Assembly (NCBI RefSeq): GCF_021044585.1
Contig: NZ_CP087998.1
Span: 2,170,001-2,234,000, forward strand
Direction: 5' to 3'
DNA length: 64,000 bases
Origin: Sulfurimonas sp. HSL-3221
GTDB lineage: Bacteria; Campylobacterota; Campylobacteria; Campylobacterales; Sulfurimonadaceae
The notes beneath the pieces are model-generated. The model was given only the letters and a program-made list of their open reading frames with translations, made no database searches and had not been told where the DNA came from. Every line of letters begins with the position of its first letter. The first letter of the stretch is position 1. This document shows, one piece after another, positions 1-64,000 of the stretch. Position numbers and translations under genes: made by a program.

Positions 1-1034
1 TCGTTATAGAGGCTATCGCGTTCGACAGGGGTGAACCCGCTCTCTTTGATCAGGTGCACGAACTCCTCGAGATCGACGCCGTTGGCGCTTTTGGCGCCGG
101 CGGCAGAGTTGATGGACTCTTTCTCGATCGTGCCGTCGAGATCGTTGGCGCCGAACTCCTGCGCCACCAGGGCCAGATTCACCGTCGAGGTCACCCAGTA
201 GGCTTTGAGGTTGGGGACGTTGTCGAGGACGATGCGGCTGATCGCCATCGTCTTGAGGATCTCGTTGGCCGTGATGAACTCCTTAACGTTGAGGAAGTTG
301 TTCTCAGACTGGTACACGAGCGGGATGAAGCAGTTGAAGCCGCCGGTTTCATCCTGCAGATCGCGGATGCGCATCATGTGGTCGATACGGTGTTTGCGCT
401 CCTCGACATGGCCGAACAGCATCGTTACATTGCTCTTTTTGCCCCGCTGGTGCCATTTGCGGTGGATCTCCAGCCACTGTTCGGAGGTCACTTTCCCCTT
501 GCAGATATAGTCGCGGACCCCTTCGTCAAAGATCTCCGCCCCGCCGCCAGGCATCGAATCGACGCCGTTCTCTACCATCAGGTCGAGGATCTCGTCGTAA
601 CTTTTGCCGTACTCCTCGGCGAGGAAATGCACCTCCGCCGCCGTCAGCGCCTTCACGTGCAGCTGCGGGTATTTCTCCTTGATCTTACGGAAGACATCAA
701 GATACCACTGCAGCCCCGTTTCAGGATTGTGGGCCGAGACGATGTGCACCTCTTTGATATCACGCGAAACGATTTCATCGACAATCCCGAGAATCTCTTC
801 GTGGCTCATCGTATAGGGATTCGGGTTTTTGCGGCTGGCACTGTAGGCGCAGAATTTGCAGACATCTTTACAGACATTGGTCGGATTGATATGACGGTTG
901 ATATTGAAGTAAGTCTTGTCGCCATGCAGCTCGCGCCGCAGTGCGTCCGCGCTTTCGCCGAGGCTGAAAAGATCTTCATCGTACAGTGCCAGCGCCTCTT
1001 CGAAACCGATGCGGCGGTTTGCAATTTTCGTCAT
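1..1034 (-). CDS. mqnE: aminofutalosine synthase MqnE (partial, 3' end outside window)
   Basis: Radical SAM enzyme of the futalosine route to menaquinone, predicted to join the chorismate-derived enolpyruvyl benzoate to adenosine to give aminofutalosine. Translating the minus strand from the ATG at 1034 gives an unbroken frame of about 344 codons that runs off the left edge. It carries the radical SAM cluster motif C-x3-C-x2-C at Cys55, Cys59 and Cys62 (CKDVCKFC) followed by AYSASRKNPNPY, then a long TIM-barrel body with VSAHNPE and SMPGGGAEI, both typical of the MqnE/MqnC/CofH group. MqnE is preferred over MqnC from the N-terminal pattern and the AYSA sequence after the cluster. Only a few tens of residues should be missing. 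It is divergent from glnD, and the prenyltransferase mqnP lies at 42.5 kb in the same window. Confidence 0.85.
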   Translation of the reverse strand, partial: MTKIANRRIGFEEALALYDEDLFSLGESADALRRELHGDKTYFNINRHINPTNVCKDVCKFCAYSASRKNPNPYTMSHEEILGIVDEIVSRDIKEVHIVSAHNPETGLQWYLDVFRKIKEKYPQLHVKALTAAEVHFLAEEYGKSYDEILDLMVENGVDSMPGGGAEIFDEGVRDYICKGKVTSEQWLEIHRKWHQRGKKSNVTMLFGHVEERKHRIDHMMRIRDLQDETGGFNCFIPLVYQSENNFLNVKEFITANEILKTMAISRIVLDNVPNLKAYWVTSTVNLALVAQEFGANDLDGTIEKESINSAAGAKSANGVDLEEFVHLIKESGFTPVERDSLYN

Positions 1035-1061
1035 GCTTTCTCTCTGCTTTTCTTTTCGCGC

Positions 1062-1067
1062 ATTATA
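1062..1067 (-). promoter_or_regulatory. -10 box for mqnE
   Basis: A perfect TATAAT on the minus strand, 28 bases upstream of the mqnE ATG. No recognisable -35 hexamer sits 16-18 bases further up, which is normal for housekeeping promoters in Campylobacterota. Its position makes it the likely mqnE promoter. Confidence 0.5.
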
Positions 1068-1099
1068 GCCAGATGAGCGCCTCCAAAGGCTAAAATCAC

Positions 1100-1105
1100 T
1101 ATAAT
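1100..1105 (+). promoter_or_regulatory. -10 box for glnD-glmS
   Basis: TATAAT on the plus strand, 29 bases before the TTG start of glnD, in an A/T-rich run. No -35 match is visible. It is back to back with the mqnE -10 box, so the 100-base gap is a divergent promoter region. Confidence 0.45.
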
Positions 1106-1134
1106 AATAAGAATTCATCAGAGGAAAAGCCCCC

Positions 1135-3651
1135 TTGCAGACACTTGTAGAAGATATCGAGACCCTTATCGAGACAAACGCCAGCGATTTCGAGATTTCG
1201 AAACGGTTCAAACAGGCGATCAGCATCTACCTCGATTCCCTGCCCGACCTCTTCGCACAAACCCAGGGGAAAGACTTCCTTGTCCGCCATACCAAAGCCC
1301 TCGACCAGTTCATCATCCAGATGTACAAAACGGTACTTCGACGGATGTTCGGCAACTATCTGCCGATGCGCAACGCCATCCCCATCTCCCTGATGGCGCT
1401 GGGCAGCTACGGCCGTGAACAGCTCTCCGTCTACAGCGATATCGACCTGATGATTGTCTACGTCCCCCTGGACGGCTACAATACCGAGGCGATCATCGAA
1501 AAGTTCCTCTACCTCGCCTGGGATGCCGGACTGAAACTCGGCCACAGGGTCCATAAGGTCTCCGAACTTTTCGATGCCGCCGACGAGGACATTACCATCC
1601 GAACGGCGATGATGGAGGCCCGCTTTATCGTCGGTTCAAACTTTACCTGGCACTCCACCCAGCGGGAACTCGGACGCATCCGCCGCTATGAGCCCCGCCG
1701 CTTCATCGAAGCCAAGCTCGCCGAAGCAGAGACCCGACAGGCAAAATACCCCGTCTCCATGCAGCCCAATATCAAAGAGGGTGTCGGCGGGATGCGGGAT
1801 TCCCAGCTGCTCTACTGGGTGGCCAAGACCCGCTATGACGTCACCAACCTCAAAGAACTCGACGGCACGATTTTCACCGAGGAGTCCTACCGCGCCTACC
1901 GGATCGCGCTGGAGCTGATCTTCCGTGTGCGCAGCGCCCTGCACCTCGTCTCCGGCAAGCAGAACGACCAACTCAATCTGGAGTATCTGCCCAAGGTGCG
2001 GAAAATGCTGGGCTTCTCCGACGATATGAAGCTCGCGACCCAGGTCATCGAAGCGATGTGGAGGATCCACAACTTCAGCAGCATCTTTGTCACGAAGATG
2101 ATCCGGCCAATGCTTTACGACGCCTCACGTCTGCCTGCACTGCGGGGTCAATGGGTACAGCGGGGCATCTTTGTCTCTGAAGACAAAGTGTTCGCTTCCT
2201 TCCACCTCAAGGCACAGCCCATCGAATCGCTGCTGAACATCCTAGTCAGCCTTGATGACCGTCCCTACTGTTTCGACGACAGCTTTGTCAGCCAGTTTAC
2301 CTATACATCGGTCTCCCACCCCAGAAGCAACACGGTCAAGCAGCTGCTCCGCAAGCTCTTCGAACGTGAACACACCTACGGTTTTCTTCGCCTCTTTTAT
2401 GACGCCGGCATCCTTGCGGAGCTGATCCCCGCGCTGAAAAAAGCGCTCTTCCTGCCGCAGTTCGACGGCTACCACCACTACCCCGTCGGCCTGCACTCCA
2501 TCCAGTGCATCAAGGCATTCGAATCCATCGATGATCCCGATGTCAAGGCCCTCTATGACACGATCAGCCTTGAAGACAGGACCATGCTTAAAATCATCGT
2601 CCTCCTGCACGACGCGGGCAAGGGACGGAAACTCGACCACAGTGAGGTCGGGGTCAAGCTGATCCGCCCGGTCATGCAGAAGATGGGCTTCAGTGCCGAA
2701 ATCACCGACGACGCCGCTCTGCTCGTGCGCCATCACATCCTGATGAGCATCATTGCCCAGCGGCACAATATCCACAGTGAAAAGACACTGTACAAATTCA
2801 TGTCCATCATCAAAACGCCGCGGCTGCTGACCCTGCTCTACATCCTCACCTACGCCGATATGAGCGGCGTCGGCCCCGGGACTTACAACGCGTTCAATGC
2901 GAAACTGCTCAACGAGCTCTACCACTCCTCCCTGGAAGTCGCCCAGGAGAAAGAGCGGATCACCGACGCCGCGCGCCGCCTCAAAGTCGAGCAGCGCATC
3001 CAGCGCCTCGACACCTTCAAAGCCCTCCCCCGCCTGCTGCAGAAAAAGATACTCTCGGTTGAATCGAATATCTTCTTCTCCCTTCACAGCCCCGAGGAGA
3101 TCCTGCAGATCGCACAGCGCGCCCGCGAAGTCAAAGCCTACCAGTACGCTCTGGACTTCAGCACGGGGCTGAGCATCGAGATCCTTCGCAAGATCCCCCT
3201 GAACCTCACCTACCTGTTGGGACGGCTCGGCTACCTCGATGTCGTCTCGATGGAGGTCTTTACCCTCTTTGACGATGTCAAGTACTTCAAAATCGACTTC
3301 CTTCAGACGCCGACACCGGATATGTACGAAAGCATCAGGGAGGTCGTCGAAGAGTCCTTCGACATGCAAAGAAGCGTCTCTCTCGAAGCGCCCGACATCA
3401 AACCCGACCAGATCACCATCGACTGCGAACACTCCAAAAGCCTCGCCGAACTCGCCGTCCATACGGCAAACCAGCGCGGGCTGCTGGCCTTCATCATCCA
3501 GTGCCTCGATGCCCTCGATATGCAGATCGTCACGGCCAAAATCCATACGACGAAGCGCCGTGCCCGCGACCATTTCTTAATCGAGAAGACACCGCAGATG
3601 TGCAATAATGCGGACCGATTAATCCCCCTGCTCTGTAAAGGAAATGCATAA
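1135..3651 (+). CDS. glnD: PII uridylyltransferase / uridylyl-removing enzyme GlnD
   Basis: Bifunctional nitrogen sensor that uridylylates PII proteins when glutamine is low and removes UMP when it is high. The 838-residue protein is of usual family length. It has the nucleotidyltransferase motif G90-S-x-x-R with SDIDL at 101-105, a metal-dependent HD domain (HDAGKG near residue 490) for UMP removal, and a C-terminal part (last ~130 residues) fitting paired ACT domains that sense glutamine. The start is a TTG with a GAGGA ribosome site nine bases upstream; no ATG fits. The stop overlaps the glmS start as TAATG, so the two genes should be translationally coupled. Two PII genes with the target Tyr51 lie 4 kb away on the other strand. 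Confidence 0.95.
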   Translation: MQTLVEDIETLIETNASDFEISKRFKQAISIYLDSLPDLFAQTQGKDFLVRHTKALDQFIIQMYKTVLRRMFGNYLPMRNAIPISLMALGSYGREQLSVYSDIDLMIVYVPLDGYNTEAIIEKFLYLAWDAGLKLGHRVHKVSELFDAADEDITIRTAMMEARFIVGSNFTWHSTQRELGRIRRYEPRRFIEAKLAEAETRQAKYPVSMQPNIKEGVGGMRDSQLLYWVAKTRYDVTNLKELDGTIFTEESYRAYRIALELIFRVRSALHLVSGKQNDQLNLEYLPKVRKMLGFSDDMKLATQVIEAMWRIHNFSSIFVTKMIRPMLYDASRLPALRGQWVQRGIFVSEDKVFASFHLKAQPIESLLNILVSLDDRPYCFDDSFVSQFTYTSVSHPRSNTVKQLLRKLFEREHTYGFLRLFYDAGILAELIPALKKALFLPQFDGYHHYPVGLHSIQCIKAFESIDDPDVKALYDTISLEDRTMLKIIVLLHDAGKGRKLDHSEVGVKLIRPVMQKMGFSAEITDDAALLVRHHILMSIIAQRHNIHSEKTLYKFMSIIKTPRLLTLLYILTYADMSGVGPGTYNAFNAKLLNELYHSSLEVAQEKERITDAARRLKVEQRIQRLDTFKALPRLLQKKILSVESNIFFSLHSPEEILQIAQRAREVKAYQYALDFSTGLSIEILRKIPLNLTYLLGRLGYLDVVSMEVFTLFDDVKYFKIDFLQTPTPDMYESIREVVEESFDMQRSVSLEAPDIKPDQITIDCEHSKSLAELAVHTANQRGLLAFIIQCLDALDMQIVTAKIHTTKRRARDHFLIEKTPQMCNNADRLIPLLCKGNA

Positions 3652-5465
3652 TGTGCGGCATTGTCGGCTACCTCGGAAAACACGATACGAAAGGGATCCT
3701 GCTCGACGGCCTCAAAGAGCTTGAATACCGCGGCTACGACTCCGCGGGGATCGCCGTTCTGCAGGCAGAGGAGTTCTCCTACTTCAAAGCGGTCGGCAAG
3801 CTGGCCAATCTTGAGGCTAAAACGGCAGACTTCACGACCAGCGGTTTTGCCGCGGGAATCGGCCACACCCGCTGGGCAACCCACGGGAAGCCGACCGAGA
3901 TCAATGCCCACCCCCACCTGGGCGATGCCTCTTACGTTGTGCACAACGGTATCATCGAGAATTACCAGGAACTCAAGAACGCCCTGATCGCCGAAGGTGT
4001 CCATTTTCTGAGCCAGACCGACACGGAAGTGATCGTCCACCTTTTCGAATCCCTGTTGAACGGCGGGATGAAGCCTTTCGATGCCTTCCGCGAAACCGTG
4101 AGCCGCCTCAAGGGAGCGTACGCGATCCTGCTCGTCACCAAGCAGATGCCCGAAACGATCTTTTTTGCGAAGCACGGCTCTCCGATGATCGTCGGCGTGA
4201 ACGAGAGCGATGAAAAGTTCTTCGGCTCCTCCGATGCGGCACTGATCGGCAAATGCCACCGTGTCATCTACCTCGAAGACGGCCAGCTTGGTTTCGTGTC
4301 GCGCACGGGGATCCATCTCGAAGATGCCAATGCCGCTGCGGTCGTACCGCGCTTCGCCGCGCTGCCGGAATCGAAGCTCTCCGCGCAGAAAGAGGGGTTC
4401 CGTTTCTTCATGGAAAAGGAGATCTACGAACAGAGCGAAGTGCTCTCCGATACCCTGATCGGCCGGCTCGCGGAGGAAGCGATCCTCTTCGAGGAGCTCG
4501 ATGCTTCCCTGCTCGAAGGGATCAACGAGATCAAACTCTGCGCCTGTGGGACGAGCTACCATGCCGCCCTCGCTTCAAGCTACCTCTTCGAACGCCTCGG
4601 CAAGATCCGCACCTCCGTCGAGATCGCCAGCGAGCTGCGCTACAAAGAGCCCCTGCTCTGCACCGACACGCTCTTCGTCGTTATCAGCCAGAGCGGTGAA
4701 ACCGCCGATACCCTGGAGACGCTCAAGATGGCCAAGGCCGCAGGGCTGAAGACCCTTGTCGTCTGCAACGTCGACAACTCCTCCATGGTCCGCGAGGCGG
4801 ACGCCGCCATTCTCACCCGCGCCGGAATTGAAAAGGGGGTCGCCTCCACCAAAGCCTTTGCGACGCAGATGGCAGTACTGTGGATGTTCTCCCTCTACGT
4901 CGCCCAGACCAAAAACACGATCGATACCGAAACCTTGCGGAAGCAGATTGGTCTGCTGCGCGAAGTTCCGGCCGTCGTCCGGGTCCACGACGACCTGCAC
5001 GAACGTATCCGCCGTCTCTCCAAACGCTATCTGCACGGCCACGGCTTCTTCTTTATCGGGCGGGACATCTTCTTCCCCCTCGCCCTCGAAGGCGCCCTCA
5101 AGCTCAAGGAGATCAGCTATCTCCATGCCGAAGGGTACCCCAGCGGCGAAATGAAACACGGTCCCATCGCTTTGGCCGACCCGGAACTCTTTACGATCGC
5201 CCTGATGCCAAAGAACCTGCTCTATGACAAAACGAAGAGCAACGTCGAGGAACTCAGTGCCCGCGATGCCACGATCTGCGCCATCAGCGATGCCCCCTTT
5301 GACAAAGCGGACGATTTCATCCCCATTGCCGCACATGACCACTATATGCTCGAATTCTTTGAAACGATGGTCGTCCTGCAACTGCTCTCTATGGAGATCG
5401 CCATCCGCCTCGGCAACGACGTCGACATGCCAAGAAACCTCGCGAAAAGCGTTACCGTCGAATAG
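3651..5465 (+). CDS. glmS: glutamine-fructose-6-phosphate aminotransferase GlmS
   Basis: Makes glucosamine-6-phosphate from fructose-6-phosphate and glutamine, the first step to UDP-GlcNAc for peptidoglycan and lipid A. The 604 residues match the family. Cys2 (MCGIVGYLG) is the glutaminase nucleophile. The N-terminal class II amidotransferase domain has GHTRWATHG and is followed by two SIS domains (CGTSYHA and ISQSGETADT in the first, HGFFFIGRD in the second). The C-terminus ends in the conserved SVTVE. Its ATG overlaps the glnD stop. Coupling to glnD places a major glutamine consumer with the glutamine sensor. Four bases after its stop begins a long heptamer repeat array. Confidence 0.97.
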   Translation: MCGIVGYLGKHDTKGILLDGLKELEYRGYDSAGIAVLQAEEFSYFKAVGKLANLEAKTADFTTSGFAAGIGHTRWATHGKPTEINAHPHLGDASYVVHNGIIENYQELKNALIAEGVHFLSQTDTEVIVHLFESLLNGGMKPFDAFRETVSRLKGAYAILLVTKQMPETIFFAKHGSPMIVGVNESDEKFFGSSDAALIGKCHRVIYLEDGQLGFVSRTGIHLEDANAAAVVPRFAALPESKLSAQKEGFRFFMEKEIYEQSEVLSDTLIGRLAEEAILFEELDASLLEGINEIKLCACGTSYHAALASSYLFERLGKIRTSVEIASELRYKEPLLCTDTLFVVISQSGETADTLETLKMAKAAGLKTLVVCNVDNSSMVREADAAILTRAGIEKGVASTKAFATQMAVLWMFSLYVAQTKNTIDTETLRKQIGLLREVPAVVRVHDDLHERIRRLSKRYLHGHGFFFIGRDIFFPLALEGALKLKEISYLHAEGYPSGEMKHGPIALADPELFTIALMPKNLLYDKTKSNVEELSARDATICAISDAPFDKADDFIPIAAHDHYMLEFFETMVVLQLLSMEIAIRLGNDVDMPRNLAKSVTVE

Positions 5466-5469
5466 TAAG

Positions 5470-5643
5470 GCGAAAAGCGAAAAGCGAAAAGCGAAAAGCG
5501 AAAAGCGAAAAGCGAAAAGCGAAAAGCGAAAAGCGAAAAGCGAAAAGCGAAAAGCGAAAAGCGAAAAGCGAAAAGCGAAAAGCGAAAAGCGAAAAGCGAA
5601 AAGCGAAAAGCGAAAAGCGAAAAGCGAAAAGCGAAAAGCGAAG
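5470..5643. repeat. heptanucleotide tandem array, about 24 copies of GCGAAAA
   Basis: From four bases after the glmS stop, the 7-bp unit GCGAAAA repeats without visible error about 24 times and then degrades into GCGAAGCC. Seven is not a multiple of three and the unit gives no stop codon, so every frame on both strands stays open through it. This creates spurious reading frames with a seven-residue peptide repeat. It lies between the 3' ends of two convergent genes (glmS and amt1), so it does not obviously control a promoter. Such arrays change copy number easily through slipped-strand replication. Confidence 0.95.
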
Positions 5644-5726
5644 CCTGTCAGCGTCCACTTATTTTGTCAAGGTTTTAGAAGATCATTAGCGGGTCGAGCG
5701 GATTCGTGATGAGTGGAGGATAACCG

Positions 5727-5757
5727 AGGGCGGCAGCCCTTTGTGCTTTCTTCTTCC
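5727..5757 (+). terminator. possible terminator for glnD-glmS
   Basis: Stem AGGGC/GCCCT with loop GGCA at 5727-5740, followed by TTGTGCTTTCTTCTT, a T-rich but interrupted tail. It is about 260 bases after glmS, beyond the repeat array. The stem is only five base pairs, so support is moderate. Confidence 0.35.
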
Positions 5758-5852
5758 CGGTTCGACTTCTGCTTTGCACAGGCAGAGAAGAAGGGGAACA
5801 AAAAAACCTGAAGAAAAAAACGAGTACCGTTTCCGGGGAATGCCCGAAAAGG

Positions 5853-7034
5853 TTAGAACGCCCGCTTGAACTCCGGGTAGGCTTCAAGACCACACTCGGT
5901 GACATCAAGCCCTTCGACCTGCTCATCGTCTCCCGCACGGAACGGCAGGAATCTGTTGATGATATAGATTGCCGCGTACGACACGGTGAAAACGAACACC
6001 GCAACGACTGCGACCCCTTTGAGCTGGCCAAGAAGGGTAATCCCCGCTTCGGGCTCGGCGGCGAAGATGCCGACGGCCAGGGTCCCCCAGATCCCGTTCA
6101 CGAGGTGGACCGAAAGAGCACCGACCGGGTCATCCAGTTTCAGCCTGTCAAACAGCGGGACGGCAATGACGACCAGCGCGCCGCCGATGGCACCGATGAT
6201 GATCGGCGTATGGATATCGTAAAGATCAGGGCCCGCCGTAATGGCAACAAGCCCGCCCAGCGCACCGTTGAGGATCATCGTGATATCGAACTTTCGGTAG
6301 CGCAGATACATAAAGATCCCCGCGATCAATGCCCCCGCCAGGCCCGCGGTATTGGTATTCATGATCGTGAGCGCCACCGTATCCGCGTTCTCTTTGCTGG
6401 CAATTGAACCGACGGAACCGCCGTTGAAACCGAACCAGCCGATCCACAGCAGCAGTGCACCCAGAACGACCAGAGGGATGTTCGATGCCGGGATGACATG
6501 GATCTTGCCGTCTTTGTAACGCCCTTTACGGGGTCCCATGATCATGATGGCCGCCAGCAGCGCCCAGCCGCCCGTCGAGTGGATGACGGTCGAACCGGCG
6601 AGGTCGTACATTGTCAGATCCAGTATGGTCCCGGCCAGTAGATCCGCGCCCCAGGAGACGTTGACAACGAGCGGATAGATAAACCCTCCCATCAGCACGG
6701 TAAAGAGGGCTATCGGCAGAATCCGCACCCGCTCGCTCACCCCGCCGCTCATGATATTGACGGTCTTCCCGACGAAGGCCATCTGGAACAAAAAGGCGGC
6801 ATAGATGCTCATCCCGCTGTTCTCCCAGCCGCCGAAGGCCAGTTGGTAGCCCACGAGCAGGAACATCACCGATGCAACGGCATAGATCATCGTATTGACG
6901 GTGAGAACGGAAGTGACGTTTTTCGTACGGACAAGCCCCGCTTCGAGCATGGCGAAGCCGGGCACCATAAAGATGATCAGCGTCATCGCAAAGAGGGCGA
7001 AGAGGGTGTCGACAATATAACCGAAATTTTCCAT
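5853..7034 (-). CDS. amt: ammonium transporter Amt (first copy, coupled to PII)
   Basis: Inner-membrane ammonium channel of the Amt/Mep/Rh family, 393 residues with about 11 hydrophobic segments and no cleavable signal peptide. The Asp of DLAGSTVIH and the two pore histidines, in VIHSTGG and in LSVHLVNGIWG, are in place, as is the N-terminal signature GFAMLEAGLVRTKN. It follows glnB1 by 8 bases, giving the classic PII-Amt pair in which PII blocks the channel when nitrogen is plentiful. It differs clearly from the second Amt at 8.0-9.3 kb, which has a signal peptide and is longer, so the two are not a recent tandem copy. Confidence 0.93.
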   Translation of the reverse strand: MENFGYIVDTLFALFAMTLIIFMVPGFAMLEAGLVRTKNVTSVLTVNTMIYAVASVMFLLVGYQLAFGGWENSGMSIYAAFLFQMAFVGKTVNIMSGGVSERVRILPIALFTVLMGGFIYPLVVNVSWGADLLAGTILDLTMYDLAGSTVIHSTGGWALLAAIMIMGPRKGRYKDGKIHVIPASNIPLVVLGALLLWIGWFGFNGGSVGSIASKENADTVALTIMNTNTAGLAGALIAGIFMYLRYRKFDITMILNGALGGLVAITAGPDLYDIHTPIIIGAIGGALVVIAVPLFDRLKLDDPVGALSVHLVNGIWGTLAVGIFAAEPEAGITLLGQLKGVAVVAVFVFTVSYAAIYIINRFLPFRAGDDEQVEGLDVTECGLEAYPEFKRAF

Positions 7035-7042
7035 CGCGACGC

Positions 7043-7390
<348 letters not shown>

Positions 7391-7443
7391 TCATAAGACT
7401 AAATGAAATCTTATCAAGAAAACCATGATCTTTTTTTAGACAA

Positions 7444-7462
7444 ATGATTATTAATTAATCAT
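7444..7462. promoter_or_regulatory. 19-bp palindrome, candidate operator of glnB1-amt1
   Basis: Perfect 7-bp inverted repeat ATGATTA/TAATCAT around TTAAT, 63-81 bases upstream of the glnB1 start. On the minus strand, TTGTCA at 7471-7476 is followed 18 bases later by AATAAT, so the palindrome would cover the -10 of a plausible promoter. A repressor site is an inference; no regulator gene is adjacent. Confidence 0.4.
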
Positions 7463-7488
7463 CAAACCCTTGACAATAGTACTGGATG

Positions 7489-7516
7489 TACAAAATCAAG
7501 GCAGAAATCTCTGCCC
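7489..7516 (-). terminator. rho-independent terminator after glnB2
   Basis: On the minus strand, 13 bases past the glnB2 stop, the stem GGCAGA/TCTGCC has a 4-base loop and is followed by TTGATTTTG. It separates the glnB2 transcript from the glnB1-amt1 unit. Confidence 0.65.
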
Positions 7517-7528
7517 TGATGGAAAATG

Positions 7529-7900
<372 letters not shown>

Positions 7901-7988
7901 TCACCCTGCTCCCTCAAAGCGGAAGATGTTTGACACCTTCAAGCCCAAGAGCGCCAAGGGCGCGAGGGCTCTCCGCCGAGGAGAACCA

Positions 7989-8024
7989 AGCGTTAGCGTA
8001 AGTTCGGGGGCTTTGCTCCCGAGC
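7989..8024. repeat. small hairpin element, copy A
   Basis: Intergenic sequence with AGCGTTAGCGTAAG followed by a 7-bp stem CGGGGGC/GCTCCCG (one G-T pair) around loop TTT at 8005-8021, then GAGC. The same layout (AGCGT-AGC-TA, a 7-bp stem around CTTTG, then GAGC) recurs at 38685-38715. It may also act as a terminator for amt2, which ends at 8033, but no T-run follows. Confidence 0.45.
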
Positions 8025-8032
8025 CGTTCAAT

Positions 8033-9337
8033 TTAAAGATTAAACCCGCGCTCGCCGTGAACGGATTCGTCCAGACCCATTGTTTCTGTCTCTTCGTCAA
8101 CGCGTGCACCGCCGGTGATCGCAGAGGAGATCAGGTAAACAATGACCGTACCGACCAGGGTCCACAGACCGACGATCAGGACAGACTCGAACTGCACAAA
8201 GAGCTGACCCATACGATCGCCGCTTGCTTTGAGCGGACCGTCCCAGAGGAGGTCCTGATCGTTCAGCGCGAAGATACCCGTTGCGATCGCACCCCACAGA
8301 CCTGCGAGGAAGTGGATACCGAAAGCATCGAGGCTGTCGTCGTAGCCCAGTTTCTTTTTCAGGATAGCCACACCGAAGAAGCCGATGAGCGCACCGACGA
8401 TACCGACGATGAAGGCACCGCCGACGCCGACGAAGCCGGCTGCCGGAGTGATCGCAACGAGACCGGCAACGATACCGGAAGCGACACCGAGCAGGGTCGG
8501 TTTCTTGAACATGAACCATTCAATCAGCATCCAGGTGACACCGGCAGCCGCCGTAGCGATTGTCGTTGTCAGAACCGCCAGGCCTGCAACAGCGTTCGCA
8601 CCGAATGCGGAACCGCCGTTGAAGCCGTACCAGCCGAACCAGAGGATCGCCGCACCGGCAGCGGTGAGGATGATGCTCGCCGGTTTCATGGCTGTCTTAG
8701 GATAACCTGCACGCTTGCCGAGCATGACTGCCAGGACCAGACCGGCCAGACCGCCGTTCATGTGGACAACCGTACCGCCGGCGAAGTCAAGGGCACCTTC
8801 ATCGAAGAGGTAGGCACCGTCGCCGCCCCATACCATGTGGGTGATCGGTGCGTAAACCACCAGGCCCCACAGGACAACGAAGAGCATCCATGTTGAGAAC
8901 TTCATACGCTCGATCGCGGAACCGGAGGCGATGGCAACGGTGATCGCTGCAAACGTACCCTGGAACGCGATGAAGACGAAGGTCGGGTAGCTGCCGGAAA
9001 GGTCAGACCAGTTGATACCGGAGAGGAAGACGTTGCCGAAGCCGCCGAACACGTTCTGCAGTGCCGCGCTCTCGTTCGCGCCGAAGGCGATGGAGTAGCC
9101 TGCAATGACCCAGACCACAAACGCTACCACGAAGGCACCCATTACCATTGCATAAGTATTGAGTACATTCTTTGTACGCGTCATCCCGGCGTAAAAGAGT
9201 GCCAGACCTGCCGGCGTCATCAGCAGTACGAACGCTGTTGACACCATCATCCAGGCCGTATCACCTGTATCGAGCGTATCCTCTGCCAGCGCCAGCGTCG
9301 GCAGAAGCATCATCATGGACAAAAGCCACTTCTTCAT
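8033..9337 (-). CDS. amt: ammonium transporter Amt (second copy, with signal peptide)
   Basis: Ammonium channel of 434 residues. Residues 1-18 (MKKWLLSMMMLLPTLALA) look like a cleavable signal peptide, as in AmtB of many proteobacteria. The core has GLALFYAGMTRTKN, the Asp in DFAGGTVVH and the pore histidines in TVVHMNGG and FGIHFLAGLWG. The cytoplasmic tail ends GLDESVHGERGFNL, the type of tail contacted by PII. Upstream at 9338-9549 is the divergent region shared with gyrA. Having two distinct Amt and two PII genes together suggests transporters with different affinity or expression range; that division of labour is inferred. Confidence 0.94.
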   Translation of the reverse strand: MKKWLLSMMMLLPTLALAEDTLDTGDTAWMMVSTAFVLLMTPAGLALFYAGMTRTKNVLNTYAMVMGAFVVAFVVWVIAGYSIAFGANESAALQNVFGGFGNVFLSGINWSDLSGSYPTFVFIAFQGTFAAITVAIASGSAIERMKFSTWMLFVVLWGLVVYAPITHMVWGGDGAYLFDEGALDFAGGTVVHMNGGLAGLVLAVMLGKRAGYPKTAMKPASIILTAAGAAILWFGWYGFNGGSAFGANAVAGLAVLTTTIATAAAGVTWMLIEWFMFKKPTLLGVASGIVAGLVAITPAAGFVGVGGAFIVGIVGALIGFFGVAILKKKLGYDDSLDAFGIHFLAGLWGAIATGIFALNDQDLLWDGPLKASGDRMGQLFVQFESVLIVGLWTLVGTVIVYLISSAITGGARVDEETETMGLDESVHGERGFNL

Positions 9338-9561
9338 TGGTTAATCCTTTTTTCGCAACCTCGGCTGCGGAAGTTTCATGAAAATGGTATACAATTTTGT
9401 CGGTAATCTGCTCTATAAGATTGTTTAATTTTTAGGCACCCTTCGCTTTCCGCCGTCCATCCCCAGCGCCCCCGTCGTGTTTAAGTATATATAGGTTAAT
9501 ATAAGCGCCAAAAATCTTAGAACATGGGGCCTGCGGGCTCCTGTACGAGGTGGGACAAGCC

Positions 9562-12081
9562 ATGAGCGAACCGTTGGATAACAGCGAAATCGAAAATATC
9601 AATATTGAAGAGAGTCTGCAGAGCAGCTACCTCGACTACTCCATGAGTGTCATCATCGGCCGTGCGCTCCCGGACGTACGCGACGGTCTCAAACCGGTTC
9701 ACCGCCGTATCCTCTACGCGATGGACAAACTCAATCTCTCCGCCGGGGCGAAATACAAGAAATCCGCCCGTATCGTCGGGGACGTTATCGGCCAGTACCA
9801 CCCCCACGGTGATACCGCGGTTTACGATGCTCTGGTCCGGATGGCCCAACCCTTCTCCATGCGTATGACCCTCGTCGACGGCCAGGGGAACTTCGGTTCT
9901 ATCGACGGCGACAACGCGGCAGCGATGCGTTACACCGAAGCGCGTATGACCAAGTATGCTGGGGAGCTTCTCAAGGACCTCGACAAAGAGACCGTCAATA
10001 TGATCGACAACTACGACGCAACGACCCAGGAGCCCGAGATCCTGCCGACCCGCGTCCCGAACCTGCTGATCAACGGTTCATCCGGTATCGCCGTCGGTAT
10101 GGCCACCAACATCCCGCCGCACAATCCCAAAGAGGTTCTCTCCGCCCTCGTGCACCTTGTCGACAACCCCAAAGCGACCCTGCCGGACATCATGCACTAC
10201 ATCAAGGCACCTGACTTCCCGACCGGCGGTACGATCTACGGGAAAAAAGGGATCATCGACGCCTATGAAACCGGCCGCGGCCGCATCAAAGTCCGTGCGA
10301 AGACCCATATCGAACAGACCCGCAAAAAAGAGATCATCGTTATCGATGAACTCCCCTACATGGTCAACAAGGCGCGCCTGATCGAAAGCATCGCCAACCT
10401 TGTCAAGGACAAACAGATCGACGGTATCAGCGAGATCCGCGACGAATCCGACCGCGAAGGCATCCGTGTCGTCATCGAGCTTAAACGTGACGCCATGAGC
10501 GAGATCGTCCTCAATAACCTTTTCAAGTCGACCAATATGCAGACGACCTTCGGGATCATCATGCTCTCTATCCTTAACCAGGAGCCGAGAGTCTTCCCGA
10601 TCCTGGAGATGCTGAACCACTTCATCAACCACCGCAAAACGGTCATTATCCGCCGTACGATCTTCGACCTTGAAAAAGCGAAGGCGCGCGCGCACATTCT
10701 CGAAGGTCTGAAGAAGGCACTGGACCACATCGATGCGATCATCAAGCTGATCCGCGCCAGCAAGGACACCGAAACCGCCAAAGAGGGGCTTATTTCCGAG
10801 TTCGATTTCAGCCCGGTCCAGGCCCAGGCGATCCTCGATATGCGCCTTCAGAAGCTCACCGGGCTTGAGCGCGAAAAGATTGAGAACGAGCTCAAAGAGC
10901 TGCTTGAACTCATCGAGTATCTCGAGAGCGTTCTGCGCAGCGAAGATGTGCTCCGCGGCATCATCAAAGAGGAGTTCAACGAGGTGATGGAGGTCTACGA
11001 CGATCCTCGCCGTACGGACATCGAAGACGACTACGACGATATCGATATCGAGGACCTGATCCCGAACGAGCCGATGGTCGTCACCATCACCCACCGCGGC
11101 TACATCAAGCGTGTGCCGCTGGTGAACTATGAGAAACAGCGCCGCGGCGGCAAAGGCAAGACCGCCGTCACGACCTACGAGGATGACTTCATCGAAAGCT
11201 TCTTCACCTGCAACACCCACGATACGCTGATGTTCGTCACCGACCGCGGGCAGCTGCACTGGCTGAAGGTCTACCGCATCCCGGAGGGCTCCCGTACCGC
11301 CAAAGGCAAAGCCGTCGTCAACCTGATCCAGCTCCAGCCGGACGAAAAGATCCAGTCGATCATCCCGACGGAGGACTTCAGCGAGGAGAAATCCCTGGTC
11401 TTCTTTACCGAGAACGGTATCGTCAAGCGTACCAACCTCAGCGAATTCTCCAACATCCGCAGCAACGGGGTTCGTGCCATCGTCCTCGACGACGAGGATA
11501 CACTCATTACGGCGAAAATCGCCACGACGGAGACGAAGTACCTCTTCATTCTGACGAAGTACGCGCAGTGCATCAAGTTCGAGATCGACAAGACCCGCGA
11601 TCAGGGACGCAGTACCCGTGGGGTACGCGGTATCAAGTTCAAGCATGACGGCGACCGTGTCGTTGACGCGAACATCATCGACAGCGACGAGCAGGAGATC
11701 CTCACTGTCAGCGAGAAGGGGATCGGCAAGCGCACAACGGCGGGCGAATACCGCCTCACCAACCGCGCCGGCAGCGGGGTCATCGCGATGAAACTCAATG
11801 CGAAAACCGGCCAGCATGTCGTCGGTTGTGTGATCGTTAACGAAAATATGGACATGATGGCGCTGACAAAAGGCGGCAAGATGATCCGCGTCGATATGGA
11901 GAGCATCTCCAAATCGAGCCGTAATACGAGCGGCGTCTACATCGTCAAAGGCGATGATGTCGTCAGCATCTCCCGCTGTCCGAAAAAAGAGCCCGTGACC
12001 GACGAAGAGGATGAGGGCGAAGAGGGCGGCACGGAGAGTGTCCAGATCGAGCCCGAACAGCAATCTTTTGATTTAGAATAA
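9562..12081 (+). CDS. gyrA: DNA gyrase subunit A
   Basis: Breakage-reunion subunit of gyrase, 839 residues from the ATG at 9562. A GTG at 9550 would add four residues (MGQA) but overlaps the likely ribosome site GAGGTGGG, so the ATG is preferred. The catalytic Tyr124 lies in RYTEARM. The quinolone pocket has Thr85 and Asp89 ([10 protein letters not shown]), the wild-type Thr being usual in Campylobacter. The C-terminal wrapping domain carries the GyrA box QRRGGKG. The tail is acidic ([10 protein letters not shown]). It is the first gene of a plus-strand run through asd. Confidence 0.97.
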
Positions 12082-12103
12082 TTTTACAAGGTAGTAAGCA
12101 GTA

Positions 12104-13138
12104 ATGAAACAATACAACGTAGCCGTCGTCGGCGCCAGCGGTGCCGTCGGCGAAGAGATCCTGCGCATTTTTGAAGAGATCGATTTCCCCCTGGCCAAGC
12201 TCGTACCGATGGCCAGCAGCCGCAGTGCCGGCAATACCGTTGAATTCCGAGGGAATGAGCTCGTCATCAAGGAGCTGACAGAGACCGTCTTTGATGAAGA
12301 GGAGATCGAGATCGCCCTCTTCAGCGCCGGCGGTTCGGTTTCGGCGAAATTCGCCCCCTTCGCCGCCGCGGCCGGTGCCGTCGTCATCGACAACACCAGC
12401 CACTACCGGATGGACGAAGAGGTCCCGCTTGTCGTCCCGGAGGTCAATCCCGAAGATATCCGCGAATGGAAGAAGAAAGGGATCATCGCCAACCCGAACT
12501 GTTCGACCATCCAGATGGTCCAGGCCCTCAAGCCCCTCGACGACGCCTTCGACCTGGTCCGCGTCGACGTCAGTACCTACCAGGCGACCTCGGGCGCGGG
12601 CAAAGCGGCAATGGAGGAGCTTGTGCAGCAGATGCAGGACTTCTTCGCCTTCCGCCTGGATGAGAGCGAACACAACAAGTTCCCCCACCAGATCGCGCTG
12701 AACCTCATTCCGCAGATCGACGTCTTCACCGACAACGGTTATACGAAAGAGGAGATCAAAATGGTCAACGAGACCAAGAAGATCATGCACAAAGCCGTCG
12801 AGCTGAGCGCTACCTGCGTCCGCGTGCCTGTACTGCGCGGCCACTCCGAAGCGATCACGATGACCTTCGACGGCACCCTCAGCGCCGCCGAAGCGCGCGA
12901 GGTGCTCTCCAAGGCACCGAACATCGTCATCCAGGACGAGCCCCAGAAGGGAGTCTACCCGATGCCGGCAGCCTGTGTCGACCGTAACGAGACCTTTGTA
13001 GGACGTATTCGGAACGATCTTTACCGCGACAATATGCTCCACATGTGGGTCGTCGCGGACAACCTCCGCGTCGGTGCCGCGACCAATGCCGTGCGCATCG
13101 CGCAGAAATGGGTAGAGATGGGAGGTGCGGATGTTTGA
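12104..13138 (+). CDS. asd: aspartate-semialdehyde dehydrogenase
   Basis: Reduces aspartyl phosphate to aspartate semialdehyde with NADPH, the branch point to lysine/diaminopimelate, threonine and methionine. It has 344 residues. The N-terminal Rossmann motif is GASGAVG and the catalytic Cys133 sits in NPNCSTIQM. The active-site His falls in RGHSEAIT. It begins 22 bases after gyrA, and its last codons overlap the start of the next gene. Confidence 0.96.
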   Translation: MKQYNVAVVGASGAVGEEILRIFEEIDFPLAKLVPMASSRSAGNTVEFRGNELVIKELTETVFDEEEIEIALFSAGGSVSAKFAPFAAAAGAVVIDNTSHYRMDEEVPLVVPEVNPEDIREWKKKGIIANPNCSTIQMVQALKPLDDAFDLVRVDVSTYQATSGAGKAAMEELVQQMQDFFAFRLDESEHNKFPHQIALNLIPQIDVFTDNGYTKEEIKMVNETKKIMHKAVELSATCVRVPVLRGHSEAITMTFDGTLSAAEAREVLSKAPNIVIQDEPQKGVYPMPAACVDRNETFVGRIRNDLYRDNMLHMWVVADNLRVGAATNAVRIAQKWVEMGGADV

Positions 13139-13649
13139 GAAACTGTTTGAGTCCGGTCTCTGGAACAGCCGCCTTTTCACCCTTTTTGCCGTTGTCTTTT
13201 CGCTGATCGGCGCGATTATCCTCTTCGTCGTCGCCAGCCTCGACATCTGGGGTGTCCTGGTCCTGGTATGGGACGTTGTCGCGCACCACGCCCACCCGGA
13301 ACACCTGCACGAGGACGTTGTGTCGAGCATCATCGGGGCCATCGATCTCTATCTCATTGCCATCGTGTTACTGATCTTCAGCCTCGGGGTCTACGAGCTC
13401 TTCGTCTCCAAGATCGATGCGGCCGAAGATGAGGACGGCAAAAGCTCCTCGGTGCTGCAGATCCACTCCCTCGACCAGCTCAAGGACAAGATCGCCAAGG
13501 TCATCGTCATGGTCCTGGTCGTCAACTTCTTCCAGCGCGTCCTGCACACCCAGTTCAACGGGGCGCTGGAGATGCTCTATTTCTCGGGGTCGATCCTGCT
13601 GCTGGCGCTCGCCCTCTACTTTCTGCATAAAGGCGATCAGCAACACTGA
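13131..13649 (+). CDS. YqhA/UPF0114 family inner-membrane protein
   Basis: Small membrane protein of about 172 residues with four hydrophobic segments (residues about 17-45, 65-90, 115-135 and 145-165) and the UPF0114 traits GAIDLYLIAIVLLIFSLGVYELF and a Ser-Leu-Asp-Gln-Leu-Lys stretch. Function is unknown for the family. The ATG at 13131 is chosen because GGAGG lies five bases before it; a GTG six bases upstream is possible. It overlaps asd by eight bases, so it is probably translated from the same message. Confidence 0.8.
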   Translation: MFEKLFESGLWNSRLFTLFAVVFSLIGAIILFVVASLDIWGVLVLVWDVVAHHAHPEHLHEDVVSSIIGAIDLYLIAIVLLIFSLGVYELFVSKIDAAEDEDGKSSSVLQIHSLDQLKDKIAKVIVMVLVVNFFQRVLHTQFNGALEMLYFSGSILLLALALYFLHKGDQQH

Positions 13650-13682
13650 TCGTCCGCAAATTCAATACCCATAGGAATATAA

Positions 13683-14732
13683 ATGAGTAAAATTTTCGTC
13701 GATGCCTGCCTCGGAAAAGAGACACCGTATACCCCTGTCTGGATGATGCGCCAGGCCGGCCGCTACCTGCCGGAGTATATGGAAGTCCGCGCCAAAGCGG
13801 GCAGTTTTCTCAACCTCTGCCATGACCCGGAAAAAGCGGCGGAAGTCACGCTCCAGCCCCTTGATATCGTCGGCGTCGACGCGGCGATCCTCTTCAGCGA
13901 CATCCTCGTCATTCCCGACGAGATGGGAATGGACCTTTCCTTCGTCAAGGGCGAGGGTCCGAAGTTCAGCGACCCGATCGAAACGCAAGCTGATGTCGAC
14001 CGCCTCATCGGCGGCGAGGAAGCAGCGGACAAGCTCACCTACGTTTACGACACGATCAAGCTGCTGCGCAAACAGCTCGACGAGCGCGGCGACGAGAAGG
14101 CACTGATCGGCTTTACCGGTGCCCCCTGGACCCTGGCGACCTACATGATCGAAGGCCAGGGCACGAAGACCTACAACATCTGCAAGAAAATGATGTACTC
14201 CAACCCGGAACTGCTGCACAGCGTCCTCAAAAAAGTCACCGAGGTCGTCAAGTACTACATGGAGAAGCAGATCCAGAGCGGCGTTGACGTCGTGCAGATC
14301 TTCGACTCCTGGGCCGCGGCGATCGAACCGGGCAAATACGACGAGTTCTCCTGGCAGTACATGGTCGAGATCGCCGAGTACCTCAAAGAGAAGTACCCGC
14401 ACGTGCCGGTCATCATGTTCCCCAAGGGGATCGCGGCCTTTATCGAGCGCGGCCTCGTCTACGGCAATTTTGATGTCATGGGCATCGACTGGGGGACGCC
14501 GATGGCCCTGGCCAAGGAGAAACTCGGGGACAAATACGTCCTGCAGGGCAATATGGAGCCGTGCCGCCTCTACTCCAAAGAGGCGACAACGGCCTGCATC
14601 GAAGTGATCCAGAAGACGATGGGCGGCAAACGCCACATCTTCAACCTCGGCCACGGCATCCTGCCCGACGTTCCCGTCGAAAACGCCATCCACTTCGTCA
14701 ACGAGTGCCACCGCGTCAGCACCAAAGCCTGA
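13683..14732 (+). CDS. hemE: uroporphyrinogen decarboxylase
   Basis: Heme pathway enzyme that removes four acetate carboxyls from uroporphyrinogen III to give coproporphyrinogen III. It has 349 residues of normal length. The signatures [15 protein letters not shown] at the N-terminus and [16 protein letters not shown] near residue 140 are present, with FDSWA and the C-terminal [14 protein letters not shown]. It starts 33 bases after the YqhA-like gene. Confidence 0.97.
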
Positions 14733-14755
14733 CGCCTAAGAAGCAGGACCCAGGG

Positions 14756-15700
14756 ATGAGTGCGATCTTCGGCCCGGTCAACTCCCGCCGTTTCGGTACC
14801 TCCCTCGGTATCGACCTCTCCCCCGGTCTCAAACAGTGTAACTTCGACTGCCTCTACTGCGAGCTCGCCCCCGCCGCTCCCGTCACGGAACAAAAGCAGC
14901 GCAGCGGCGTCGACGAGATCATCGCCGAACTACGAAGCGCCCTGGCCGAGCATCCCGGCATCGATGACATCACCGTCACCGCCAACGGCGAACCGACCCT
15001 CTACCCCGAACTGGATGCTCTGGTAGACCGTATCGACGCCGTCAAAGGCAATACGAAGACCCTCATTCTTACCAACAGCGCCACCCTGACCGACCCGAAG
15101 ACCTTTGCGACCCTGCTCAAGTTCGACCAAGTCAAGCTCTCCCTCGACGCGGTTACCCCGGAGGTCTTCCGCAAGATCGACCGCCCGGCCGAAGGGATCG
15201 AGATCGATGCGCTCGTGGATGCCGTCAAAAGGTTCGCCGCAGCATACCGCGGCGACCTCTACCTGGAGATCCTTTTCGTCCACGGCCTCAACGACACCGA
15301 CGAAGAGATTGCGTCACTCGATGCCGTACTGCATGACATCCCCTGCAAACGGGTCGATATCGGGACGATCGACCGCCCGCCGGCCTACCCCGTGCAGGGC
15401 CTCAGCTACGGAGAGCTCCACGAGGTTGCCTCCAAATTCGCCCCGGACCTGCCGATCCACATTGCCTCCCGGACCCATGCCGAATCGTGCCAGGGACGCT
15501 ATAGCGATGACGCGATCCTCAACACCCTCGACAAGCGGCCGCTGAGCATGGAGGACATCGCCCTGCTCTTCGACAACGACAGCCGGGAGCGTTTCCAGGC
15601 CCTCGTTGAAACAGGGCTTATTGTTGCCGAAGACAGCTCCGGGATCACCTTCTACATGCCCGCCAAAAACCTTCATCGAAAACGCGCAAAGAATCCTTGA
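14756..15700 (+). CDS. radical SAM protein, function not assigned
   Basis: 314-residue protein with a radical SAM cluster motif Cys28-x3-Cys32-x2-Cys35 (CNFDCLYC). Motifs TVTANGEPTLYPEL and LTNSAT resemble the small radical SAM group annotated as Fe-S oxidoreductases with a winged C-terminal part; here the C-terminal 80 residues (LSMEDIALLFDNDSRERFQALVETG) could be such a helix-turn-helix. The ATG at 14756 is chosen because the open frame upstream lies inside hemE. It starts 24 bases after hemE. Its TGA stop lies within the -35 box of the following tRNA promoter. I do not know the substrate. Confidence 0.8.
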   Translation: MSAIFGPVNSRRFGTSLGIDLSPGLKQCNFDCLYCELAPAAPVTEQKQRSGVDEIIAELRSALAEHPGIDDITVTANGEPTLYPELDALVDRIDAVKGNTKTLILTNSATLTDPKTFATLLKFDQVKLSLDAVTPEVFRKIDRPAEGIEIDALVDAVKRFAAAYRGDLYLEILFVHGLNDTDEEIASLDAVLHDIPCKRVDIGTIDRPPAYPVQGLSYGELHEVASKFAPDLPIHIASRTHAESCQGRYSDDAILNTLDKRPLSMEDIALLFDNDSRERFQALVETGLIVAEDSSGITFYMPAKNLHRKRAKNP

Positions 15701-15725
15701 CTTTTCAGGGAGTTTTCCTTATAAT
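15697..15725 (+). promoter_or_regulatory. consensus sigma-70 promoter of tRNA-Asn
   Basis: TTGACT and TATAAT separated by exactly 17 bases, ending 17 bases before the mature tRNA. This is the most complete promoter in the window. The -35 hexamer contains the TGA stop codon of the upstream radical SAM gene. Confidence 0.85.
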
Positions 15726-15742
15726 TTCGGCCTCTTAACGAT

Positions 15743-15817
15743 TCCGGATTAGCTCAGCGGTAGAGTAGGTGACTGTTAATCACTTGGTCACTGGTTCGAA
15801 TCCAGTATCCGGAGCCA
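15743..15817 (+). tRNA. tRNA-Asn (GTT)
   Basis: 75-base cloverleaf with acceptor TCCGGAT/ATCCGGA, D-loop AGCTCAGCGGTAGAG, anticodon loop CTGTTAA (anticodon GTT, asparagine), T-arm with GGTTCGAATCC and an encoded CCA at 15815-15817. It lies directly behind a consensus promoter. Confidence 0.96.
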
Positions 15818-15848
15818 TTTTCTTCGACGCTTTTTCCTTTACTCTTCG

Positions 15849-15917
15849 TTGTCACAGCACTCACGTACATAAGTACGCTTCGTACTATTCCGCCTCGATT
15901 AAAGAAAAAATCGCCTT
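15849..15917. repeat. diverged repeat after tRNA-Asn, copy 1
   Basis: Begins TTGTCACAGCACTCACGTAC and ends AAAGAAAAAATCGCCTT. It contains the palindrome GTACATAAGTAC. It aligns over its whole length with 15972-16037, sharing TTGTC, CTCA-GTA, AGTAC-CTTC, GCCT-GAT and GAAAAAATCGCCT. Confidence 0.6.
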
Positions 15918-15971
15918 CGAAAATTTGAATGGGCTTGCTCTACCCAAATCAACATTTTTTTTGATGCATCA

Positions 15972-16037
15972 TTGTCGACAAGCTCATGTATAGCAGTACA
16001 CTTCACTTATCTGCCTTGATGTTAGAAAAAATCGCCT
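15972..16037. repeat. diverged repeat after tRNA-Asn, copy 2
   Basis: Second copy of the 15849-15917 repeat, 123 bases further on, in the same orientation but about one third different, with the GTAC palindrome decayed. The 246 bases between the tRNA and msbA hold nothing else that I can recognise and no convincing gene. Confidence 0.55.
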
Positions 16038-16063
16038 ATAAAAGTCTTCTCGCTTCAGAACCA

Positions 16064-17773
16064 TCACCCTTCGTAGCTGCGGGCGATGCGCCGGAAATCC
16101 TCCGAACGTTCCATCAGTTCCGCGAAAGTGCCCGCGTCTGTGATTTCGCCCGCTTTGAAGAAGTAGAGTCTGTCGGCGTGTTCTACCGTCGTGAGGCGGT
16201 GGGCGATCATAATGGTGATCTTGTCTTTCGTGTAGGACGCCAGTGCCTTTTGGATGCGGAGTTCGCTCTCGTTGTCCAACGCGCTGGTCGCCTCGTCGAG
16301 GATCAGCACGGAAGCGTTCTTGTAGATGGCCCGCGCGATGGCGATGCGCTGGCGCTGGCCGCCCGAGAGGTTCGCACCCCCCTCTTCCATCAGGGTATGG
16401 ATCCCCTCCGGCAGCCCCTGGGCAAACTCATAGGCGTCGGCCAGTTTCAGCGCCTCGATGACCCTCGCTTCGTCCAGTTCCAGACCGTAGGCGACGTTTT
16501 CGGCGAGGCTGTCCTGCATGACGTAAACGCGCTGGGAGACGACGGCCATCTGCTTGAGCAGGGAGCGGTGGTCATACTCCCGCACGTCCCGGCCATTGAC
16601 GCGCAACTCTCCCTCTGATGGATCGTAAAAACGCAGAAGAAGGTTGACCAGCGAACTCTTCCCGCCCCCGCTGTCGCCGACAAGGGCGATCTGCTCGGAG
16701 GGGTGGATGGAGAGCGACACATCCCGCAAGGCGCGTGTCTCCCCGTAATCGAGTGCGACATGGCTAAATCCGATCTCCCGGATCGGTTCCTCCAGAAGCG
16801 CACTCCCCTCTTCGATCATGCTTTCGCGGTCGAGGACGCTGAAGATCCGCTCGCTGGCGGCGATGGCGTTCTGGATCTTCCCGTAGATGGAGCTGACGCG
16901 CCGCAGCGGCTGGAAGGTGAGCCCCACGGCCGTCAGGAACGCCGTAAACTCCCCCACCGTCATCTGGTTGTTGAACACCTGCTGCCCCGCGATAAAGATG
17001 ACGGCGGCCAGGCCTGTAGCGCCCAGGACCTCCATCATCGGCGAAACGATCTCGTTCGTGTAGACCGCTTTCATGTTCAGCTTGAAGAACTTGTTGTTCT
17101 CCGCATCGAAGCGTCCCATCTCGTAGGCCTCCGTCCCGTTGGCCTTGATGATCTCGGCGTTGTTGAAGACCTCGGTTAGGCGAGTAACGACATCGGCATT
17201 CTTCTCCTGTGAGCGGTGCGAGAGGCGGCGCAGGCGCTTGGCAATGAGGATCAGCGGGTAGATCGCCAGCGGCAGCACGACCAGTGAATAGAATGCCAGT
17301 TCGGCGTTGAGGTAGATGACGTAGACGACGAGGCCAAGTGCCGTCAAAGACTCCCGGACCAGTTCGGGCAGCATATTGGAGACGAAGTACTGTACCCGGT
17401 TGATATCGTTGGTGATGCGGCTGATCAACTCCCCGCTGCGGTTGGCGTGCAGGAAAGCCATATCCAGGTGGAGCATGTGATCAAGCAGCTGTGATCGCAG
17501 CCTGGTAATGATATGCTGGCCTATGTAGTTCATGAAAACGGCCTGGAGGTAGCGCCCGACCGATTTGACGACGTAGATGCCGATCATCATCAGGGGGATA
17601 TAGTAGAGCATCTGCGGATCTTTCTCGATGAACATCTTGTCCATCAGCGGCTGCATGATCTGCGCCGTCGCCACGGTGGCGAGCACCGTCATGATGATCC
17701 CGATCAATACGATTGAATAGTAGCCTTTATACCCCTTGATATAGGGCCAAAACCGCCTAAAAGTCTGTTTCAT
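16064..17773 (-). CDS. msbA: lipid A export ABC transporter MsbA-like
   Basis: Half-transporter of 569 residues with an N-terminal six-helix membrane domain (to about residue 310) fused to an ATPase domain. The ATPase has Walker A GDSGGGKSS, signature LSGGQRQR and Walker B VLILDEATSALD, with the switch His in IAHRL. The layout and its place at the head of an LPS gene block fit the MsbA flippase that moves lipid A-core to the outer leaflet of the inner membrane. Its ATG overlaps the stop of the upstream sulfatase-like gene by four bases (ATGA). A related exporter of another lipid is the alternative. Confidence 0.82.
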   Translation of the reverse strand: MKQTFRRFWPYIKGYKGYYSIVLIGIIMTVLATVATAQIMQPLMDKMFIEKDPQMLYYIPLMMIGIYVVKSVGRYLQAVFMNYIGQHIITRLRSQLLDHMLHLDMAFLHANRSGELISRITNDINRVQYFVSNMLPELVRESLTALGLVVYVIYLNAELAFYSLVVLPLAIYPLILIAKRLRRLSHRSQEKNADVVTRLTEVFNNAEIIKANGTEAYEMGRFDAENNKFFKLNMKAVYTNEIVSPMMEVLGATGLAAVIFIAGQQVFNNQMTVGEFTAFLTAVGLTFQPLRRVSSIYGKIQNAIAASERIFSVLDRESMIEEGSALLEEPIREIGFSHVALDYGETRALRDVSLSIHPSEQIALVGDSGGGKSSLVNLLLRFYDPSEGELRVNGRDVREYDHRSLLKQMAVVSQRVYVMQDSLAENVAYGLELDEARVIEALKLADAYEFAQGLPEGIHTLMEEGGANLSGGQRQRIAIARAIYKNASVLILDEATSALDNESELRIQKALASYTKDKITIMIAHRLTTVEHADRLYFFKAGEITDAGTFAELMERSEDFRRIARSYEG

Positions 17774-19776
17774 TCACTCCCCTTTTCCCATACGGGTTTC
17801 GCCTGTTCATGCGCCTGCCGCACCAGGTATTCGGTCACGGCCAGTGCGGCGTTGTACTTCTGTTCGCAGTCGCGCTGCTGTTCGTTGGCGGCATGGCCGG
17901 TTTTGAACGCACCCCCGCTTGAGACGACAACTCCGGCGTCGTTGTAACCGCAGTGTAGAGCATTCGGGTCATAAAGGTCTTCCCCCACGGCCGTATAGGC
18001 CGTTTTGGAAAGGGTACGGCCGTAGAGCGTCGGGAAGAGGTCGTTGTGCGACGCGCTGACGTTGCGGTCGAACGGTTCGACTCGCAGGTACGGCGGCAGG
18101 TAGAGATAGAAGGGAATCTGTTTCCCCTCCTGAAGGGGATGGTCGTAATGCATGATCCCCTCGATAGTGTTGTTATCCGCGGTGATGGCAACGACGGTTT
18201 GCTCTGCGAGTGCTGACGCTTTGACCCCATCCATGAAACGCCCGGCCATATCGAGGGCGTACTGGTAGTCCTGCAGCCGACGGTGCGCCAGGTCCATATC
18301 CCCGGTAATGTGCGCCTGCAGTTTTTCCGTAAATTCCAGCGGCTTCGAGTCATAGCTTTTGGAGAGGACATACGGGGGGTGATTGTTCGTCGTCAGGATA
18401 AAGACGAACTGGGGAGTCGTCGCCTGCTCCAGCTTCTGCAGCACGAAGTCATAGGTATACCGGTCGTAGACCCCGTAATCATGCTCTTCCGCCCCGGGGA
18501 AGAGACGTTCGATGTCGCTTTTCCCCTCGACATGATCAAACCCCTGCTCTTTGAAAAAACTGCCGACGTTGCGCCACGAGAGGTCCCCGCCGTAGACGAA
18601 ATTCGTCTCATAGCCCGCCTTTTTGTAGATCCGCGCCGCTGCCTGGGGGAAAGCGGTACGCTGGTAACGGCTCTGCCCGTAGGCGATGCTGCCCGGACGG
18701 GCGACGACGTTGAGCAGAAAAGGCTCCATCGACGCGATCGTCCCGTTGCCGCCGGAGATGAAGTTTGTAAAGAGGATATCCTCGTCAAAGTGCCGCTTGA
18801 GCCGGCGCAGGATATCGAAAGTAGGGCTCTGATACTGCAGGATCGGCGCCCCGAAACTCTCCACCATGACAACGACGACATGGGGCGGTTTCGCCGCTGC
18901 CGCTTCATTCGGCTGCGTTGTCCGCAGCAGGTTCGACGCGAGATCGGCCGTATTGATTTGGTCCCGTCCGAGATAGTCCCTGAAGGCCTGCGGCACTCTG
19001 CCTTTGTAACCGCTGCGCTTGATCAGATCGTAACCGCCGTTTTTGTCTTTCAGGTACTGTTTGAGCGCTTTATCGAAGGCAAAGACGCCGCTGCGCGGGA
19101 TGGCATTCACAAAAACGTCCGTCGAGACCTCCGGCACATCTTTGAGCAGGGGAAAAAGCCCGAGGCTGCCCCGTGCACCCACCCCGACCAGCAGCAGCAG
19201 TACGAGATAGACGGCTGCCGCTCTCATCGGACCGGTCTTGGCGGCGGAAGGACGGACGTCGCGGAAGAAGCGGCCGACGAGCCATACCAGCGCAAGGGCG
19301 TAAAAGAGGATCACTCCTATGATCAGGGTGACATTGTAGTTTTTGAGCCCGATCTGCACGAGGGCCCGGGTATCATCGTCGAAGAAGCCGAAGAGCATGA
19401 TCGTGATGTGCTCCCCGAAGTAGGAGTAGAACCCGAAATCGATCCCTACCAGGGCGCTCACGATCAGGTAGACGGCGGTGAAGTATCCGCGAAAAAGCCG
19501 CGGCAGCCACGGCAGCGGCACGACGTTCCGCGCCAGGTGGTTCAGGATGATCACCAGCAGCGGCAGGGCCATGAGGTAGCAGACAAGCACCAGGTCGATC
19601 CGCAGCCCCAGGAAGAACGCCTCCGCCAACTCCCGGCCGGGGAAGGAAGTCTTCGGAGGCGAGAACTGCCAGAAGAACAGCAGACGGGAAAGGGAGAGCA
19701 GCAGCAAGAAAATCAGCTGGAGTTTCACCGTCTGCCGCAGCAGACCGAAATAGTATTGCACCGGCGAGTATGTCAC
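17770..19776 (-). CDS. LTA-synthase-like sulfatase-fold membrane protein (first)
   Basis: 668-residue protein with an N-terminal membrane part (about five segments to residue 190) and a C-terminal periplasmic alkaline-phosphatase-superfamily domain. In that domain VVVVMVESFG holds the first metal ligand and SGGNGTIASMEPF holds the likely nucleophile Thr. The later site reads TADNNTIEG where active relatives have D-H-G or D-H-Y, so a metal ligand may be altered. In Gram-negatives such proteins often move phosphoethanolamine or phosphoglycerol onto glycans or lipids. The start is GTG with weak AAGGG upstream. It precedes and overlaps msbA, suggesting a role in LPS modification before export. 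Confidence 0.75.
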   Translation of the reverse strand: MTYSPVQYYFGLLRQTVKLQLIFLLLLSLSRLLFFWQFSPPKTSFPGRELAEAFFLGLRIDLVLVCYLMALPLLVIILNHLARNVVPLPWLPRLFRGYFTAVYLIVSALVGIDFGFYSYFGEHITIMLFGFFDDDTRALVQIGLKNYNVTLIIGVILFYALALVWLVGRFFRDVRPSAAKTGPMRAAAVYLVLLLLVGVGARGSLGLFPLLKDVPEVSTDVFVNAIPRSGVFAFDKALKQYLKDKNGGYDLIKRSGYKGRVPQAFRDYLGRDQINTADLASNLLRTTQPNEAAAAKPPHVVVVMVESFGAPILQYQSPTFDILRRLKRHFDEDILFTNFISGGNGTIASMEPFLLNVVARPGSIAYGQSRYQRTAFPQAAARIYKKAGYETNFVYGGDLSWRNVGSFFKEQGFDHVEGKSDIERLFPGAEEHDYGVYDRYTYDFVLQKLEQATTPQFVFILTTNNHPPYVLSKSYDSKPLEFTEKLQAHITGDMDLAHRRLQDYQYALDMAGRFMDGVKASALAEQTVVAITADNNTIEGIMHYDHPLQEGKQIPFYLYLPPYLRVEPFDRNVSASHNDLFPTLYGRTLSKTAYTAVGEDLYDPNALHCGYNDAGVVVSSGGAFKTGHAANEQQRDCEQKYNAALAVTEYLVRQAHEQAKPVWEKGSE

Positions 19777-19850
19777 GCGTCTATGCCCTTTTTAAGGCGT
19801 ATTATACAGTGTTGGCACCCTCTGGTATACTTTCACAAAAAAGTGACACC

Positions 19851-21674
19851 ATGACATCGCAGCATCTTGCCCTCTTTTTCAAAGCCAACCTGCTCACGAC
19901 CGGTCTGCTCTCACTGGCCTTTGCCCTCTTCAACAGCCACTACACCCCCTCGGCCCTGCTCTTCACCGCGGCGGCCCTGCTCTCGACGACGGCGACGCTT
20001 TACCTTATCTACTGGCTGCTTCTGCGCGCTTTTTTCCGCCTGACCCGTCTGGCGGCGGTGCTGCTTCTGCTACTGTTCTTTCTCACCGATCTCCTACTCA
20101 TGACCGACTTCGCCATCTACCGCATCTGGAACTTCCATATCAACGGCATGGTGCTCAATATCCTCTTTTCGCCGGCCGCCTACGACAGCCTGCAGATGAC
20201 GGGCCAGGCCGTCGTAATCGTCTTCATCGTCATTGCCGTCCTGGCGGCGCTGCTGCTCCTCGGGCTGAAGCGGATCGCCCGGATTCCCGCCCAGAGGGCA
20301 TTGCGGGTTAACCGCCGGCTGAACCGCAGCCTCGTGCCCCTGCTCTTCCTCGTCATCGTCGGCGAAAAGCTGACCTACGCCGTCGCCAACCTTCACCTTG
20401 ACGGCAACATCCTCGAACGCACGAAGGTCGTCCCCCTTTACCAGCCGCTGCTGATGGACGACCTGCTCATCGGCACCTTCGGCATGAAAAAAGCGCAGAA
20501 CGACGGGATCAGCGTCAATATCAAGAAGATTACCAACATCCGCTACCCGCTGCACCCCATCAGCGTCACCCATCCCAAAACGCCCAACATCTTCATCTTC
20601 GGCGTCGACGCCCTCCGCCCCGACATCGTCAACGACGACAACATGCCGAACATGGCCGCCTTCAAACGCGAGGCCGTCGATTTCGAACGCCACTACAGCG
20701 GCGGTAACAATACGCGCTTCGGCTTCTTCTCGATCTTTTACGGCATCAATTCCAGCTACTGGTTCGGCTTCCTCAATGCCAAGAAGGGGCCGGTACTCTT
20801 CGAGACCCTCAAGAAACTGGGCTACCAGATCAGCATCGACTCCAGCGTCAACACGGCGTGGCCGGAGTTCCGGCAGACGATCTTTTTCGACGTCCAGGAC
20901 GAAATCAAGGATGATTACAACGGTACCAAGACCGAGAACGACCTGGCGACCGTCAACTATTTCGACGAGTGGCTGGGACGCCAGGAGCCGGACAGACCCA
21001 TGTTTGCCTTCGTCTGGCTCGATTCGGTCCACAGCCGGGCCTACGACGACGCTTTCCGAAAGTACACCCCCGACAAGGTCAGCAGCCAGTACCTGACGGC
21101 GACCGCCGAGGAGAGAACGGAGCTCTTCAACATGTACAAAAACGCCGCCTACGAAGTCGACGACCGCTTCGCGCGTTTCATTGCCGCCCTCAAGGCCAAG
21201 GGGCTCTACGACGACGCCGTCATCATCGTCCTCTCCGACCACGGTCAGGAGTTCTTCGAGCACGACCATTACGGCCACAACTCCGCCTACGACCGCGAAC
21301 AGGTCGGTACGCCGCTGTATCTCCGTATCCCGGGCACGGGACCGAAAAAGATAACCCGCCTCACCTCGCACCTTGACATCGCCCCGACGCTGATGGCGAT
21401 GCTGGGGGCGGACAACCCCGCAAGCGACTATGCCCACGGGCATGATCTCTTCGCCCCGGACTACCGCCGCGAATGCGCCTTCGTCGGGAACTGGAACGAA
21501 AACGCCATCATCTGCAAAAAAGAGACTTTCGTCATCTCCGACGTCCTCTCCAAGGCCTTCAACAACGAGATACGGGATACAGAGACATACAAAAAGATCA
21601 AACTGAACGATAAGAAAAGGATGAATGAAATCATGATCAAAAGTCTGGAGGAGAACCGGCAGTTCAGCCGGTAA
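19851..21674 (+). CDS. YejM/PbgA-like inner-membrane sulfatase-fold protein
   Basis: 607 residues from the ATG at 19851 (an upstream in-frame start at 19770 would overlap the divergent gene). Five N-terminal membrane helices are followed by a periplasmic domain. It resembles E. coli YejM/PbgA, a regulator of LPS synthesis: HYSGGNNTRFGFFSIFYGIN matches HMSSGNTTDNGIFGLFYGIS, and PASDYAHGHDLFAP matches PASEYSQGQDLFNP. Unlike YejM, whose metal site is decayed, this protein keeps GVDALRPD, the Thr of NNT, SDHG and later His residues (GHNS, SHLDIAPT), so it may be an active enzyme. It is divergent from the LTA-synthase-like gene. Confidence 0.8.
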   Translation: MTSQHLALFFKANLLTTGLLSLAFALFNSHYTPSALLFTAAALLSTTATLYLIYWLLLRAFFRLTRLAAVLLLLLFFLTDLLLMTDFAIYRIWNFHINGMVLNILFSPAAYDSLQMTGQAVVIVFIVIAVLAALLLLGLKRIARIPAQRALRVNRRLNRSLVPLLFLVIVGEKLTYAVANLHLDGNILERTKVVPLYQPLLMDDLLIGTFGMKKAQNDGISVNIKKITNIRYPLHPISVTHPKTPNIFIFGVDALRPDIVNDDNMPNMAAFKREAVDFERHYSGGNNTRFGFFSIFYGINSSYWFGFLNAKKGPVLFETLKKLGYQISIDSSVNTAWPEFRQTIFFDVQDEIKDDYNGTKTENDLATVNYFDEWLGRQEPDRPMFAFVWLDSVHSRAYDDAFRKYTPDKVSSQYLTATAEERTELFNMYKNAAYEVDDRFARFIAALKAKGLYDDAVIIVLSDHGQEFFEHDHYGHNSAYDREQVGTPLYLRIPGTGPKKITRLTSHLDIAPTLMAMLGADNPASDYAHGHDLFAPDYRRECAFVGNWNENAIICKKETFVISDVLSKAFNNEIRDTETYKKIKLNDKKRMNEIMIKSLEENRQFSR

Positions 21675-21691
21675 TACGGGGAACTGAAGGT

Positions 21692-22822
21692 CTAGTCACC
21701 GTAGAAGGATGTCACGACGTCGATGACCTGCTGGCGCGTCGCCTCGCCCATCCCGAAGTAAAGCGGAAGGCGGACAAGACGCTCGCTCTCAACGGTCGTG
21801 AAGCGGTCTTCGCCGTGGAAACGGCTGAACCGTTTACCCGCCGGCGATGCATGCAGCGGGATGTAGTGGAATACGGCCAGTATCTCTTCCGTCTTGCAGT
21901 GCTCCAAGAAAGCGGTGCGCTCTTCGAACGAACGGCACTTGAGGTAGAACATATGGGCATTGTGCTCGCAGTGTGCCGGTATCGTCGGCAGGTCGATACC
22001 TTTTTTTTCCAGTAAGGCAAACGCATCGTAATAGTGCCGCCAGCTTGCCAGGCGGTCCGCATTGACGGCATCGGCCGACTCCAGCTGCGCATAAAGATAG
22101 GCAGCGTTGATATCCGCCGGCAGGTAGGATGAACCGATATCGACCCAGGTATACTTGTCCACCATCCCCCGAAAGAACTGGCTGCGGTTTGTCCCCTTCT
22201 CCCGGATGACCTCCGCCCGCTCGGCGAAACGCCCGTCGTTGATGATCAGCAGTCCGCCCTCGCCGCCGGCGGTGTAGTTCTTCGTCTCGTGGAAACTGTA
22301 GGTTCCGATGTGCCCGATGGTGCCCAGCGCTCGCCCCTTATAGGTCGCCTGCATCCCCTGCGCGGCATCCTCGATGACGTAGAGATCGTGGCGTTCCGCG
22401 ATCGCCATGATCGTATCCATCTCGCAGCCGACGCCGGCGTAGTGGACCGGCACGATCGCCTTCGTTTTATCGGTGATCGCCGCTTCGATCTTCGTCTCGT
22501 CGATATTGAGGGTGTCGGGACGGATGTCGACGAAAACGATCTTCGCCCCTCTCAGGACGAACGCGTTGGCCGTCGATACGAAGGTGTAACTCGGCATGAT
22601 CACCTCATCGCCCGGCTCGATCTCTATCAGAATAGCCGCCATCTCCAGGGCATGGGTGCATGACGTCGTCAAGAGCGCCTTGGCACACCCGAGCTCGCGC
22701 TCGAACCATTCGTGGCACTTCTTCGTGAATAAGCCGTCACCGGAGATCTTCCCGCTTCGAACCGCTTCGAGCATATACGCATCTTCTTTACCTGTGTACG
22801 CCGGTACATTAAAAAAAATCAT
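21692..22822 (-). CDS. wecE: dTDP-4-amino-4,6-dideoxygalactose transaminase WecE
   Basis: PLP aminotransferase of the DegT/DnrJ/EryC1 family, 376 residues. It converts dTDP-4-keto-6-deoxyglucose to dTDP-4-amino-4,6-dideoxygalactose (Fuc4N). It follows E. coli WecE almost word for word in places, such as PGDEVIMPSYTFVSTANAF, TYKGRALGTIGHIG and REKGTNRSQFFRG. The PLP lysine is in SFHETKNYTAGG. Its ATG overlaps the stop of the formyltransferase gene by four bases. The substrate would come from RfbA and RfbB at 31-33 kb. Confidence 0.92.
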   Translation of the reverse strand: MIFFNVPAYTGKEDAYMLEAVRSGKISGDGLFTKKCHEWFERELGCAKALLTTSCTHALEMAAILIEIEPGDEVIMPSYTFVSTANAFVLRGAKIVFVDIRPDTLNIDETKIEAAITDKTKAIVPVHYAGVGCEMDTIMAIAERHDLYVIEDAAQGMQATYKGRALGTIGHIGTYSFHETKNYTAGGEGGLLIINDGRFAERAEVIREKGTNRSQFFRGMVDKYTWVDIGSSYLPADINAAYLYAQLESADAVNADRLASWRHYYDAFALLEKKGIDLPTIPAHCEHNAHMFYLKCRSFEERTAFLEHCKTEEILAVFHYIPLHASPAGKRFSRFHGEDRFTTVESERLVRLPLYFGMGEATRQQVIDVVTSFYGD

Positions 22823-23718
22823 GAGGGTCTGTCCACCTTTTCAAATCGGGATCGAAACTGTTTCAGGGGCAATACGCTTTCGCCTGTTTTGCTCTTTCGG
22901 GCATCGAGGATCCTGAGCACTCCTCGCTTGCAAACAACGACCGGGTACCCCTCTGCGTAAAAGATCACTTTGCCGATATGGCTGTCGCGGTCCTCGATCG
23001 CCACGTCTGAGCACACTTCGACGCTGACCAGCGTGATCATCTCACCGTTCAGCAACAGTTTGGCACCATCGTACGGTGAACCGAGGGCGTCCACTTCGCG
23101 TTTGATGCGATCGGCGTCTTTATGCAGGTCAATGCAGTAATCTTCCGCATCCCGCCAAAGACTGTACGTGGCTTCCGACTCCCTTTGCGGCGTCCCCGTA
23201 ACCCCTTTGCCGCCGATGATGGCCGCGCTGATGGTGTTGACCAGTTTGGAATAGAGCGGCGCAATTTTTTCAATCGCCTGCTGGATGGTCATTGGATAAG
23301 CGATGTCGATCGCTTCCTGAGCGATGATATCCCCTTTGTCATACTCGTCTGCGGCGAATATGGCCGTGACGCCAAGACGCTCTTCCCCGTTGATCAGGGC
23401 GTTGACGAGTGGCGCAAACCCCCGGTATGCCGGCAAAAGAGAGTCATGGAAGATGATCAGGTTCGCCGAGGAGGGCAGCAACCAGCGCCAGCCGATCGTA
23501 AACGCATAGGTATCCGCCGCTCTTGCCGGCTCTTCCCCGCGTGCAAAAAATGCGATGCCGTACGTACTGCAAAGCTGCCCGATCCTGTCAAAATAATCCG
23601 TCTCCATCTGTGCATCCCTCGCCGAACAGACATAGGTGATCTTCTCCGTTCCGTATGCTTCGACAAAGTTTTGAAGGGTAACATACCCTTTTTCCGTCAT
23701 GAGGTAAAAGACGATCAT
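22819..23718 (-). CDS. sugar N-formyltransferase (formyl-THF dependent family)
   Basis: 299-residue member of the methionyl-tRNA formyltransferase fold. The catalytic loop FHDSLLPAYRGFAPLVNALI carries the expected His and SLLPxYRG, and the downstream Asp lies in EYDKGDI. It is too short and in the wrong context for Fmt. Between wecE and wecF, the likely job is formylating the 4-amino group of dTDP-Fuc4N; this is inferred. The start at 23718 is chosen because it forms an ATGA overlap with the upstream wecF stop and has AGGGAAG nearby; an ATG 33 bases upstream lies inside wecF. Confidence 0.8.
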   Translation of the reverse strand: MIVFYLMTEKGYVTLQNFVEAYGTEKITYVCSARDAQMETDYFDRIGQLCSTYGIAFFARGEEPARAADTYAFTIGWRWLLPSSANLIIFHDSLLPAYRGFAPLVNALINGEERLGVTAIFAADEYDKGDIIAQEAIDIAYPMTIQQAIEKIAPLYSKLVNTISAAIIGGKGVTGTPQRESEATYSLWRDAEDYCIDLHKDADRIKREVDALGSPYDGAKLLLNGEMITLVSVEVCSDVAIEDRDSHIGKVIFYAEGYPVVVCKRGVLRILDARKSKTGESVLPLKQFRSRFEKVDRPS

Positions 23719-24782
23719 CGCTGTCCGCTTCCCTGAAAAATCTCTGCCCATTGCGTTTGCAATACGGCATCCGAAAAGAGCGTTTGGATGCGTTGACAGT
23801 TCGCTTCTTCCGTCTCTGCAGGCAACCGTTCAATCGAAAGCGGCCCGCAGCTGTCAAACAGCTGCACCCCTTTCTCCTCAAAAAGTCCCCACGTGGAGAT
23901 GTCGCTTCGCAGATAGACTTTCTTGCCAAGGCCGAGCAGTGTGATGATGTTCCCCATTGCCTGCTGCCGTTTATGGTTGAACACCGCGATGTCAATCTCG
24001 GCGAGGGAGTTCAAGTACTCTTCACAAGGCAGAAACGTCATCAACGGCTGGAATTTGTCGCCGAACCACGCTTTGCCCGTTGCTGCCACCTTCTTTGCAT
24101 GCTGTTTGCTTCCGTACGAAAGCGGGCAGATGATTTTGATCTTTTCATCGGCATAGGGGCGTAGCTTCTGTAGGATATCCAGATGATTGTTCGTGGGGTT
24201 TGCCGAATTTCCGACCTGGATACAGATCTCCTCTTTCTCCGTATCGGGAAGCGGGATCGCCTTGTAGGTATTGCTTTGGTACATCAGACATTCATGATAG
24301 CTGCCCTCGGCACCGTACCAGCGCCTCGCAAGCTCGTAATCGCCGCGAATGTAGGTGACGAGACCCGCAATGCGCTTGATCACCTGACGCTTTTTATACA
24401 GATAGAATTGCCGCTTAAGCTTCTTTTTCTTGGCGGGGTAGTCATAAAGGTCTCCCCCCCATACGACCCAGTACGCTTTGGCGCAGAACCGCAGGTTGTA
24501 AAAGAAAAAGTCGATGATCCCGCGGATCAGCAGACTGTGGATGATCACCTTTTCCGCCTGTTCAAAATAGGGCTTCAACTGCTTGACGGCCGAGAAATAG
24601 CGCAGCGGGCTGTTCATACTCTTGATAACGATCACATTGGGATGATCCGGTACGGGGTGCTTCGCCTGCGACACGCCCCCCAGAATGATGAACAAGTGTT
24701 CATCAGGGTTGAAATGGGTATGAATGAAGGTGATGAAGGAAGCGATGAACTTCTCGTTCTTCATGATGTGCAGGTATTTCAT
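23715..24782 (-). CDS. wecF: WecF-type 4-amino-4,6-dideoxygalactose transferase (GT56)
   Basis: 355-residue glycosyltransferase of the family that in enterobacteria adds Fuc4NAc to lipid II of enterobacterial common antigen. Diagnostic stretches are VVWGGDLYDY, QVGNSANPTNNHLDIL, CPLSYG and FNHKRQQAMGNIITLLGLGKKV. Here no ECA polymerase genes are present, and the neighbours make a formylated rather than acetylated sugar, so the donor may be dTDP-Fuc4N-formyl and the acceptor an LPS core or O-unit. It overlaps the glycosyltransferase upstream by four bases and the formyltransferase downstream by four. Confidence 0.88.
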   Translation of the reverse strand: MKYLHIMKNEKFIASFITFIHTHFNPDEHLFIILGGVSQAKHPVPDHPNVIVIKSMNSPLRYFSAVKQLKPYFEQAEKVIIHSLLIRGIIDFFFYNLRFCAKAYWVVWGGDLYDYPAKKKKLKRQFYLYKKRQVIKRIAGLVTYIRGDYELARRWYGAEGSYHECLMYQSNTYKAIPLPDTEKEEICIQVGNSANPTNNHLDILQKLRPYADEKIKIICPLSYGSKQHAKKVAATGKAWFGDKFQPLMTFLPCEEYLNSLAEIDIAVFNHKRQQAMGNIITLLGLGKKVYLRSDISTWGLFEEKGVQLFDSCGPLSIERLPAETEEANCQRIQTLFSDAVLQTQWAEIFQGSGQR

Positions 24783-25546
24783 GCCGACGTCTTTTCCTCT
24801 GCTTCATTCTCCTGCATCTCGATCAGGATCATGTATTTCATATAGGTATTGAACCCGGAGATGATCGAGACCGTCCAGCCGGGCATGCCGTGGAACATCC
24901 CGCCTTTGACGACCAGCTTTTTGAAGAACGTCAGTCCGCCGTGCAGGAACGGGTCGTACCAGCGGGCCCGCTTCCCCTTGGCATGCAGCATGCGCGCACC
25001 CCGGGCGGCAAACTTTTCGATGTTGTTGATCATCTGCCCGTAGCTCTTGTAGGAGTAGTGCAGCAGGTCCGCGTCAAGCTCCTTGACCTTCTCCGCCTCG
25101 ACTTTCGCATGGCCGATCGCCTGCGTGAACCCGGCACTGTTGCGGTTGTACAGGCGCACGAGCCGGTCCGGATACCACAGCTTGATGAAGTGTCTTCCGA
25201 TAAAACTCTTCCGGCGGAAGGCGTATGCGTCATACCCGCTGTTCGCCAGATCAAGGCCGGCGATCGCTTCGACCGCGTTTGCGTCAAGCCGCTCATCGGC
25301 ATCGAGGCTCAGGATCCAGTCGTTCGCGGCCAGCGGTGCGCCGAATGCTTTTTGCGGTCCGTCCCCGAGGTAGGGCTGGACGACGACCTTGGCCCCGAGG
25401 GATTCGGCGATCTCCCTCGTTTTGTCCGTGCTCCGCGAATCGACGACGAGGACCTCATCGCACACGGCCTGAACGGAACGGATCGCATCCGCTATGTTCT
25501 CCTCTTCATTCAGTGTAATGATATTTGCTGTAATTTTCTGCTTCAT
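24779..25546 (-). CDS. glycosyltransferase family 2, WaaE-like
   Basis: 255 residues. The GT2 nucleotide-sugar fold shows TANIITLNEEENI at the N-terminus, VVDSRSTDKT, and the DxD motif in LSLDADERL. The full pattern, including KSFIGRHFIKLWYPDR and the C-terminal TVSIISGFNTYMKYM, fits the WaaE/KdtX group of LPS core beta-1,4-glucosyltransferases. It heads the wecF-formyltransferase-wecE run and overlaps wecF by four bases. Confidence 0.82.
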   Translation of the reverse strand: MKQKITANIITLNEEENIADAIRSVQAVCDEVLVVDSRSTDKTREIAESLGAKVVVQPYLGDGPQKAFGAPLAANDWILSLDADERLDANAVEAIAGLDLANSGYDAYAFRRKSFIGRHFIKLWYPDRLVRLYNRNSAGFTQAIGHAKVEAEKVKELDADLLHYSYKSYGQMINNIEKFAARGARMLHAKGKRARWYDPFLHGGLTFFKKLVVKGGMFHGMPGWTVSIISGFNTYMKYMILIEMQENEAEEKTSA

Positions 25547-25561
25547 TCGATCCGTTCTTCG

Positions 25562-26101
25562 TTAATTAGGTAGTGCTTTTTTATAGGCGACGGGGATGCC
25601 CGCGTAGATGCCCGCATGCTCCAGCGGACGGTTGACGACCCCTTTGGCCGCGACGACGCTGTTCGCGGGCAGTACGCTCCCCTTCAGCACGTTGACGTCG
25701 TTCGCCAGCCAGCACCCCTCGCCGATCTCAACGCTGCCCAGCGTATAGTCGCTTTTCGAGACTTTCCCGCCGGCAAGCCTGTGGTCGTGGTCATAGACCT
25801 TGACGCTCTCTCCGAAAAGGCAGTCCGCCCCGATGCGGATCGCGTCGCGGCAGAGAATCGTGCAGTTGCGGTTGAAGAAACACCCCGCGCCGATACGGAG
25901 CGCAGCATTTTTGCGGACGCCGATCAGCGTGCCCGACTTCAGGGTGATGTCGCCCTCGATCGTCAGGGTCGCCCCCCTGGCGACTTCGATCGTAAAAAAG
26001 CCGTTAGCGTGTATGCGCCCCATCAGCTTTACCCTCTTGGAATAGAAGAGCTTGAGATAATACGAATAAATAAAAGTGTAGAGCCGTGCAATCGATTTCA
26101 A
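25562..26101 (-). CDS. hexapeptide-repeat acyltransferase
   Basis: 179-residue left-handed beta-helix protein. Repeats of the type [LIV]-G-x4 run through residues 35-150 (LIGVRKNAALRIGAGCFF, IRIGADCLFGESVKVYDHDH, EIGEGCWLANDVNVLKG). The catalytic His is probably in YDHDH. It resembles WcaF/WbbJ O-acetyltransferases of polysaccharide loci. An alternative is N-acetylation of the 4-amino sugar made by WecE. It ends 16 bases before the next gene and is probably the first gene of that operon. Confidence 0.78.
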   Translation of the reverse strand: MKSIARLYTFIYSYYLKLFYSKRVKLMGRIHANGFFTIEVARGATLTIEGDITLKSGTLIGVRKNAALRIGAGCFFNRNCTILCRDAIRIGADCLFGESVKVYDHDHRLAGGKVSKSDYTLGSVEIGEGCWLANDVNVLKGSVLPANSVVAAKGVVNRPLEHAGIYAGIPVAYKKALPN

Positions 26102-26321
26102 TCGGTGTCCCAGTCTTGTATAGTGATAGCTAATTTTATCAGATTACCTGCCCAACAATCCTTGCGCAAGCCCTTGTGCGTTTTGAAAACATTCGGATTC
26201 AATATTCTTTTCCCCCCCGGTTGTTATAATGCTGCCCATCGTCCGTTATTTCCATCACGGCCCCGCTGTGACGCAAGTCAGAAGCACAGCACCATACCAC
26301 TCACTTACAAAAGGGTTGCCG

Positions 26322-27077
26322 TTGTCTGTCAACTATACGATCCATCCCGACTATGCCGAGTTTGAAGCAGAGCTGCTCTCGGTCGAAGCGCAATTCTCCT
26401 CCTCGGATGAAAGCATCCACAAAGCGCGCAACGAACTGCGGATCGTCCCCATGCACGGTATCAAGACCGTCATCAAGGCCTTCAAAGTCCCCCACCTGCT
26501 CAACCGTTTCGTCTACGCCTATCTGCGCGATTCGAAAGCGAAAAAGTCCTATAACAATGGCGTCCGGCTTCTGGAACTGGACGTGCCGACTCCCCAGCCC
26601 ATCGGCTACATCGAGTTCTTCCGGGGCGGCCTCTTCGCGCAGAGCTACTTCATCTCCAAATACGAGCCCTACGACTTCACCATCCGCGAAGTGTTGCACC
26701 ACCGTGTCGAGGACGTCGAAACAATCCTGAAGGCCTTCACCGCCTTTACCCATATGCTGCACCAAAAAGGGGTCTGGCACGAGGACTATTCGCCGGGCAA
26801 CATCCTCATACGGAAAACGGCGGATGGGTACGGTTTCATGCTCGTCGATATCAACCGGATGCAGTTCCGTCCTATCCCACCGGCGGAGGGAATGAGGAAC
26901 TTCGGCAAACTCTGGGCCAAAGCGCCCGAACGCACCCTGATCGCCCGGGAATACGCACGACTCAGCGGGATGGACGAAGCCGCGGCCCTGCAGGCCATCG
27001 AGACCTGCGCGCGCAAAACCGAGGCCGCCGTTGCCCTGAAAAAGCGGCTCCGGGGCAAAAAGAAAAAAGCCTCCTAG
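26322..27077 (+). CDS. LPS core kinase-like protein (Kdo/WaaP kinase superfamily)
   Basis: About 251 residues with a kinase-like fold. VKAFKVP-type residues in IKAFKVPHLL (about 45-50) may bind ATP; the catalytic loop is HEDYSPGNIL (about 153-162) and the metal-binding motif is DINRMQF (about 175). Such proteins phosphorylate Kdo or heptose in the inner core. The start TTG at 26322 is chosen because AAAAGGG lies 6-7 bases before it; the open frame continues upstream to 26229 but without a ribosome site and with an unlikely sequence. The basic C-terminus is KKRLRGKKKKAS. It converges with the next gene, overlapping by four bases. Confidence 0.75.
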   Translation: MSVNYTIHPDYAEFEAELLSVEAQFSSSDESIHKARNELRIVPMHGIKTVIKAFKVPHLLNRFVYAYLRDSKAKKSYNNGVRLLELDVPTPQPIGYIEFFRGGLFAQSYFISKYEPYDFTIREVLHHRVEDVETILKAFTAFTHMLHQKGVWHEDYSPGNILIRKTADGYGFMLVDINRMQFRPIPPAEGMRNFGKLWAKAPERTLIAREYARLSGMDEAAALQAIETCARKTEAAVALKKRLRGKKKKAS

Positions 27078-28120
27078 ATCCCCAGCGCGGCCAGACGCGG
27101 CCGCTTCAGACGCCATGACGGCCGTGACCTTCTGCGCGGATGCGGCGTGCCCGCTTCCAGCTGTCCCGAACGCTCGAAATACTTCTCCAGCACCGACAGG
27201 GATACGACCGCTTCGCGTTCCGCATCCCGGAAGCGCGCCACGTGGCGGTGGGCATTGGCGATAATCGCCTTCGCCTCCTCCGGGCGGGCGCTGTAGTAGG
27301 CGATCTTCTCCTCCAGATCGGAGTAGTCATCTTTGAGCAGCACGTAGTGGTAATCGGGGATGAGGGTCCCCTCCATAAACCAGGTCTCGTACTTCGGGCG
27401 GGCCATCAGCGCCAGGGAGTTGGAGGACATGATCCATTTGAGGTTCGACGCGACGTCGTTTCCTTCGATGGAGATGACGAACTGGTACTGCAGCTGCTCT
27501 TTGAGCGTCATCCGCCCCTTCTGCCACGGCACCTCTGTTTCGAACTTCGTATTCGTCTGCCCGATATCGCAGAGCGGGTGGTTATAAAAGCGCTTTACAA
27601 AAGCCCTGCGGTGTTCACCGTACGCCTTGCCGCGCCAGACGGCCATGCTTTTTTTTGCCTCGAAGGGGAGTGCATCGTTCACAAAGACGAAATGGCGCAC
27701 TTTATTGAGATTCATCAGGACGGAATTGCGATTGTCCCCGGCGATGGGGCGGCTCTTGACCAGGGTCGGCTGCGGCGGCACGTGGGTGATGTCGCCGAAG
27801 AGGTAGGCGCTGCGGCACTCGGGGCGGAAATAGCGCCACCAGCCGTAAAGGTCGAAAAAGTAGGTCTTTTTTTTCGCTTTTCTGAAGGCGTCCAGCGACT
27901 GGGCTTCATTGCCGAGACGGAACGTGGCATCGCACCGGTTGTAATAGTGCAGTCTCTCTTGCACCTCTGTGTCCGTTCTCCCTTTCTCCAGCCGCGCCTC
28001 CCGGCGCGGACGGAAGAGAACACCCGGCAGCGGGTAAGCGAGCACGTTTTGAAGATAATAGGTAAACTTGCTGTTCCGGTCCGCGTCGATCCGCAGATAG
28101 CGGGAGTTCCACATCGCCAT
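27074..28120 (-). CDS. glycosyltransferase family 90 (LpsA/CAP10-like)
   Basis: 348 residues. The region FVISIEGNDVASNLKWIMSSNSL with the downstream MARPKYETWFMEGTLIPDYHYV is the hallmark of GT90/CAP10 proteins, which in bacteria include the LPS glycosyltransferase LpsA. It is therefore likely to add a hexose to the core. The ATG at 28120 has AAGGGTG four bases before it, and a second ATG two codons later gives better spacing. The arginine-rich C-terminus is unusual. It is divergent from the GT4 gene. Confidence 0.8.
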   Translation of the reverse strand: MAMWNSRYLRIDADRNSKFTYYLQNVLAYPLPGVLFRPRREARLEKGRTDTEVQERLHYYNRCDATFRLGNEAQSLDAFRKAKKKTYFFDLYGWWRYFRPECRSAYLFGDITHVPPQPTLVKSRPIAGDNRNSVLMNLNKVRHFVFVNDALPFEAKKSMAVWRGKAYGEHRRAFVKRFYNHPLCDIGQTNTKFETEVPWQKGRMTLKEQLQYQFVISIEGNDVASNLKWIMSSNSLALMARPKYETWFMEGTLIPDYHYVLLKDDYSDLEEKIAYYSARPEEAKAIIANAHRHVARFRDAEREAVVSLSVLEKYFERSGQLEAGTPHPRRRSRPSWRLKRPRLAALGI

Positions 28121-28250
28121 ACACCCTTCGGCCCCGTCGGCGGGGCATCGTGATTTTTGGCAATGTTACAGTACCATACGGCATCCTTCCGACACGAACC
28201 GGTTACCGTTCGGATACGTCGGAAAAGCGCCGACGAGAGGACTTCCAACC

Positions 28251-29297
28251 ATGACGCATCCCGCCACCGGCATGCTTATCGCCCACGCCAACTTCGCCAA
28301 GGGATTCCGCGGCGGCGAGCGGCAGACGCAGCTGCTGATCGAAACACTCTCGCAGCGGGGCTACCGCCAGCGGCTGCTCGTGCGCAAAGGTTCGGAACTG
28401 GGACGGCGCTGCCGGGGCATTGCGAATCTTACCGTCATCGAAATCGGCAAACCCTACGCCCTCCACCTGGGCCATCTCAAAGGCGCGGGAGTGCTGCACG
28501 CCCATGAAACAAAAGCGGCGCAGTTCGCCCTCTTCGGCAAATGGTTCCTCGGCATCCCGTACATCGTCACGCGGCGGGTCGACCACGCCATCACAAACAA
28601 CGCCTTCAACCGGTCGATTTACGCCTCCGCCGCGCAGTGTGTCGCCCTATCCGAAGCCATCAAAACGGAGATCCTAAAGATCGTCCCGGGGACCGATGTC
28701 GCCATCATCCCCAGTGCCTGGAGCCGTCTGGATACAGATGAAGAGCGTATCCGTCAGCTGAATACCCGGTTTGAGGGGAAATTTATCGTCGGGCAGATCG
28801 GCGCGCTTGTCGACGCCCACAAGGGGCAGGCCGTCCTCATCGAGGCGGCCCGCATCCTGGAACGGAGCCACCCCGATATCCATATCATCTTGCTCGGGGG
28901 CGGCAGCGACGAAGACGTGCTGAAAGCGGCGGCGGCGGATCTTGGCAATATCACCTTTGAAGGGTTCGTCAACAACGTCGGCGACTATCTGGCATGTTTC
29001 GACCTCTTCGCCTTCCCCTCCCGCTACGAAGGGCTCGGTTCCATCCTCTTTGATGCCATGCAGTTCGATGTGCCCATCGTCGCCTCGAATGTCGGCGGCA
29101 TCCCCGACATCATTCATGATGACGCCAACGGCCTCCTCGTGCCGCCCGGCGATGCCCGTGCGCTCGCCGAGGCCATCAAGCGCCTTTACGGCGATGCTGC
29201 CCTTCGCGCGCGGTTGAGCGCCCGTGCCCGGGACGAACTCGACGCCTACTCGCCCGCCGCTATGACCGAAAAGTACGAACGGCTCTATCGGCGCTAA
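28251..29297 (+). CDS. glycosyltransferase family 4
   Basis: 348-residue GT-B glycosyltransferase. The N-terminus has FRGGERQTQLL. The C-terminal donor-binding domain shows VGQIGALVDAHKGQAVLIEAA, the E-x7-E pattern in FPSRYEGLGSILFDAMQ, and VASNVGGIPDII. The sugar specificity cannot be read from the sequence. A small hairpin (29299-29313) follows its stop. Confidence 0.88.
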   Translation: MTHPATGMLIAHANFAKGFRGGERQTQLLIETLSQRGYRQRLLVRKGSELGRRCRGIANLTVIEIGKPYALHLGHLKGAGVLHAHETKAAQFALFGKWFLGIPYIVTRRVDHAITNNAFNRSIYASAAQCVALSEAIKTEILKIVPGTDVAIIPSAWSRLDTDEERIRQLNTRFEGKFIVGQIGALVDAHKGQAVLIEAARILERSHPDIHIILLGGGSDEDVLKAAAADLGNITFEGFVNNVGDYLACFDLFAFPSRYEGLGSILFDAMQFDVPIVASNVGGIPDIIHDDANGLLVPPGDARALAEAIKRLYGDAALRARLSARARDELDAYSPAAMTEKYERLYRR

Positions 29298-29298
29298 G

Positions 29299-29313
29299 CG
29301 CTGAAAATCAGCG
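29299..29313 (+). terminator. hairpin after GT4, weak terminator
   Basis: Perfect 6-bp stem CGCTGA/TCAGCG with loop AAA just past the stop codon. There is no T-run after it, so termination is uncertain. Confidence 0.3.
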
Positions 29314-29367
29314 AACCCCAACACCCTTTACTGTATTATTATCATCACACAAACAAGGAAATACTCT

Positions 29368-30225
29368 ATGTTCGGAAACGTCAAAGCAAAGCTCGACCTG
29401 CTTAAAGACTACTTTTATACGAAACGGGCGCTGAAAGCCGAGCCGCACCTTTTTGACCATGTCGAAACCTACTGTATGTTCGTCGGCTATCCGCGCAGCA
29501 GCCACAGCCTGATCGGCTCGTTGATCGACGCCCATCCCCAAACCACTATCGCCCACGAGCAGGATGTGCTCAAGTATATCAAGTACGGGTTTTCGAAAGA
29601 GGCCATCTTTCACCTTCTGCTGCGCAACGCCAAGGCGTTCACCGAGGCCGGCCGCGAGTGGACGGGCTATTCCTATGCCGTCGAAGGCCAGTACCAGGGC
29701 AAATACACCGACCTGAAGGTGATCGGCGACAAACGCGGGGGGAACAGCTCCAGGCGTTTCAGCCGGAACCCGGAACTGCTGAAGAAACTGAAAAAGACCA
29801 TCGACCTCCCGATCAAATTCATTCACGTTATCCGGAACCCCTACGACAATATCAGCACCATGGCCTACCGGGCCGTCGGTTCGGACAAAAGCAAAGTGAC
29901 GCCGGAAGCGTTAACAGGAGAACTCGAACACTACTTCTCCCTCGTGGAGACGGCGAATTCGGTCTTTAAACAGGTGGATGCGGACGATGTGATCCATATC
30001 AAAATCGAAAACTTCATGGAGCACCCGAAAGAGGAGCTGAAAAGAGTATGCGATTTTCTCGGCCTTGAGACGACCGAGGAGTATCTCGATGCCTGCGCGG
30101 CGATCGTCTATACGAAACCGCATAAAACCCGTAACGACTATACGTGGGACGACGCGCTCAAAGCACGGGTGGCAGGGGAGATCGAAAAGTATCCCTTCTT
30201 CGAAGGCTACAGCTTTACGGCTTGA
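29368..30225 (+). CDS. sulfotransferase family protein (first)
   Basis: 285 residues with the two PAPS-binding signatures of sulfotransferases: the 5'-phosphosulfate loop YPRSSHSLIGSLID near residue 40 (normally GxxRSGT-like) and the 3'-phosphate site VIRNPYDNISTMAYR near residue 155. The C-terminal VCDFLGLETTEEYL is also typical. Cytosolic, with no signal or membrane segment. Acting in an LPS locus it probably sulfates a core or O-antigen sugar, but the acceptor is unknown. AAGGAA precedes the ATG. It converges with the second sulfotransferase, and their ends overlap by 11 bases. Confidence 0.8.
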   Translation: MFGNVKAKLDLLKDYFYTKRALKAEPHLFDHVETYCMFVGYPRSSHSLIGSLIDAHPQTTIAHEQDVLKYIKYGFSKEAIFHLLLRNAKAFTEAGREWTGYSYAVEGQYQGKYTDLKVIGDKRGGNSSRRFSRNPELLKKLKKTIDLPIKFIHVIRNPYDNISTMAYRAVGSDKSKVTPEALTGELEHYFSLVETANSVFKQVDADDVIHIKIENFMEHPKEELKRVCDFLGLETTEEYLDACAAIVYTKPHKTRNDYTWDDALKARVAGEIEKYPFFEGYSFTA

Positions 30226-30946
30226 AAGCGTAGCCGAGCTCTTCCATCTTTTCCCCGGCGATCTCCCAGAACTGCTCTTTCCAATGGCGCGGCCATTCGT
30301 CATACTTGGGGAAGAACTCGATCCGGTTGCGGTTGACTTTCTTCTCCAGGGAAGCACGGACCTTCGCTTCGTCATACACCAGGCCGTCAAACTTCGCCAG
30401 GATGTCGAAGATGAGCTCTTTGTTCGTCTTAAAGAGCTCCTCGAACTTGATAATCATGTCCGGCTGGGTCTCGATGGCGCGGGTGTTGACTGTTTTCCAG
30501 TACCAGGCCAGTTTCTGCAGCGCGTTCCAGTTCTCCCACAACGCCTGCGCCGGGTCGCCGGGAATATGGAAGGGGGTCATGTGGTCGTTCGTGATATAGC
30601 GGCCGCGGTTGAGCCATGAGGTCACAACATCCCTGCCGTCGCGGACGATGTGGAACACGAGGGCATCGGGGAAGGCGTCTCGGATCAGCGGAATAGCGGC
30701 GAAAAGGTGGTAGTTCGTTTCCACGTACCACTCTTCGGAATGCTTCATGTGCCACCAGCGCCGCGGCAGCGCAAAGTAGTATTTCTCCCACATTGTGTGG
30801 GGGCGCGACATCAGCTGGTGCCCCCGCTTTCTGAATGCGGGTTTCGGTTCGTGCAGGCTCCAGGAGTTCTCAACGACATTGTTGAAAAAATCGGTAAAGA
30901 AATCGGTCCCGGTCCGTCCCGTAGAAACAAAAAAAGCTGTCTTCAA
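30215..30946 (-). CDS. sulfotransferase family protein (second)
   Basis: 243 residues from a TTG at 30946. This start is chosen because AAGGAG sits exactly five bases upstream and it places the PAPS loop FVSTGRTGTDFFTDFF directly at the N-terminus, as in the family; the open frame extends 36 codons further with no such support. The second site is HIVRDGRDVVTSW near residue 100. It is only distantly like the first sulfotransferase, so the pair was not made by local duplication. Acceptor unknown. Confidence 0.8.
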   Translation of the reverse strand: MKTAFFVSTGRTGTDFFTDFFNNVVENSWSLHEPKPAFRKRGHQLMSRPHTMWEKYYFALPRRWWHMKHSEEWYVETNYHLFAAIPLIRDAFPDALVFHIVRDGRDVVTSWLNRGRYITNDHMTPFHIPGDPAQALWENWNALQKLAWYWKTVNTRAIETQPDMIIKFEELFKTNKELIFDILAKFDGLVYDEAKVRASLEKKVNRNRIEFFPKYDEWPRHWKEQFWEIAGEKMEELGYAFKP

Positions 30947-31134
30947 GCTTTCTCCTTCTTGAATATTAAATAGTCTTCTCTGCACAGCGGTCCTCTTGGT
31001 AGAAGGCTTTTTTCGGCAATGCGACGCTATTGCCTGTGCAGTCATAAAGAGCATTGCATTGTAAAAAGATTGTACTCAATGCGATATTAGAAGCGAATAG
31101 CACCACTCAGCGACAAGGAGCGTACCCGCTACTT

Positions 31135-32154
31135 TTAAACGGGCACGTTATTGCGTTTAAGATACCACTCCACCGTCTTGACGATCCCGCTCTCAAAATT
31201 TTCGTCTGCTCTCCATCCGAGCTCCGTTTCGATCTTCGTCGCATCAATGGCGTATCGGCGGTCGTGCCCCGCCCGATCCTCGACGTAACGGATCTGTTCC
31301 TTGTAACTTCCATCTGATTTTGGTTTAAACCCATCAAGAATCTTGCACACCTTATCCGCAATGTAGTTGTTGGTACGCTCGTTGCTGCCACCGATATTGT
31401 AGACCTCTCCGCTACACCCTTTATGGTAGGCCAGGTCGATCCCTTTACAATGGTCGAGTACATAAAGCCAGTCACGGATGTTCTTGCCGTCACCATAGAT
31501 GGGGATAGACTCTCCCGCAAGAGCTTTACGGATGATCGTCGGAATCAGCTTCTCGTCATGCTGCTTCGGGCCGTAGTTGTTCGAGCAATTCGTGATGACG
31601 GTGTCCATACCGTACGTGTGGTGGTAGCTGCGTACGACCATGTCGCTGCCAGCTTTTGACGCACTGTAGGGGGAGTTTGGAGCATAGGGCGTCTCTTCGG
31701 TAAAGAACCCCGTTTCTCCCAGGGTGCCGTACACTTCGTCAGTGGAGATGTGGTGGAAGCGGCACCCTTCAAACCCCTCCTTGTAAACGAAGGGTTTGTG
31801 CATCCACCGTTTATATGCGACGTCGATCAGGGTAAAGGTACCGTTCACATTCGTCTCGATAAAGACCCCGGGGTTAGCAATAGAGTTGTCGACGTGACTC
31901 TCGGCCGCAAAGTGGATGACGCCCCGGATATCCAAGTCCTCGAAGAGCTGCTCGACGAGAGCACGGTCGCAGATGTTGCCTTCGACGAAGGTGTAGCGCT
32001 CGTGCCCCTCCACCTCTTTGAGGTTCTCGAGGTTCCCAGCGTAGGTCAGCAGGTCGAGGTTGACAAGGTGATACTCCGGGCACTTCTCCAGGAAATAAGG
32101 AACAAAGTTGCTGCCGATGAAGCCGGCACAGCCGGTGACGAGAATCGCTGTCAT
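31135..32154 (-). CDS. rfbB: dTDP-glucose 4,6-dehydratase
   Basis: 339-residue short-chain dehydrogenase/reductase that makes dTDP-4-keto-6-deoxyglucose. It has [10 protein letters not shown] for NAD, the DEVYG and active-site pattern [13 protein letters not shown], and the YSASK catalytic pair. It overlaps rfbA by four bases. Together with rfbA it feeds WecE. No rfbC or rfbD (rhamnose branch) is present in the window, so the product here probably goes to the Fuc4N branch. Confidence 0.95.
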
Positions 32155-33020
32155 CTCTCCTCCACCAGTTCGATAAGATACTGACCGTACTCCGTCTTTT
32201 TAAGCGGTTCGGCCAGTTTTCTGACTTGCTCGGCATCGATCCAACCGTTGGCGTAGGCGATCTCCTCGATACAGGCGATCTTGTATCCCTGCCGGTGTTC
32301 GATGGTCTGTACGAACTGCCCCGCATCCAGCAGGCTGTCGTGGGTACCCGTATCAAGCCAGGCATACCCGCGCCCCATCAGTTCCACCTGCAGCGCTCCA
32401 CGCTCAAGGTACATCCGGTTCACGTCGGTAATTTCCAGTTCACCCCGTTCCGACGGTGTGATACCCTTGGCAATCTCCACGACATCGTTGTCGTAGAAAT
32501 AGAGGCCCGTCACGGCGAAATTGGACTTAGGCTTTTCCGGTTTCTCCTCGATCGAGATGGCACGTCTGCTCTCATCAAATGCTACAACGCCGAAACGCTT
32601 CGGGTCCTTGACCTTATAGCCGAATACCGTGGCACCCTTTTCGCGTGCGGCGGCTTTTCGCAAAATGGTCGTAAAATCCTGTCCAAAGAAGATATTGTCC
32701 CCCAGCACCAAACAGACACTGTCATCCCCGATAAAATCCTCTCCGAGGACAAAGGCCTGCGCCAAACCTTCCGGTTCGGGCTGGACAACGTATTCGAAAC
32801 GCATCCCGATATCGCTGCCGTCACCAAGCAACTCCTGAAACCGCGGCAGGTCCTTTGGGGTGGAGATAATCAGTACCTCGCGGATCCCGGCGAGCATCAA
32901 TACTGAAAGAGGATAATAGATCATCGGCTTATCGTAGACCGGCAGCAGCTGTTTGGAAACACCCTTCGTAATCGGATAGAGCCGTGTCCCGCTGCCCCCG
33001 GCCAAGATAATGCCTCTCAA
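32151..33020 (-). CDS. rfbA: glucose-1-phosphate thymidylyltransferase
   Basis: Forms dTDP-glucose from glucose-1-phosphate and dTTP. 289 residues from a TTG at 33020, giving [18 protein letters not shown], the exact N-terminus expected. The long open frame upstream lies in ugd and is not part of it. Motifs [11 protein letters not shown] and [15 protein letters not shown] are typical. The start lies two bases after the ugd stop, with TGAGG shared by the ugd end as the ribosome site, so translation is coupled. Confidence 0.95.
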
Positions 33021-33022
33021 CC

Positions 33023-34345
33023 TCAGACCCCAATCTGGAAGTATTCGAATCCGAGACGCGCCATACGTTCCTTGTCGAACTGGTTGCGGCCGTCGAAGAA
33101 GATGGGGCTGTTGAGGCGTTTGTCGATCTCGTCGAAGTCGGGGCTGCGGAACTCCTGCCACTCGGTGACGAGGATGAGCGCGTCGGCGCCGGTGAGAGCG
33201 TCGTATTTGCTGTCGACGTATTCGACGCTCTCGTTGCCCTTGAGATAGTAGCTCTCCGCCTCGTGGCGGGCTTTCGGGTCGTAGGCCTTGATCTTCGCGC
33301 CGCGTGCCGTGAGGGCGTTGATGATCGTGATGGAGGAGGCTTCGCGCATATCGTCCGTTTCCGGTTTGAACGCCAGCCCCCAGACGGCGAAGGTAAGGCC
33401 CGAGAGCTCCTCGCCGAAACGTTTGATCACCTTGTCCGCCATGACCATCTTCTGATCGTAGTTCACCGCTTCGACGGCGTCGAGGATCCGCGGGGTATAG
33501 CCGAAATCCTTGGCGGTTTTGGCGAGGGCCTGCACATCCTTGGGAAAGCAGCTGCCGCCGTAGCCGCAGCCCGGGTAGATGAAGCTGTAGCCGATGCGGC
33601 CGTCGCTGCCGATGCCGTGGCGCACTTTGTTGACGTCCGCGCCGACGCGTTCGCAGATATTGGCCATCTCGTTCATAAAGCTGATCTTCGTCGCGAGCAT
33701 CGCGTTCGCGGCGTATTTGGTCATCTCGGCGCTTTTGATATCCATCCCGATAAAACGGTCGCTCTTTTTCATGAAGGGGGCGTAGAGGTCGTGCATGACC
33801 TGCATCGCCGTCTCGCTCTCGGCACCGATGACGACGCGGTCTGGGTGCATGAAGTCCTCGATGGCCGCGCCCTCTTTGAGGAACTCCGGGTTGGAGACGA
33901 CGTCAAACGCCAGGTCGACGCCGCGCTTGTCCAGTTCTGTCTGGATCGCGGCTTTGACCTTGTCGGCCGTACCGACGGGAACCGTCGATTTGTCGACGAC
34001 GACCATGTAATGCTGCATATGCTCGCCGATGCTTTTGGCGACGGCCAGCACGTACTGAAGGTCCGCGCTGCCATCTTCGCCCATCGGGGTACCGACGGCG
34101 ATAAAGGCGACATCCGTCGAAGCGATCGCCTCCTGGATATCGGTCGTGAATGCCAGGGTGCCCTTCTCGTGGTTCTCCAGGACCATCGTCTCCAGACCCG
34201 GTTCATAGATCGGGATGATCCCCTGGCGCAGTTTCGCGATCTTTCCCTCATCGATGTCCACACAGGTGACGCTGTTGCCCATCTGCGCAAAACAGGTCCC
34301 GCTGACCAGGCCGACATAGCCCGTGCCGATGACGGATATTTTCAT
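33023..34345 (-). CDS. ugd: UDP-glucose 6-dehydrogenase
   Basis: Oxidises UDP-glucose to UDP-glucuronate with NAD. 440 residues from the ATG at 34345, which has AGGAG eight bases upstream; the open frame upstream reads into the divergent gene and is discarded. Rossmann motif [14 protein letters not shown] at residue 7, the catalytic Cys in [12 protein letters not shown], and a C-terminal FDGRNQF. It begins the ugd-rfbA-rfbB operon. UDP-glucuronate would supply an acidic sugar for LPS or capsule; no epimerase is seen nearby. Confidence 0.95.
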
Positions 34346-34501
34346 CTCTTCGCTCCTCGCGGTTTTCTTGGAGGTGATTGTACCCAATGGGGTATTAGAA
34401 ATAGGATACAATAGGGTTACATTCTGACAACAAAACAGCGCATTCCGGGGAGAACGTCCCCCGTACTCCCCCGATGCCGGTAACCGGGGAGAGGGTAGTC
34501 C

Positions 34502-36388
34502 ATGATTTTTTTGCGCAACTACTTTACGCTGTTTGCACTCGCCTATCTGCTGCTGGCGGCGACCAAACTGCTTTTTCTCGCCTTCTACGCCGATCGTTTC
34601 GGCGGCTACCCCTTTGCATCCCTGCTGCACGCCCTTGTATGGGGGTACCGTTTCGATTTCGCCGCCGCCGCCATCGTCACGCTGTTTGCGACGCTGGGGC
34701 AGTTTAATGCCCGGCTTCTGCACATCGGTGCCGCGCTGCTTCTCGGTTCGCTCGTCATGCTGCAACTCTCCGACATTCTCTACTTCGAAGATGCCTCCCA
34801 CCATATCGCCTACGAGATCACCGATGTTTTCAACGATGCCGGCGGGCTTTTTATGACGGCGCTCGGGCAGAACACCCTCTTCACCCTCACCGCACTGACC
34901 GCCGTGCCGCTGATGGTATGGGGCTTCTACCGTTTTGGCCGCGCCCGGCTGCACCCGGTTCCCCTCGACCGCTACTACCTTCCGAAAACCCTGCTGCTGT
35001 TGGGCCTTTCCGTCTTCTTCATCCGCGGGATGTTCGCGCACATCCCCCTGACCCCCTGGCAATCAAGCCAGATCGGAGACGCCCGCCTGGCGCAGCTGGC
35101 ACTTAACGGGAGCTACAGCGCCCTCTTCTCCCTCGTCGACACGGAAGGGCGTCTCCTGCCCCGACGCGTCGCCAAGCTTTCGCCGCGGGAAGTCAAACGG
35201 GGGTTTGCCGAAATCTATAACGACGGCAGCACCGCGAACGGCATGGACGCCGCGCCGAACGTCATCTTCTTCTTCCTAGAAGGGTGGAGCGGCGTCAATA
35301 TGCAGCCCTACGGGCATGCGCTCCAGACGACACCCTTTTTCGACAGTATCCTTCCCCGTTCGCTCCGTCCGAAAGCCGCGATTGCCGGCGGTCACCGGAC
35401 GACGGAAGGGATGTTCACCACCCTCGTCTCCTATCAGAACCCCCTTGCCAGGAGTGTCGCGAAAACCCAGCTGCAGAACTTCCGCTACCGTTCGGTCATC
35501 GACCTCTTCAATGCCCGCGGATACCGCAGTATCTTCTTCCAAGGGACAGCCAAGGAGACCAGCGGCACGGGCGCGCTGGCACAAAAACTGGGTTTTCGAG
35601 AAAGCTACGGCAAAGAGGACGTGACCGAACGCCGATTCGGAAGCAACTTCTGGGGCGTCTACGACCAGGACCTCTACGCCTTTACCCTGCAGAAACTCGG
35701 GGAGAGTTCTTCGCCTTTCGTGCTCGGTATCAACGGTGCCACGACCCATGACGACAAGCTCCCGGAGGGGGTCGGGAAAACCCGTTTCGCCGATGATGAA
35801 AAACAGAACAACCGCCTGAATGCGCTGCATTTTGCGGACGCGGCCCTGGGAGAGTTCGTCGCGGCGGTGCAGGTACGCTACCCGAACACGCTCTTTGTCT
35901 TTTTCGCCGACCACTGCGGCGGAGGCGTCGACGGCACCTTTGAGAACTTTATGATCCCCCTTGCCTTCTACGGTGCCAGCATTGCACCGCACTACCTCGA
36001 CCATTATGTGTCGCAGCGTGACATCGCCCCGACCGTCGTCGACATCGTCTTCGGGGATTACAAAAAACTGATGCCGGATTTCAGCGGAAAATCGCTTGTC
36101 AGCGATCACCATTTCGTCGCCGATTATTACCGCAACGGCATCTTGGGGTGGGTCGAGGGGATGCAAGCCGTCGAGTACCTTGCTGACACGGGAGAAGTCA
36201 CCTGCTATGACGTCTCCCGATACAGGGCAAAACCCGCAGCGTGCGAGCGCAATTCCGAAGACTATACCCTGCGCGCCGCCGCCTTTACCGACGTCTCCCA
36301 GCGACTGCTGTTTGCCGGGGAAACAGGCCGTTTCCATACCTACCGCGCAACCCGGCCGGCGTACGCCTCTCTGGCGGGCAGACGCTGA
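34502..36388 (+). CDS. LTA-synthase-like sulfatase-fold membrane protein (second)
   Basis: 628 residues with about five N-terminal membrane segments (to residue 190), then an alkaline-phosphatase-superfamily periplasmic domain. [12 protein letters not shown] carries the first acidic ligand, [20 protein letters not shown] the candidate nucleophile Thr, and [11 protein letters not shown] the D-H pair, with QRDIAPT later. It is only loosely like the 17.8-19.8 kb protein. A transferase of phosphoethanolamine or phosphoglycerol onto LPS is the best guess. It is divergent from ugd and followed after 25 bases by the glycosidase-like gene. Confidence 0.72.
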
Positions 36389-36413
36389 CACCCGCTTCGC
36401 TATAATACGTCCC

Positions 36414-37676
36414 ATGAAACCGCCGTACGCATGGGATTTCCACTCCGATCAGCCTTATCAGCTCAAAGACCGCGCCCTCAAACACAGGCTGCGCAAAGCG
36501 CAACGTGCCTCCCTCGTCAAAACGGCGCTCTCGGGCCTGCTATGGCTGCCGCTGGCCCTCCTGGCCATGCCCTTCCTGCGCCGCCACCCTATTGACGCCC
36601 CCCGCTTTGCCGGGCTGGTCGTCGACCCTTTGCGCGCGCCGGACGCCACGTTGAAAGCGGTCGCTTCGCTCGGTGTCGAGGAGCTGTTGATCCGGGTCAA
36701 ACTCTGGGAGCGCAGCGAACTGGACAGTATCGTCTCTTTCGTCAGGCAGCTTGAGGGGAAACAGCTCTTTTTCGTCCTGATGCAGGACCGCGAACACATT
36801 GAGGACGCCGCACTGCGAAAAGAGACGCTCGAACAGACCTTTACCGCCCTTTCCCCCTTCGGGAACCGCTTTCAGATCGGGACCACCCTCAACCGTGCCA
36901 AATGGGGGTTTGCCAGTGTCAACGAATACCTGGATTTTTTCAAAACGGCGCAGCATCTCCGTGACGATGCTTTCCCGGAGCTGCAACTTATCGGCCCGGG
37001 CGTCATTGATTTTGAATACCACTTCGCCGCCCACGCCCTTTTCAACCTCCGCGGTGTTCGCTTCGATGCCGTCAATGCCCTGCTCTACGTCGACCGCCGC
37101 GGGGCGCCGGAAAACACCCAGGCCGGGTGCGACCTCCCCTGCAAGATCAACTTTCTCTCCTCCCTGGTGATGCTCTCCCCCCGTGCAAAGCGTCCCCTTT
37201 ACCTCACGGAGGCGAACTGGCCGCTGACGGGGACGGCCCCTTATGCACCGACCAGCGAAAAGGAGTGCGTCGACGAGGAGACCTACGCTTCGTACATGGT
37301 GCGCTACTACCTGCTCGCCCTGGCCACGCAGCAGGTCGCGACCGTCTACTGGCACCAGCTCGCCGCCCCGGGCTACGGTCTCGTCGATACGCGGGAAGGC
37401 TGGCGGGAACGCCCGGCATTTCACGCCTTCAAAACCATGACTTCCCTGTTGAAAGAGGCGCGGCACATCGCCCTTCAGCAGCGCCGCGAACGGTTCGAAA
37501 TGGTGCTGCAGCGCCCCGAAGGCCTGCTGCGCATCTTCTGGACGAACGGGACCGAGTATACCCAGCACTTTGCCGAGCCCCGCCACTTTATCGGCCGTGA
37601 CGGCAACCCCTTTACGACGGATGCCCTCACGGTCGCCGGCGCCCCGGTCTATCTGATTGAAAAGGACGAAGCGTGA
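36414..37676 (+). CDS. membrane-anchored glycoside-hydrolase-like protein, unassigned
   Basis: 420 residues from the ATG at 36414; an open frame upstream overlaps the previous gene and is not used. One membrane segment (about 35-57) follows a basic N-terminus, giving an anchored protein. The rest reads as a TIM-barrel: strands ending in LIGPGVIDFEYHF, LYVDRRGAPENTQ and, near the C-terminus, LYLTEANWPLTGT, where the Glu is placed like a glycosidase nucleophile, then VYWHQLAAPGYGL. I could not name the family. TATAAT lies only seven bases before the ATG. It overlaps waaF by four bases, so it belongs with LPS core assembly. Confidence 0.6.
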   Translation: MKPPYAWDFHSDQPYQLKDRALKHRLRKAQRASLVKTALSGLLWLPLALLAMPFLRRHPIDAPRFAGLVVDPLRAPDATLKAVASLGVEELLIRVKLWERSELDSIVSFVRQLEGKQLFFVLMQDREHIEDAALRKETLEQTFTALSPFGNRFQIGTTLNRAKWGFASVNEYLDFFKTAQHLRDDAFPELQLIGPGVIDFEYHFAAHALFNLRGVRFDAVNALLYVDRRGAPENTQAGCDLPCKINFLSSLVMLSPRAKRPLYLTEANWPLTGTAPYAPTSEKECVDEETYASYMVRYYLLALATQQVATVYWHQLAAPGYGLVDTREGWRERPAFHAFKTMTSLLKEARHIALQQRRERFEMVLQRPEGLLRIFWTNGTEYTQHFAEPRHFIGRDGNPFTTDALTVAGAPVYLIEKDEA

Positions 37677-38644
37677 AACTGCTGATCATCCTGCCCAACT
37701 GGCTCGGCGACGCGCTCATGGCCACGGCCGCCATCGAGTCACTCTGCGAATGCTACCCCCAGGCGCGGCTGACCCTGGTCGGCTCCTATGTCGCTATCGA
37801 AGCGCTCAAACACCACCCGATGTGTGTCAATGCCTACGTTGACGAGACAAAGAAGGGCGGGAACCGCCTTGCCAACACCTACCGCTTCGCCAAAACGATC
37901 GGCCGCCATGACGCCGCCGTCAGCTTCCGCAACCAGCTGCACGCCTCGCTACTGCTGCGCTGGACGGGGACCCCCAGAAGCGTCGCCCGTGCGAGCTGGC
38001 ATGCGCGGCTGCTGCTCAGCGACGCCGTCGCCCTTTCGCGCGAGGAGCATCTGACGGCGCAGTACCAGCGGCTGGCCGACCGCCTCTGCGGCACCGAAAC
38101 CGTGCCGGGGCCGCTGCGCCTCTTCATCCCGCCCCACACCTTTGAACGGCCGACGCTCGGCATCAACCCGGGGGCGACCTACGGTTCGGCCAAGCGGTGG
38201 TACCCCGAAAAGTTCGCCGCCGTCGCCGCCCACTTCGCCGACCGCTACGACATCGTCATCTTCGGCGGTCCCGGCGAAACGGCCATGGCGGAGGCGATTG
38301 AAAAGGATCTGCAGGCACGGGGGGTGGGGAACTACCGCAACCTTGCCGGAAAAACGACCATCACCGAACTCTGCGCCGCTGTCGGGGGACTTTCGCTCTT
38401 TGTCACCAACGACAGCGGTCCGATGCACGTCGCGGCCGCCTACCGCGTCCCCACCGTCGCGATCTTCGGCCCGACGCGCCACAAAGAGACCTGCCAGTGG
38501 GGCAACCCCAAAAGCGCCATCGTCCGCCACGACATGGAGTGCGCCCCCTGCATGAAACGCGAATGTCCCCTTAAACACCATGAATGTATGAAATCGATTG
38601 AAGCGTATGAAGTCATTGAGGCAGCAGAAAAACTTATTGTCTGA
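37673..38644 (+). CDS. waaF: ADP-heptose:LPS heptosyltransferase II
   Basis: GT9 glycosyltransferase of 323 residues that adds the second heptose of the inner core. It starts MKLLIILPNWLGDALMATAA and carries GINPGATYGSAKRWYPEKFA, the donor site FVTNDSGPMHVAAA and the C-terminal CAPCMKRECPLKHHECMKSI typical of WaaF. The donor ADP-heptose would be made by HldE and HldD nearby. The last 48 bases before the final codons recur downstream at 38732-38779. Confidence 0.93.
   Translation: MKLLIILPNWLGDALMATAAIESLCECYPQARLTLVGSYVAIEALKHHPMCVNAYVDETKKGGNRLANTYRFAKTIGRHDAAVSFRNQLHASLLLRWTGTPRSVARASWHARLLLSDAVALSREEHLTAQYQRLADRLCGTETVPGPLRLFIPPHTFERPTLGINPGATYGSAKRWYPEKFAAVAAHFADRYDIVIFGGPGETAMAEAIEKDLQARGVGNYRNLAGKTTITELCAAVGGLSLFVTNDSGPMHVAAAYRVPTVAIFGPTRHKETCQWGNPKSAIVRHDMECAPCMKRECPLKHHECMKSIEAYEVIEAAEKLIV
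38575..38622 (+). repeat. 48-bp direct repeat, copy 1 (inside waaF 3' end)
   Basis: Encodes the C-terminal HECMKSIEAYEVIEA of WaaF. It is identical to 38732-38779. After the identical core, this copy continues with codons for AEKLIV and a stop. Confidence 0.9.
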
Positions 38645-38684
38645 TTCTGCCTTGTCAAAGGCTAGCTTCAGTGCCACAGCGGCC

Positions 38685-38715
38685 AGCGTAGCTTATGGGA
38701 CTTTGTTCCATGAGC
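38685..38715. repeat. small hairpin element, copy B
   Basis: AGCGTAGCTTATGGGAC-TTT-GTTCCATGAGC: a 7-bp stem with loop TTT at 38695-38711 in the same frame of conserved bases as the element at 7989-8024. It lies in the insert between the two waaF repeats. Confidence 0.45.
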
Positions 38716-38731
38716 GTGTTCATCAATGGTG

Positions 38732-38820
38732 ACACCATGAATGTATGAAATCGATTGAAGCGTATGAAGTCATTGAGGCGGCGGAGCGTCTGATCGTCCA
38801 GCCCCGCCGAGAAAGAAAGT
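38732..38820 (+). pseudogene. remnant of a waaF 3' end
   Basis: A 48-bp copy of the waaF end (to 38779) followed by GGCGGAGCGTCTGATCGTCCAG, which translates to AERLIVQPRRERK, parallel to the AEKLIV end of the intact gene but with different codons. It has no start and runs into the end of the antisense outer-membrane protein gene. It looks like the original waaF tail left behind when a related tail was inserted in front of it. Confidence 0.6.
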
Positions 38821-38822
38821 GT

Positions 38823-39425
38823 TTAAAAGCGGAACTTGACGCCGACGTACCACGCCTCGTTGAAGGTGAAGTCCCCGCCGGGGAGATCGAAATCCGTATC
38901 GATTTTCCGGTAGCCCGCCGTCACCGCGGCGCGGTCGATGATCCGGATATCGAGGGAGAGGTCGTATTCGAGGTAGTTCTTCGCATCCTGCCACGCCAGC
39001 ACCTCCGGTGCGTAATAGAGCGCCCCGCCCACGATAAAGGGAACCGGCAGGTTCAGCGGCAGCTCGTAACGCGCAAAAACACCGATCGGCAGGGCGTCAA
39101 AATCGTACCCTTCGATCGAGGTATAGACGAATTTCACCCCGAGCCCGAGGGTCAGGGCATCGGTGCCCGAGAGACGCTGCGCTACGGCAAAGTGCGCATC
39201 GAAGAGATCGTGGTCCTTGTCGCGGAGTTCGTCGCTGTGATGATAGGAGCCGCGGAGGTAACGGGCCCCGAGAAAGACCGTCTCCGGATCGACGGCATCG
39301 TTGAACTGTCCCATGTCAAAGTCGAGCTTCGCATTGAGATCGTAGTTGTTCAGGTTCAGTTCCGCTTCGTGCATCGCGAACAGCGAGCAGCCGAGCGCCA
39401 GCGTGGTTACCAAAGTTTTCAGCAT
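38823..39425 (-). CDS. outer-membrane beta-barrel protein, YfaZ-like
   Basis: 200 residues with a signal peptide (MLKTLVTTLALGCSLFA, cut near 17-18), alternating hydrophobic strands and a terminal aromatic Phe (YVGVKFRF), all marks of an outer-membrane barrel. The pattern is like YfaZ-type proteins, whose role is unknown. The start overlaps the hldE stop by seven bases, so it is the last gene of hldD-hldE. An LPS-related envelope role is inferred from that. Confidence 0.65.
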   Translation of the reverse strand: MLKTLVTTLALGCSLFAMHEAELNLNNYDLNAKLDFDMGQFNDAVDPETVFLGARYLRGSYHHSDELRDKDHDLFDAHFAVAQRLSGTDALTLGLGVKFVYTSIEGYDFDALPIGVFARYELPLNLPVPFIVGGALYYAPEVLAWQDAKNYLEYDLSLDIRIIDRAAVTAGYRKIDTDFDLPGGDFTFNEAWYVGVKFRF

Positions 39426-40855
39426 GTTGTTCCCTCCTGGATTCTTGCTATGGTCTTCGTCGTACTTTTGCCTTCAACGAAATCGACGAGTTTCAGCTCG
39501 CCTGCAAATTCGGTTCCGACGACGGCTTTACCCTCATAGTCCCCCCCCTTGACGAGGACGTCGGGGCGGAGCATCTTGATCAGCTCGTAAGGCGTGTCGT
39601 CGCCGAATTTGACGACATAGTCCACCGACTCGAGGGCGGCGAGGATATAGGCGCGGTCGTCTTCGCTATTGACCGGGCGTGAGGGGCCCTTGAGCGCACG
39701 GACGGAGGCGTCGGCATTGAGCCCGACGATCAGGATGTCGCCGAAGCTCTTGGCGACCTGAAGGTACTTGACGTGGCCGACGTGCAGAATGTCGAAACAG
39801 CCATTGGTAAAGACGATGCGTTTGCCACCGGCCCGGCAGCGGTTGACGATCCGGTCGATCTCCTCGAAGCTCTTGATGTGCGCATCGGAACTGCTCTGGT
39901 GCAGCATCGCCTCGTACTCTTCGATCTCATCCAGGGTTACCGTCGCCGAACCGATCTTGCCGACGACGACCCCGGCAGCGAGGTTCGCGAAACGGGCCGC
40001 GTCGTCGATGCTGAGCCCCGAGCTCAGCGCAAACGCGATGGAGGCGATCACCGTATCGCCCGCCCCCGTCACGTCGTAAACCTCCTGGGCTACGGTCGGG
40101 AAACGCTTGAGCTTTTCGTCGAAGATCGCGATCCCGTCTTCGGAGAGAGTGATCATGGAACGGTCGAGGCCGCACTCGCTTTTCAGCCACAGCAGCGCCG
40201 CCTTGAGACTTTCGTCGTCTTTGATCTCGATGCCGGTCGCCTCGATCGCCTCTTTTTTGTTGGGGGTGAGCAGGTGCGCGCCGCGATACTTCGTGTAGTC
40301 GCGCCCTTTCGGATCGACGAGCACCTTCTTGCCCCCCGCGCGTGCGCGGGTGATGACCCCCTGTGCCAAGGTCGGGGTGAGCACCCCTTTGCCGTAATCG
40401 GAGAGAATAATGATGTCGTAGAGGAAAAGGTCCTTCTCGACTGCGGCGAGGATCTTCGCCTCGGAGCCCTCCGTAATGGCGTCCTTGGACTCTTTGTCGT
40501 AGCGCAGGATCTGCTGGTTCGCGGCGATGACGCGGCTCTTTTTGCTCGTCTTGCGGCCCGGCTGCGTCACCAGTCCCTCCGTCTTCACCCCGATGCTTTT
40601 GAGCATCAGCGTCAGCTCCTTGCCGTTGGCGTCGTCCCCGATAGCCGAAGCGACGCTGACGGAGGCGCCCAGGGCGATCAGGTTGTTGATGACGTTGCCC
40701 GCCCCGCCCAGTACCGTCGTCTCGTTAGCGACGTCGACGACCTGCACCGGCGCCTCGGGGGAGATGCGTTCCGCCCGGCCCCAGAGGTAGTGGTCGATCA
40801 TCAGATCGCCGACGACGAGGATATTGGGACGGCTGTTACGCAGCAACTGGATCAT
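39419..40855 (-). CDS. hldE: bifunctional heptose-7-phosphate kinase / heptose-1-phosphate adenylyltransferase
   Basis: 478 residues in two domains. The N-terminal PfkB-type kinase (to about 320) has GGAGNVINNL and the DVTGAGDTVIA catalytic motif; the C-terminal adenylyltransferase has FTNGCFDILHVGHVKYL (the HxGH nucleotide-binding motif) and RPVNSEDDRA. It makes ADP-D-glycero-D-manno-heptose for the LPS core. It overlaps hldD by four bases. Confidence 0.96.
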   Translation of the reverse strand: MIQLLRNSRPNILVVGDLMIDHYLWGRAERISPEAPVQVVDVANETTVLGGAGNVINNLIALGASVSVASAIGDDANGKELTLMLKSIGVKTEGLVTQPGRKTSKKSRVIAANQQILRYDKESKDAITEGSEAKILAAVEKDLFLYDIIILSDYGKGVLTPTLAQGVITRARAGGKKVLVDPKGRDYTKYRGAHLLTPNKKEAIEATGIEIKDDESLKAALLWLKSECGLDRSMITLSEDGIAIFDEKLKRFPTVAQEVYDVTGAGDTVIASIAFALSSGLSIDDAARFANLAAGVVVGKIGSATVTLDEIEEYEAMLHQSSSDAHIKSFEEIDRIVNRCRAGGKRIVFTNGCFDILHVGHVKYLQVAKSFGDILIVGLNADASVRALKGPSRPVNSEDDRAYILAALESVDYVVKFGDDTPYELIKMLRPDVLVKGGDYEGKAVVGTEFAGELKLVDFVEGKSTTKTIARIQEGTTC

Positions 40856-41871
40856 TTGACCTCTTCTTCAAAGAGGCGCTTGATCTCGGGAATGTAGGCT
40901 TTGATCCCGTCTTCGAGCTCATAGCGCGGCTTGTAACCCAGCCCCCGCATCGTGCTGCCGATGTCCGCCTCGGTGTGGAACTGGTAGCGTCCGACAAAGG
41001 GGTTCGGGATGTACTCGCACGGCAGCGCTGTCCCCAGCTCTTTTTGGAGCGTGTCGACGATGGACTGGAAGGAGCGCGCCTTCCCGGTCCCGACGTTGTA
41101 GATGCCGTTCTCTTTGGGGTGCATCGCCAGGACGTTCGCCTGGATGATATCCTCGATGTAGATGAAGTCGCGCACGATCTTGTCCGAGCCTTCGAAGAGG
41201 CGCGGGTTTTTGCCCGAGAGGAGCTGGTGGCCGAACTGTACGACCATCGAGGCGGTCTTGTTCTTGAAGAACTCCCGCGGGCCGTAGACATTGAAATAGC
41301 GCAGGCCGACGATGCCGATCTTCTCGCGTTTCATGTAATCGCGGCTGAGATGGTCCATCATCAGCTTGGAGAAGCCGTAGACGTTCTGCGGCGCCTCGAC
41401 CCCGACGCGCTGCGGCGAAGGGGCGTCACCGTAGGTCGCGCCTGAAGAGGCGTAGATCATATTGGCCCCCTGGCGCACCGCCATGTCAAGGAGGTCTTTA
41501 TAGGCGTTAAGGTTGGTGCGGATCATTAGGTCCTGCTCCAGCGCCGTCGTGTCGGAGATCGCCGCTTCGTGGAAGATGTAGTCGAAATCGTAATCTCCCT
41601 CCAGCTTGGCCAGCAGCGCCTTGTCGTTGATGTCGCCGCTGATCACCTCGCCGCGGAAGCCGATCAGGTTCTTGAAGTGACCGAAGCTTTTAAGGTTGCC
41701 GTTGCTGAGCGTCTCACCGCTGCGGAAGCTGTCGAGGACGACGACATGGGCATCGGGGTGATTCTCCTGAAAATAGAAAGCCAGGTTCGCGCCGATAAAG
41801 CCCGCGCCTCCCGTGATCAAAATCGTCTTGTCTTTCAGGTCGTCATCAATATAGCGCATCGTTTTCCCCAT
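40852..41871 (-). CDS. hldD: ADP-L-glycero-D-manno-heptose 6-epimerase
   Basis: 339-residue short-chain dehydrogenase/reductase that epimerises ADP-heptose at C6. NADP motif TGGAGFIGANLA is at residue 20, followed by the catalytic YGFSKLMMD pair and the HldD-typical LRYFNVYGPRE. The N-terminal MGKTMRYIDDDLKDK precedes it; an ATG four codons later is also possible. It is the first gene of hldD-hldE-outer-membrane protein. Confidence 0.93.
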   Translation of the reverse strand: MGKTMRYIDDDLKDKTILITGGAGFIGANLAFYFQENHPDAHVVVLDSFRSGETLSNGNLKSFGHFKNLIGFRGEVISGDINDKALLAKLEGDYDFDYIFHEAAISDTTALEQDLMIRTNLNAYKDLLDMAVRQGANMIYASSGATYGDAPSPQRVGVEAPQNVYGFSKLMMDHLSRDYMKREKIGIVGLRYFNVYGPREFFKNKTASMVVQFGHQLLSGKNPRLFEGSDKIVRDFIYIEDIIQANVLAMHPKENGIYNVGTGKARSFQSIVDTLQKELGTALPCEYIPNPFVGRYQFHTEADIGSTMRGLGYKPRYELEDGIKAYIPEIKRLFEEEVK

Positions 41872-42001
41872 GTTAAAAATAATGGGGATTTTACCATTTT
41901 GAACGTAACAACCCTCTAAGAGCCTGTTTATTCAACAGAAGTGAACATCTCGTTAAGCGAAACTAATAGGAATGATTAACAATGTTTAAGAGTCAAATCT
42001 G

Positions 42002-42007
42002 TATAAT
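42002..42007 (+). promoter_or_regulatory. -10 box of the cytochrome c gene
   Basis: TATAAT, 32 bases before the cytochrome ATG, in an A/T-rich region with no clear -35. A ribosome site TTGGAG lies 9-14 bases before the ATG. Confidence 0.55.
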
Positions 42008-42039
42008 GAACCCCGAAATTTTCACTTGGAGACCTAAAA

Positions 42040-42336
42040 ATGAAAAAAATCGCTCTGACTCTGCTTGTTGCTAGCGTATCTCTTATGGCGGCTGACGGTG
42101 CTGCTCTGTACAAAAAATGTGCTGCATGCCACGGTGCAAACGGCGAGAAAAAAGCCCTCGGCAAATCTCAAGTCATCAAAGGCTGGGATGCTGCTACGAC
42201 TGAAGAAGCGCTCAACGGTTACAAAGCCGGTACACGCAACATCCACGGTATGGGTGCACTGATGAAAGGTCAGGTTGCTCCGTACTCTGAAGCAGACATC
42301 AAAGCTGTTGCAGCTTACATCGCTGGCCTGAAGTAA
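42040..42336 (+). CDS. periplasmic class I cytochrome c (c553-like)
   Basis: 98-residue electron carrier. The signal peptide is residues 1-18 (MKKIALTLLVASVSLMAA). The heme site is Cys27-A-A-Cys30-His31, and a Met in the HGMGALMKG stretch is the likely sixth ligand. The C-terminal AVAAYIAGLK helix is typical. It stands alone with its own promoter and a short hairpin (CCGCA/TGCGG at 42350-42363, then CTCTTTT) after it. It may shuttle electrons between a menaquinol-oxidising complex and an oxidase. Confidence 0.9.
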   Translation: MKKIALTLLVASVSLMAADGAALYKKCAACHGANGEKKALGKSQVIKGWDAATTEEALNGYKAGTRNIHGMGALMKGQVAPYSEADIKAVAAYIAGLK

Positions 42337-42349
42337 TTCCGGCCCCGTT

Positions 42350-42376
42350 CCGCATCCCTGCGGGACACCTCTTTTC
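42350..42376 (+). terminator. possible terminator of the cytochrome c gene
   Basis: CCGCA-TCCC-TGCGG hairpin followed by GACACCTCTTTTC. The stem is five base pairs and the tail short, so support is moderate. The rest of the 160-base gap to mqnP holds nothing I recognise. Confidence 0.4.
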
Positions 42377-42496
42377 TAGACGCAATTTTCCACCCTACCC
42401 CGCTTTAACAAAACGTTCAACCGCATCCATACGGACATCAGCTATATTCTCACCGGACTGACAGCGATTACCCCTAGCAGTTTCAGCCTCAACGGC

Positions 42497-43390
42497 CTAG
42501 CGCATCCACTGGTCCAGAATGATCAGCACCAGGAAAACGATCCCGAGGTAGCCGTTGACGGTAAAGAAGGCGCGATCGATCTTCGTAAAGTCCTTGCGGA
42601 CAAGGTAGTGTTCATACCCCAGCATCAGCGTACTTGCTGCCACAGCCATCCAGGCAAAAAAGCCCAGCTCCGCCGCCCAGACGAACATCCACCAGAACAG
42701 CACCGTATTGAGGTGAAAGAGGGTCGAGATGAAGAGGGTCGCTTTCGGGCCGTAGACGGAAGGCACGGAGTGCAACCCGTGAAGCTTGTCGAATTCGATA
42801 TCCTGCAGCGAATAGAGCAGATCAAAGCCGGCGACCCAGAAAAGGACGCCAAGGGAGAGCAGCACCGACCACTGCGGCACACTTTCGCTCACCGCAACCA
42901 CCCCGGCCAGGGGCGCAAGTCCCAGGGAAATGCCCAGCACGACATGGGCCAGCTCGCTGAAACGCTTGAAATACGAATAGCTTCCCAGTACCGCCAGGAC
43001 GGGAATCGCCAGCATAAAGGCCAGGTCGTTGATCAGGTAGGCGACAATGATAAAGACGAGGGCGTTGACAACGGAAAAAAGCAGGATCGTCGTGCTGTCA
43101 AGACGGCCGTCGGCATTGGGGCGCTCCTGGGTCCTCGGATTCAGCGCGTCGATATCGCGGTCGGCATAGCGGTTGACCCCCATGGCGAAGTTGCGCGCCG
43201 ATATCGCCGCAAGGATCCCCAGCAGCAGCAGCGAAAATCCGAACCATCCCCCGGCGGCGACGATCATCGCGATAAAGATGAACGGAAGAGAGAAGATGGA
43301 GTGCTGGAACATCACCAGCTCATTGAAATCATGCAGTTTGGCGACGATGCGTTTCACCCGGCTACTCACTTTTTTGTTTAATTGTATCAA
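42497..43390 (-). CDS. mqnP: menaquinone biosynthesis prenyltransferase MqnP (UbiA family)
   Basis: 297-residue UbiA-type membrane prenyltransferase with eight to nine helices. The two Asp-rich prenyl-diphosphate sites are NRYADRDIDALNPRT near 75 and DLLYSLQDIEFDKLHGLHS near 190. In an organism with MqnE, this UbiA homologue is expected to prenylate the futalosine-pathway naphthoquinone (MqnP) rather than make ubiquinone. The start is uncertain: TTG at 43390 (used) overlaps the upstream hydrolase by 29 bases, while GTG at 43369 overlaps by eight; neither has a clear ribosome site. Confidence 0.82.
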   Translation of the reverse strand: MIQLNKKVSSRVKRIVAKLHDFNELVMFQHSIFSLPFIFIAMIVAAGGWFGFSLLLLGILAAISARNFAMGVNRYADRDIDALNPRTQERPNADGRLDSTTILLFSVVNALVFIIVAYLINDLAFMLAIPVLAVLGSYSYFKRFSELAHVVLGISLGLAPLAGVVAVSESVPQWSVLLSLGVLFWVAGFDLLYSLQDIEFDKLHGLHSVPSVYGPKATLFISTLFHLNTVLFWWMFVWAAELGFFAWMAVAASTLMLGYEHYLVRKDFTKIDRAFFTVNGYLGIVFLVLIILDQWMR

Positions 43391-44234
43391 AAATCAGCAT
43401 AGCCGAGGCATCCTGGTCAAAGAGAGGCCTGCGCAGAAACGACAAAAAGCGCTGCCGGACCCGGGGATGGGCGAAGGCGTTGATATGCCCGGCATCCGTC
43501 ACGAGCCAGAAGGCGCGCGGCCGCGCCGACGCATCAAAGAGCTGCCAGCTGTGGTTGGGGGAGATGATGCCGTCTTTGGAGCCGGCAAGGTAGAGCTTCG
43601 GCACCGCCAGCGACGGGGCGATCCCGATGGGATCAAAGCGGTCCGTCAGGGCCAGCGTCGCGCTCCACTGCACCGGCCACCCCACGACGGAGCGGTCAAG
43701 TGCCTCCCTGCCCGCCTGGGGCAGCGAAGCGAAGGTACTGTCGAAGACGGCCAGCGCAATCCGCTCCGTCCCCCGCCGCGCCAGGGCATTAAACAGCAGC
43801 GCACCCCCCAGCGACTGCCCGATGACGGTCACCTTTCCCCCGCGCCGGGCCAGCACGTATCCCAGGGCGGCTTCGGTGTCCTCCACCGCCCCCTCCAGCC
43901 CCGGGGTGCCCTCCGAGGTGCCGTACCCCCGGTAATCGAAGATAAATACCTCGTACCCCGCCCGTACCAGCCAGTCAAACCCGGTAAAGTGCGCCGAGAT
44001 GTTCTGCGCGTTTCCGTGCACAATGATCACCGTTCCCAGCCGTGCGGATGGCGGTTCGAGCCACCAGCCCGACAGCCGCGTACCGTCTTTCGAATCGAAG
44101 TGCGCTTCCCGGTAACTGAGGTTGAGATCCGAGGGCGTCGTGTAGAGCCGCGAATCGGGCTGGAACACCATCGCTTCGCACCCCCATAACGCCAACAGCG
44201 TCACGATCGCAACCGCATAGCCCGCCAGTTTCAT
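43362..44234 (-). CDS. alpha/beta hydrolase, lipoprotein
   Basis: About 290 residues. The start at 44234 is preferred over one 30 bases upstream because GGAG lies eight bases before it and it gives a clean lipoprotein signal, MKLAGYAVAIVTLLALWGC, with Cys19-20 as the lipidated residue. The hydrolase core has VHGNAQNISAHF, the nucleophile elbow GQSLGGAL and a likely terminal His in DAGHINAF, as in YfhR/BEM46-type serine hydrolases. Substrate unknown. Confidence 0.82.
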   Translation of the reverse strand: MKLAGYAVAIVTLLALWGCEAMVFQPDSRLYTTPSDLNLSYREAHFDSKDGTRLSGWWLEPPSARLGTVIIVHGNAQNISAHFTGFDWLVRAGYEVFIFDYRGYGTSEGTPGLEGAVEDTEAALGYVLARRGGKVTVIGQSLGGALLFNALARRGTERIALAVFDSTFASLPQAGREALDRSVVGWPVQWSATLALTDRFDPIGIAPSLAVPKLYLAGSKDGIISPNHSWQLFDASARPRAFWLVTDAGHINAFAHPRVRQRFLSFLRRPLFDQDASAMLIFDTIKQKSE

Positions 44235-44296
44235 CCTGCTTCTCCTTGTACCCGTTGCACACAACTTTAACAGCGATTGTAGCGTATACTGTCGTC

Positions 44297-45193
44297 ATGA
44301 AAACGATCGCCCTCATCGGACCCACGGCCTCGGGCAAGAGCGACCTCGCCCTGCAAGCCGCCGCCGTCACGGGTGCACGTATCCTCTCCCTTGATTCCCT
44401 CAGCATCTACAAAGGGATCGACATCGCCTCCGCCAAGCCCACCATTGAAGAGCGCGGGGAGATCATCCACTACGGCATCGACGTCCTGACGCCGGACCGG
44501 CCCTTCGACGTCACGACCTTCGTCGACCTCTACCGGCAATCCCGCCGCGACTGCGAAGCCGCCGGTGTGCCGCTGATCATCGTCGGCGGCACCTCCTTTT
44601 ATCTCAAGGTGCTTTTCGAAGGGATCTCCGAAACCCCCGTCACCGATGAAATAACGCGGCAAAAGGTCGCGGCAATGCTGCAGGACCAGGCGAAGGCGTA
44701 CGCCCTTCTTCAGAGCGTCGACCCCGCTTATATGGCCGGGATCGACGCCAACGACCGCTACCGCACCGAAAAGATGCTGACGATCTACCTGCAGACGGGC
44801 ACTGCCCCCTCGGCATGGTTTGCGGCCCACCCCCCCGAACCGATCCTGACCGATGTCCCCCTCTTCGCAATCGACGTCCCCCGCGACCTGCTGCGCGAGC
44901 GTATCACCCTGCGCACCCACAAGATGATCGCCTCCGGGCTCATCGATGAAGTCGCCCGTCTCGAGCAGCAGTACGGGCGTGTACCCAACCCCATGAAGGC
45001 GATCGGCATCATCGAAGTGCTGGCGTTCCTTGACGGGAAAGTCTCCAAAGAGGAGATGACACAACAGATCATTACCCACACGGCGCAGCTTGCCAAACGG
45101 CAACAAACCTTTAACCGCAACCAGTTTGCCTCACAAACCCTGCTGCCCTACGAAGCACTGCTGGAGCCCATAATTTCCGCTCTTTCCGATTAA
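44297..45193 (+). CDS. miaA: tRNA dimethylallyltransferase
   Basis: Adds a dimethylallyl group to A37 of tRNAs that read UNN codons. 298 residues from the ATG at 44297; the open frame upstream has no ribosome site. The Walker-type loop GPTASGKSDLA sits at residue 8, with DSLSIYKGIDIASAKPT and GGTSFYLKVL following. The C-terminal KRQQTFNRNQF is shared by the family. Confidence 0.95.
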   Translation: MKTIALIGPTASGKSDLALQAAAVTGARILSLDSLSIYKGIDIASAKPTIEERGEIIHYGIDVLTPDRPFDVTTFVDLYRQSRRDCEAAGVPLIIVGGTSFYLKVLFEGISETPVTDEITRQKVAAMLQDQAKAYALLQSVDPAYMAGIDANDRYRTEKMLTIYLQTGTAPSAWFAAHPPEPILTDVPLFAIDVPRDLLRERITLRTHKMIASGLIDEVARLEQQYGRVPNPMKAIGIIEVLAFLDGKVSKEEMTQQIITHTAQLAKRQQTFNRNQFASQTLLPYEALLEPIISALSD

Positions 45194-45225
45194 CTTTTAC
45201 GCCCATTTCACCTTAATTCCCTCCG

Positions 45226-45234
45226 TGTTATAAT
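45226..45234 (+). promoter_or_regulatory. extended -10 promoter of the diguanylate cyclase
   Basis: TGTTATAAT, an extended -10 with the TG motif, 47-55 bases before the ATG. AGGGAG lies about 12 bases before the ATG. Confidence 0.6.
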
Positions 45235-45280
45235 AGATAAATATACACTTAATAATATCGATCAATCAGGGAGTGCAATA

Positions 45281-46465
45281 ATGAAAGGTAAAATCGCCTT
45301 ACTCGCAGGCGGCTGGATATTAGTTGTCCTTTTCTCATGGACATGGGAGTTTTACCATAACAAAAACCTTGAGGAGGACGCCATGCTCAAAAGCGGGCGG
45401 GCCTTCTTCCAGCAGATTGTACTGACCCGCGAGTGGAATGCACGCCACGGCGGGGTCTACGTATTCGCCGACGAATCAACACCGCCTAACCCCCACCTCA
45501 AGAATGTGCGGCGGGACATCCCTCTGCCGGATGGGCAGCTGCTGACCCTCGTCAACCCAGCCTATATGACCCGCCAGCTCTCCGAACTGGCGGAAAAGTA
45601 CGACGGCCTGCAGATCCATATCACCAGCCTACGTCCGATCCGTCCCGAGAATGCACCGAAAGCCTGGGAGCGCACGGTACTTGAATCCTTTTACCACGGT
45701 GCAAAGGAGTACGGCGCCTTTTTCGACGGCGGGTACCGTTACATGGCACCGCTCTATACGGAGAAAAGCTGCCTGAAATGTCACGCCTCCCAAGGCTACA
45801 AGGTCGGTGATATCCGCGGTGCTGTCAGCGTCACCATCCCCCATATTACCGCCCCGCAGCTTCCGCTGGGCGGAGGCCATCTTCTCATCGCCCTAAGCGG
45901 GTTAGGGATTATCCTGCTGGTCGGCTGGCGCCTGCGACGCGCCTACCAGACCGTCAAAGAACAGAGTATGATCGATCCGCTCACCGGCATCGCCAACCGC
46001 CGCCACTTCATGAAGCGTCTGAAAGAGGAGTACCAACGCTCACTGCGCGAACAGCATCCTGTCGCGCTGATCATGGCGGATATCGACTCGTTCAAAGCCT
46101 ACAACGACACCTACGGCCATATCGAGGGGGACCAGTGCCTACTGAGCGTGGCCCATACAATGCAAGAGGCCCTCAAACGCCCCGGCGACTGCATCGCCAG
46201 ATACGGGGGCGAAGAGTTCATCATCATGCTTCCCAATACCCCTCTTGCCAACGCCGCGCATTTTGCGGAGGAGCTGCGCCGTCATATCGAAGCGCTGAAA
46301 ATTCGCCATGAAAGCTCCGCCGGCGGAGACGTCGTGACCGCCAGTTTCGGGATCGCCGAAACAGAACCCGGCGACCCCGACTATGAAGCCGTTATCCGGC
46401 GGGCCGACGCCGCGCTATACGCGGCAAAAGCGGCGGGACGGAACCGCGTCAACGCTGTCGTCTGA
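45281..46465 (+). CDS. diguanylate cyclase with DUF3365 heme-type sensor
   Basis: 394-residue membrane sensor that should make cyclic di-GMP. One helix (about 5-22), a periplasmic DUF3365/Tll0287-like domain with a c-type heme motif Cys164-L-K-Cys167-His168, a second helix (about 205-222), and a cytoplasmic GGDEF domain. The active site is intact as GGEEF at 309-313 and the product-inhibition site RPGD lies five residues before it. A single covalent heme in the sensor suggests redox or gas sensing; that is inference from the motif. It converges with the DedA gene, with 17 bases of overlap. Confidence 0.9.
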   Translation: MKGKIALLAGGWILVVLFSWTWEFYHNKNLEEDAMLKSGRAFFQQIVLTREWNARHGGVYVFADESTPPNPHLKNVRRDIPLPDGQLLTLVNPAYMTRQLSELAEKYDGLQIHITSLRPIRPENAPKAWERTVLESFYHGAKEYGAFFDGGYRYMAPLYTEKSCLKCHASQGYKVGDIRGAVSVTIPHITAPQLPLGGGHLLIALSGLGIILLVGWRLRRAYQTVKEQSMIDPLTGIANRRHFMKRLKEEYQRSLREQHPVALIMADIDSFKAYNDTYGHIEGDQCLLSVAHTMQEALKRPGDCIARYGGEEFIIMLPNTPLANAAHFAEELRRHIEALKIRHESSAGGDVVTASFGIAETEPGDPDYEAVIRRADAALYAAKAAGRNRVNAVV

Positions 46466-47000
46466 CGCTGCGCCATCCCCAGACCGCCATCGCGGCGAGG
46501 GCGATCCCAAGGGCACCGTAAAGGGCATAACGGTGCGCCTCGGCGAAAAAGAGCGTCATGGTGTGCCCCAGCAGGTAACCCGCCAGCGCAACAGCAACGG
46601 CCCAGAGCACCGCACCGGCGGCATTGAGCAGCATAAACTTCCCCGGGGCGATCCCGCTTGCTCCGAGCAGAAAGGGGGTGACCGTCCGTAAGCCGTAGAG
46701 GAAACGGAAGCCGACGATCAGCGCGTTCTGTCGGCGATGCAGCAGCGCGCGTATCCGTTCGGACTTTTCCTTCCAGCGCGGGCGTTTCTCCAGCAGTGCC
46801 GTCCCCCGGCTGCGCCCGATGAAAAAGTAGAGCTGGTCCCCGACAAAACTGCCGGCAAACGCCGAAGCGATCACCCAAGGAAGTTCCAGGTAGCCTGCGT
46901 GGGCAAGGTAGCCGCCGATCACAAGGACCGTCTCCCCTTCCAGGAAGGTGCCCGCGGCGATCATTGCATAGCCGTACGTCATCACCAGCGCTTCAAGCAT
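46449..47000 (-). CDS. DedA family membrane protein
   Basis: 183 residues, about five hydrophobic segments, with the DedA/SNARE-associated signatures GTFLEGETVLVIGGYLA near the N-terminus, FAGSFVGDQLYFFIGRSRG and GFRFLYGLRTVTPFLLGASG. DedA proteins are thought to flip undecaprenyl phosphate or phospholipids and to keep proton-motive balance. It follows the DUF4010 gene by nine bases and probably shares its message. Confidence 0.85.
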   Translation of the reverse strand: MLEALVMTYGYAMIAAGTFLEGETVLVIGGYLAHAGYLELPWVIASAFAGSFVGDQLYFFIGRSRGTALLEKRPRWKEKSERIRALLHRRQNALIVGFRFLYGLRTVTPFLLGASGIAPGKFMLLNAAGAVLWAVAVALAGYLLGHTMTLFFAEAHRYALYGALGIALAAMAVWGWRSVRRQR

Positions 47001-47009
47001 GACCTTCTC

Positions 47010-48260
47010 CTAGATAATAAACGCCACGCCCACGGTCGACATCCCGAGCAGCAGCAGCCACAGCGCGGCAATCCGGCCAGCGGCAAAACCTCCGAACCAG
47101 ACGGCATAGATCGCTTTGAGCAGATTGTTGCTGCCTGCGGCGATCATCACCGATGAGACGATCACCGGCGTTTTCAGCGCCTCATGGCCTGTCAGCAGTG
47201 ACAGGACAAAAGGGTCGATGTCGGTAAAGCCGACAGCAAAGGAGAGCAGTTGCAGCCCGCCCGTGCCGAAATGGGCCGTCACGAGCTGCGTCGCCGCCAT
47301 CATTACGACAAACAGGGCGGCAAAGAGGAATGCGGTCCCCAGCTCCAGCGGGTTTCTGTCAACACTCCCTTCCACGGGCACCGTCTCCCTGCTTTGCCGC
47401 AGGGCATAAGGTGCGGCAATCGCAAAGGCCGCCAGGGCGAAGAGCATAAAAGGGAGCAGAAGCGCCCGCGCCACCTCCGGGGTGAAAATCAGGGCGATCA
47501 CGATCAGGCGCAGGTACATCATGGCCGAGGCGGCGACGATGGCCCCCGTCATCAGGCGCCGGTTCCCGATCTCGGCGGCCTTGCGCGAGAGCACGACCGT
47601 TGTCGCCGTACTGGAGTAGAGCCCGCCGATCAACCCGGCGATCAGATACCCTCGCTGGCGAAAGATGTATTTTTGGGCCAGGTAGCCGCCATACGAGATC
47701 GATGATACGATCACGACCGCGCTCCAGAGCTCGAAAGGCGACAAGGGCAGGAACGTCCCGATGCGCTGATGCGGCAGCAGTGGCAAAATGACGGCCGAGA
47801 GTAGTACCATTTTGCCGACGGTCTCCAGCTCATTGGCATTGAGGCTCTTGGACAACGCCTGCAGGCGCGGTTTGGCGTTGAGCAGAAAGATCATCAGGAC
47901 GAAAACCAGTGAAGGGAGCCAGATGGCAAAACGTTCCGACAGCGGCCCGAGGGTATAAACAAGCAGCGCCGCGAGGTAGAAGAGAATCGACGGGCGACCT
48001 TTGTTGAGCTGCTGGACGTAAAAGAGCGCGAACAGCAGGGTCACCCCTCCCATCGCGGCAAGATAGGGGGCCATACCGAGCAGCCAGCAAAGATAACCGA
48101 GGATGCCGAGAAACGTATAGGTCCGTGCCGAGCCGAACGTATGCTCCTGGTCGGTGGGATGGAACCGGAGCCGGTAGGTCTTGATCTCCAGACCGATCAG
48201 GAAACTGAACATCGCCGTCAGGGCAAAATCCGCCAGCCGGCTGTCAAAGTACTCTTCCAT
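47010..48260 (-). CDS. MgtC/DUF4010 family membrane protein
   Basis: 416-residue membrane protein with about 11-12 helices. The N-terminal part is MgtC-like (LIGLEIKTYRL, SARTYTFLGILGYL), and the C-terminal part is DUF4010 (YGGYLAQKYIF, GGLYSSTATTVVLSRKA, and GFTDIDPFVLSLL). The family is widespread and of unknown function, sometimes linked to Mg or other cation homeostasis. It precedes dedA and follows the P-type ATPase by 62 bases, all on the minus strand. Confidence 0.85.
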   Translation of the reverse strand: MEEYFDSRLADFALTAMFSFLIGLEIKTYRLRFHPTDQEHTFGSARTYTFLGILGYLCWLLGMAPYLAAMGGVTLLFALFYVQQLNKGRPSILFYLAALLVYTLGPLSERFAIWLPSLVFVLMIFLLNAKPRLQALSKSLNANELETVGKMVLLSAVILPLLPHQRIGTFLPLSPFELWSAVVIVSSISYGGYLAQKYIFRQRGYLIAGLIGGLYSSTATTVVLSRKAAEIGNRRLMTGAIVAASAMMYLRLIVIALIFTPEVARALLLPFMLFALAAFAIAAPYALRQSRETVPVEGSVDRNPLELGTAFLFAALFVVMMAATQLVTAHFGTGGLQLLSFAVGFTDIDPFVLSLLTGHEALKTPVIVSSVMIAAGSNNLLKAIYAVWFGGFAAGRIAALWLLLLGMSTVGVAFII

Positions 48261-48322
48261 CTATCGACTCCTCAAAAAGGCATCACCCCACCTCAGCGTC
48301 CTGTGTTCCGTCTGTCTGTCCC

Positions 48323-50899
48323 TCAGATCACTGCGATGCCGAACCGTTTACGATAATAGCGCAAAACCGCCATTTTTACGACATCGTTGAAGATGAACCA
48401 GATGAAAGCGTATGCCCCGACGGCGGCGGCGGCCCCCCAACCGATCGGTACCATCACGCCGAATCCGTAAACGCCGACGACGGTCCCGGCGGCGGCGCTG
48501 AGCAGCGAGGCCGACAGCAGCGGTGCCGAGGGGAAAGGACGGCGGAAAAACCACTCATCGATACGCGTATTGAAAATCGTGCCGTGCCCGGCGATGATGA
48601 GCTTGACGAAAAAGAGCGACTGCACGAAATCGAGCGGCAGATGCATCAGCGACATCGTGATCCAGAAAAGGGTGAACGAGGAGAGCACCCCGGCGATCCC
48701 CAGCCAGCTCGCCAGGACGAACACCTCCCGCATATCCCACCGTACCGGTCTCTGCCTTACTTTGGTATTGTCGTAGGCGATGGTCATGATCGGGATGTCG
48801 TTGAGCAGCGCCAGGATGATGATCATCAGCGCCGTCACGGGGTAGAAGTCGTAGAGTACGATGGCCAGCGTCATGAAGATGATGACGCGGATTGTCTCGG
48901 CGATGCGGAAGATCGTATAGCTCTTCATCCGTTCGAAGATCTGCCGCGCCTCTTTGATGGCGTCGACGATCACGTGCAGGCCCGGCGCCGTCAGCACGAT
49001 ATCGGCCGCGGCGCGCGCCGCATCCGTCGCCCCGTCGACCGCGATACCGCAGTCCGCCTTTTTCAGTGCCGGAGCGTCGTTGACCCCGTCGCCGGTCATG
49101 CCCACGATATGGTCTGCCTTCTGCAGTTCGTCGACGATGAAATACTTATCCTCCGGGTAGACCTGGGCAAACCCGTGCGCCGCCTCGATCAGGGCGATGA
49201 TCTCCGATTCGTGCTTCTTCACCGCCCCCTTCGGTATCGGCATGTTGTAAAGCTCGCGCTGTACCTTCTGCAGGATCTCCCTCACTTTCGCATCCACTTC
49301 GGCTGTAGCGGCATGCGGCATCACCGCCTCGGTGATGGCCGAGGTCAATACCTTCGAGAGGTAGAGATACTCCTCGATCGATTCGCCCTTCAGCGCCCGG
49401 ACGTCCTCGATCTGCTCCCCGATGGTCAGCAGCCGGGCGATATAGGTCGCGACGGCAATATTGTCCCCCGTCACCATTTTGACGTCGATCCCGTTCGCCT
49501 CCGCCTCCGTGACGGCCAGTTTGGAATCGCTCCTCGGCGGGTCGAAAAAGGGGAGAAGCCCCACAAAGTGATAGACATCCTCTTCGCATTTGCGGTAAGC
49601 GACCCCCAGGGTACGGAATCCCTTCTCCGCGAACAGCTGTACCCCCTCGTACGCCTTTTGCCGGTCAAACTCATGCGCATCGCTCTGTTCGATGATGATC
49701 TGCGGCGCCCCCTTGGTGACGATCAGCTCACAATCTCCGCCGTCGTAGATCCCCTCCGTACGTTTATGAACGGGATCGAAAGGGAGAAATTTCTTGAGCT
49801 GCCACTGCGTCAGCCGCTCCCGCAGCCCCCGGGTGTCGATCATGTCGAAAATAGGACGTTCAATGGGGTCGCCGTTCTCCTCCTTGCTTGCCAGGGCCGC
49901 GTAGACGTACAGCGCTTCTTCGTCGAAACCGTCGGCAATGTAGGGATCGGCCAGGCTCATGCGGTTCTGCGTCAGCGTCCCCGTCTTGTCCGAGCAGAGC
50001 ACATCCATGCCGGCCAGCTCCTCGATCGCCGCAAGCCTGCTGACGATGGCCTCCTTCAACGCCAGGACATGTGCCCCGATAGCCATCGTCACGGTGAGGA
50101 CCGCGGGCATGGCCACGGGGATGGCCGATATCGTCAGCACCAGTGAAAAGATCAGCAGCTCGACCGTCGGTTCGTTGTTCTGCACCCCGTGGTAGACGAT
50201 GACGGCAATCATCGCCAGTGTCAGTAGAATGAGGAAGTTCCCGACCCGCACGACCATTTTCTGAAAGTGGCTCCGCCCTTCGCGTTCCGCCTTGGCAACG
50301 AGCCCGACTGTTTTTCCGAAATAGGTGTGCGATCCGGTGCCCGTGACATGGGCGATCAGCTCCCCCTGGCGGATGATCGCGTTGGCGTAGAGGTCGTCAC
50401 CGACCTCTTTTTCAACGGGGAGGGACTCCCCCGTCAATGCGGACTGGTCGACCTGGATATAGTCGCTTCCGCTGAGCAGTTTGGCGTCGGCGGGGATGAT
50501 ATCGCCGATCTTGATCTTGATGATGTCGTCGGGGACGAGCGCTGAGGCATCGATCGTTTTCCATGCCGCGTCCCGCAGGACCAGCGCTTTTCGGGCCAGC
50601 TTCTTTTTGAGCACCTCGATCGCGTTCAGCGCTTTCGACTCCTGGTAGAAGTCGACCGCCGCATTGACGATCAGCATGACCATAATGATGGTGAACTCTT
50701 CCCAGCGCCGCACGCTCAGCGCCAGAACGGCGGCGGTCTCGATCATCCAGGGAATAGGGCCCCAAAAGCGTTTGAAAAGACGGGCCGCCCAGGAGGCCTG
50801 CTTCTCCTCGATCGTATTGGGTCCGAACTGCGCAAGACGGGCTTCGGCCTCTTCGCTGCTCAGACCGCGCTGTAGTGAGTCGGGCGTCTCCGTATCCAT
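48323..50899 (-). CDS. P-type ATPase, PIII-like proton pump
   Basis: 858 residues with the full P-type layout: N-terminal cation ATPase domain GLSSEEAEARLAQFGPN, actuator motif LTGESLPVEK, the phosphorylated Asp304 in DKTGTLTQ, hinge VGMTGDGVNDAPALKKA, and about ten membrane helices. It resembles plasma-membrane H+-ATPases (PMA1-like) in length and in the absence of an N-terminal metal-binding domain. H+ export is therefore the best guess; Na+ is possible. AAGGAG lies seven bases before the ATG. It sits between complex I and envelope genes. Confidence 0.83.
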   Translation of the reverse strand: MDTETPDSLQRGLSSEEAEARLAQFGPNTIEEKQASWAARLFKRFWGPIPWMIETAAVLALSVRRWEEFTIIMVMLIVNAAVDFYQESKALNAIEVLKKKLARKALVLRDAAWKTIDASALVPDDIIKIKIGDIIPADAKLLSGSDYIQVDQSALTGESLPVEKEVGDDLYANAIIRQGELIAHVTGTGSHTYFGKTVGLVAKAEREGRSHFQKMVVRVGNFLILLTLAMIAVIVYHGVQNNEPTVELLIFSLVLTISAIPVAMPAVLTVTMAIGAHVLALKEAIVSRLAAIEELAGMDVLCSDKTGTLTQNRMSLADPYIADGFDEEALYVYAALASKEENGDPIERPIFDMIDTRGLRERLTQWQLKKFLPFDPVHKRTEGIYDGGDCELIVTKGAPQIIIEQSDAHEFDRQKAYEGVQLFAEKGFRTLGVAYRKCEEDVYHFVGLLPFFDPPRSDSKLAVTEAEANGIDVKMVTGDNIAVATYIARLLTIGEQIEDVRALKGESIEEYLYLSKVLTSAITEAVMPHAATAEVDAKVREILQKVQRELYNMPIPKGAVKKHESEIIALIEAAHGFAQVYPEDKYFIVDELQKADHIVGMTGDGVNDAPALKKADCGIAVDGATDAARAAADIVLTAPGLHVIVDAIKEARQIFERMKSYTIFRIAETIRVIIFMTLAIVLYDFYPVTALMIIILALLNDIPIMTIAYDNTKVRQRPVRWDMREVFVLASWLGIAGVLSSFTLFWITMSLMHLPLDFVQSLFFVKLIIAGHGTIFNTRIDEWFFRRPFPSAPLLSASLLSAAAGTVVGVYGFGVMVPIGWGAAAAVGAYAFIWFIFNDVVKMAVLRYYRKRFGIAVI

Positions 50900-50968
50900 C
50901 GTAGCTCCTTCTCAGGAATTCCGGTTGCCCCAAGCATGCCCATCGCATATTCAGAGCCTCATGGCATC

Positions 50969-50977
50969 ATTGTAGCA
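50969..50977 (-). promoter_or_regulatory. extended -10 promoter of the P-type ATPase
   Basis: On the minus strand TGCTACAAT, an extended -10 with TG, 70 bases before the ATG. No -35 is apparent. Confidence 0.5.
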
Positions 50978-51025
50978 CTTTAATAAAATCGGTAGTAAAC
51001 GGAAACAGAACGGCGAAGCGCCGAC

Positions 51026-51054
51026 AAAGAAGAAAAGGCGACGGCTACGCCGCC
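51026..51054 (-). terminator. rho-independent terminator of the nuo operon
   Basis: Seven bases past the nuoN stop, minus strand: stem GGCGGCG/CGTCGCC with a loop of about 4 bases, followed by TTTTCTTCTTT. A second small hairpin (GGCGCTTCGCC) follows at about 51012-51022. Confidence 0.8.
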
Positions 51055-51060
51055 CCGGGG

Positions 51061-52569
51061 TCAGTACCCGGAGTTGTAGACGAGGGTCGCGATAAATTCG
51101 ATGAGCGGGTTGACCGCGATGACGGCGAAGATCGTCACGAAGGCTGCCACCCCAATGATCGTCTTGAGCGAGAGCGAGGCGTTCATCATGTAGTACTCGT
51201 GTACGCCATGGATGACCGGCTCTTTCATGAACATATAGATGATCAGTTTAAGGTAGTAGTACCCGGCAATGGCGGAGTTGAGCGCCATGATAAGCGCCAG
51301 GACCGTATAGCCGCCAGTGACCGCGGAGCTGATCATGTAGAGTTTACCCCAGAAGAGGCCGAACGGCGGGATCCCCGCCAGCGAGAGCATGAACAGACCC
51401 ATCAGGACCGCCGCAAAAGGCATAATCTTGACCATACCGGCGAACTTCTCGTACGGATGATCCGAGCTCTGGCCCGGCAGCAGGTGCTTCTGGCGGTTGA
51501 CCCACAGCATCGTAAAGGCACCGAGGTTCGTGAAGCTGAAGAGCACCCAGTAGAGGAAGAGCGCCGTATTCGCCTGTGTCGTACCGATCAGGATCGCCGC
51601 GAGGACGAAACCGGCGTGGGAGATGGAGCTGTAGGCCAGCATCCGTTTGACGTCGGTCTGGACCAGCGCCCAGATGTTCGCCGCGGTCATCGTCACGACG
51701 ACGCCGCCGTAGAGGATCACCTGAAGCCAGACGACTTCGCTGTGGACCATGAACTCGAACAGACGCATGACGACAACGAAGCCCGCGATCTTCGGTACGA
51801 TGGACATATAGCCCGCCAGTGCCGCGCTGGAACCCTCATAAACGTCCGGTGTCCACGTATGGAACGGTACCAGGGAGACCTTGAAGCCCAGCGCCGCCAG
51901 CATGAAGACGGTACCGACAAGGGCGTAACCGATGTTGGCGAAGCTGTCCGCCGCCATCACTTCGGCGATCGTATGGATCTCGACCGAGCCGCTGATCGCG
52001 TAGAAGATCATCGCACCGAAGGCGTAGAAGCCGGCGGCGAGCGCACCCATTGTAAAGTACTTGACCGCCGCTTCAAAGGACTTGGAACGGTTATGCAGGG
52101 CGATCAGCGTATAGAGCGCCAGCGACGCCGTCTCGAGGCCGACGAAGACGAGGATCAGGTTGTCCGTCGCGACCATGAACTGGAAGCCCGCGATCATGAA
52201 CAGGAACAGCGAGAAGTACTCCGGGTAGTTGTACTCGTGGAAACGCTTCGACGTCAGGGCCAGCGGAATAAAGAGCATCGACGCACCGACGATGATGAGC
52301 TGCGACAGGATGGAGATCCCGTCCATCAGCATCACGTTGAAGAAACCGAGCATCGTCCCGTTTTCCGTGAAGATACCGGCGAAATCGACGAGGGAGCCGA
52401 AGTCGAGCAGCAGGAACAGCAAGGAGACCATAACGTAGAAGGACTTGTGCAGCCCGCTCTTTGCCAGGTCGACAACCAGAATAGAGAGCGCGCCCGTGAT
52501 CGCGATGAGCATCGGGGCGAGGGTGGCGAGGTTCAGCTCACCGAAAGATACATTGACAGCTTCCAACAT
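51061..52569 (-). CDS. nuoN: NADH-quinone oxidoreductase subunit N
   Basis: Proton-pumping antiporter-like subunit of complex I, 502 residues with about 14 helices. It has [24 protein letters not shown] with the conserved Lys and [15 protein letters not shown]. It is the last gene of the operon, and its start overlaps the nuoM stop by one base (TAATG). Confidence 0.95.
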
Positions 52570-54143
52570 TATTCTGCCTCCCTTTCAACGTCCACTTCGA
52601 CTTCCGTGACGGAAGCCATAGCGATTTTTGTTTCGGCCGGGTTCGGGATCGCTGCTTTTGCCTCCGGCGTGATCGCCTTCTCGTGCATCAGCTGAACGAT
52701 GGATTCGACCGAGTTATTGATCGGCGTCAGGACCGGTTTCGGGTAGACACCGAGCCAGACCGCGATAATGGCCAGCGGGATCAGAGCGACCAGCTCTTTC
52801 TTGTTGACGTCCTTGAGGGTCTTGTTCTCCTCTTTGGTCACGTCGCCGAAGAACGCCTTCTTATAGGCGGAAAGCATGTAGATCGCGCCGACGATGATCG
52901 CCGTACCGGCGAGCAGCGTCATCATATGCGACTGGGAGTAGAAGCCGAGCAGGCTCAGGAACTCCCCGACGAAGTTAATCGTGAGCGGCAGGCCGACGGA
53001 GGCCATCATCATGATCCCGAAGATCGTCGCGTAGCGCGGCATCACCTGCGCCAGACCGCCGAACTCGCTCATCAGCTTCGTATGGCGGCGGTCGTAGATG
53101 ACGCCGACCAAAAGGAAGAGCGCGCCGGAGACGACCCCGTGCCCGATCATCAGGAAGACCGAACCGCTGATCCCCTCGACGTTCATTGCGAAGGTACCGA
53201 GGATGATGACACCCATGTGGGAGATGGAGCTATATGCAACGACCTGTTTGATGTCCTCTTGCGCATAGGCGACCATCGCCGTGTAGATGATCATGATGAT
53301 CGCGATGACCGCGACCGGGACCATAAAGAAGACGGAAGCGTCCGGGAACATCGGCAGGGAGAAACGTACGAACGCATAGGTCCCCATTTTCAGCAGGATC
53401 GCCGCCAGGATGACCGAACCGATCGTCGGCGCCTGCCCGTGGGCGTACGGCAGCCATGTATGGAACGGGAACATCGGGACTTTGATCGCAAAACCGATGA
53501 AGAAGGCTACAAAGAGCCAAAGCTGCAGGTTTTCCGGCAGGACCAGGCGGTACCACTCGAGGATAGAGAAGCTCCACTGCCCTGTCGCCTGGAAGTAGAA
53601 GTAGGCCATGAAAAGCATACCGACGAGCATGACAAGCGACCCTGTAAAGGTGTACAGGAAGAACTTGATCGACGCGTAGATGCGCAGCGGCCCGCCCCAG
53701 GCACCGATGATATAGAGCATCGGGACCAGAGAGAGTTCCCAGAAAACATAGAAGACAATCGCATCAAGGGCCGCGAAAACACCGACCATCGTCATCTGCA
53801 GGAACAGCAGGGTGATGATCATGTCCTTGACGCGGCGGGTCTCCGTCAGCGACGCAATACCGATCAGGGTAAAGAACGCCGCCAGGATGATGATGAACAG
53901 TGAAATCCCGTCAACCCCCAGGAGGTAGTTGATGCCGAAGGCGGGGATGAGGGCGAACTGTTCCATGAACTGCATGCCGCTGACAGCGGGGTCGTAGACG
54001 TACCACATGACCAGGGAGAGCACGAACTCGATGGCGCTGACCGTGATCCCGTAGGCGCGGATGCTCTCTTTGGACACGATAAAGCCCAGCATACCGGCCA
54101 GTGCCGGGAAGAAAATCAGAATCGAAAGAATATGATCAAACAT
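52569..54143 (-). CDS. nuoM: NADH-quinone oxidoreductase subunit M
   Basis: Second antiporter-like pump subunit, 524 residues. The signatures [21 protein letters not shown]-type (here [20 protein letters not shown]) and [15 protein letters not shown] are present, with the functional Glu in [16 protein letters not shown]-type [12 protein letters not shown]. An acidic C-terminal tail ([11 protein letters not shown]) after about residue 505 extends beyond the usual end. It begins three bases after nuoL. Confidence 0.95.
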
Positions 54144-54146
54144 CGG

Positions 54147-56051
54147 TTAAGCTCCTAAACCTGGGAATACCATCTGCATCAGCGCAAAAATGTCATAACG
54201 CTTGATGTAGAGGACTGCAATCGCCAGGAGGCCAACGGTACCGATGACCATCCAGCGCAGCATGGATGAGAGGTTCCCGTTTTGCATCGTGTGCGTCCCC
54301 TCACCTGTTTTGTAGATCGTTGTCGCGATCAGGTCGACGGTAGCGTCGACGACTTTGAGATCGATCTGTTTCCAGAAGAGCTTGGAGAGTTCCGCATACG
54401 GCTTGGAGAAGAACTCATCGTAGAACTTCGGAATGTAGTACTGGTTGAACAGCATCTTGTAAACCGCCGTCTGCTGCAGTTTCGGGTTAAGCAGACCGTT
54501 GCGGTAGAGCAGGATCGCGACGACGATACCGCCGATGGCCATCAGCGACGTGACGGCAATCAGCATCATCTCGACGTGGTGCGTATGGAACGTGAACGTC
54601 GGCAGCAGCTCCGTCACAAAGTGGACGAACTGATGCTCGAACCAGCCTGCAATGACGGCCAGGACCGCCAGCGGCGCCATCGCCCAGAGCATGAACTTGT
54701 ACGCTTCATGCGGATGGAAGCCGTGCTCTTTGTAACGCTCTTCGCCGGAGAAGAACGTCAGCATGATCAGACGGAAGGAGTAGAACGCCGTCAGACCCGC
54801 CGTGATCCAGAGCACCGCCCAGATGACATAGTGCTCGCTGCTGAAGGCGACTTCGAGGATCTTGTCCTTGGAGAAGAAGCCCGCCAGCGGCCAGATACCG
54901 GCCAGGGCGACGGAAGCGAGGATCATCAGGATCGCCGTCCACTTCATCACTTTGTAGAGCCCGCCCATCTTGAACGGGTCGAGTTCGTCGCTCATCGCGT
55001 GCATGACGTTACCCGCACCGAGGAAGAGGAGCGCTTTGAAAAAGGCGTGCGCCATCAGGTGGAACAGTGCCACCCAGTAGGCACCCAGGCCCGCCGCGAC
55101 GAACATGTAGCCCAGCTGCGACAGCGTTGAATAGGCGATGATGCGCTTGATGTCGCGGTTGACCAGTGCCATCGTTGCCGCGAACATCGCGACGAAGGCG
55201 CCAAGACCGGCGATGAAGTAGCCGACGTCCGGGATCAGGCTGTAGAGCGGATTGGCACGGACGACGAGGTAGACCCCCGCCGTAACCATCGTCGCCGCGT
55301 GAATGAGCGCGGAGACCGGCGTCGGACCTTCCATCGCGTCCGCAAGCCAGGTGTGCAGCGGGAACTGCGCCGATTTACCCATTGCACCGACGAAGAGGAA
55401 GATCCCCATCATCGTGACGACGGCGGTGTCGAGGTTCGGCACCGCGGCAAAGACGGCGTCATACTGCAGGCTGCCTGTGTGCCAGTAGAGCAGGAAGATA
55501 CCGATGAGCATCCCGAGGTCGGCGATACGGTTCATGATGAACGCTTCGTTCGCCGCCCAGGTGGCGGACTCTTTGTGGTACCAGAAACCGATCAGGGCCC
55601 AGGAACAGAGACCGACGCCTTCCCAGCCGATGAACATCCCCGCGAAGTTGTCGCTCATGACGAGGATCATCATGGAGAAAACGAACGCCGACAGCCATGC
55701 GAAGAAGCGGTTGAACGCTTTGTCGTGGTCCATGTAGCCGATGGCGTAGACGTGAACGACCGTCGAGACCGTCGTAACGACGATCATCATCGTCGCGCTC
55801 ACCTGGTCGACGACGAAGCCGAACGGGATGTAGAGGCTTCCCGTCTCCATCCAGGTCATCAGTTCCGTATGGATCGGTTCACCGCCCTGGAGCAGGTAAA
55901 CAAACAGTGTGACGCTGGAGACGAACGATGCAAAAAGCAGCGCCGAGGTGACGACCCCCGTCCAGAGCGTTTTCGGTGACGCACCGAACAGCGCCGCGAA
56001 GAGCGAGCCGACAAATGGTGCGAACAGTGCAATATAGAGATACATTTCCAT
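54147..56051 (-). CDS. nuoL: NADH-quinone oxidoreductase subunit L
   Basis: Largest antiporter-like pump subunit, 634 residues. It shows FPLHTWLADAMEGPTPVSALIHAATMV, the key Lys-His pattern in STLSQLGYMF and a long amphipathic C-terminal helix region. It begins five bases after nuoK. Confidence 0.96.
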   Translation of the reverse strand: MEMYLYIALFAPFVGSLFAALFGASPKTLWTGVVTSALLFASFVSSVTLFVYLLQGGEPIHTELMTWMETGSLYIPFGFVVDQVSATMMIVVTTVSTVVHVYAIGYMDHDKAFNRFFAWLSAFVFSMMILVMSDNFAGMFIGWEGVGLCSWALIGFWYHKESATWAANEAFIMNRIADLGMLIGIFLLYWHTGSLQYDAVFAAVPNLDTAVVTMMGIFLFVGAMGKSAQFPLHTWLADAMEGPTPVSALIHAATMVTAGVYLVVRANPLYSLIPDVGYFIAGLGAFVAMFAATMALVNRDIKRIIAYSTLSQLGYMFVAAGLGAYWVALFHLMAHAFFKALLFLGAGNVMHAMSDELDPFKMGGLYKVMKWTAILMILASVALAGIWPLAGFFSKDKILEVAFSSEHYVIWAVLWITAGLTAFYSFRLIMLTFFSGEERYKEHGFHPHEAYKFMLWAMAPLAVLAVIAGWFEHQFVHFVTELLPTFTFHTHHVEMMLIAVTSLMAIGGIVVAILLYRNGLLNPKLQQTAVYKMLFNQYYIPKFYDEFFSKPYAELSKLFWKQIDLKVVDATVDLIATTIYKTGEGTHTMQNGNLSSMLRWMVIGTVGLLAIAVLYIKRYDIFALMQMVFPGLGA

Positions 56052-56056
56052 TCTTA

Positions 56057-56365
56057 TTACCCTCGCATCGATGTCATAGTATCAAGATCGATCGTACCGG
56101 TACGCTTGTACCAGATGATCAGCAGGCCGAGGCCGACCGCGACTTCGGACGCCGCGATGGCGATGACGAAGAACGCGAACATCTGCCCCGTCAGGTCGCC
56201 GTAGTAGTGACCGATGGCGGCAAAAGCGACGTTAACGGCGTTGAGCAGAATCTCCGACGCCATAAAGAGCATCAGCAGGTTCTTGCGGCGCATCACGCCG
56301 ACCAGGCCGATCGCGAACAGGATCGTCGCGAGTACCAGGTAATGTGTCAGTCCGATTTCCATCAT
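56057..56365 (-). CDS. nuoK: NADH-quinone oxidoreductase subunit K
   Basis: 102-residue three-helix membrane subunit with the two conserved Glu residues (in MASEILLNAVNVAF and AIAASEVAVGLGL). It overlaps nuoJ by four bases. Confidence 0.96.
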   Translation of the reverse strand: MMEIGLTHYLVLATILFAIGLVGVMRRKNLLMLFMASEILLNAVNVAFAAIGHYYGDLTGQMFAFFVIAIAASEVAVGLGLLIIWYKRTGTIDLDTMTSMRG

Positions 56366-56937
56366 AACGTCACCTTCTGCTCTGTCTCTTCTTGGCGGAT
56401 CATCGTGATCTCCTCCTCTTTCATCTTCGTCAAGCTGCGGTCCATCTTTTTGCCGGCCATAACGATACCGGCGATCATCGCGACGAGCAGCATCACGGCG
56501 GCAACCTCGAAGGGGACGAGGTACTTGGTAAAGAGGACGATACCGACCGCTTTCGGGTTCTCGACACCCACCGGTACCGGGAAGGCCGCGCTGATGTTCT
56601 CCGCCGCGATCGGCATCGCGAAGATCGCGACGACCAGCAGGGTTGCCAGGACGCTCAGCGTCAGGACGATCACTTTGGAGGTGTTATGCTCTTTGACCGC
56701 GCGCGTCGTATCGAAGAACATCATACCGAAGGCGTACAGGGCCATGACCGCACCGGTGTAGACGATGATCTGGACGACGCCCAGGAAGTCCGCGTTCAGC
56801 AGGAAGAAGAACGCCGAGATCATGATCATCCCCGCCGCCATGGAGCTCAGTGCGTAAAGGGCCTGGCTGCTCATAACGGTGTAGGAGAACATCGCGATGG
56901 TCAGGACCGCGAAAAGGTAAAATGCAATTGTTTCCAT
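56362..56937 (-). CDS. nuoJ: NADH-quinone oxidoreductase subunit J
   Basis: 191-residue membrane subunit with five helices and the conserved VQIIVYTGAVMALYAFGMMFF stretch spanning helix three (positions about 54-74). The C-terminal 25 residues are charged. It follows nuoI by nine bases. Confidence 0.94.
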   Translation of the reverse strand: METIAFYLFAVLTIAMFSYTVMSSQALYALSSMAAGMIMISAFFFLLNADFLGVVQIIVYTGAVMALYAFGMMFFDTTRAVKEHNTSKVIVLTLSVLATLLVVAIFAMPIAAENISAAFPVPVGVENPKAVGIVLFTKYLVPFEVAAVMLLVAMIAGIVMAGKKMDRSLTKMKEEEITMIRQEETEQKVTL

Positions 56938-56946
56938 TCAGGCTCC

Positions 56947-57564
56947 TTAATACGCCAGCGGCGTCTTCTTGACACGCGCATCTTCGTTCGGGGTAACGGC
57001 ACCGAATCCCGGGTACTCTTTCTGCTCGCCCTTGATCGCCATGTCAATCGGGGTCAGCATATCCTCGAACAGGATGAAGTGCTCGCGCTGCTCCGAGGTG
57101 TTCTCGTAGCGCGGCCCGTGGACGATCGCCAGTTCCGGGCAGACTTCGGCGCAGTAGCCGCAGAAGATACAGCGGCCGAGGTTGATCGTATACTCCGTCA
57201 CCGCTTTGCGGCTGTTCTCGTCGATGCGCGTGTCCATACGGATACAGTCGGAGATACAGATCTTTTCGCACAGCCCGCAGCCGATACAGCGCTCCGTACC
57301 GGATTCGAAGAGGCGCTGCATCTCGTGGACGGCGCGGTAGCGCGGCCCGATCGGCAGCTTCTCTTTCGGGTACTGCACGGTATGGATGTCAAATTTGATC
57401 ATCTCGCGCATAACGACCCAGAGGCCGACGAAGAGCTCACCGCTGAGCCCGCGTTTGACCACCTGTTTGAACCGGTCCCATCCTGTCTCCGGATAGTCCT
57501 CGATATCGACCTTGAAGTAGTGCTGCTGCACGTTTCTGTCAGTAAATTGTTCCAGACTCATCAC
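56947..57564 (-). CDS. nuoI: NADH-quinone oxidoreductase subunit I
   Basis: 205-residue ferredoxin-like subunit carrying clusters N6a and N6b on two C-x2-C-x2-C-x3-C motifs, CIGCGLCEKIC and CIFCGYCAEVCP. Electrons pass from NuoG through this subunit to cluster N2 in NuoB (not in the window). It follows nuoH by six bases. Confidence 0.95.
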   Translation of the reverse strand: MMSLEQFTDRNVQQHYFKVDIEDYPETGWDRFKQVVKRGLSGELFVGLWVVMREMIKFDIHTVQYPKEKLPIGPRYRAVHEMQRLFESGTERCIGCGLCEKICISDCIRMDTRIDENSRKAVTEYTINLGRCIFCGYCAEVCPELAIVHGPRYENTSEQREHFILFEDMLTPIDMAIKGEQKEYPGFGAVTPNEDARVKKTPLAY

Positions 57565-57570
57565 GACCCC

Positions 57571-58563
57571 TTAAAACATCATCACAATGCCGGTGACGAC
57601 GACATTGATAACCGCGAGCGGCATCAGCACTTTCCAGCAGAGCCACATCAGTTGGTCCGGACGGACATCCGGCCATGCCGCACGCGTCCAGAGGAAAAAG
57701 AAGAAGAAGAACGCCACTTTGAGCAGCAGCCCCAGCGCGCCCATCACCGTACCGTCGCCGTAGCCACCGAGGAAGACGATCGCCATGACGAAGGAGATGA
57801 AGAACATGTTCGCATACTCCCCGATAAAGAAGAGGCCCCAGCGCATCCCCGAATACTCCGTACCGAAACCGTCGATGATCTCGTGGTCGTTGGCAACGAG
57901 GTGGAACGGTGTCCGTCCCGTCTCGGCGAAGGCCGCGATCCAGAAGAGGATAAAGGAGATGAAGCCCATCGGGTGCGCGAAGGCCATCCAGCCGTTTGCG
58001 GCCTGGTACTCGTTAAAGTCCAGCAAGGAGAGCGACCCGATGATCATCAGCGGCACGAGCAGCGCCAGACCGGTGACCACCTCGTAGGAGATGAAGATCG
58101 CCGCGCCGCGCGCCGCGGAAATGAGCGACCATTTGTTGTTCGACGCCATACCGCCGAGCAGCGGGCCGTAAAGACCGATCGCCATCACACCCAGGATATA
58201 GAGGATCCCGATGTTAACGTCGGCGATGATCGGGTGAACCGTGTAGCCGAAGAGCGTGAATTCCGGCAGGAACGGGATCGCCGCCGCCGCCATGAATGCC
58301 GTTGCCGCCGTGATGACCGGCGCGATCTTGAAGATCGGTCCGACGACGCCCGACGGAACGATATCCTCTTTGGTAAAGAGCTTGATCCCGTCGGCCGCGA
58401 TCTGCAACAGACCGTACGGTCCGACGTGCATCGGTCCCAGACGGCGTTGCATAAATGCGAGCACTTTACGTTCGAAATAGGTTCCGAAGCCGGCCAGTGC
58501 CGAGAAGACCAGCAGTACCACGACGATCTTGACGAGCGTCTCGATAATGAATGCTGTATCCAT
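57571..58563 (-). CDS. nuoH: NADH-quinone oxidoreductase subunit H
   Basis: 330-residue membrane subunit at the quinone site. It has ERKVLAFMQRRLGPMHVGPYG at the N-terminus, the AETGRTPFHLVANDHEIIDGF loop and RAAWPDVRPDQLMWLCWK near the end. It starts directly after nuoG2. Confidence 0.96.
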   Translation of the reverse strand: MDTAFIIETLVKIVVVLLVFSALAGFGTYFERKVLAFMQRRLGPMHVGPYGLLQIAADGIKLFTKEDIVPSGVVGPIFKIAPVITAATAFMAAAAIPFLPEFTLFGYTVHPIIADVNIGILYILGVMAIGLYGPLLGGMASNNKWSLISAARGAAIFISYEVVTGLALLVPLMIIGSLSLLDFNEYQAANGWMAFAHPMGFISFILFWIAAFAETGRTPFHLVANDHEIIDGFGTEYSGMRWGLFFIGEYANMFFISFVMAIVFLGGYGDGTVMGALGLLLKVAFFFFFFLWTRAAWPDVRPDQLMWLCWKVLMPLAVINVVVTGIVMMF

Positions 58564-61062
58564 TTACCCCTCCTTATGAATGGATGCTGTCGCAAAGCGG
58601 TATGCGCTGAACAGCTCCTCTGTTTTGATGTTTGGATCGAAGGTCGTGACGCACATGACACTGCCGTCGATCTTGTTGTCCTCGACGACGTTCAGGTTCA
58701 GTTCGCCCGATGCCGTTGTGACGCGGACGGTGTCGCCTGCCGCCAGTCCCGTCGCTTCAAGCTGCGCCGGCGAGAGGTAGATACCGCTCTCTTCGTTCAG
58801 CTGGTGCGGCTTCATCGTAAACGCCGTGAACTGGCGTACCGGGTTGGCCGCGTAGATGACGTTTTCGCCCTCAAGGGCGAGCGCCTCGTCGATCTTCAGG
58901 GCAGAGGCATCGCCGGCGGCAACGGCGACGTTGTTCAGCGCGTAGCCGCGGACTTCCGTGCCGTCGTTGTCGAAACGGTTCGGCAGGCTGTCGAACTCGC
59001 GCGCTTCGAATCCGGCAGTGGCCGGTAGCTGCGCCGTGTAGTCGATCGTATAGCGCGCATTGAGGCCGAGGGCGTTGGCGATGTCGTTAAGCACGTACCC
59101 GCCGTACGGCAGCGCCGCATTGGTCGGGTTGACGCGCTTCTCGATTCCGGTCAGCGTTCCCTCCTGCTGGTTCATCGCCGGCATGTCGAGGTCGCCTCCT
59201 CCCAACGCGCTGAGGACGAAGTCGCCCGCCGTGTTGTAACCGATGCTGTAATCGCCCGCTTCCGCGTCCAGGTCGCAGATGAGTGCGACGCCCAGCGTAT
59301 TGGAGAGCGGTGGGATCATCGTGAGGCTGAAGTCCGTAAACTTCTCGACGAGGGCCAGCAGGCGCGCCAGGTTCTTCGCGTTCGGGTGCGTATAGAGGTC
59401 CGGACCCGCGATGAGCGCGAAGGCGTCTTTTTTCTTCAGGTTTTTATCCAGGAAGTCTTCCCACGCTTTCGTGTCGATATCGAGCAGGTCGAGCAGGCGG
59501 TTCTCGTCGACTTCGACCTCTTTGGAAACTTTCTTCGGCACCATGGTCGTCTTCTCTTCTTCGACCTCTTCCTCTTCGCCCGTCTCCTCGTTGACTTTCT
59601 TGACCATCACTTTCTCAACGACCTTCTCTTTGATCGTCTCTTCGACCGTGATCGTTTTGAGCGTATGGAAAGAAGCGAGGTACTCCGTAACGTCGGCAGG
59701 CATTGTCTCTTTGTCCCCGAAGAGATCGAGGATCAGGTAGAGCGCCGCCTCTTCGCGCAGCGGTTTGTGGTAGACAGGGAAGACCCCCTTGCCGATCCCT
59801 TCGATGACCGGGTCGGCGAGCGGGTGGAAGTAGAGACCTGCACCCTTGTTCATCTTGATGGCGTTGTTGAAAGCGTAGCGGGCGTTCGGGTTGTCCGATT
59901 TGAGGGCCGTACCGACGGAGACGACGAAGTTCGCGTCGTGCGCCAGCTTCAGGTCGCCGCCGTAGAGCTGCTGACCGCTGACGTCGGCGTAGTCATCGAG
60001 GAAGGCTTTGAAGGTGCGCGCCTCTTCATTTATCAGACGGTACCCTTTACGCTCCTTGAGCTTCTGCAGGATGAGCGCCTCTTCGTTGCTGATCGTGCTG
60101 GTGAAGCGGATCGTGTCCGCTTTCTCGAAGGCCGCAAGCGCCGCGCCGAAGGCCGCTTCGTCTTTTTCGACACCGCGGTTTTCGAAGTCGTAGCCGTAGC
60201 GTCCGGCGCCGCAGAGGGAGACATAGTTCCACTCGTTGCTCGTACGGTAGATCTTCTCCTCATTGCTCGCGACGGAAGTGTGCTTCACTTCGTAATTGAG
60301 CTGGCAGCCTGCCGAACAGTGCGAACAGGTCGCCGGGATCTTCTGCTGCTCCCATGCGTTGGTTGTATAGACGAAGTCCGTATCGACGAGGGCGCCGACC
60401 GGACAGACCGCCGCACACTCGCCACAGGAGGTACAGTCAAGCATCTCTTCGCCGGAGGTGAGGCCGATGATCGATTTGTTGAGCTTGTTCCACATAGAGT
60501 AGGCATCTTTCGGCATGCTCTCTTTGAACGCCGCATCGATCCCCTCGCCGCCGCGCGGGACGGTCTTGAGGCTGTTGTCGCCGATCATATCCTTACAGAC
60601 GGTGACACAGCGCTCGCAGACGATACAGAGGCCCGGATCGTAGTGGAGGTGGCCCCAGTCTTTGATGGGACGTTCGACGTCGGCGATGGTGTAGCTTTGC
60701 GAATCGACGCCCATTTCCAGGGTGTAGTTCTGCAGCTCGCACTCGCCGGACTGGTCGCAGACCCCGCACTGCAGCGGGTGGTTGACGTCGTAGACCTCCA
60801 TGATAGAACGGCGTTCCGTTTCGATGTTGTCGGTCGTCGTCGTAATGTCCATTCCGTCTTTGGTCTTGGCGTTACAGGCGTAGACCTGCTTGCCATCGGC
60901 CTCTACCAGACAGATCCGGCATGCCAGGGTCGGGCTGCAGCGCGTCAGGTAACAGATGGCAGGGATGAAAATACCGTTGGCCCGGGCGGCATTGAGGATA
61001 TATTCGCCCTCTTCGCACTCAATCGGCCGCCCGTCGATGGTGATAGTGATTTTACTCATCAT
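58564..61062 (-). CDS. nuoG: NADH-quinone oxidoreductase subunit G, second copy
   Basis: 832 residues. The N-terminal domain has the N1b 2Fe-2S cysteines (CYLTRCSPTLACRIC), the N5 site HPLQCGVCDQSGEC, two 4Fe-4S motifs (CIVCERCVTVC and CTSCGECAAVCP) and an extra N7-type set CSHCSAGC plus SLCGAG. The C-terminal part is molybdopterin-oxidoreductase-like. Between about residues 474 and 520 it has a Lys/Glu-rich insert that nuoG1 lacks. Its start overlaps nuoG1 by 11 bases (or eight from the second ATG). It may be an alternative electron entry module. Confidence 0.9.
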   Translation of the reverse strand: MMSKITITIDGRPIECEEGEYILNAARANGIFIPAICYLTRCSPTLACRICLVEADGKQVYACNAKTKDGMDITTTTDNIETERRSIMEVYDVNHPLQCGVCDQSGECELQNYTLEMGVDSQSYTIADVERPIKDWGHLHYDPGLCIVCERCVTVCKDMIGDNSLKTVPRGGEGIDAAFKESMPKDAYSMWNKLNKSIIGLTSGEEMLDCTSCGECAAVCPVGALVDTDFVYTTNAWEQQKIPATCSHCSAGCQLNYEVKHTSVASNEEKIYRTSNEWNYVSLCGAGRYGYDFENRGVEKDEAAFGAALAAFEKADTIRFTSTISNEEALILQKLKERKGYRLINEEARTFKAFLDDYADVSGQQLYGGDLKLAHDANFVVSVGTALKSDNPNARYAFNNAIKMNKGAGLYFHPLADPVIEGIGKGVFPVYHKPLREEAALYLILDLFGDKETMPADVTEYLASFHTLKTITVEETIKEKVVEKVMVKKVNEETGEEEEVEEEKTTMVPKKVSKEVEVDENRLLDLLDIDTKAWEDFLDKNLKKKDAFALIAGPDLYTHPNAKNLARLLALVEKFTDFSLTMIPPLSNTLGVALICDLDAEAGDYSIGYNTAGDFVLSALGGGDLDMPAMNQQEGTLTGIEKRVNPTNAALPYGGYVLNDIANALGLNARYTIDYTAQLPATAGFEAREFDSLPNRFDNDGTEVRGYALNNVAVAAGDASALKIDEALALEGENVIYAANPVRQFTAFTMKPHQLNEESGIYLSPAQLEATGLAAGDTVRVTTASGELNLNVVEDNKIDGSVMCVTTFDPNIKTEELFSAYRFATASIHKEG

Positions 61063-63319
61063 TGCTCGCTTTCATAATATTGACTTTCTCAAACCTGTAG
61101 GCCCCCGGGTCCACGGAGAGACCGCGATCGAAGGTCGGTTCAAGGGCAATCGTCCCCTTCAGGCTGGAATCGATGACAAAACGGCGTTCGCGGGCCGCGT
61201 CACCGCTGCCGATCACGACAAGGTCGCCGTCTTTAAGACGTGCCGCAACCGCAAACTGTTCGCTGCCGCGCAGCTCCGACGTTTTCTCCAGCTGCGCCGT
61301 ACGCGCCGTAAACTGGTTGAACTGCAGGACCGGGTTGCAGGCGTAAACGACTGTCCCGTTGAACTCCGGAAGGTCCTCGACCTCGTCGCACTGCTGCGCC
61401 GCCGGTTTCTTGACCTTCTCCAAACGGTACCCGCGCGTGTCCTCGCCCAGTGGAGAGTAGAAGTTCTCCAGGGCATCGAAGGCAACCCGCTTGAACCCTT
61501 TTTCCGCCGGGAGTTCCGGCGTGAAATCGATGGTGTAGCGTTTGCCGACACCCAGGGCATTGGCCAGGTCGTTGAGCACGTAGCCGTCGAATCCGACCGC
61601 GACGTTCATCGGCAGGAGCTGACGGTCGAGGTTGACCACCGTTCCCTCCTGCTGATTCATCGCCGCCACCGTCAGATCCGCATCGCTATCCGCCCCGATC
61701 ACAAAGTCGCCGGCCGCGTTGTAACCGACCACACCGCCGTTGCTGCCGCTGTCCGCATCAAGCTCACACACCAGCGAGGCCCCGACGCTGTTGACCTCCG
61801 CCGCCGCGACGACGACTCTGTAGCCGCCGAAACGCGCCAGCAGTCCGGCCAGTTTCGCGATGTTTTCCGCACGCGGATGGGCGAAGAGGTCGCTGCCCAG
61901 GACAAGGGTTTTCGCCTTGGCACGCTTGAACTGCTTGCCGATCAGGGCCAGCTCCTCTTCGCCGACGTTGCTCTCGGCGCTGAGGTAGCCGTCATCGAGC
62001 GCCGCGAGGAAGGCCTCGGTCGTCTTGTTCGTTTCGGCATCCGCGAGCAGCGCCTGCGCCAGCAGCGCCATGACACCCTCTTCAGTTCCGACTTCGTACT
62101 TGATGAACTGCGTCACGATGTTCTGCATCAATGCATCCTCGAGCGGATGCATGTAGACGATTTTCGCCCCGCGGTGGCGGGCCGCCGTCGTCATCGCGTA
62201 GCGCAGCGCCGGGTTGTCGGTCCCGATGCGGCTGCCCAGCACGATAATGCCGTCGCTGGCTTTGAGGTCAGCCATTGTAGCGAGTTCCGCTTTGCCATCC
62301 GCCGTCGAACCGAAGGCGTCGACAAAGGCGCCGTAGCGGCGCGCATCCTCGTTATAGAGCTTGAGGCCCGTCTTCTCCTTGATCCGCTGAAGGATCAGCG
62401 CCTCTTCGTTGGTGATGATCGAGGAGAAGCGGATCGCTTCGGCGCCTTTGATGGCCTCAAGGGCCGCCACGAACGCCTTGCCCTCTTTTTCGCCTTTGAC
62501 ATCGAAGTCGAAGCCAAAACGGCCCGCCCCGCACAGGGAGGCGAATTCGAAGTTGTTCGTAACGCGGAAGATCCGTTCTTCGCCCGGCTTGGCGGCGCCG
62601 GAGGTCTTCACTTCGTATTCCAGGGCGCAGCCTGCGGAACAGTGGGCACAGGTAGAGGGGATACGTTCCAGTTCCCAGGCGTTGGCCTTGTACTGGAAAT
62701 CCGCACTCACCAGCGCGCCGACCGGACAGACGGCGATACACTCGCCGCAGAAGGTACAGTCGAGCTGCTCGCTGTTTTTCGGGATGATCGTCGATTTGTA
62801 GCCGCCGAACTTGAGTTCGATGGCATCGTCGCCGATCACTTCGTTACAGACGTGCGTACACTTCTCGCACATGATACAGAGGTTCGGATCGTAGTTGACC
62901 AATCCCCAGTGCTCGATCTTGCGCGACTGCTCCTTCGCCGTAAAGTTCTGGGAGCCGACGTTGAACTCCAGCGTCTTGTTCTGCAGGTCGCACGCACCCG
63001 ATTTATCGCAGACCCCGCACTCCAGCGGGTGGTTGACGTCGTAGAGGCGCATGATGTTCGTACGCTCTTCGTGCAGGACATTGTTGTTAGTAATGACGGC
63101 CAGCCCCTCTGTCGGAGGTGTCTGGCAGCTCAGGACCATCCCGTCGACGCCCTCGGCTTCCACGACGCACAGTCGGCACGACGCCGCCGGGTTCGTTTTT
63201 TCCAGGTAACACATCGTCGGGATATAGATCCCCTCGCGGCGGGCGACTTTGAGGATCGTCTCGCCCTTTTTCGCACGGACTTTGCGGCCGTCAATGGTAA
63301 AGTTGATCATTTCACTCAT
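61052..63319 (-). CDS. nuoG: NADH-quinone oxidoreductase subunit G, first copy
   Basis: 755 residues with the same iron-sulfur plan as the second copy: CYLEKTNPAASCRLC, HPLECGVCDKSGAC, CIMCEKCTHVC, CTFCGECIAVCP and CAHCSAGC with SLCGAG. The C-terminal 500 residues are molybdopterin-oxidoreductase-like without molybdenum. The two NuoG share the cluster-binding part well but are quite different beyond it, so the duplication is old. It starts nine bases after the flavoprotein gene. Confidence 0.92.
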   Translation of the reverse strand: MSEMINFTIDGRKVRAKKGETILKVARREGIYIPTMCYLEKTNPAASCRLCVVEAEGVDGMVLSCQTPPTEGLAVITNNNVLHEERTNIMRLYDVNHPLECGVCDKSGACDLQNKTLEFNVGSQNFTAKEQSRKIEHWGLVNYDPNLCIMCEKCTHVCNEVIGDDAIELKFGGYKSTIIPKNSEQLDCTFCGECIAVCPVGALVSADFQYKANAWELERIPSTCAHCSAGCALEYEVKTSGAAKPGEERIFRVTNNFEFASLCGAGRFGFDFDVKGEKEGKAFVAALEAIKGAEAIRFSSIITNEEALILQRIKEKTGLKLYNEDARRYGAFVDAFGSTADGKAELATMADLKASDGIIVLGSRIGTDNPALRYAMTTAARHRGAKIVYMHPLEDALMQNIVTQFIKYEVGTEEGVMALLAQALLADAETNKTTEAFLAALDDGYLSAESNVGEEELALIGKQFKRAKAKTLVLGSDLFAHPRAENIAKLAGLLARFGGYRVVVAAAEVNSVGASLVCELDADSGSNGGVVGYNAAGDFVIGADSDADLTVAAMNQQEGTVVNLDRQLLPMNVAVGFDGYVLNDLANALGVGKRYTIDFTPELPAEKGFKRVAFDALENFYSPLGEDTRGYRLEKVKKPAAQQCDEVEDLPEFNGTVVYACNPVLQFNQFTARTAQLEKTSELRGSEQFAVAARLKDGDLVVIGSGDAARERRFVIDSSLKGTIALEPTFDRGLSVDPGAYRFEKVNIMKASNDE

Positions 63320-63328
63320 CCGGCCTCC

Positions 63329-64000
63329 TTAGTTCGCGACCATCGCGATATAGTAGCAGCGCATACAGCGTTCAGCTTCGCTGATCGCCTGCTCCTGCGT
63401 GAAGCCGAAGTTGACTTCCATGTTGTTGACCTTGCGGATATCGACGTCGACGACCTCGCTGTGCTGGCGCGGCAGGCCCGGCAGCCAGCCGGTGACCTTT
63501 TCGTTCTTGTCATAGACCCGCATCTTGCGCAGCTGGTCTTCCATCACCTCTTCGTCGGTCAGGGTGATCTCGCCGTTCTGGACGTAGCGGGCGATGACGG
63601 AAGCGGCGCGCTTCGCCTGCCCTACGGCGTTGACGATCGTCATCGGGCCGTATTCGCAGTCGCCCGACGCAAAGATCCCTTTGCGCGAGGTCATGTAGTC
63701 CTTGCCGTTGGTCTTGATCGTCGCCCAGGAGGTCATCTCGATCTCCCACTCCTCCGGGAGCAGGTCGAGGTCGGCGCTTTGGGAAACCGCCGGGATCAGG
63801 TAGTCGCACTCCATATCGAAAGAGGCGCCTTCGATCTTGACGAGCTGCGGACGGCCGCCATCGGGGTCGGGGACCAGTTCGAATTTGTCGACGACAAGGG
63901 ATTTGAGGACATCGTTTTCATCCACGATCGCATTGACCGCGGAGTGGAAGATGAACTCGACACCCTCTTCGACCGCTTCGTGGTACTCCTCGTAGGTCGT
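63329..64000 (-). CDS. GltD-like flavoprotein of the nuo operon (partial, 5' end outside window)
   Basis: The last 223 codons of a protein that continues past the right edge. It ends with GIFASGDCEYGPMTIVNAVGQAKRAASVIARY, the FAD-binding C-terminal motif of glutamate-synthase small-subunit-like oxidoreductases, and CMRCYYIAMVAN at the tail. In Campylobacterota such a protein often stands in the place of NuoF, beside the NuoG genes, and may feed electrons from NAD(P)H or a reduced ferredoxin/flavodoxin. NuoE/NuoF and NuoA-D are not visible here. Confidence 0.75.
   Translation of the reverse strand, partial: TTYEEYHEAVEEGVEFIFHSAVNAIVDENDVLKSLVVDKFELVPDPDGGRPQLVKIEGASFDMECDYLIPAVSQSADLDLLPEEWEIEMTSWATIKTNGKDYMTSRKGIFASGDCEYGPMTIVNAVGQAKRAASVIARYVQNGEITLTDEEVMEDQLRKMRVYDKNEKVTGWLPGLPRQHSEVVDVDIRKVNNMEVNFGFTQEQAISEAERCMRCYYIAMVAN

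Follow-up and report, generated by a model that had tools for sequence, protein, structure and literature searches.

Sulfation of bacterial surface glycans has been described or proposed in a few systems that resemble the locus studied here. Marine bacteria such as Vibrio sp. KMM 8419 have sulfated capsule or O-antigen clusters, in which cysNDC and several sulfotransferases lie among surface-polysaccharide genes; the Vibrio study treats the presence of PAPS genes and sulfotransferases in a polysaccharide cluster as a hallmark of the synthesis of sulfated polysaccharides (PMC11641403). A sulfotransferase that acts on lipopolysaccharide (LPS) itself is LpsS of Sinorhizobium meliloti, listed under the Stf0 family (PMC12445080). 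For Campylobacter coli, a role of cysDNCQ of the capsule locus in capsule formation or modification was inferred in 2007 (PMC2147049). The original prediction held that sulfated LPS is little described in Campylobacterota. This holds in part. Topic searches of the open-licence literature showed, among the papers listed, none that describes a sulfated LPS structure in the phylum; the capsule proposal of 2007 already concerned a surface glycan of C. coli (PMC2147049). A specialist would expect genes of this kind. The point of interest is that two of them occur jointly and are swapped, in related species, against a kinase-like cassette.

The window analyzed here, by which we mean the whole stretch of 64,000 nucleotides from Sulfurimonas sp. 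HSL-3221, carries an msbA-like transporter gene, hldE, hldD, and a heptosyltransferase II gene, as well as genes for GT4, GT90, GT2, and GT56-like glycosyltransferases and for a Kdo/WaaP-like kinase. Judged from sequence, this gene content appears to fit an LPS core region, in agreement with the LPS locus that had been predicted. Immediately downstream of the heptosyltransferase II gene, a stretch of about 48 bp (38732-38779; repeated peptide MKSIEAYEVIEAAE) duplicates its 3' end; the repeat is present in the sister genome of the same genus (G288) too.

As predicted, two sulfotransferase genes lie side by side in this locus in convergent orientation. Gene A (29368..30225, + strand) encodes a Sulfotransfer_3 family sulfotransferase of 285 aa, and gene B (30215..30946, - strand) encodes a divergent sulfotransferase of the same family, of 243 aa and with a TTG start. 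Both open frames are present and both products score over the Sulfotransfer_3 cut-off; the frames run tail to tail and overlap by 11 bp. For B, we prefer TTG 30946 to ATG 31054 as the start because three observations agree on it: AAGGAGA lies just 5' of the TTG, DNA homology to G288 stops at 30959, 13 bp before the TTG, and the homologue of B on a metagenomic contig (L009, described below) starts at the same residue. Between the genome of the window (G000) and G288, A has a dN/dS of 0.078 and B has 0 non-synonymous versus 37 synonymous changes, and both genes are under purifying selection. The two proteins are only distantly similar, as had been claimed: a BLASTP comparison gave a non-significant E of 0.14 over 50 residues, and a profile-profile comparison (hhalign, with very shallow profiles) gave no match. 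Recent arrival was considered on the basis of base composition and rejected, as A and B (GC, 0.54-0.56) are not outliers relative to the other genes measured (0.51-0.64). A promoter and terminator scan of 29150-31250 returned sites no more numerous than in shuffled sequence.

Protein A matches Pfam Sulfotransfer_3 (PF13469) over residues 39-236 with an E of 2e-14 and 54.8 bits (cut-off, 27), and it is also over the cut-off for Sulfotransfer_1 (E 2.8e-7); of the two matches that a Sulfotransfer_1 search of its own genome returned, one is A itself and the other lies outside the window. PAPS-binding loops had been predicted for both proteins, and in both, candidate P-loop-like and 3'-phosphate-like motifs are visible by eye, which we take to be the 5'-phosphosulfate loop and the 3'-phosphate motif of sulfotransferases. 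The putative 5'-phosphosulfate loop of A, read from the translation, is GYPRSSHS (residues 40-47; 29485..29508, + strand). In an alignment with human tyrosylprotein sulfotransferase 2 (TPST2), it falls on the P-loop region, and it is identical in the L009 homologue of A. The usual form of this loop is PxSGTT, relative to which that of A is atypical. The putative 3'-phosphate-binding motif of A, RNPYDNIS (R156-S163; 29833..29856, + strand), is likewise identical in the L009 homologue.

A structure model of A, built from a two-row alignment, reached a pLDDT of 68.7, with residues 30-45 below 50 and the P-loop stretch below 60. It gave 115 Foldseek matches at E <= 0.001, of which the top one was 4gox (E 1.9e-7). 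Among the best 50 of the 115, all are sulfotransferases, most of them by title and a few (StaL, Teg12, and retinol dehydratase) as members of the family, and TM-scores by query length are modest (0.33-0.48). The model of A thus has a sulfotransferase fold. In VIA-align comparisons, heparan 3-O-sulfotransferase-3 (6xkg; Z 12.2, rmsd 4.3, 213 aligned) and TPST2 (Z 12.0, rmsd 3.8, 213 aligned) are tied, and this equal nearness would suit an alternative in which one or both proteins use a non-glycan acceptor, such as a peptide tyrosine, a lipid, or a small molecule. A and B sit, however, among glycosyltransferase and sugar-nucleotide genes, and we consider such an acceptor improbable.

Protein B is the more divergent case. 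It matches Sulfotransfer_3 with an E of 4e-6 and 27.6 bits, 0.6 bits over the cut-off of 27, with the best stretch at positions 79-154 of the 216 in the profile; its Sulfotransfer_1 score of 17.8 bits is below the cut-off of 22. All three close members of the B group (3/3) match Sulfotransfer_3 at E <= 0.01, and the relative on a second metagenomic contig, L010, scores 20.5 bits, under the cut-off of 27. The model of B (pLDDT 45) is of too low a quality to be useful; Foldseek gave no match at E <= 0.001, and weak tyrosylprotein sulfotransferase rows were set aside. By sequence, no solved structure matches B at E <= 1, and when a 3-row profile of B was compared with solved structures, the best match was a tyrosylprotein sulfotransferase with an E of 0.052. 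The case for B is built on Pfam and on motifs, which weakly suggest membership in the Sulfotransfer_3 family. The P-loop-like motif TGRTGT (residues 9-14; 30905..30922, - strand) has the pattern T-G-R-x-x-T, and the putative 3'-phosphate-binding motif RDGRDVVTS (R102-S110; 30617..30643, - strand) belongs to a VR...S pattern. Both patterns are kept in 11/11 aligned rows, which include B itself, a doubtful relative (L019; E 7e-7 over 29 residues versus B), and four near copies of one another (L033, L035, L036, and L037), so that the rows are not 11 independent cases.

It could be argued that B is inactive as a sulfotransferase and is instead a related protein with a nucleotide or a glycan as its ligand. 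The marginal Pfam score, the L010 relative under the cut-off, the poor model, and the lack of a solved structure at E <= 1 all lean this way. The retention of both motifs in all aligned rows, the Sulfotransfer_3 matches of the close members, and the lack of any amino-acid change between two species despite the 37 synonymous changes lean the other way, and we give the inactive reading little weight. In our view, both A and B are most likely PAPS-dependent sulfotransferases that act on the LPS core or on some other glycan of the cell surface.

The pair occupies a slot whose content varies within the genus. At its left edge, immediately upstream of A, is a gene for a family-4 glycosyltransferase (28251..29297, + strand; Pfam Glycos_transf_1 E 2.2e-35) that is conserved in G288 and in the other two genomes of the genus sample, G191 and G359. 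Upstream of B, the right edge in G000 and G191 is rmlB, named from sequence as a dTDP-glucose 4,6-dehydratase gene (31135..32154, - strand), which is kept at the site in G191 (89%) and not in G288 or G359. Also on the - strand are rmlA, for glucose-1-phosphate thymidylyltransferase (32151..33011, provisional start; TIGR01207 518.7 bits over 32154-33011, cut-off 360.65), and ugd, for a nucleotide-sugar dehydrogenase of the UDP-glucose 6-dehydrogenase type (33023..34345; TIGR03026 455.6 bits over 33026-34324, cut-off 189.8). The ugd product scores 533 bits with the TuaD equivalog, below the cut-off of 700, and the gene forms the right edge in G288 and G359. The rmlB-rmlA segment (30959-33022), at the site in G000 and G191 and absent there in G288 and G359, is a second presence/absence difference directly beside the A-B block; in G288 and G359, rmlB-rmlA-like genes are found near the cys cluster instead.

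Neither A nor B was found in G191 and G359, where a gene for a 361-aa Glyco_transf_9 protein and a YrbL-type gene (645-651 aa) lie between the same flanking genes. The 361-aa products match Glyco_transf_9, the heptosyltransferase family, with 50.5 and 43.8 bits (cut-off, 22). The larger proteins (L059 7777-9732 and L060 7643-9580) match YrbL-PhoP_reg at their C-terminus, with E values of 1.3e-36 and 9.5e-38, and have a GxxGxGKTT P-loop in their middle part. YrbL proteins are kinase-like. The fusion of a P-loop with a YrbL C-terminus, beside a family-9 glycosyltransferase gene in both L059 and L060, looked to us like an unusual architecture. A search for this cassette in the window and in the other examined stretches of G000 and G288 gave no match. 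Homology between G000 and G191 breaks off near 29287 and is found again from 31160, and that between G000 and G359 breaks off near 29290 and is found again from 33027, with rmlBA also missing there. The A-B block is thus a replacement of cassette size at gene boundaries.

The content of the slot in the sister species, a family-9 glycosyltransferase (heptosyltransferase) together with a P-loop/YrbL kinase-like fusion, makes phosphate decoration by its products possible. A broader reading builds on this: the slot would be a charge-swap site of the LPS core, at which sulfate here replaces the possible phosphate of the sister species, and A-B would be a two-step sulfation module that is mobile across phyla. 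We consider this broader reading unlikely.

Both genes are rare. At E <= 0.001, B was found in 4/397 and A in 5/397 genomes sampled from the phylum of the window, and strong matches of each (E < 1e-100) were confined to G000 and G288, which carry A-B at one locus with 94.5% DNA identity. A pattern scan of genome contigs with B, which picks up close relatives only, returned two: L009, from a Deltaproteobacteria metagenome-assembled genome (MAG), and L010, from a Planctomycetia MAG, at 73% and 65% identity, respectively. The L009 contig, 7.9 kb in length and binned to the former MAG, carries homologues of both A (56% identical) and B, in the same convergent order and with a gap of 34 bp. Directly upstream of A on this contig is a third, different sulfotransferase gene (5392-6201), which brings that module to three. 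A comparison of its product with A, B, and both sulfotransferases encoded near the cys genes described below (the gene at 2391229 was not among them) gave a best E of 0.004 over 38 residues, and within this set a counterpart was rejected. Outside the phylum of the window, B was found at E <= 1e-10 in 7 of 297 genomes of the L009 phylum, with a strong match only in the L009 genome, and A was found in 1/85 genomes of the L009 class, again the L009 genome itself. In the L010 genome, B is present and A was not found; the pairing is thus not obligatory. No relatives of A or B were found in plasmids, nor were any found in viral contigs by a pattern search that detects close relatives only, and on the basis of these two collections a plasmid or phage vehicle for the pair was rejected.

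A gene for an LtaS/OpgB-like enzyme (PF00884; 34502-36388) shows the same presence pattern as A-B: G000 and G288 have it, and G191 and G359 lack it at the corresponding position. Two more genes of the window (17770-19776 and 19770-21674) match LtaS/OpgB-like enzymes, and on L009 an LtaS-like gene adjoins the A-B pair. A functional link of A and B with the LtaS-like gene was weakened, as the L009 protein is closest to 17770-19776 and not to 34502-36388.

The original prediction had the two genes recruited separately, and on this point the evidence runs against it. The same convergent pair occurs on L009, strong matches of A and B fall in the same 2/397 genomes of the phylum, and together A and B fill the one slot that G191 and G359 fill with other genes. 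Since both genes are rare and B lies beside A in 3/3 genomes with a strong A (G000, G288, and G397), the sequence data argue for joint transfer and inheritance as a pair. Outside the genus, the pairing is known from a single short MAG contig, which could be misbinned.

It is nonetheless conceivable that the two enzymes have separate targets, with A sulfating, for instance, an LPS core sugar and B a capsule or O-antigen sugar, that the genes are neighbors simply through the tendency of polysaccharide loci to gather such genes, and that their adjacency on L009 reflects coincidence or a shared hot spot. A and B end separate gene runs, A following a glycosyltransferase gene and B following ugd-rmlA-rmlB; in the L010 genome, B was found and A was not; and sulfotransferases are numerous in the L009 genome, with 9 Sulfotransfer_3 matches, although some are pieces of one gene. 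Against this stand the same partner and convergent order on a contig binned to another group and the rarity of both genes, with strong matches of B in 2/397 and 1/297 genomes and of A in 2/397 and 1/85. We consider separate products somewhat unlikely, and think it probable that A and B are PAPS-dependent sulfotransferases whose genes form a convergent cassette that entered a variable slot of the LPS core locus as a unit and has been retained as one.

Such enzymes require a donor, and it had been predicted that no PAPS synthesis genes lie in the window and that the supply comes from elsewhere. A genome-wide search for APS kinase agrees with the first point, as far as this one enzyme is concerned: both matches, CysC at 2268669-2269121 (E 4e-73) and a weak one at 504828, are outside the window. 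The second point is borne out by a run of cys genes on one strand of the same chromosome as A-B (G000:C1:2267816-2273763), 34-40 kb beyond the window end (2234000) and some 67-73 kb away from the A-B pair. The run consists of cysQ (2267816-2268598), cysC (2268591-2269226), a gene for a DASS/SLC13-type transporter (2269633-2271366), cysN (2271377-2272852), and cysD (2272852-2273763). The genome search suggested for cysN, cysD, and cysC thus found all three, with cysQ, and all four are over their NCBIfam cut-offs. The transporter passes the Pfam cut-offs for CitMHS and Na_sulph_symp and is below the NCBIfam cut-off for the DASS subfamily, and for this reason we regard sulfate as its presumed substrate. 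Two further sulfotransferase genes lie near the run, one of the Sulfotransfer_3 family (322 aa) and one of the Sulfotransfer_2 family (247 aa); Sulfotransfer_3 matches occur at four places in the G000 genome.

Donor genes and Sulfotransfer_3 transferases go together in the phylum sample. Sulfotransfer_3 (E <= 1e-5) was found in 38/394 genomes and APS kinase (E <= 1e-20) in 147/394. A strong CysC (70 genomes at E < 1e-50, a cut chosen after the list had been seen) is present in 29/38 genomes with Sulfotransfer_3 versus 41/356 others (Fisher 3e-17), and any APS kinase match in 36/38 versus 111/356 (Fisher 6e-15), with both statistics ignoring phylogeny; the remaining 2/38 genomes with Sulfotransfer_3 are without any APS kinase match. 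In the genus sample (n=4), G000, G288, and G359 have both CysC and a Sulfotransfer_3 match, and G191 has neither at those thresholds. Among the matches listed, at least some 30 genomes have a second APS-kinase-like gene, roughly 240-260 aa in length and matching with E values of about 1e-40 to 1e-45, which in most cases adjoins CysC or lies no more than about 4 kb from it, for example, G145:C1:450877-451317 beside 451486-451935.

Based on this gene content, which is observed, we infer the activities of the donor route. Sulfate would be taken up via the DASS/SLC13-type transporter, CysDN would convert it to APS, and CysC would convert APS to PAPS. A and B would then place the sulfuryl group on hydroxyls of a glycan being built in the cytoplasm, and CysQ would clear PAP, the by-product. 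Given that A and B are dissimilar and yet inherited together, their targets would most likely be two distinct positions, or two residues, of a single glycan. That glycan would probably be the outer core built by the neighboring glycosyltransferases; it is the gene neighborhood that suggests the LPS core as the acceptor of A and B. The enzymatic activity, the acceptor, the joint transfer, and the order of the steps are all what we infer from the genomes.

If this explanation is true, the locus provides a concrete, testable instance of sulfated LPS for which the donor genes, the transferases, and sister species naturally without the pair are all at hand, and a rare gene pair common to distant groups offers a handle on how envelope-decoration modules move. 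If it is not true, this is an ordinary accessory glycan-modification locus.

Compared with known systems, A shares its fold with the tyrosylprotein and heparan 3-O-sulfotransferases, at 8-18% identity among the matches listed and in a different context. LpsS is listed under Stf0 (PMC12445080), whereas A and B are Sulfotransfer_3 proteins, and a Pfam search of both up to E 0.1 brought up no Stf0 family. The C. coli locus is from the same phylum and, as here, combines genes for PAPS synthesis and PAP removal. There, they lie inside a surface-polysaccharide locus, the string "sulfotransfer" does not occur in the main text of the paper, and the proposed role is likewise drawn by inference (PMC2147049). 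For Vibrio sp. KMM 8419, the paper describes a solved capsule structure and three sulfotransferase genes in three regions of an 80-gene cluster (PMC11641403), in contrast to the convergent pair in an LPS core locus found here. PAPS genes in surface-polysaccharide loci, with sulfotransferases, were thus known already; what is new is the A-B pair and the slot that it occupies.
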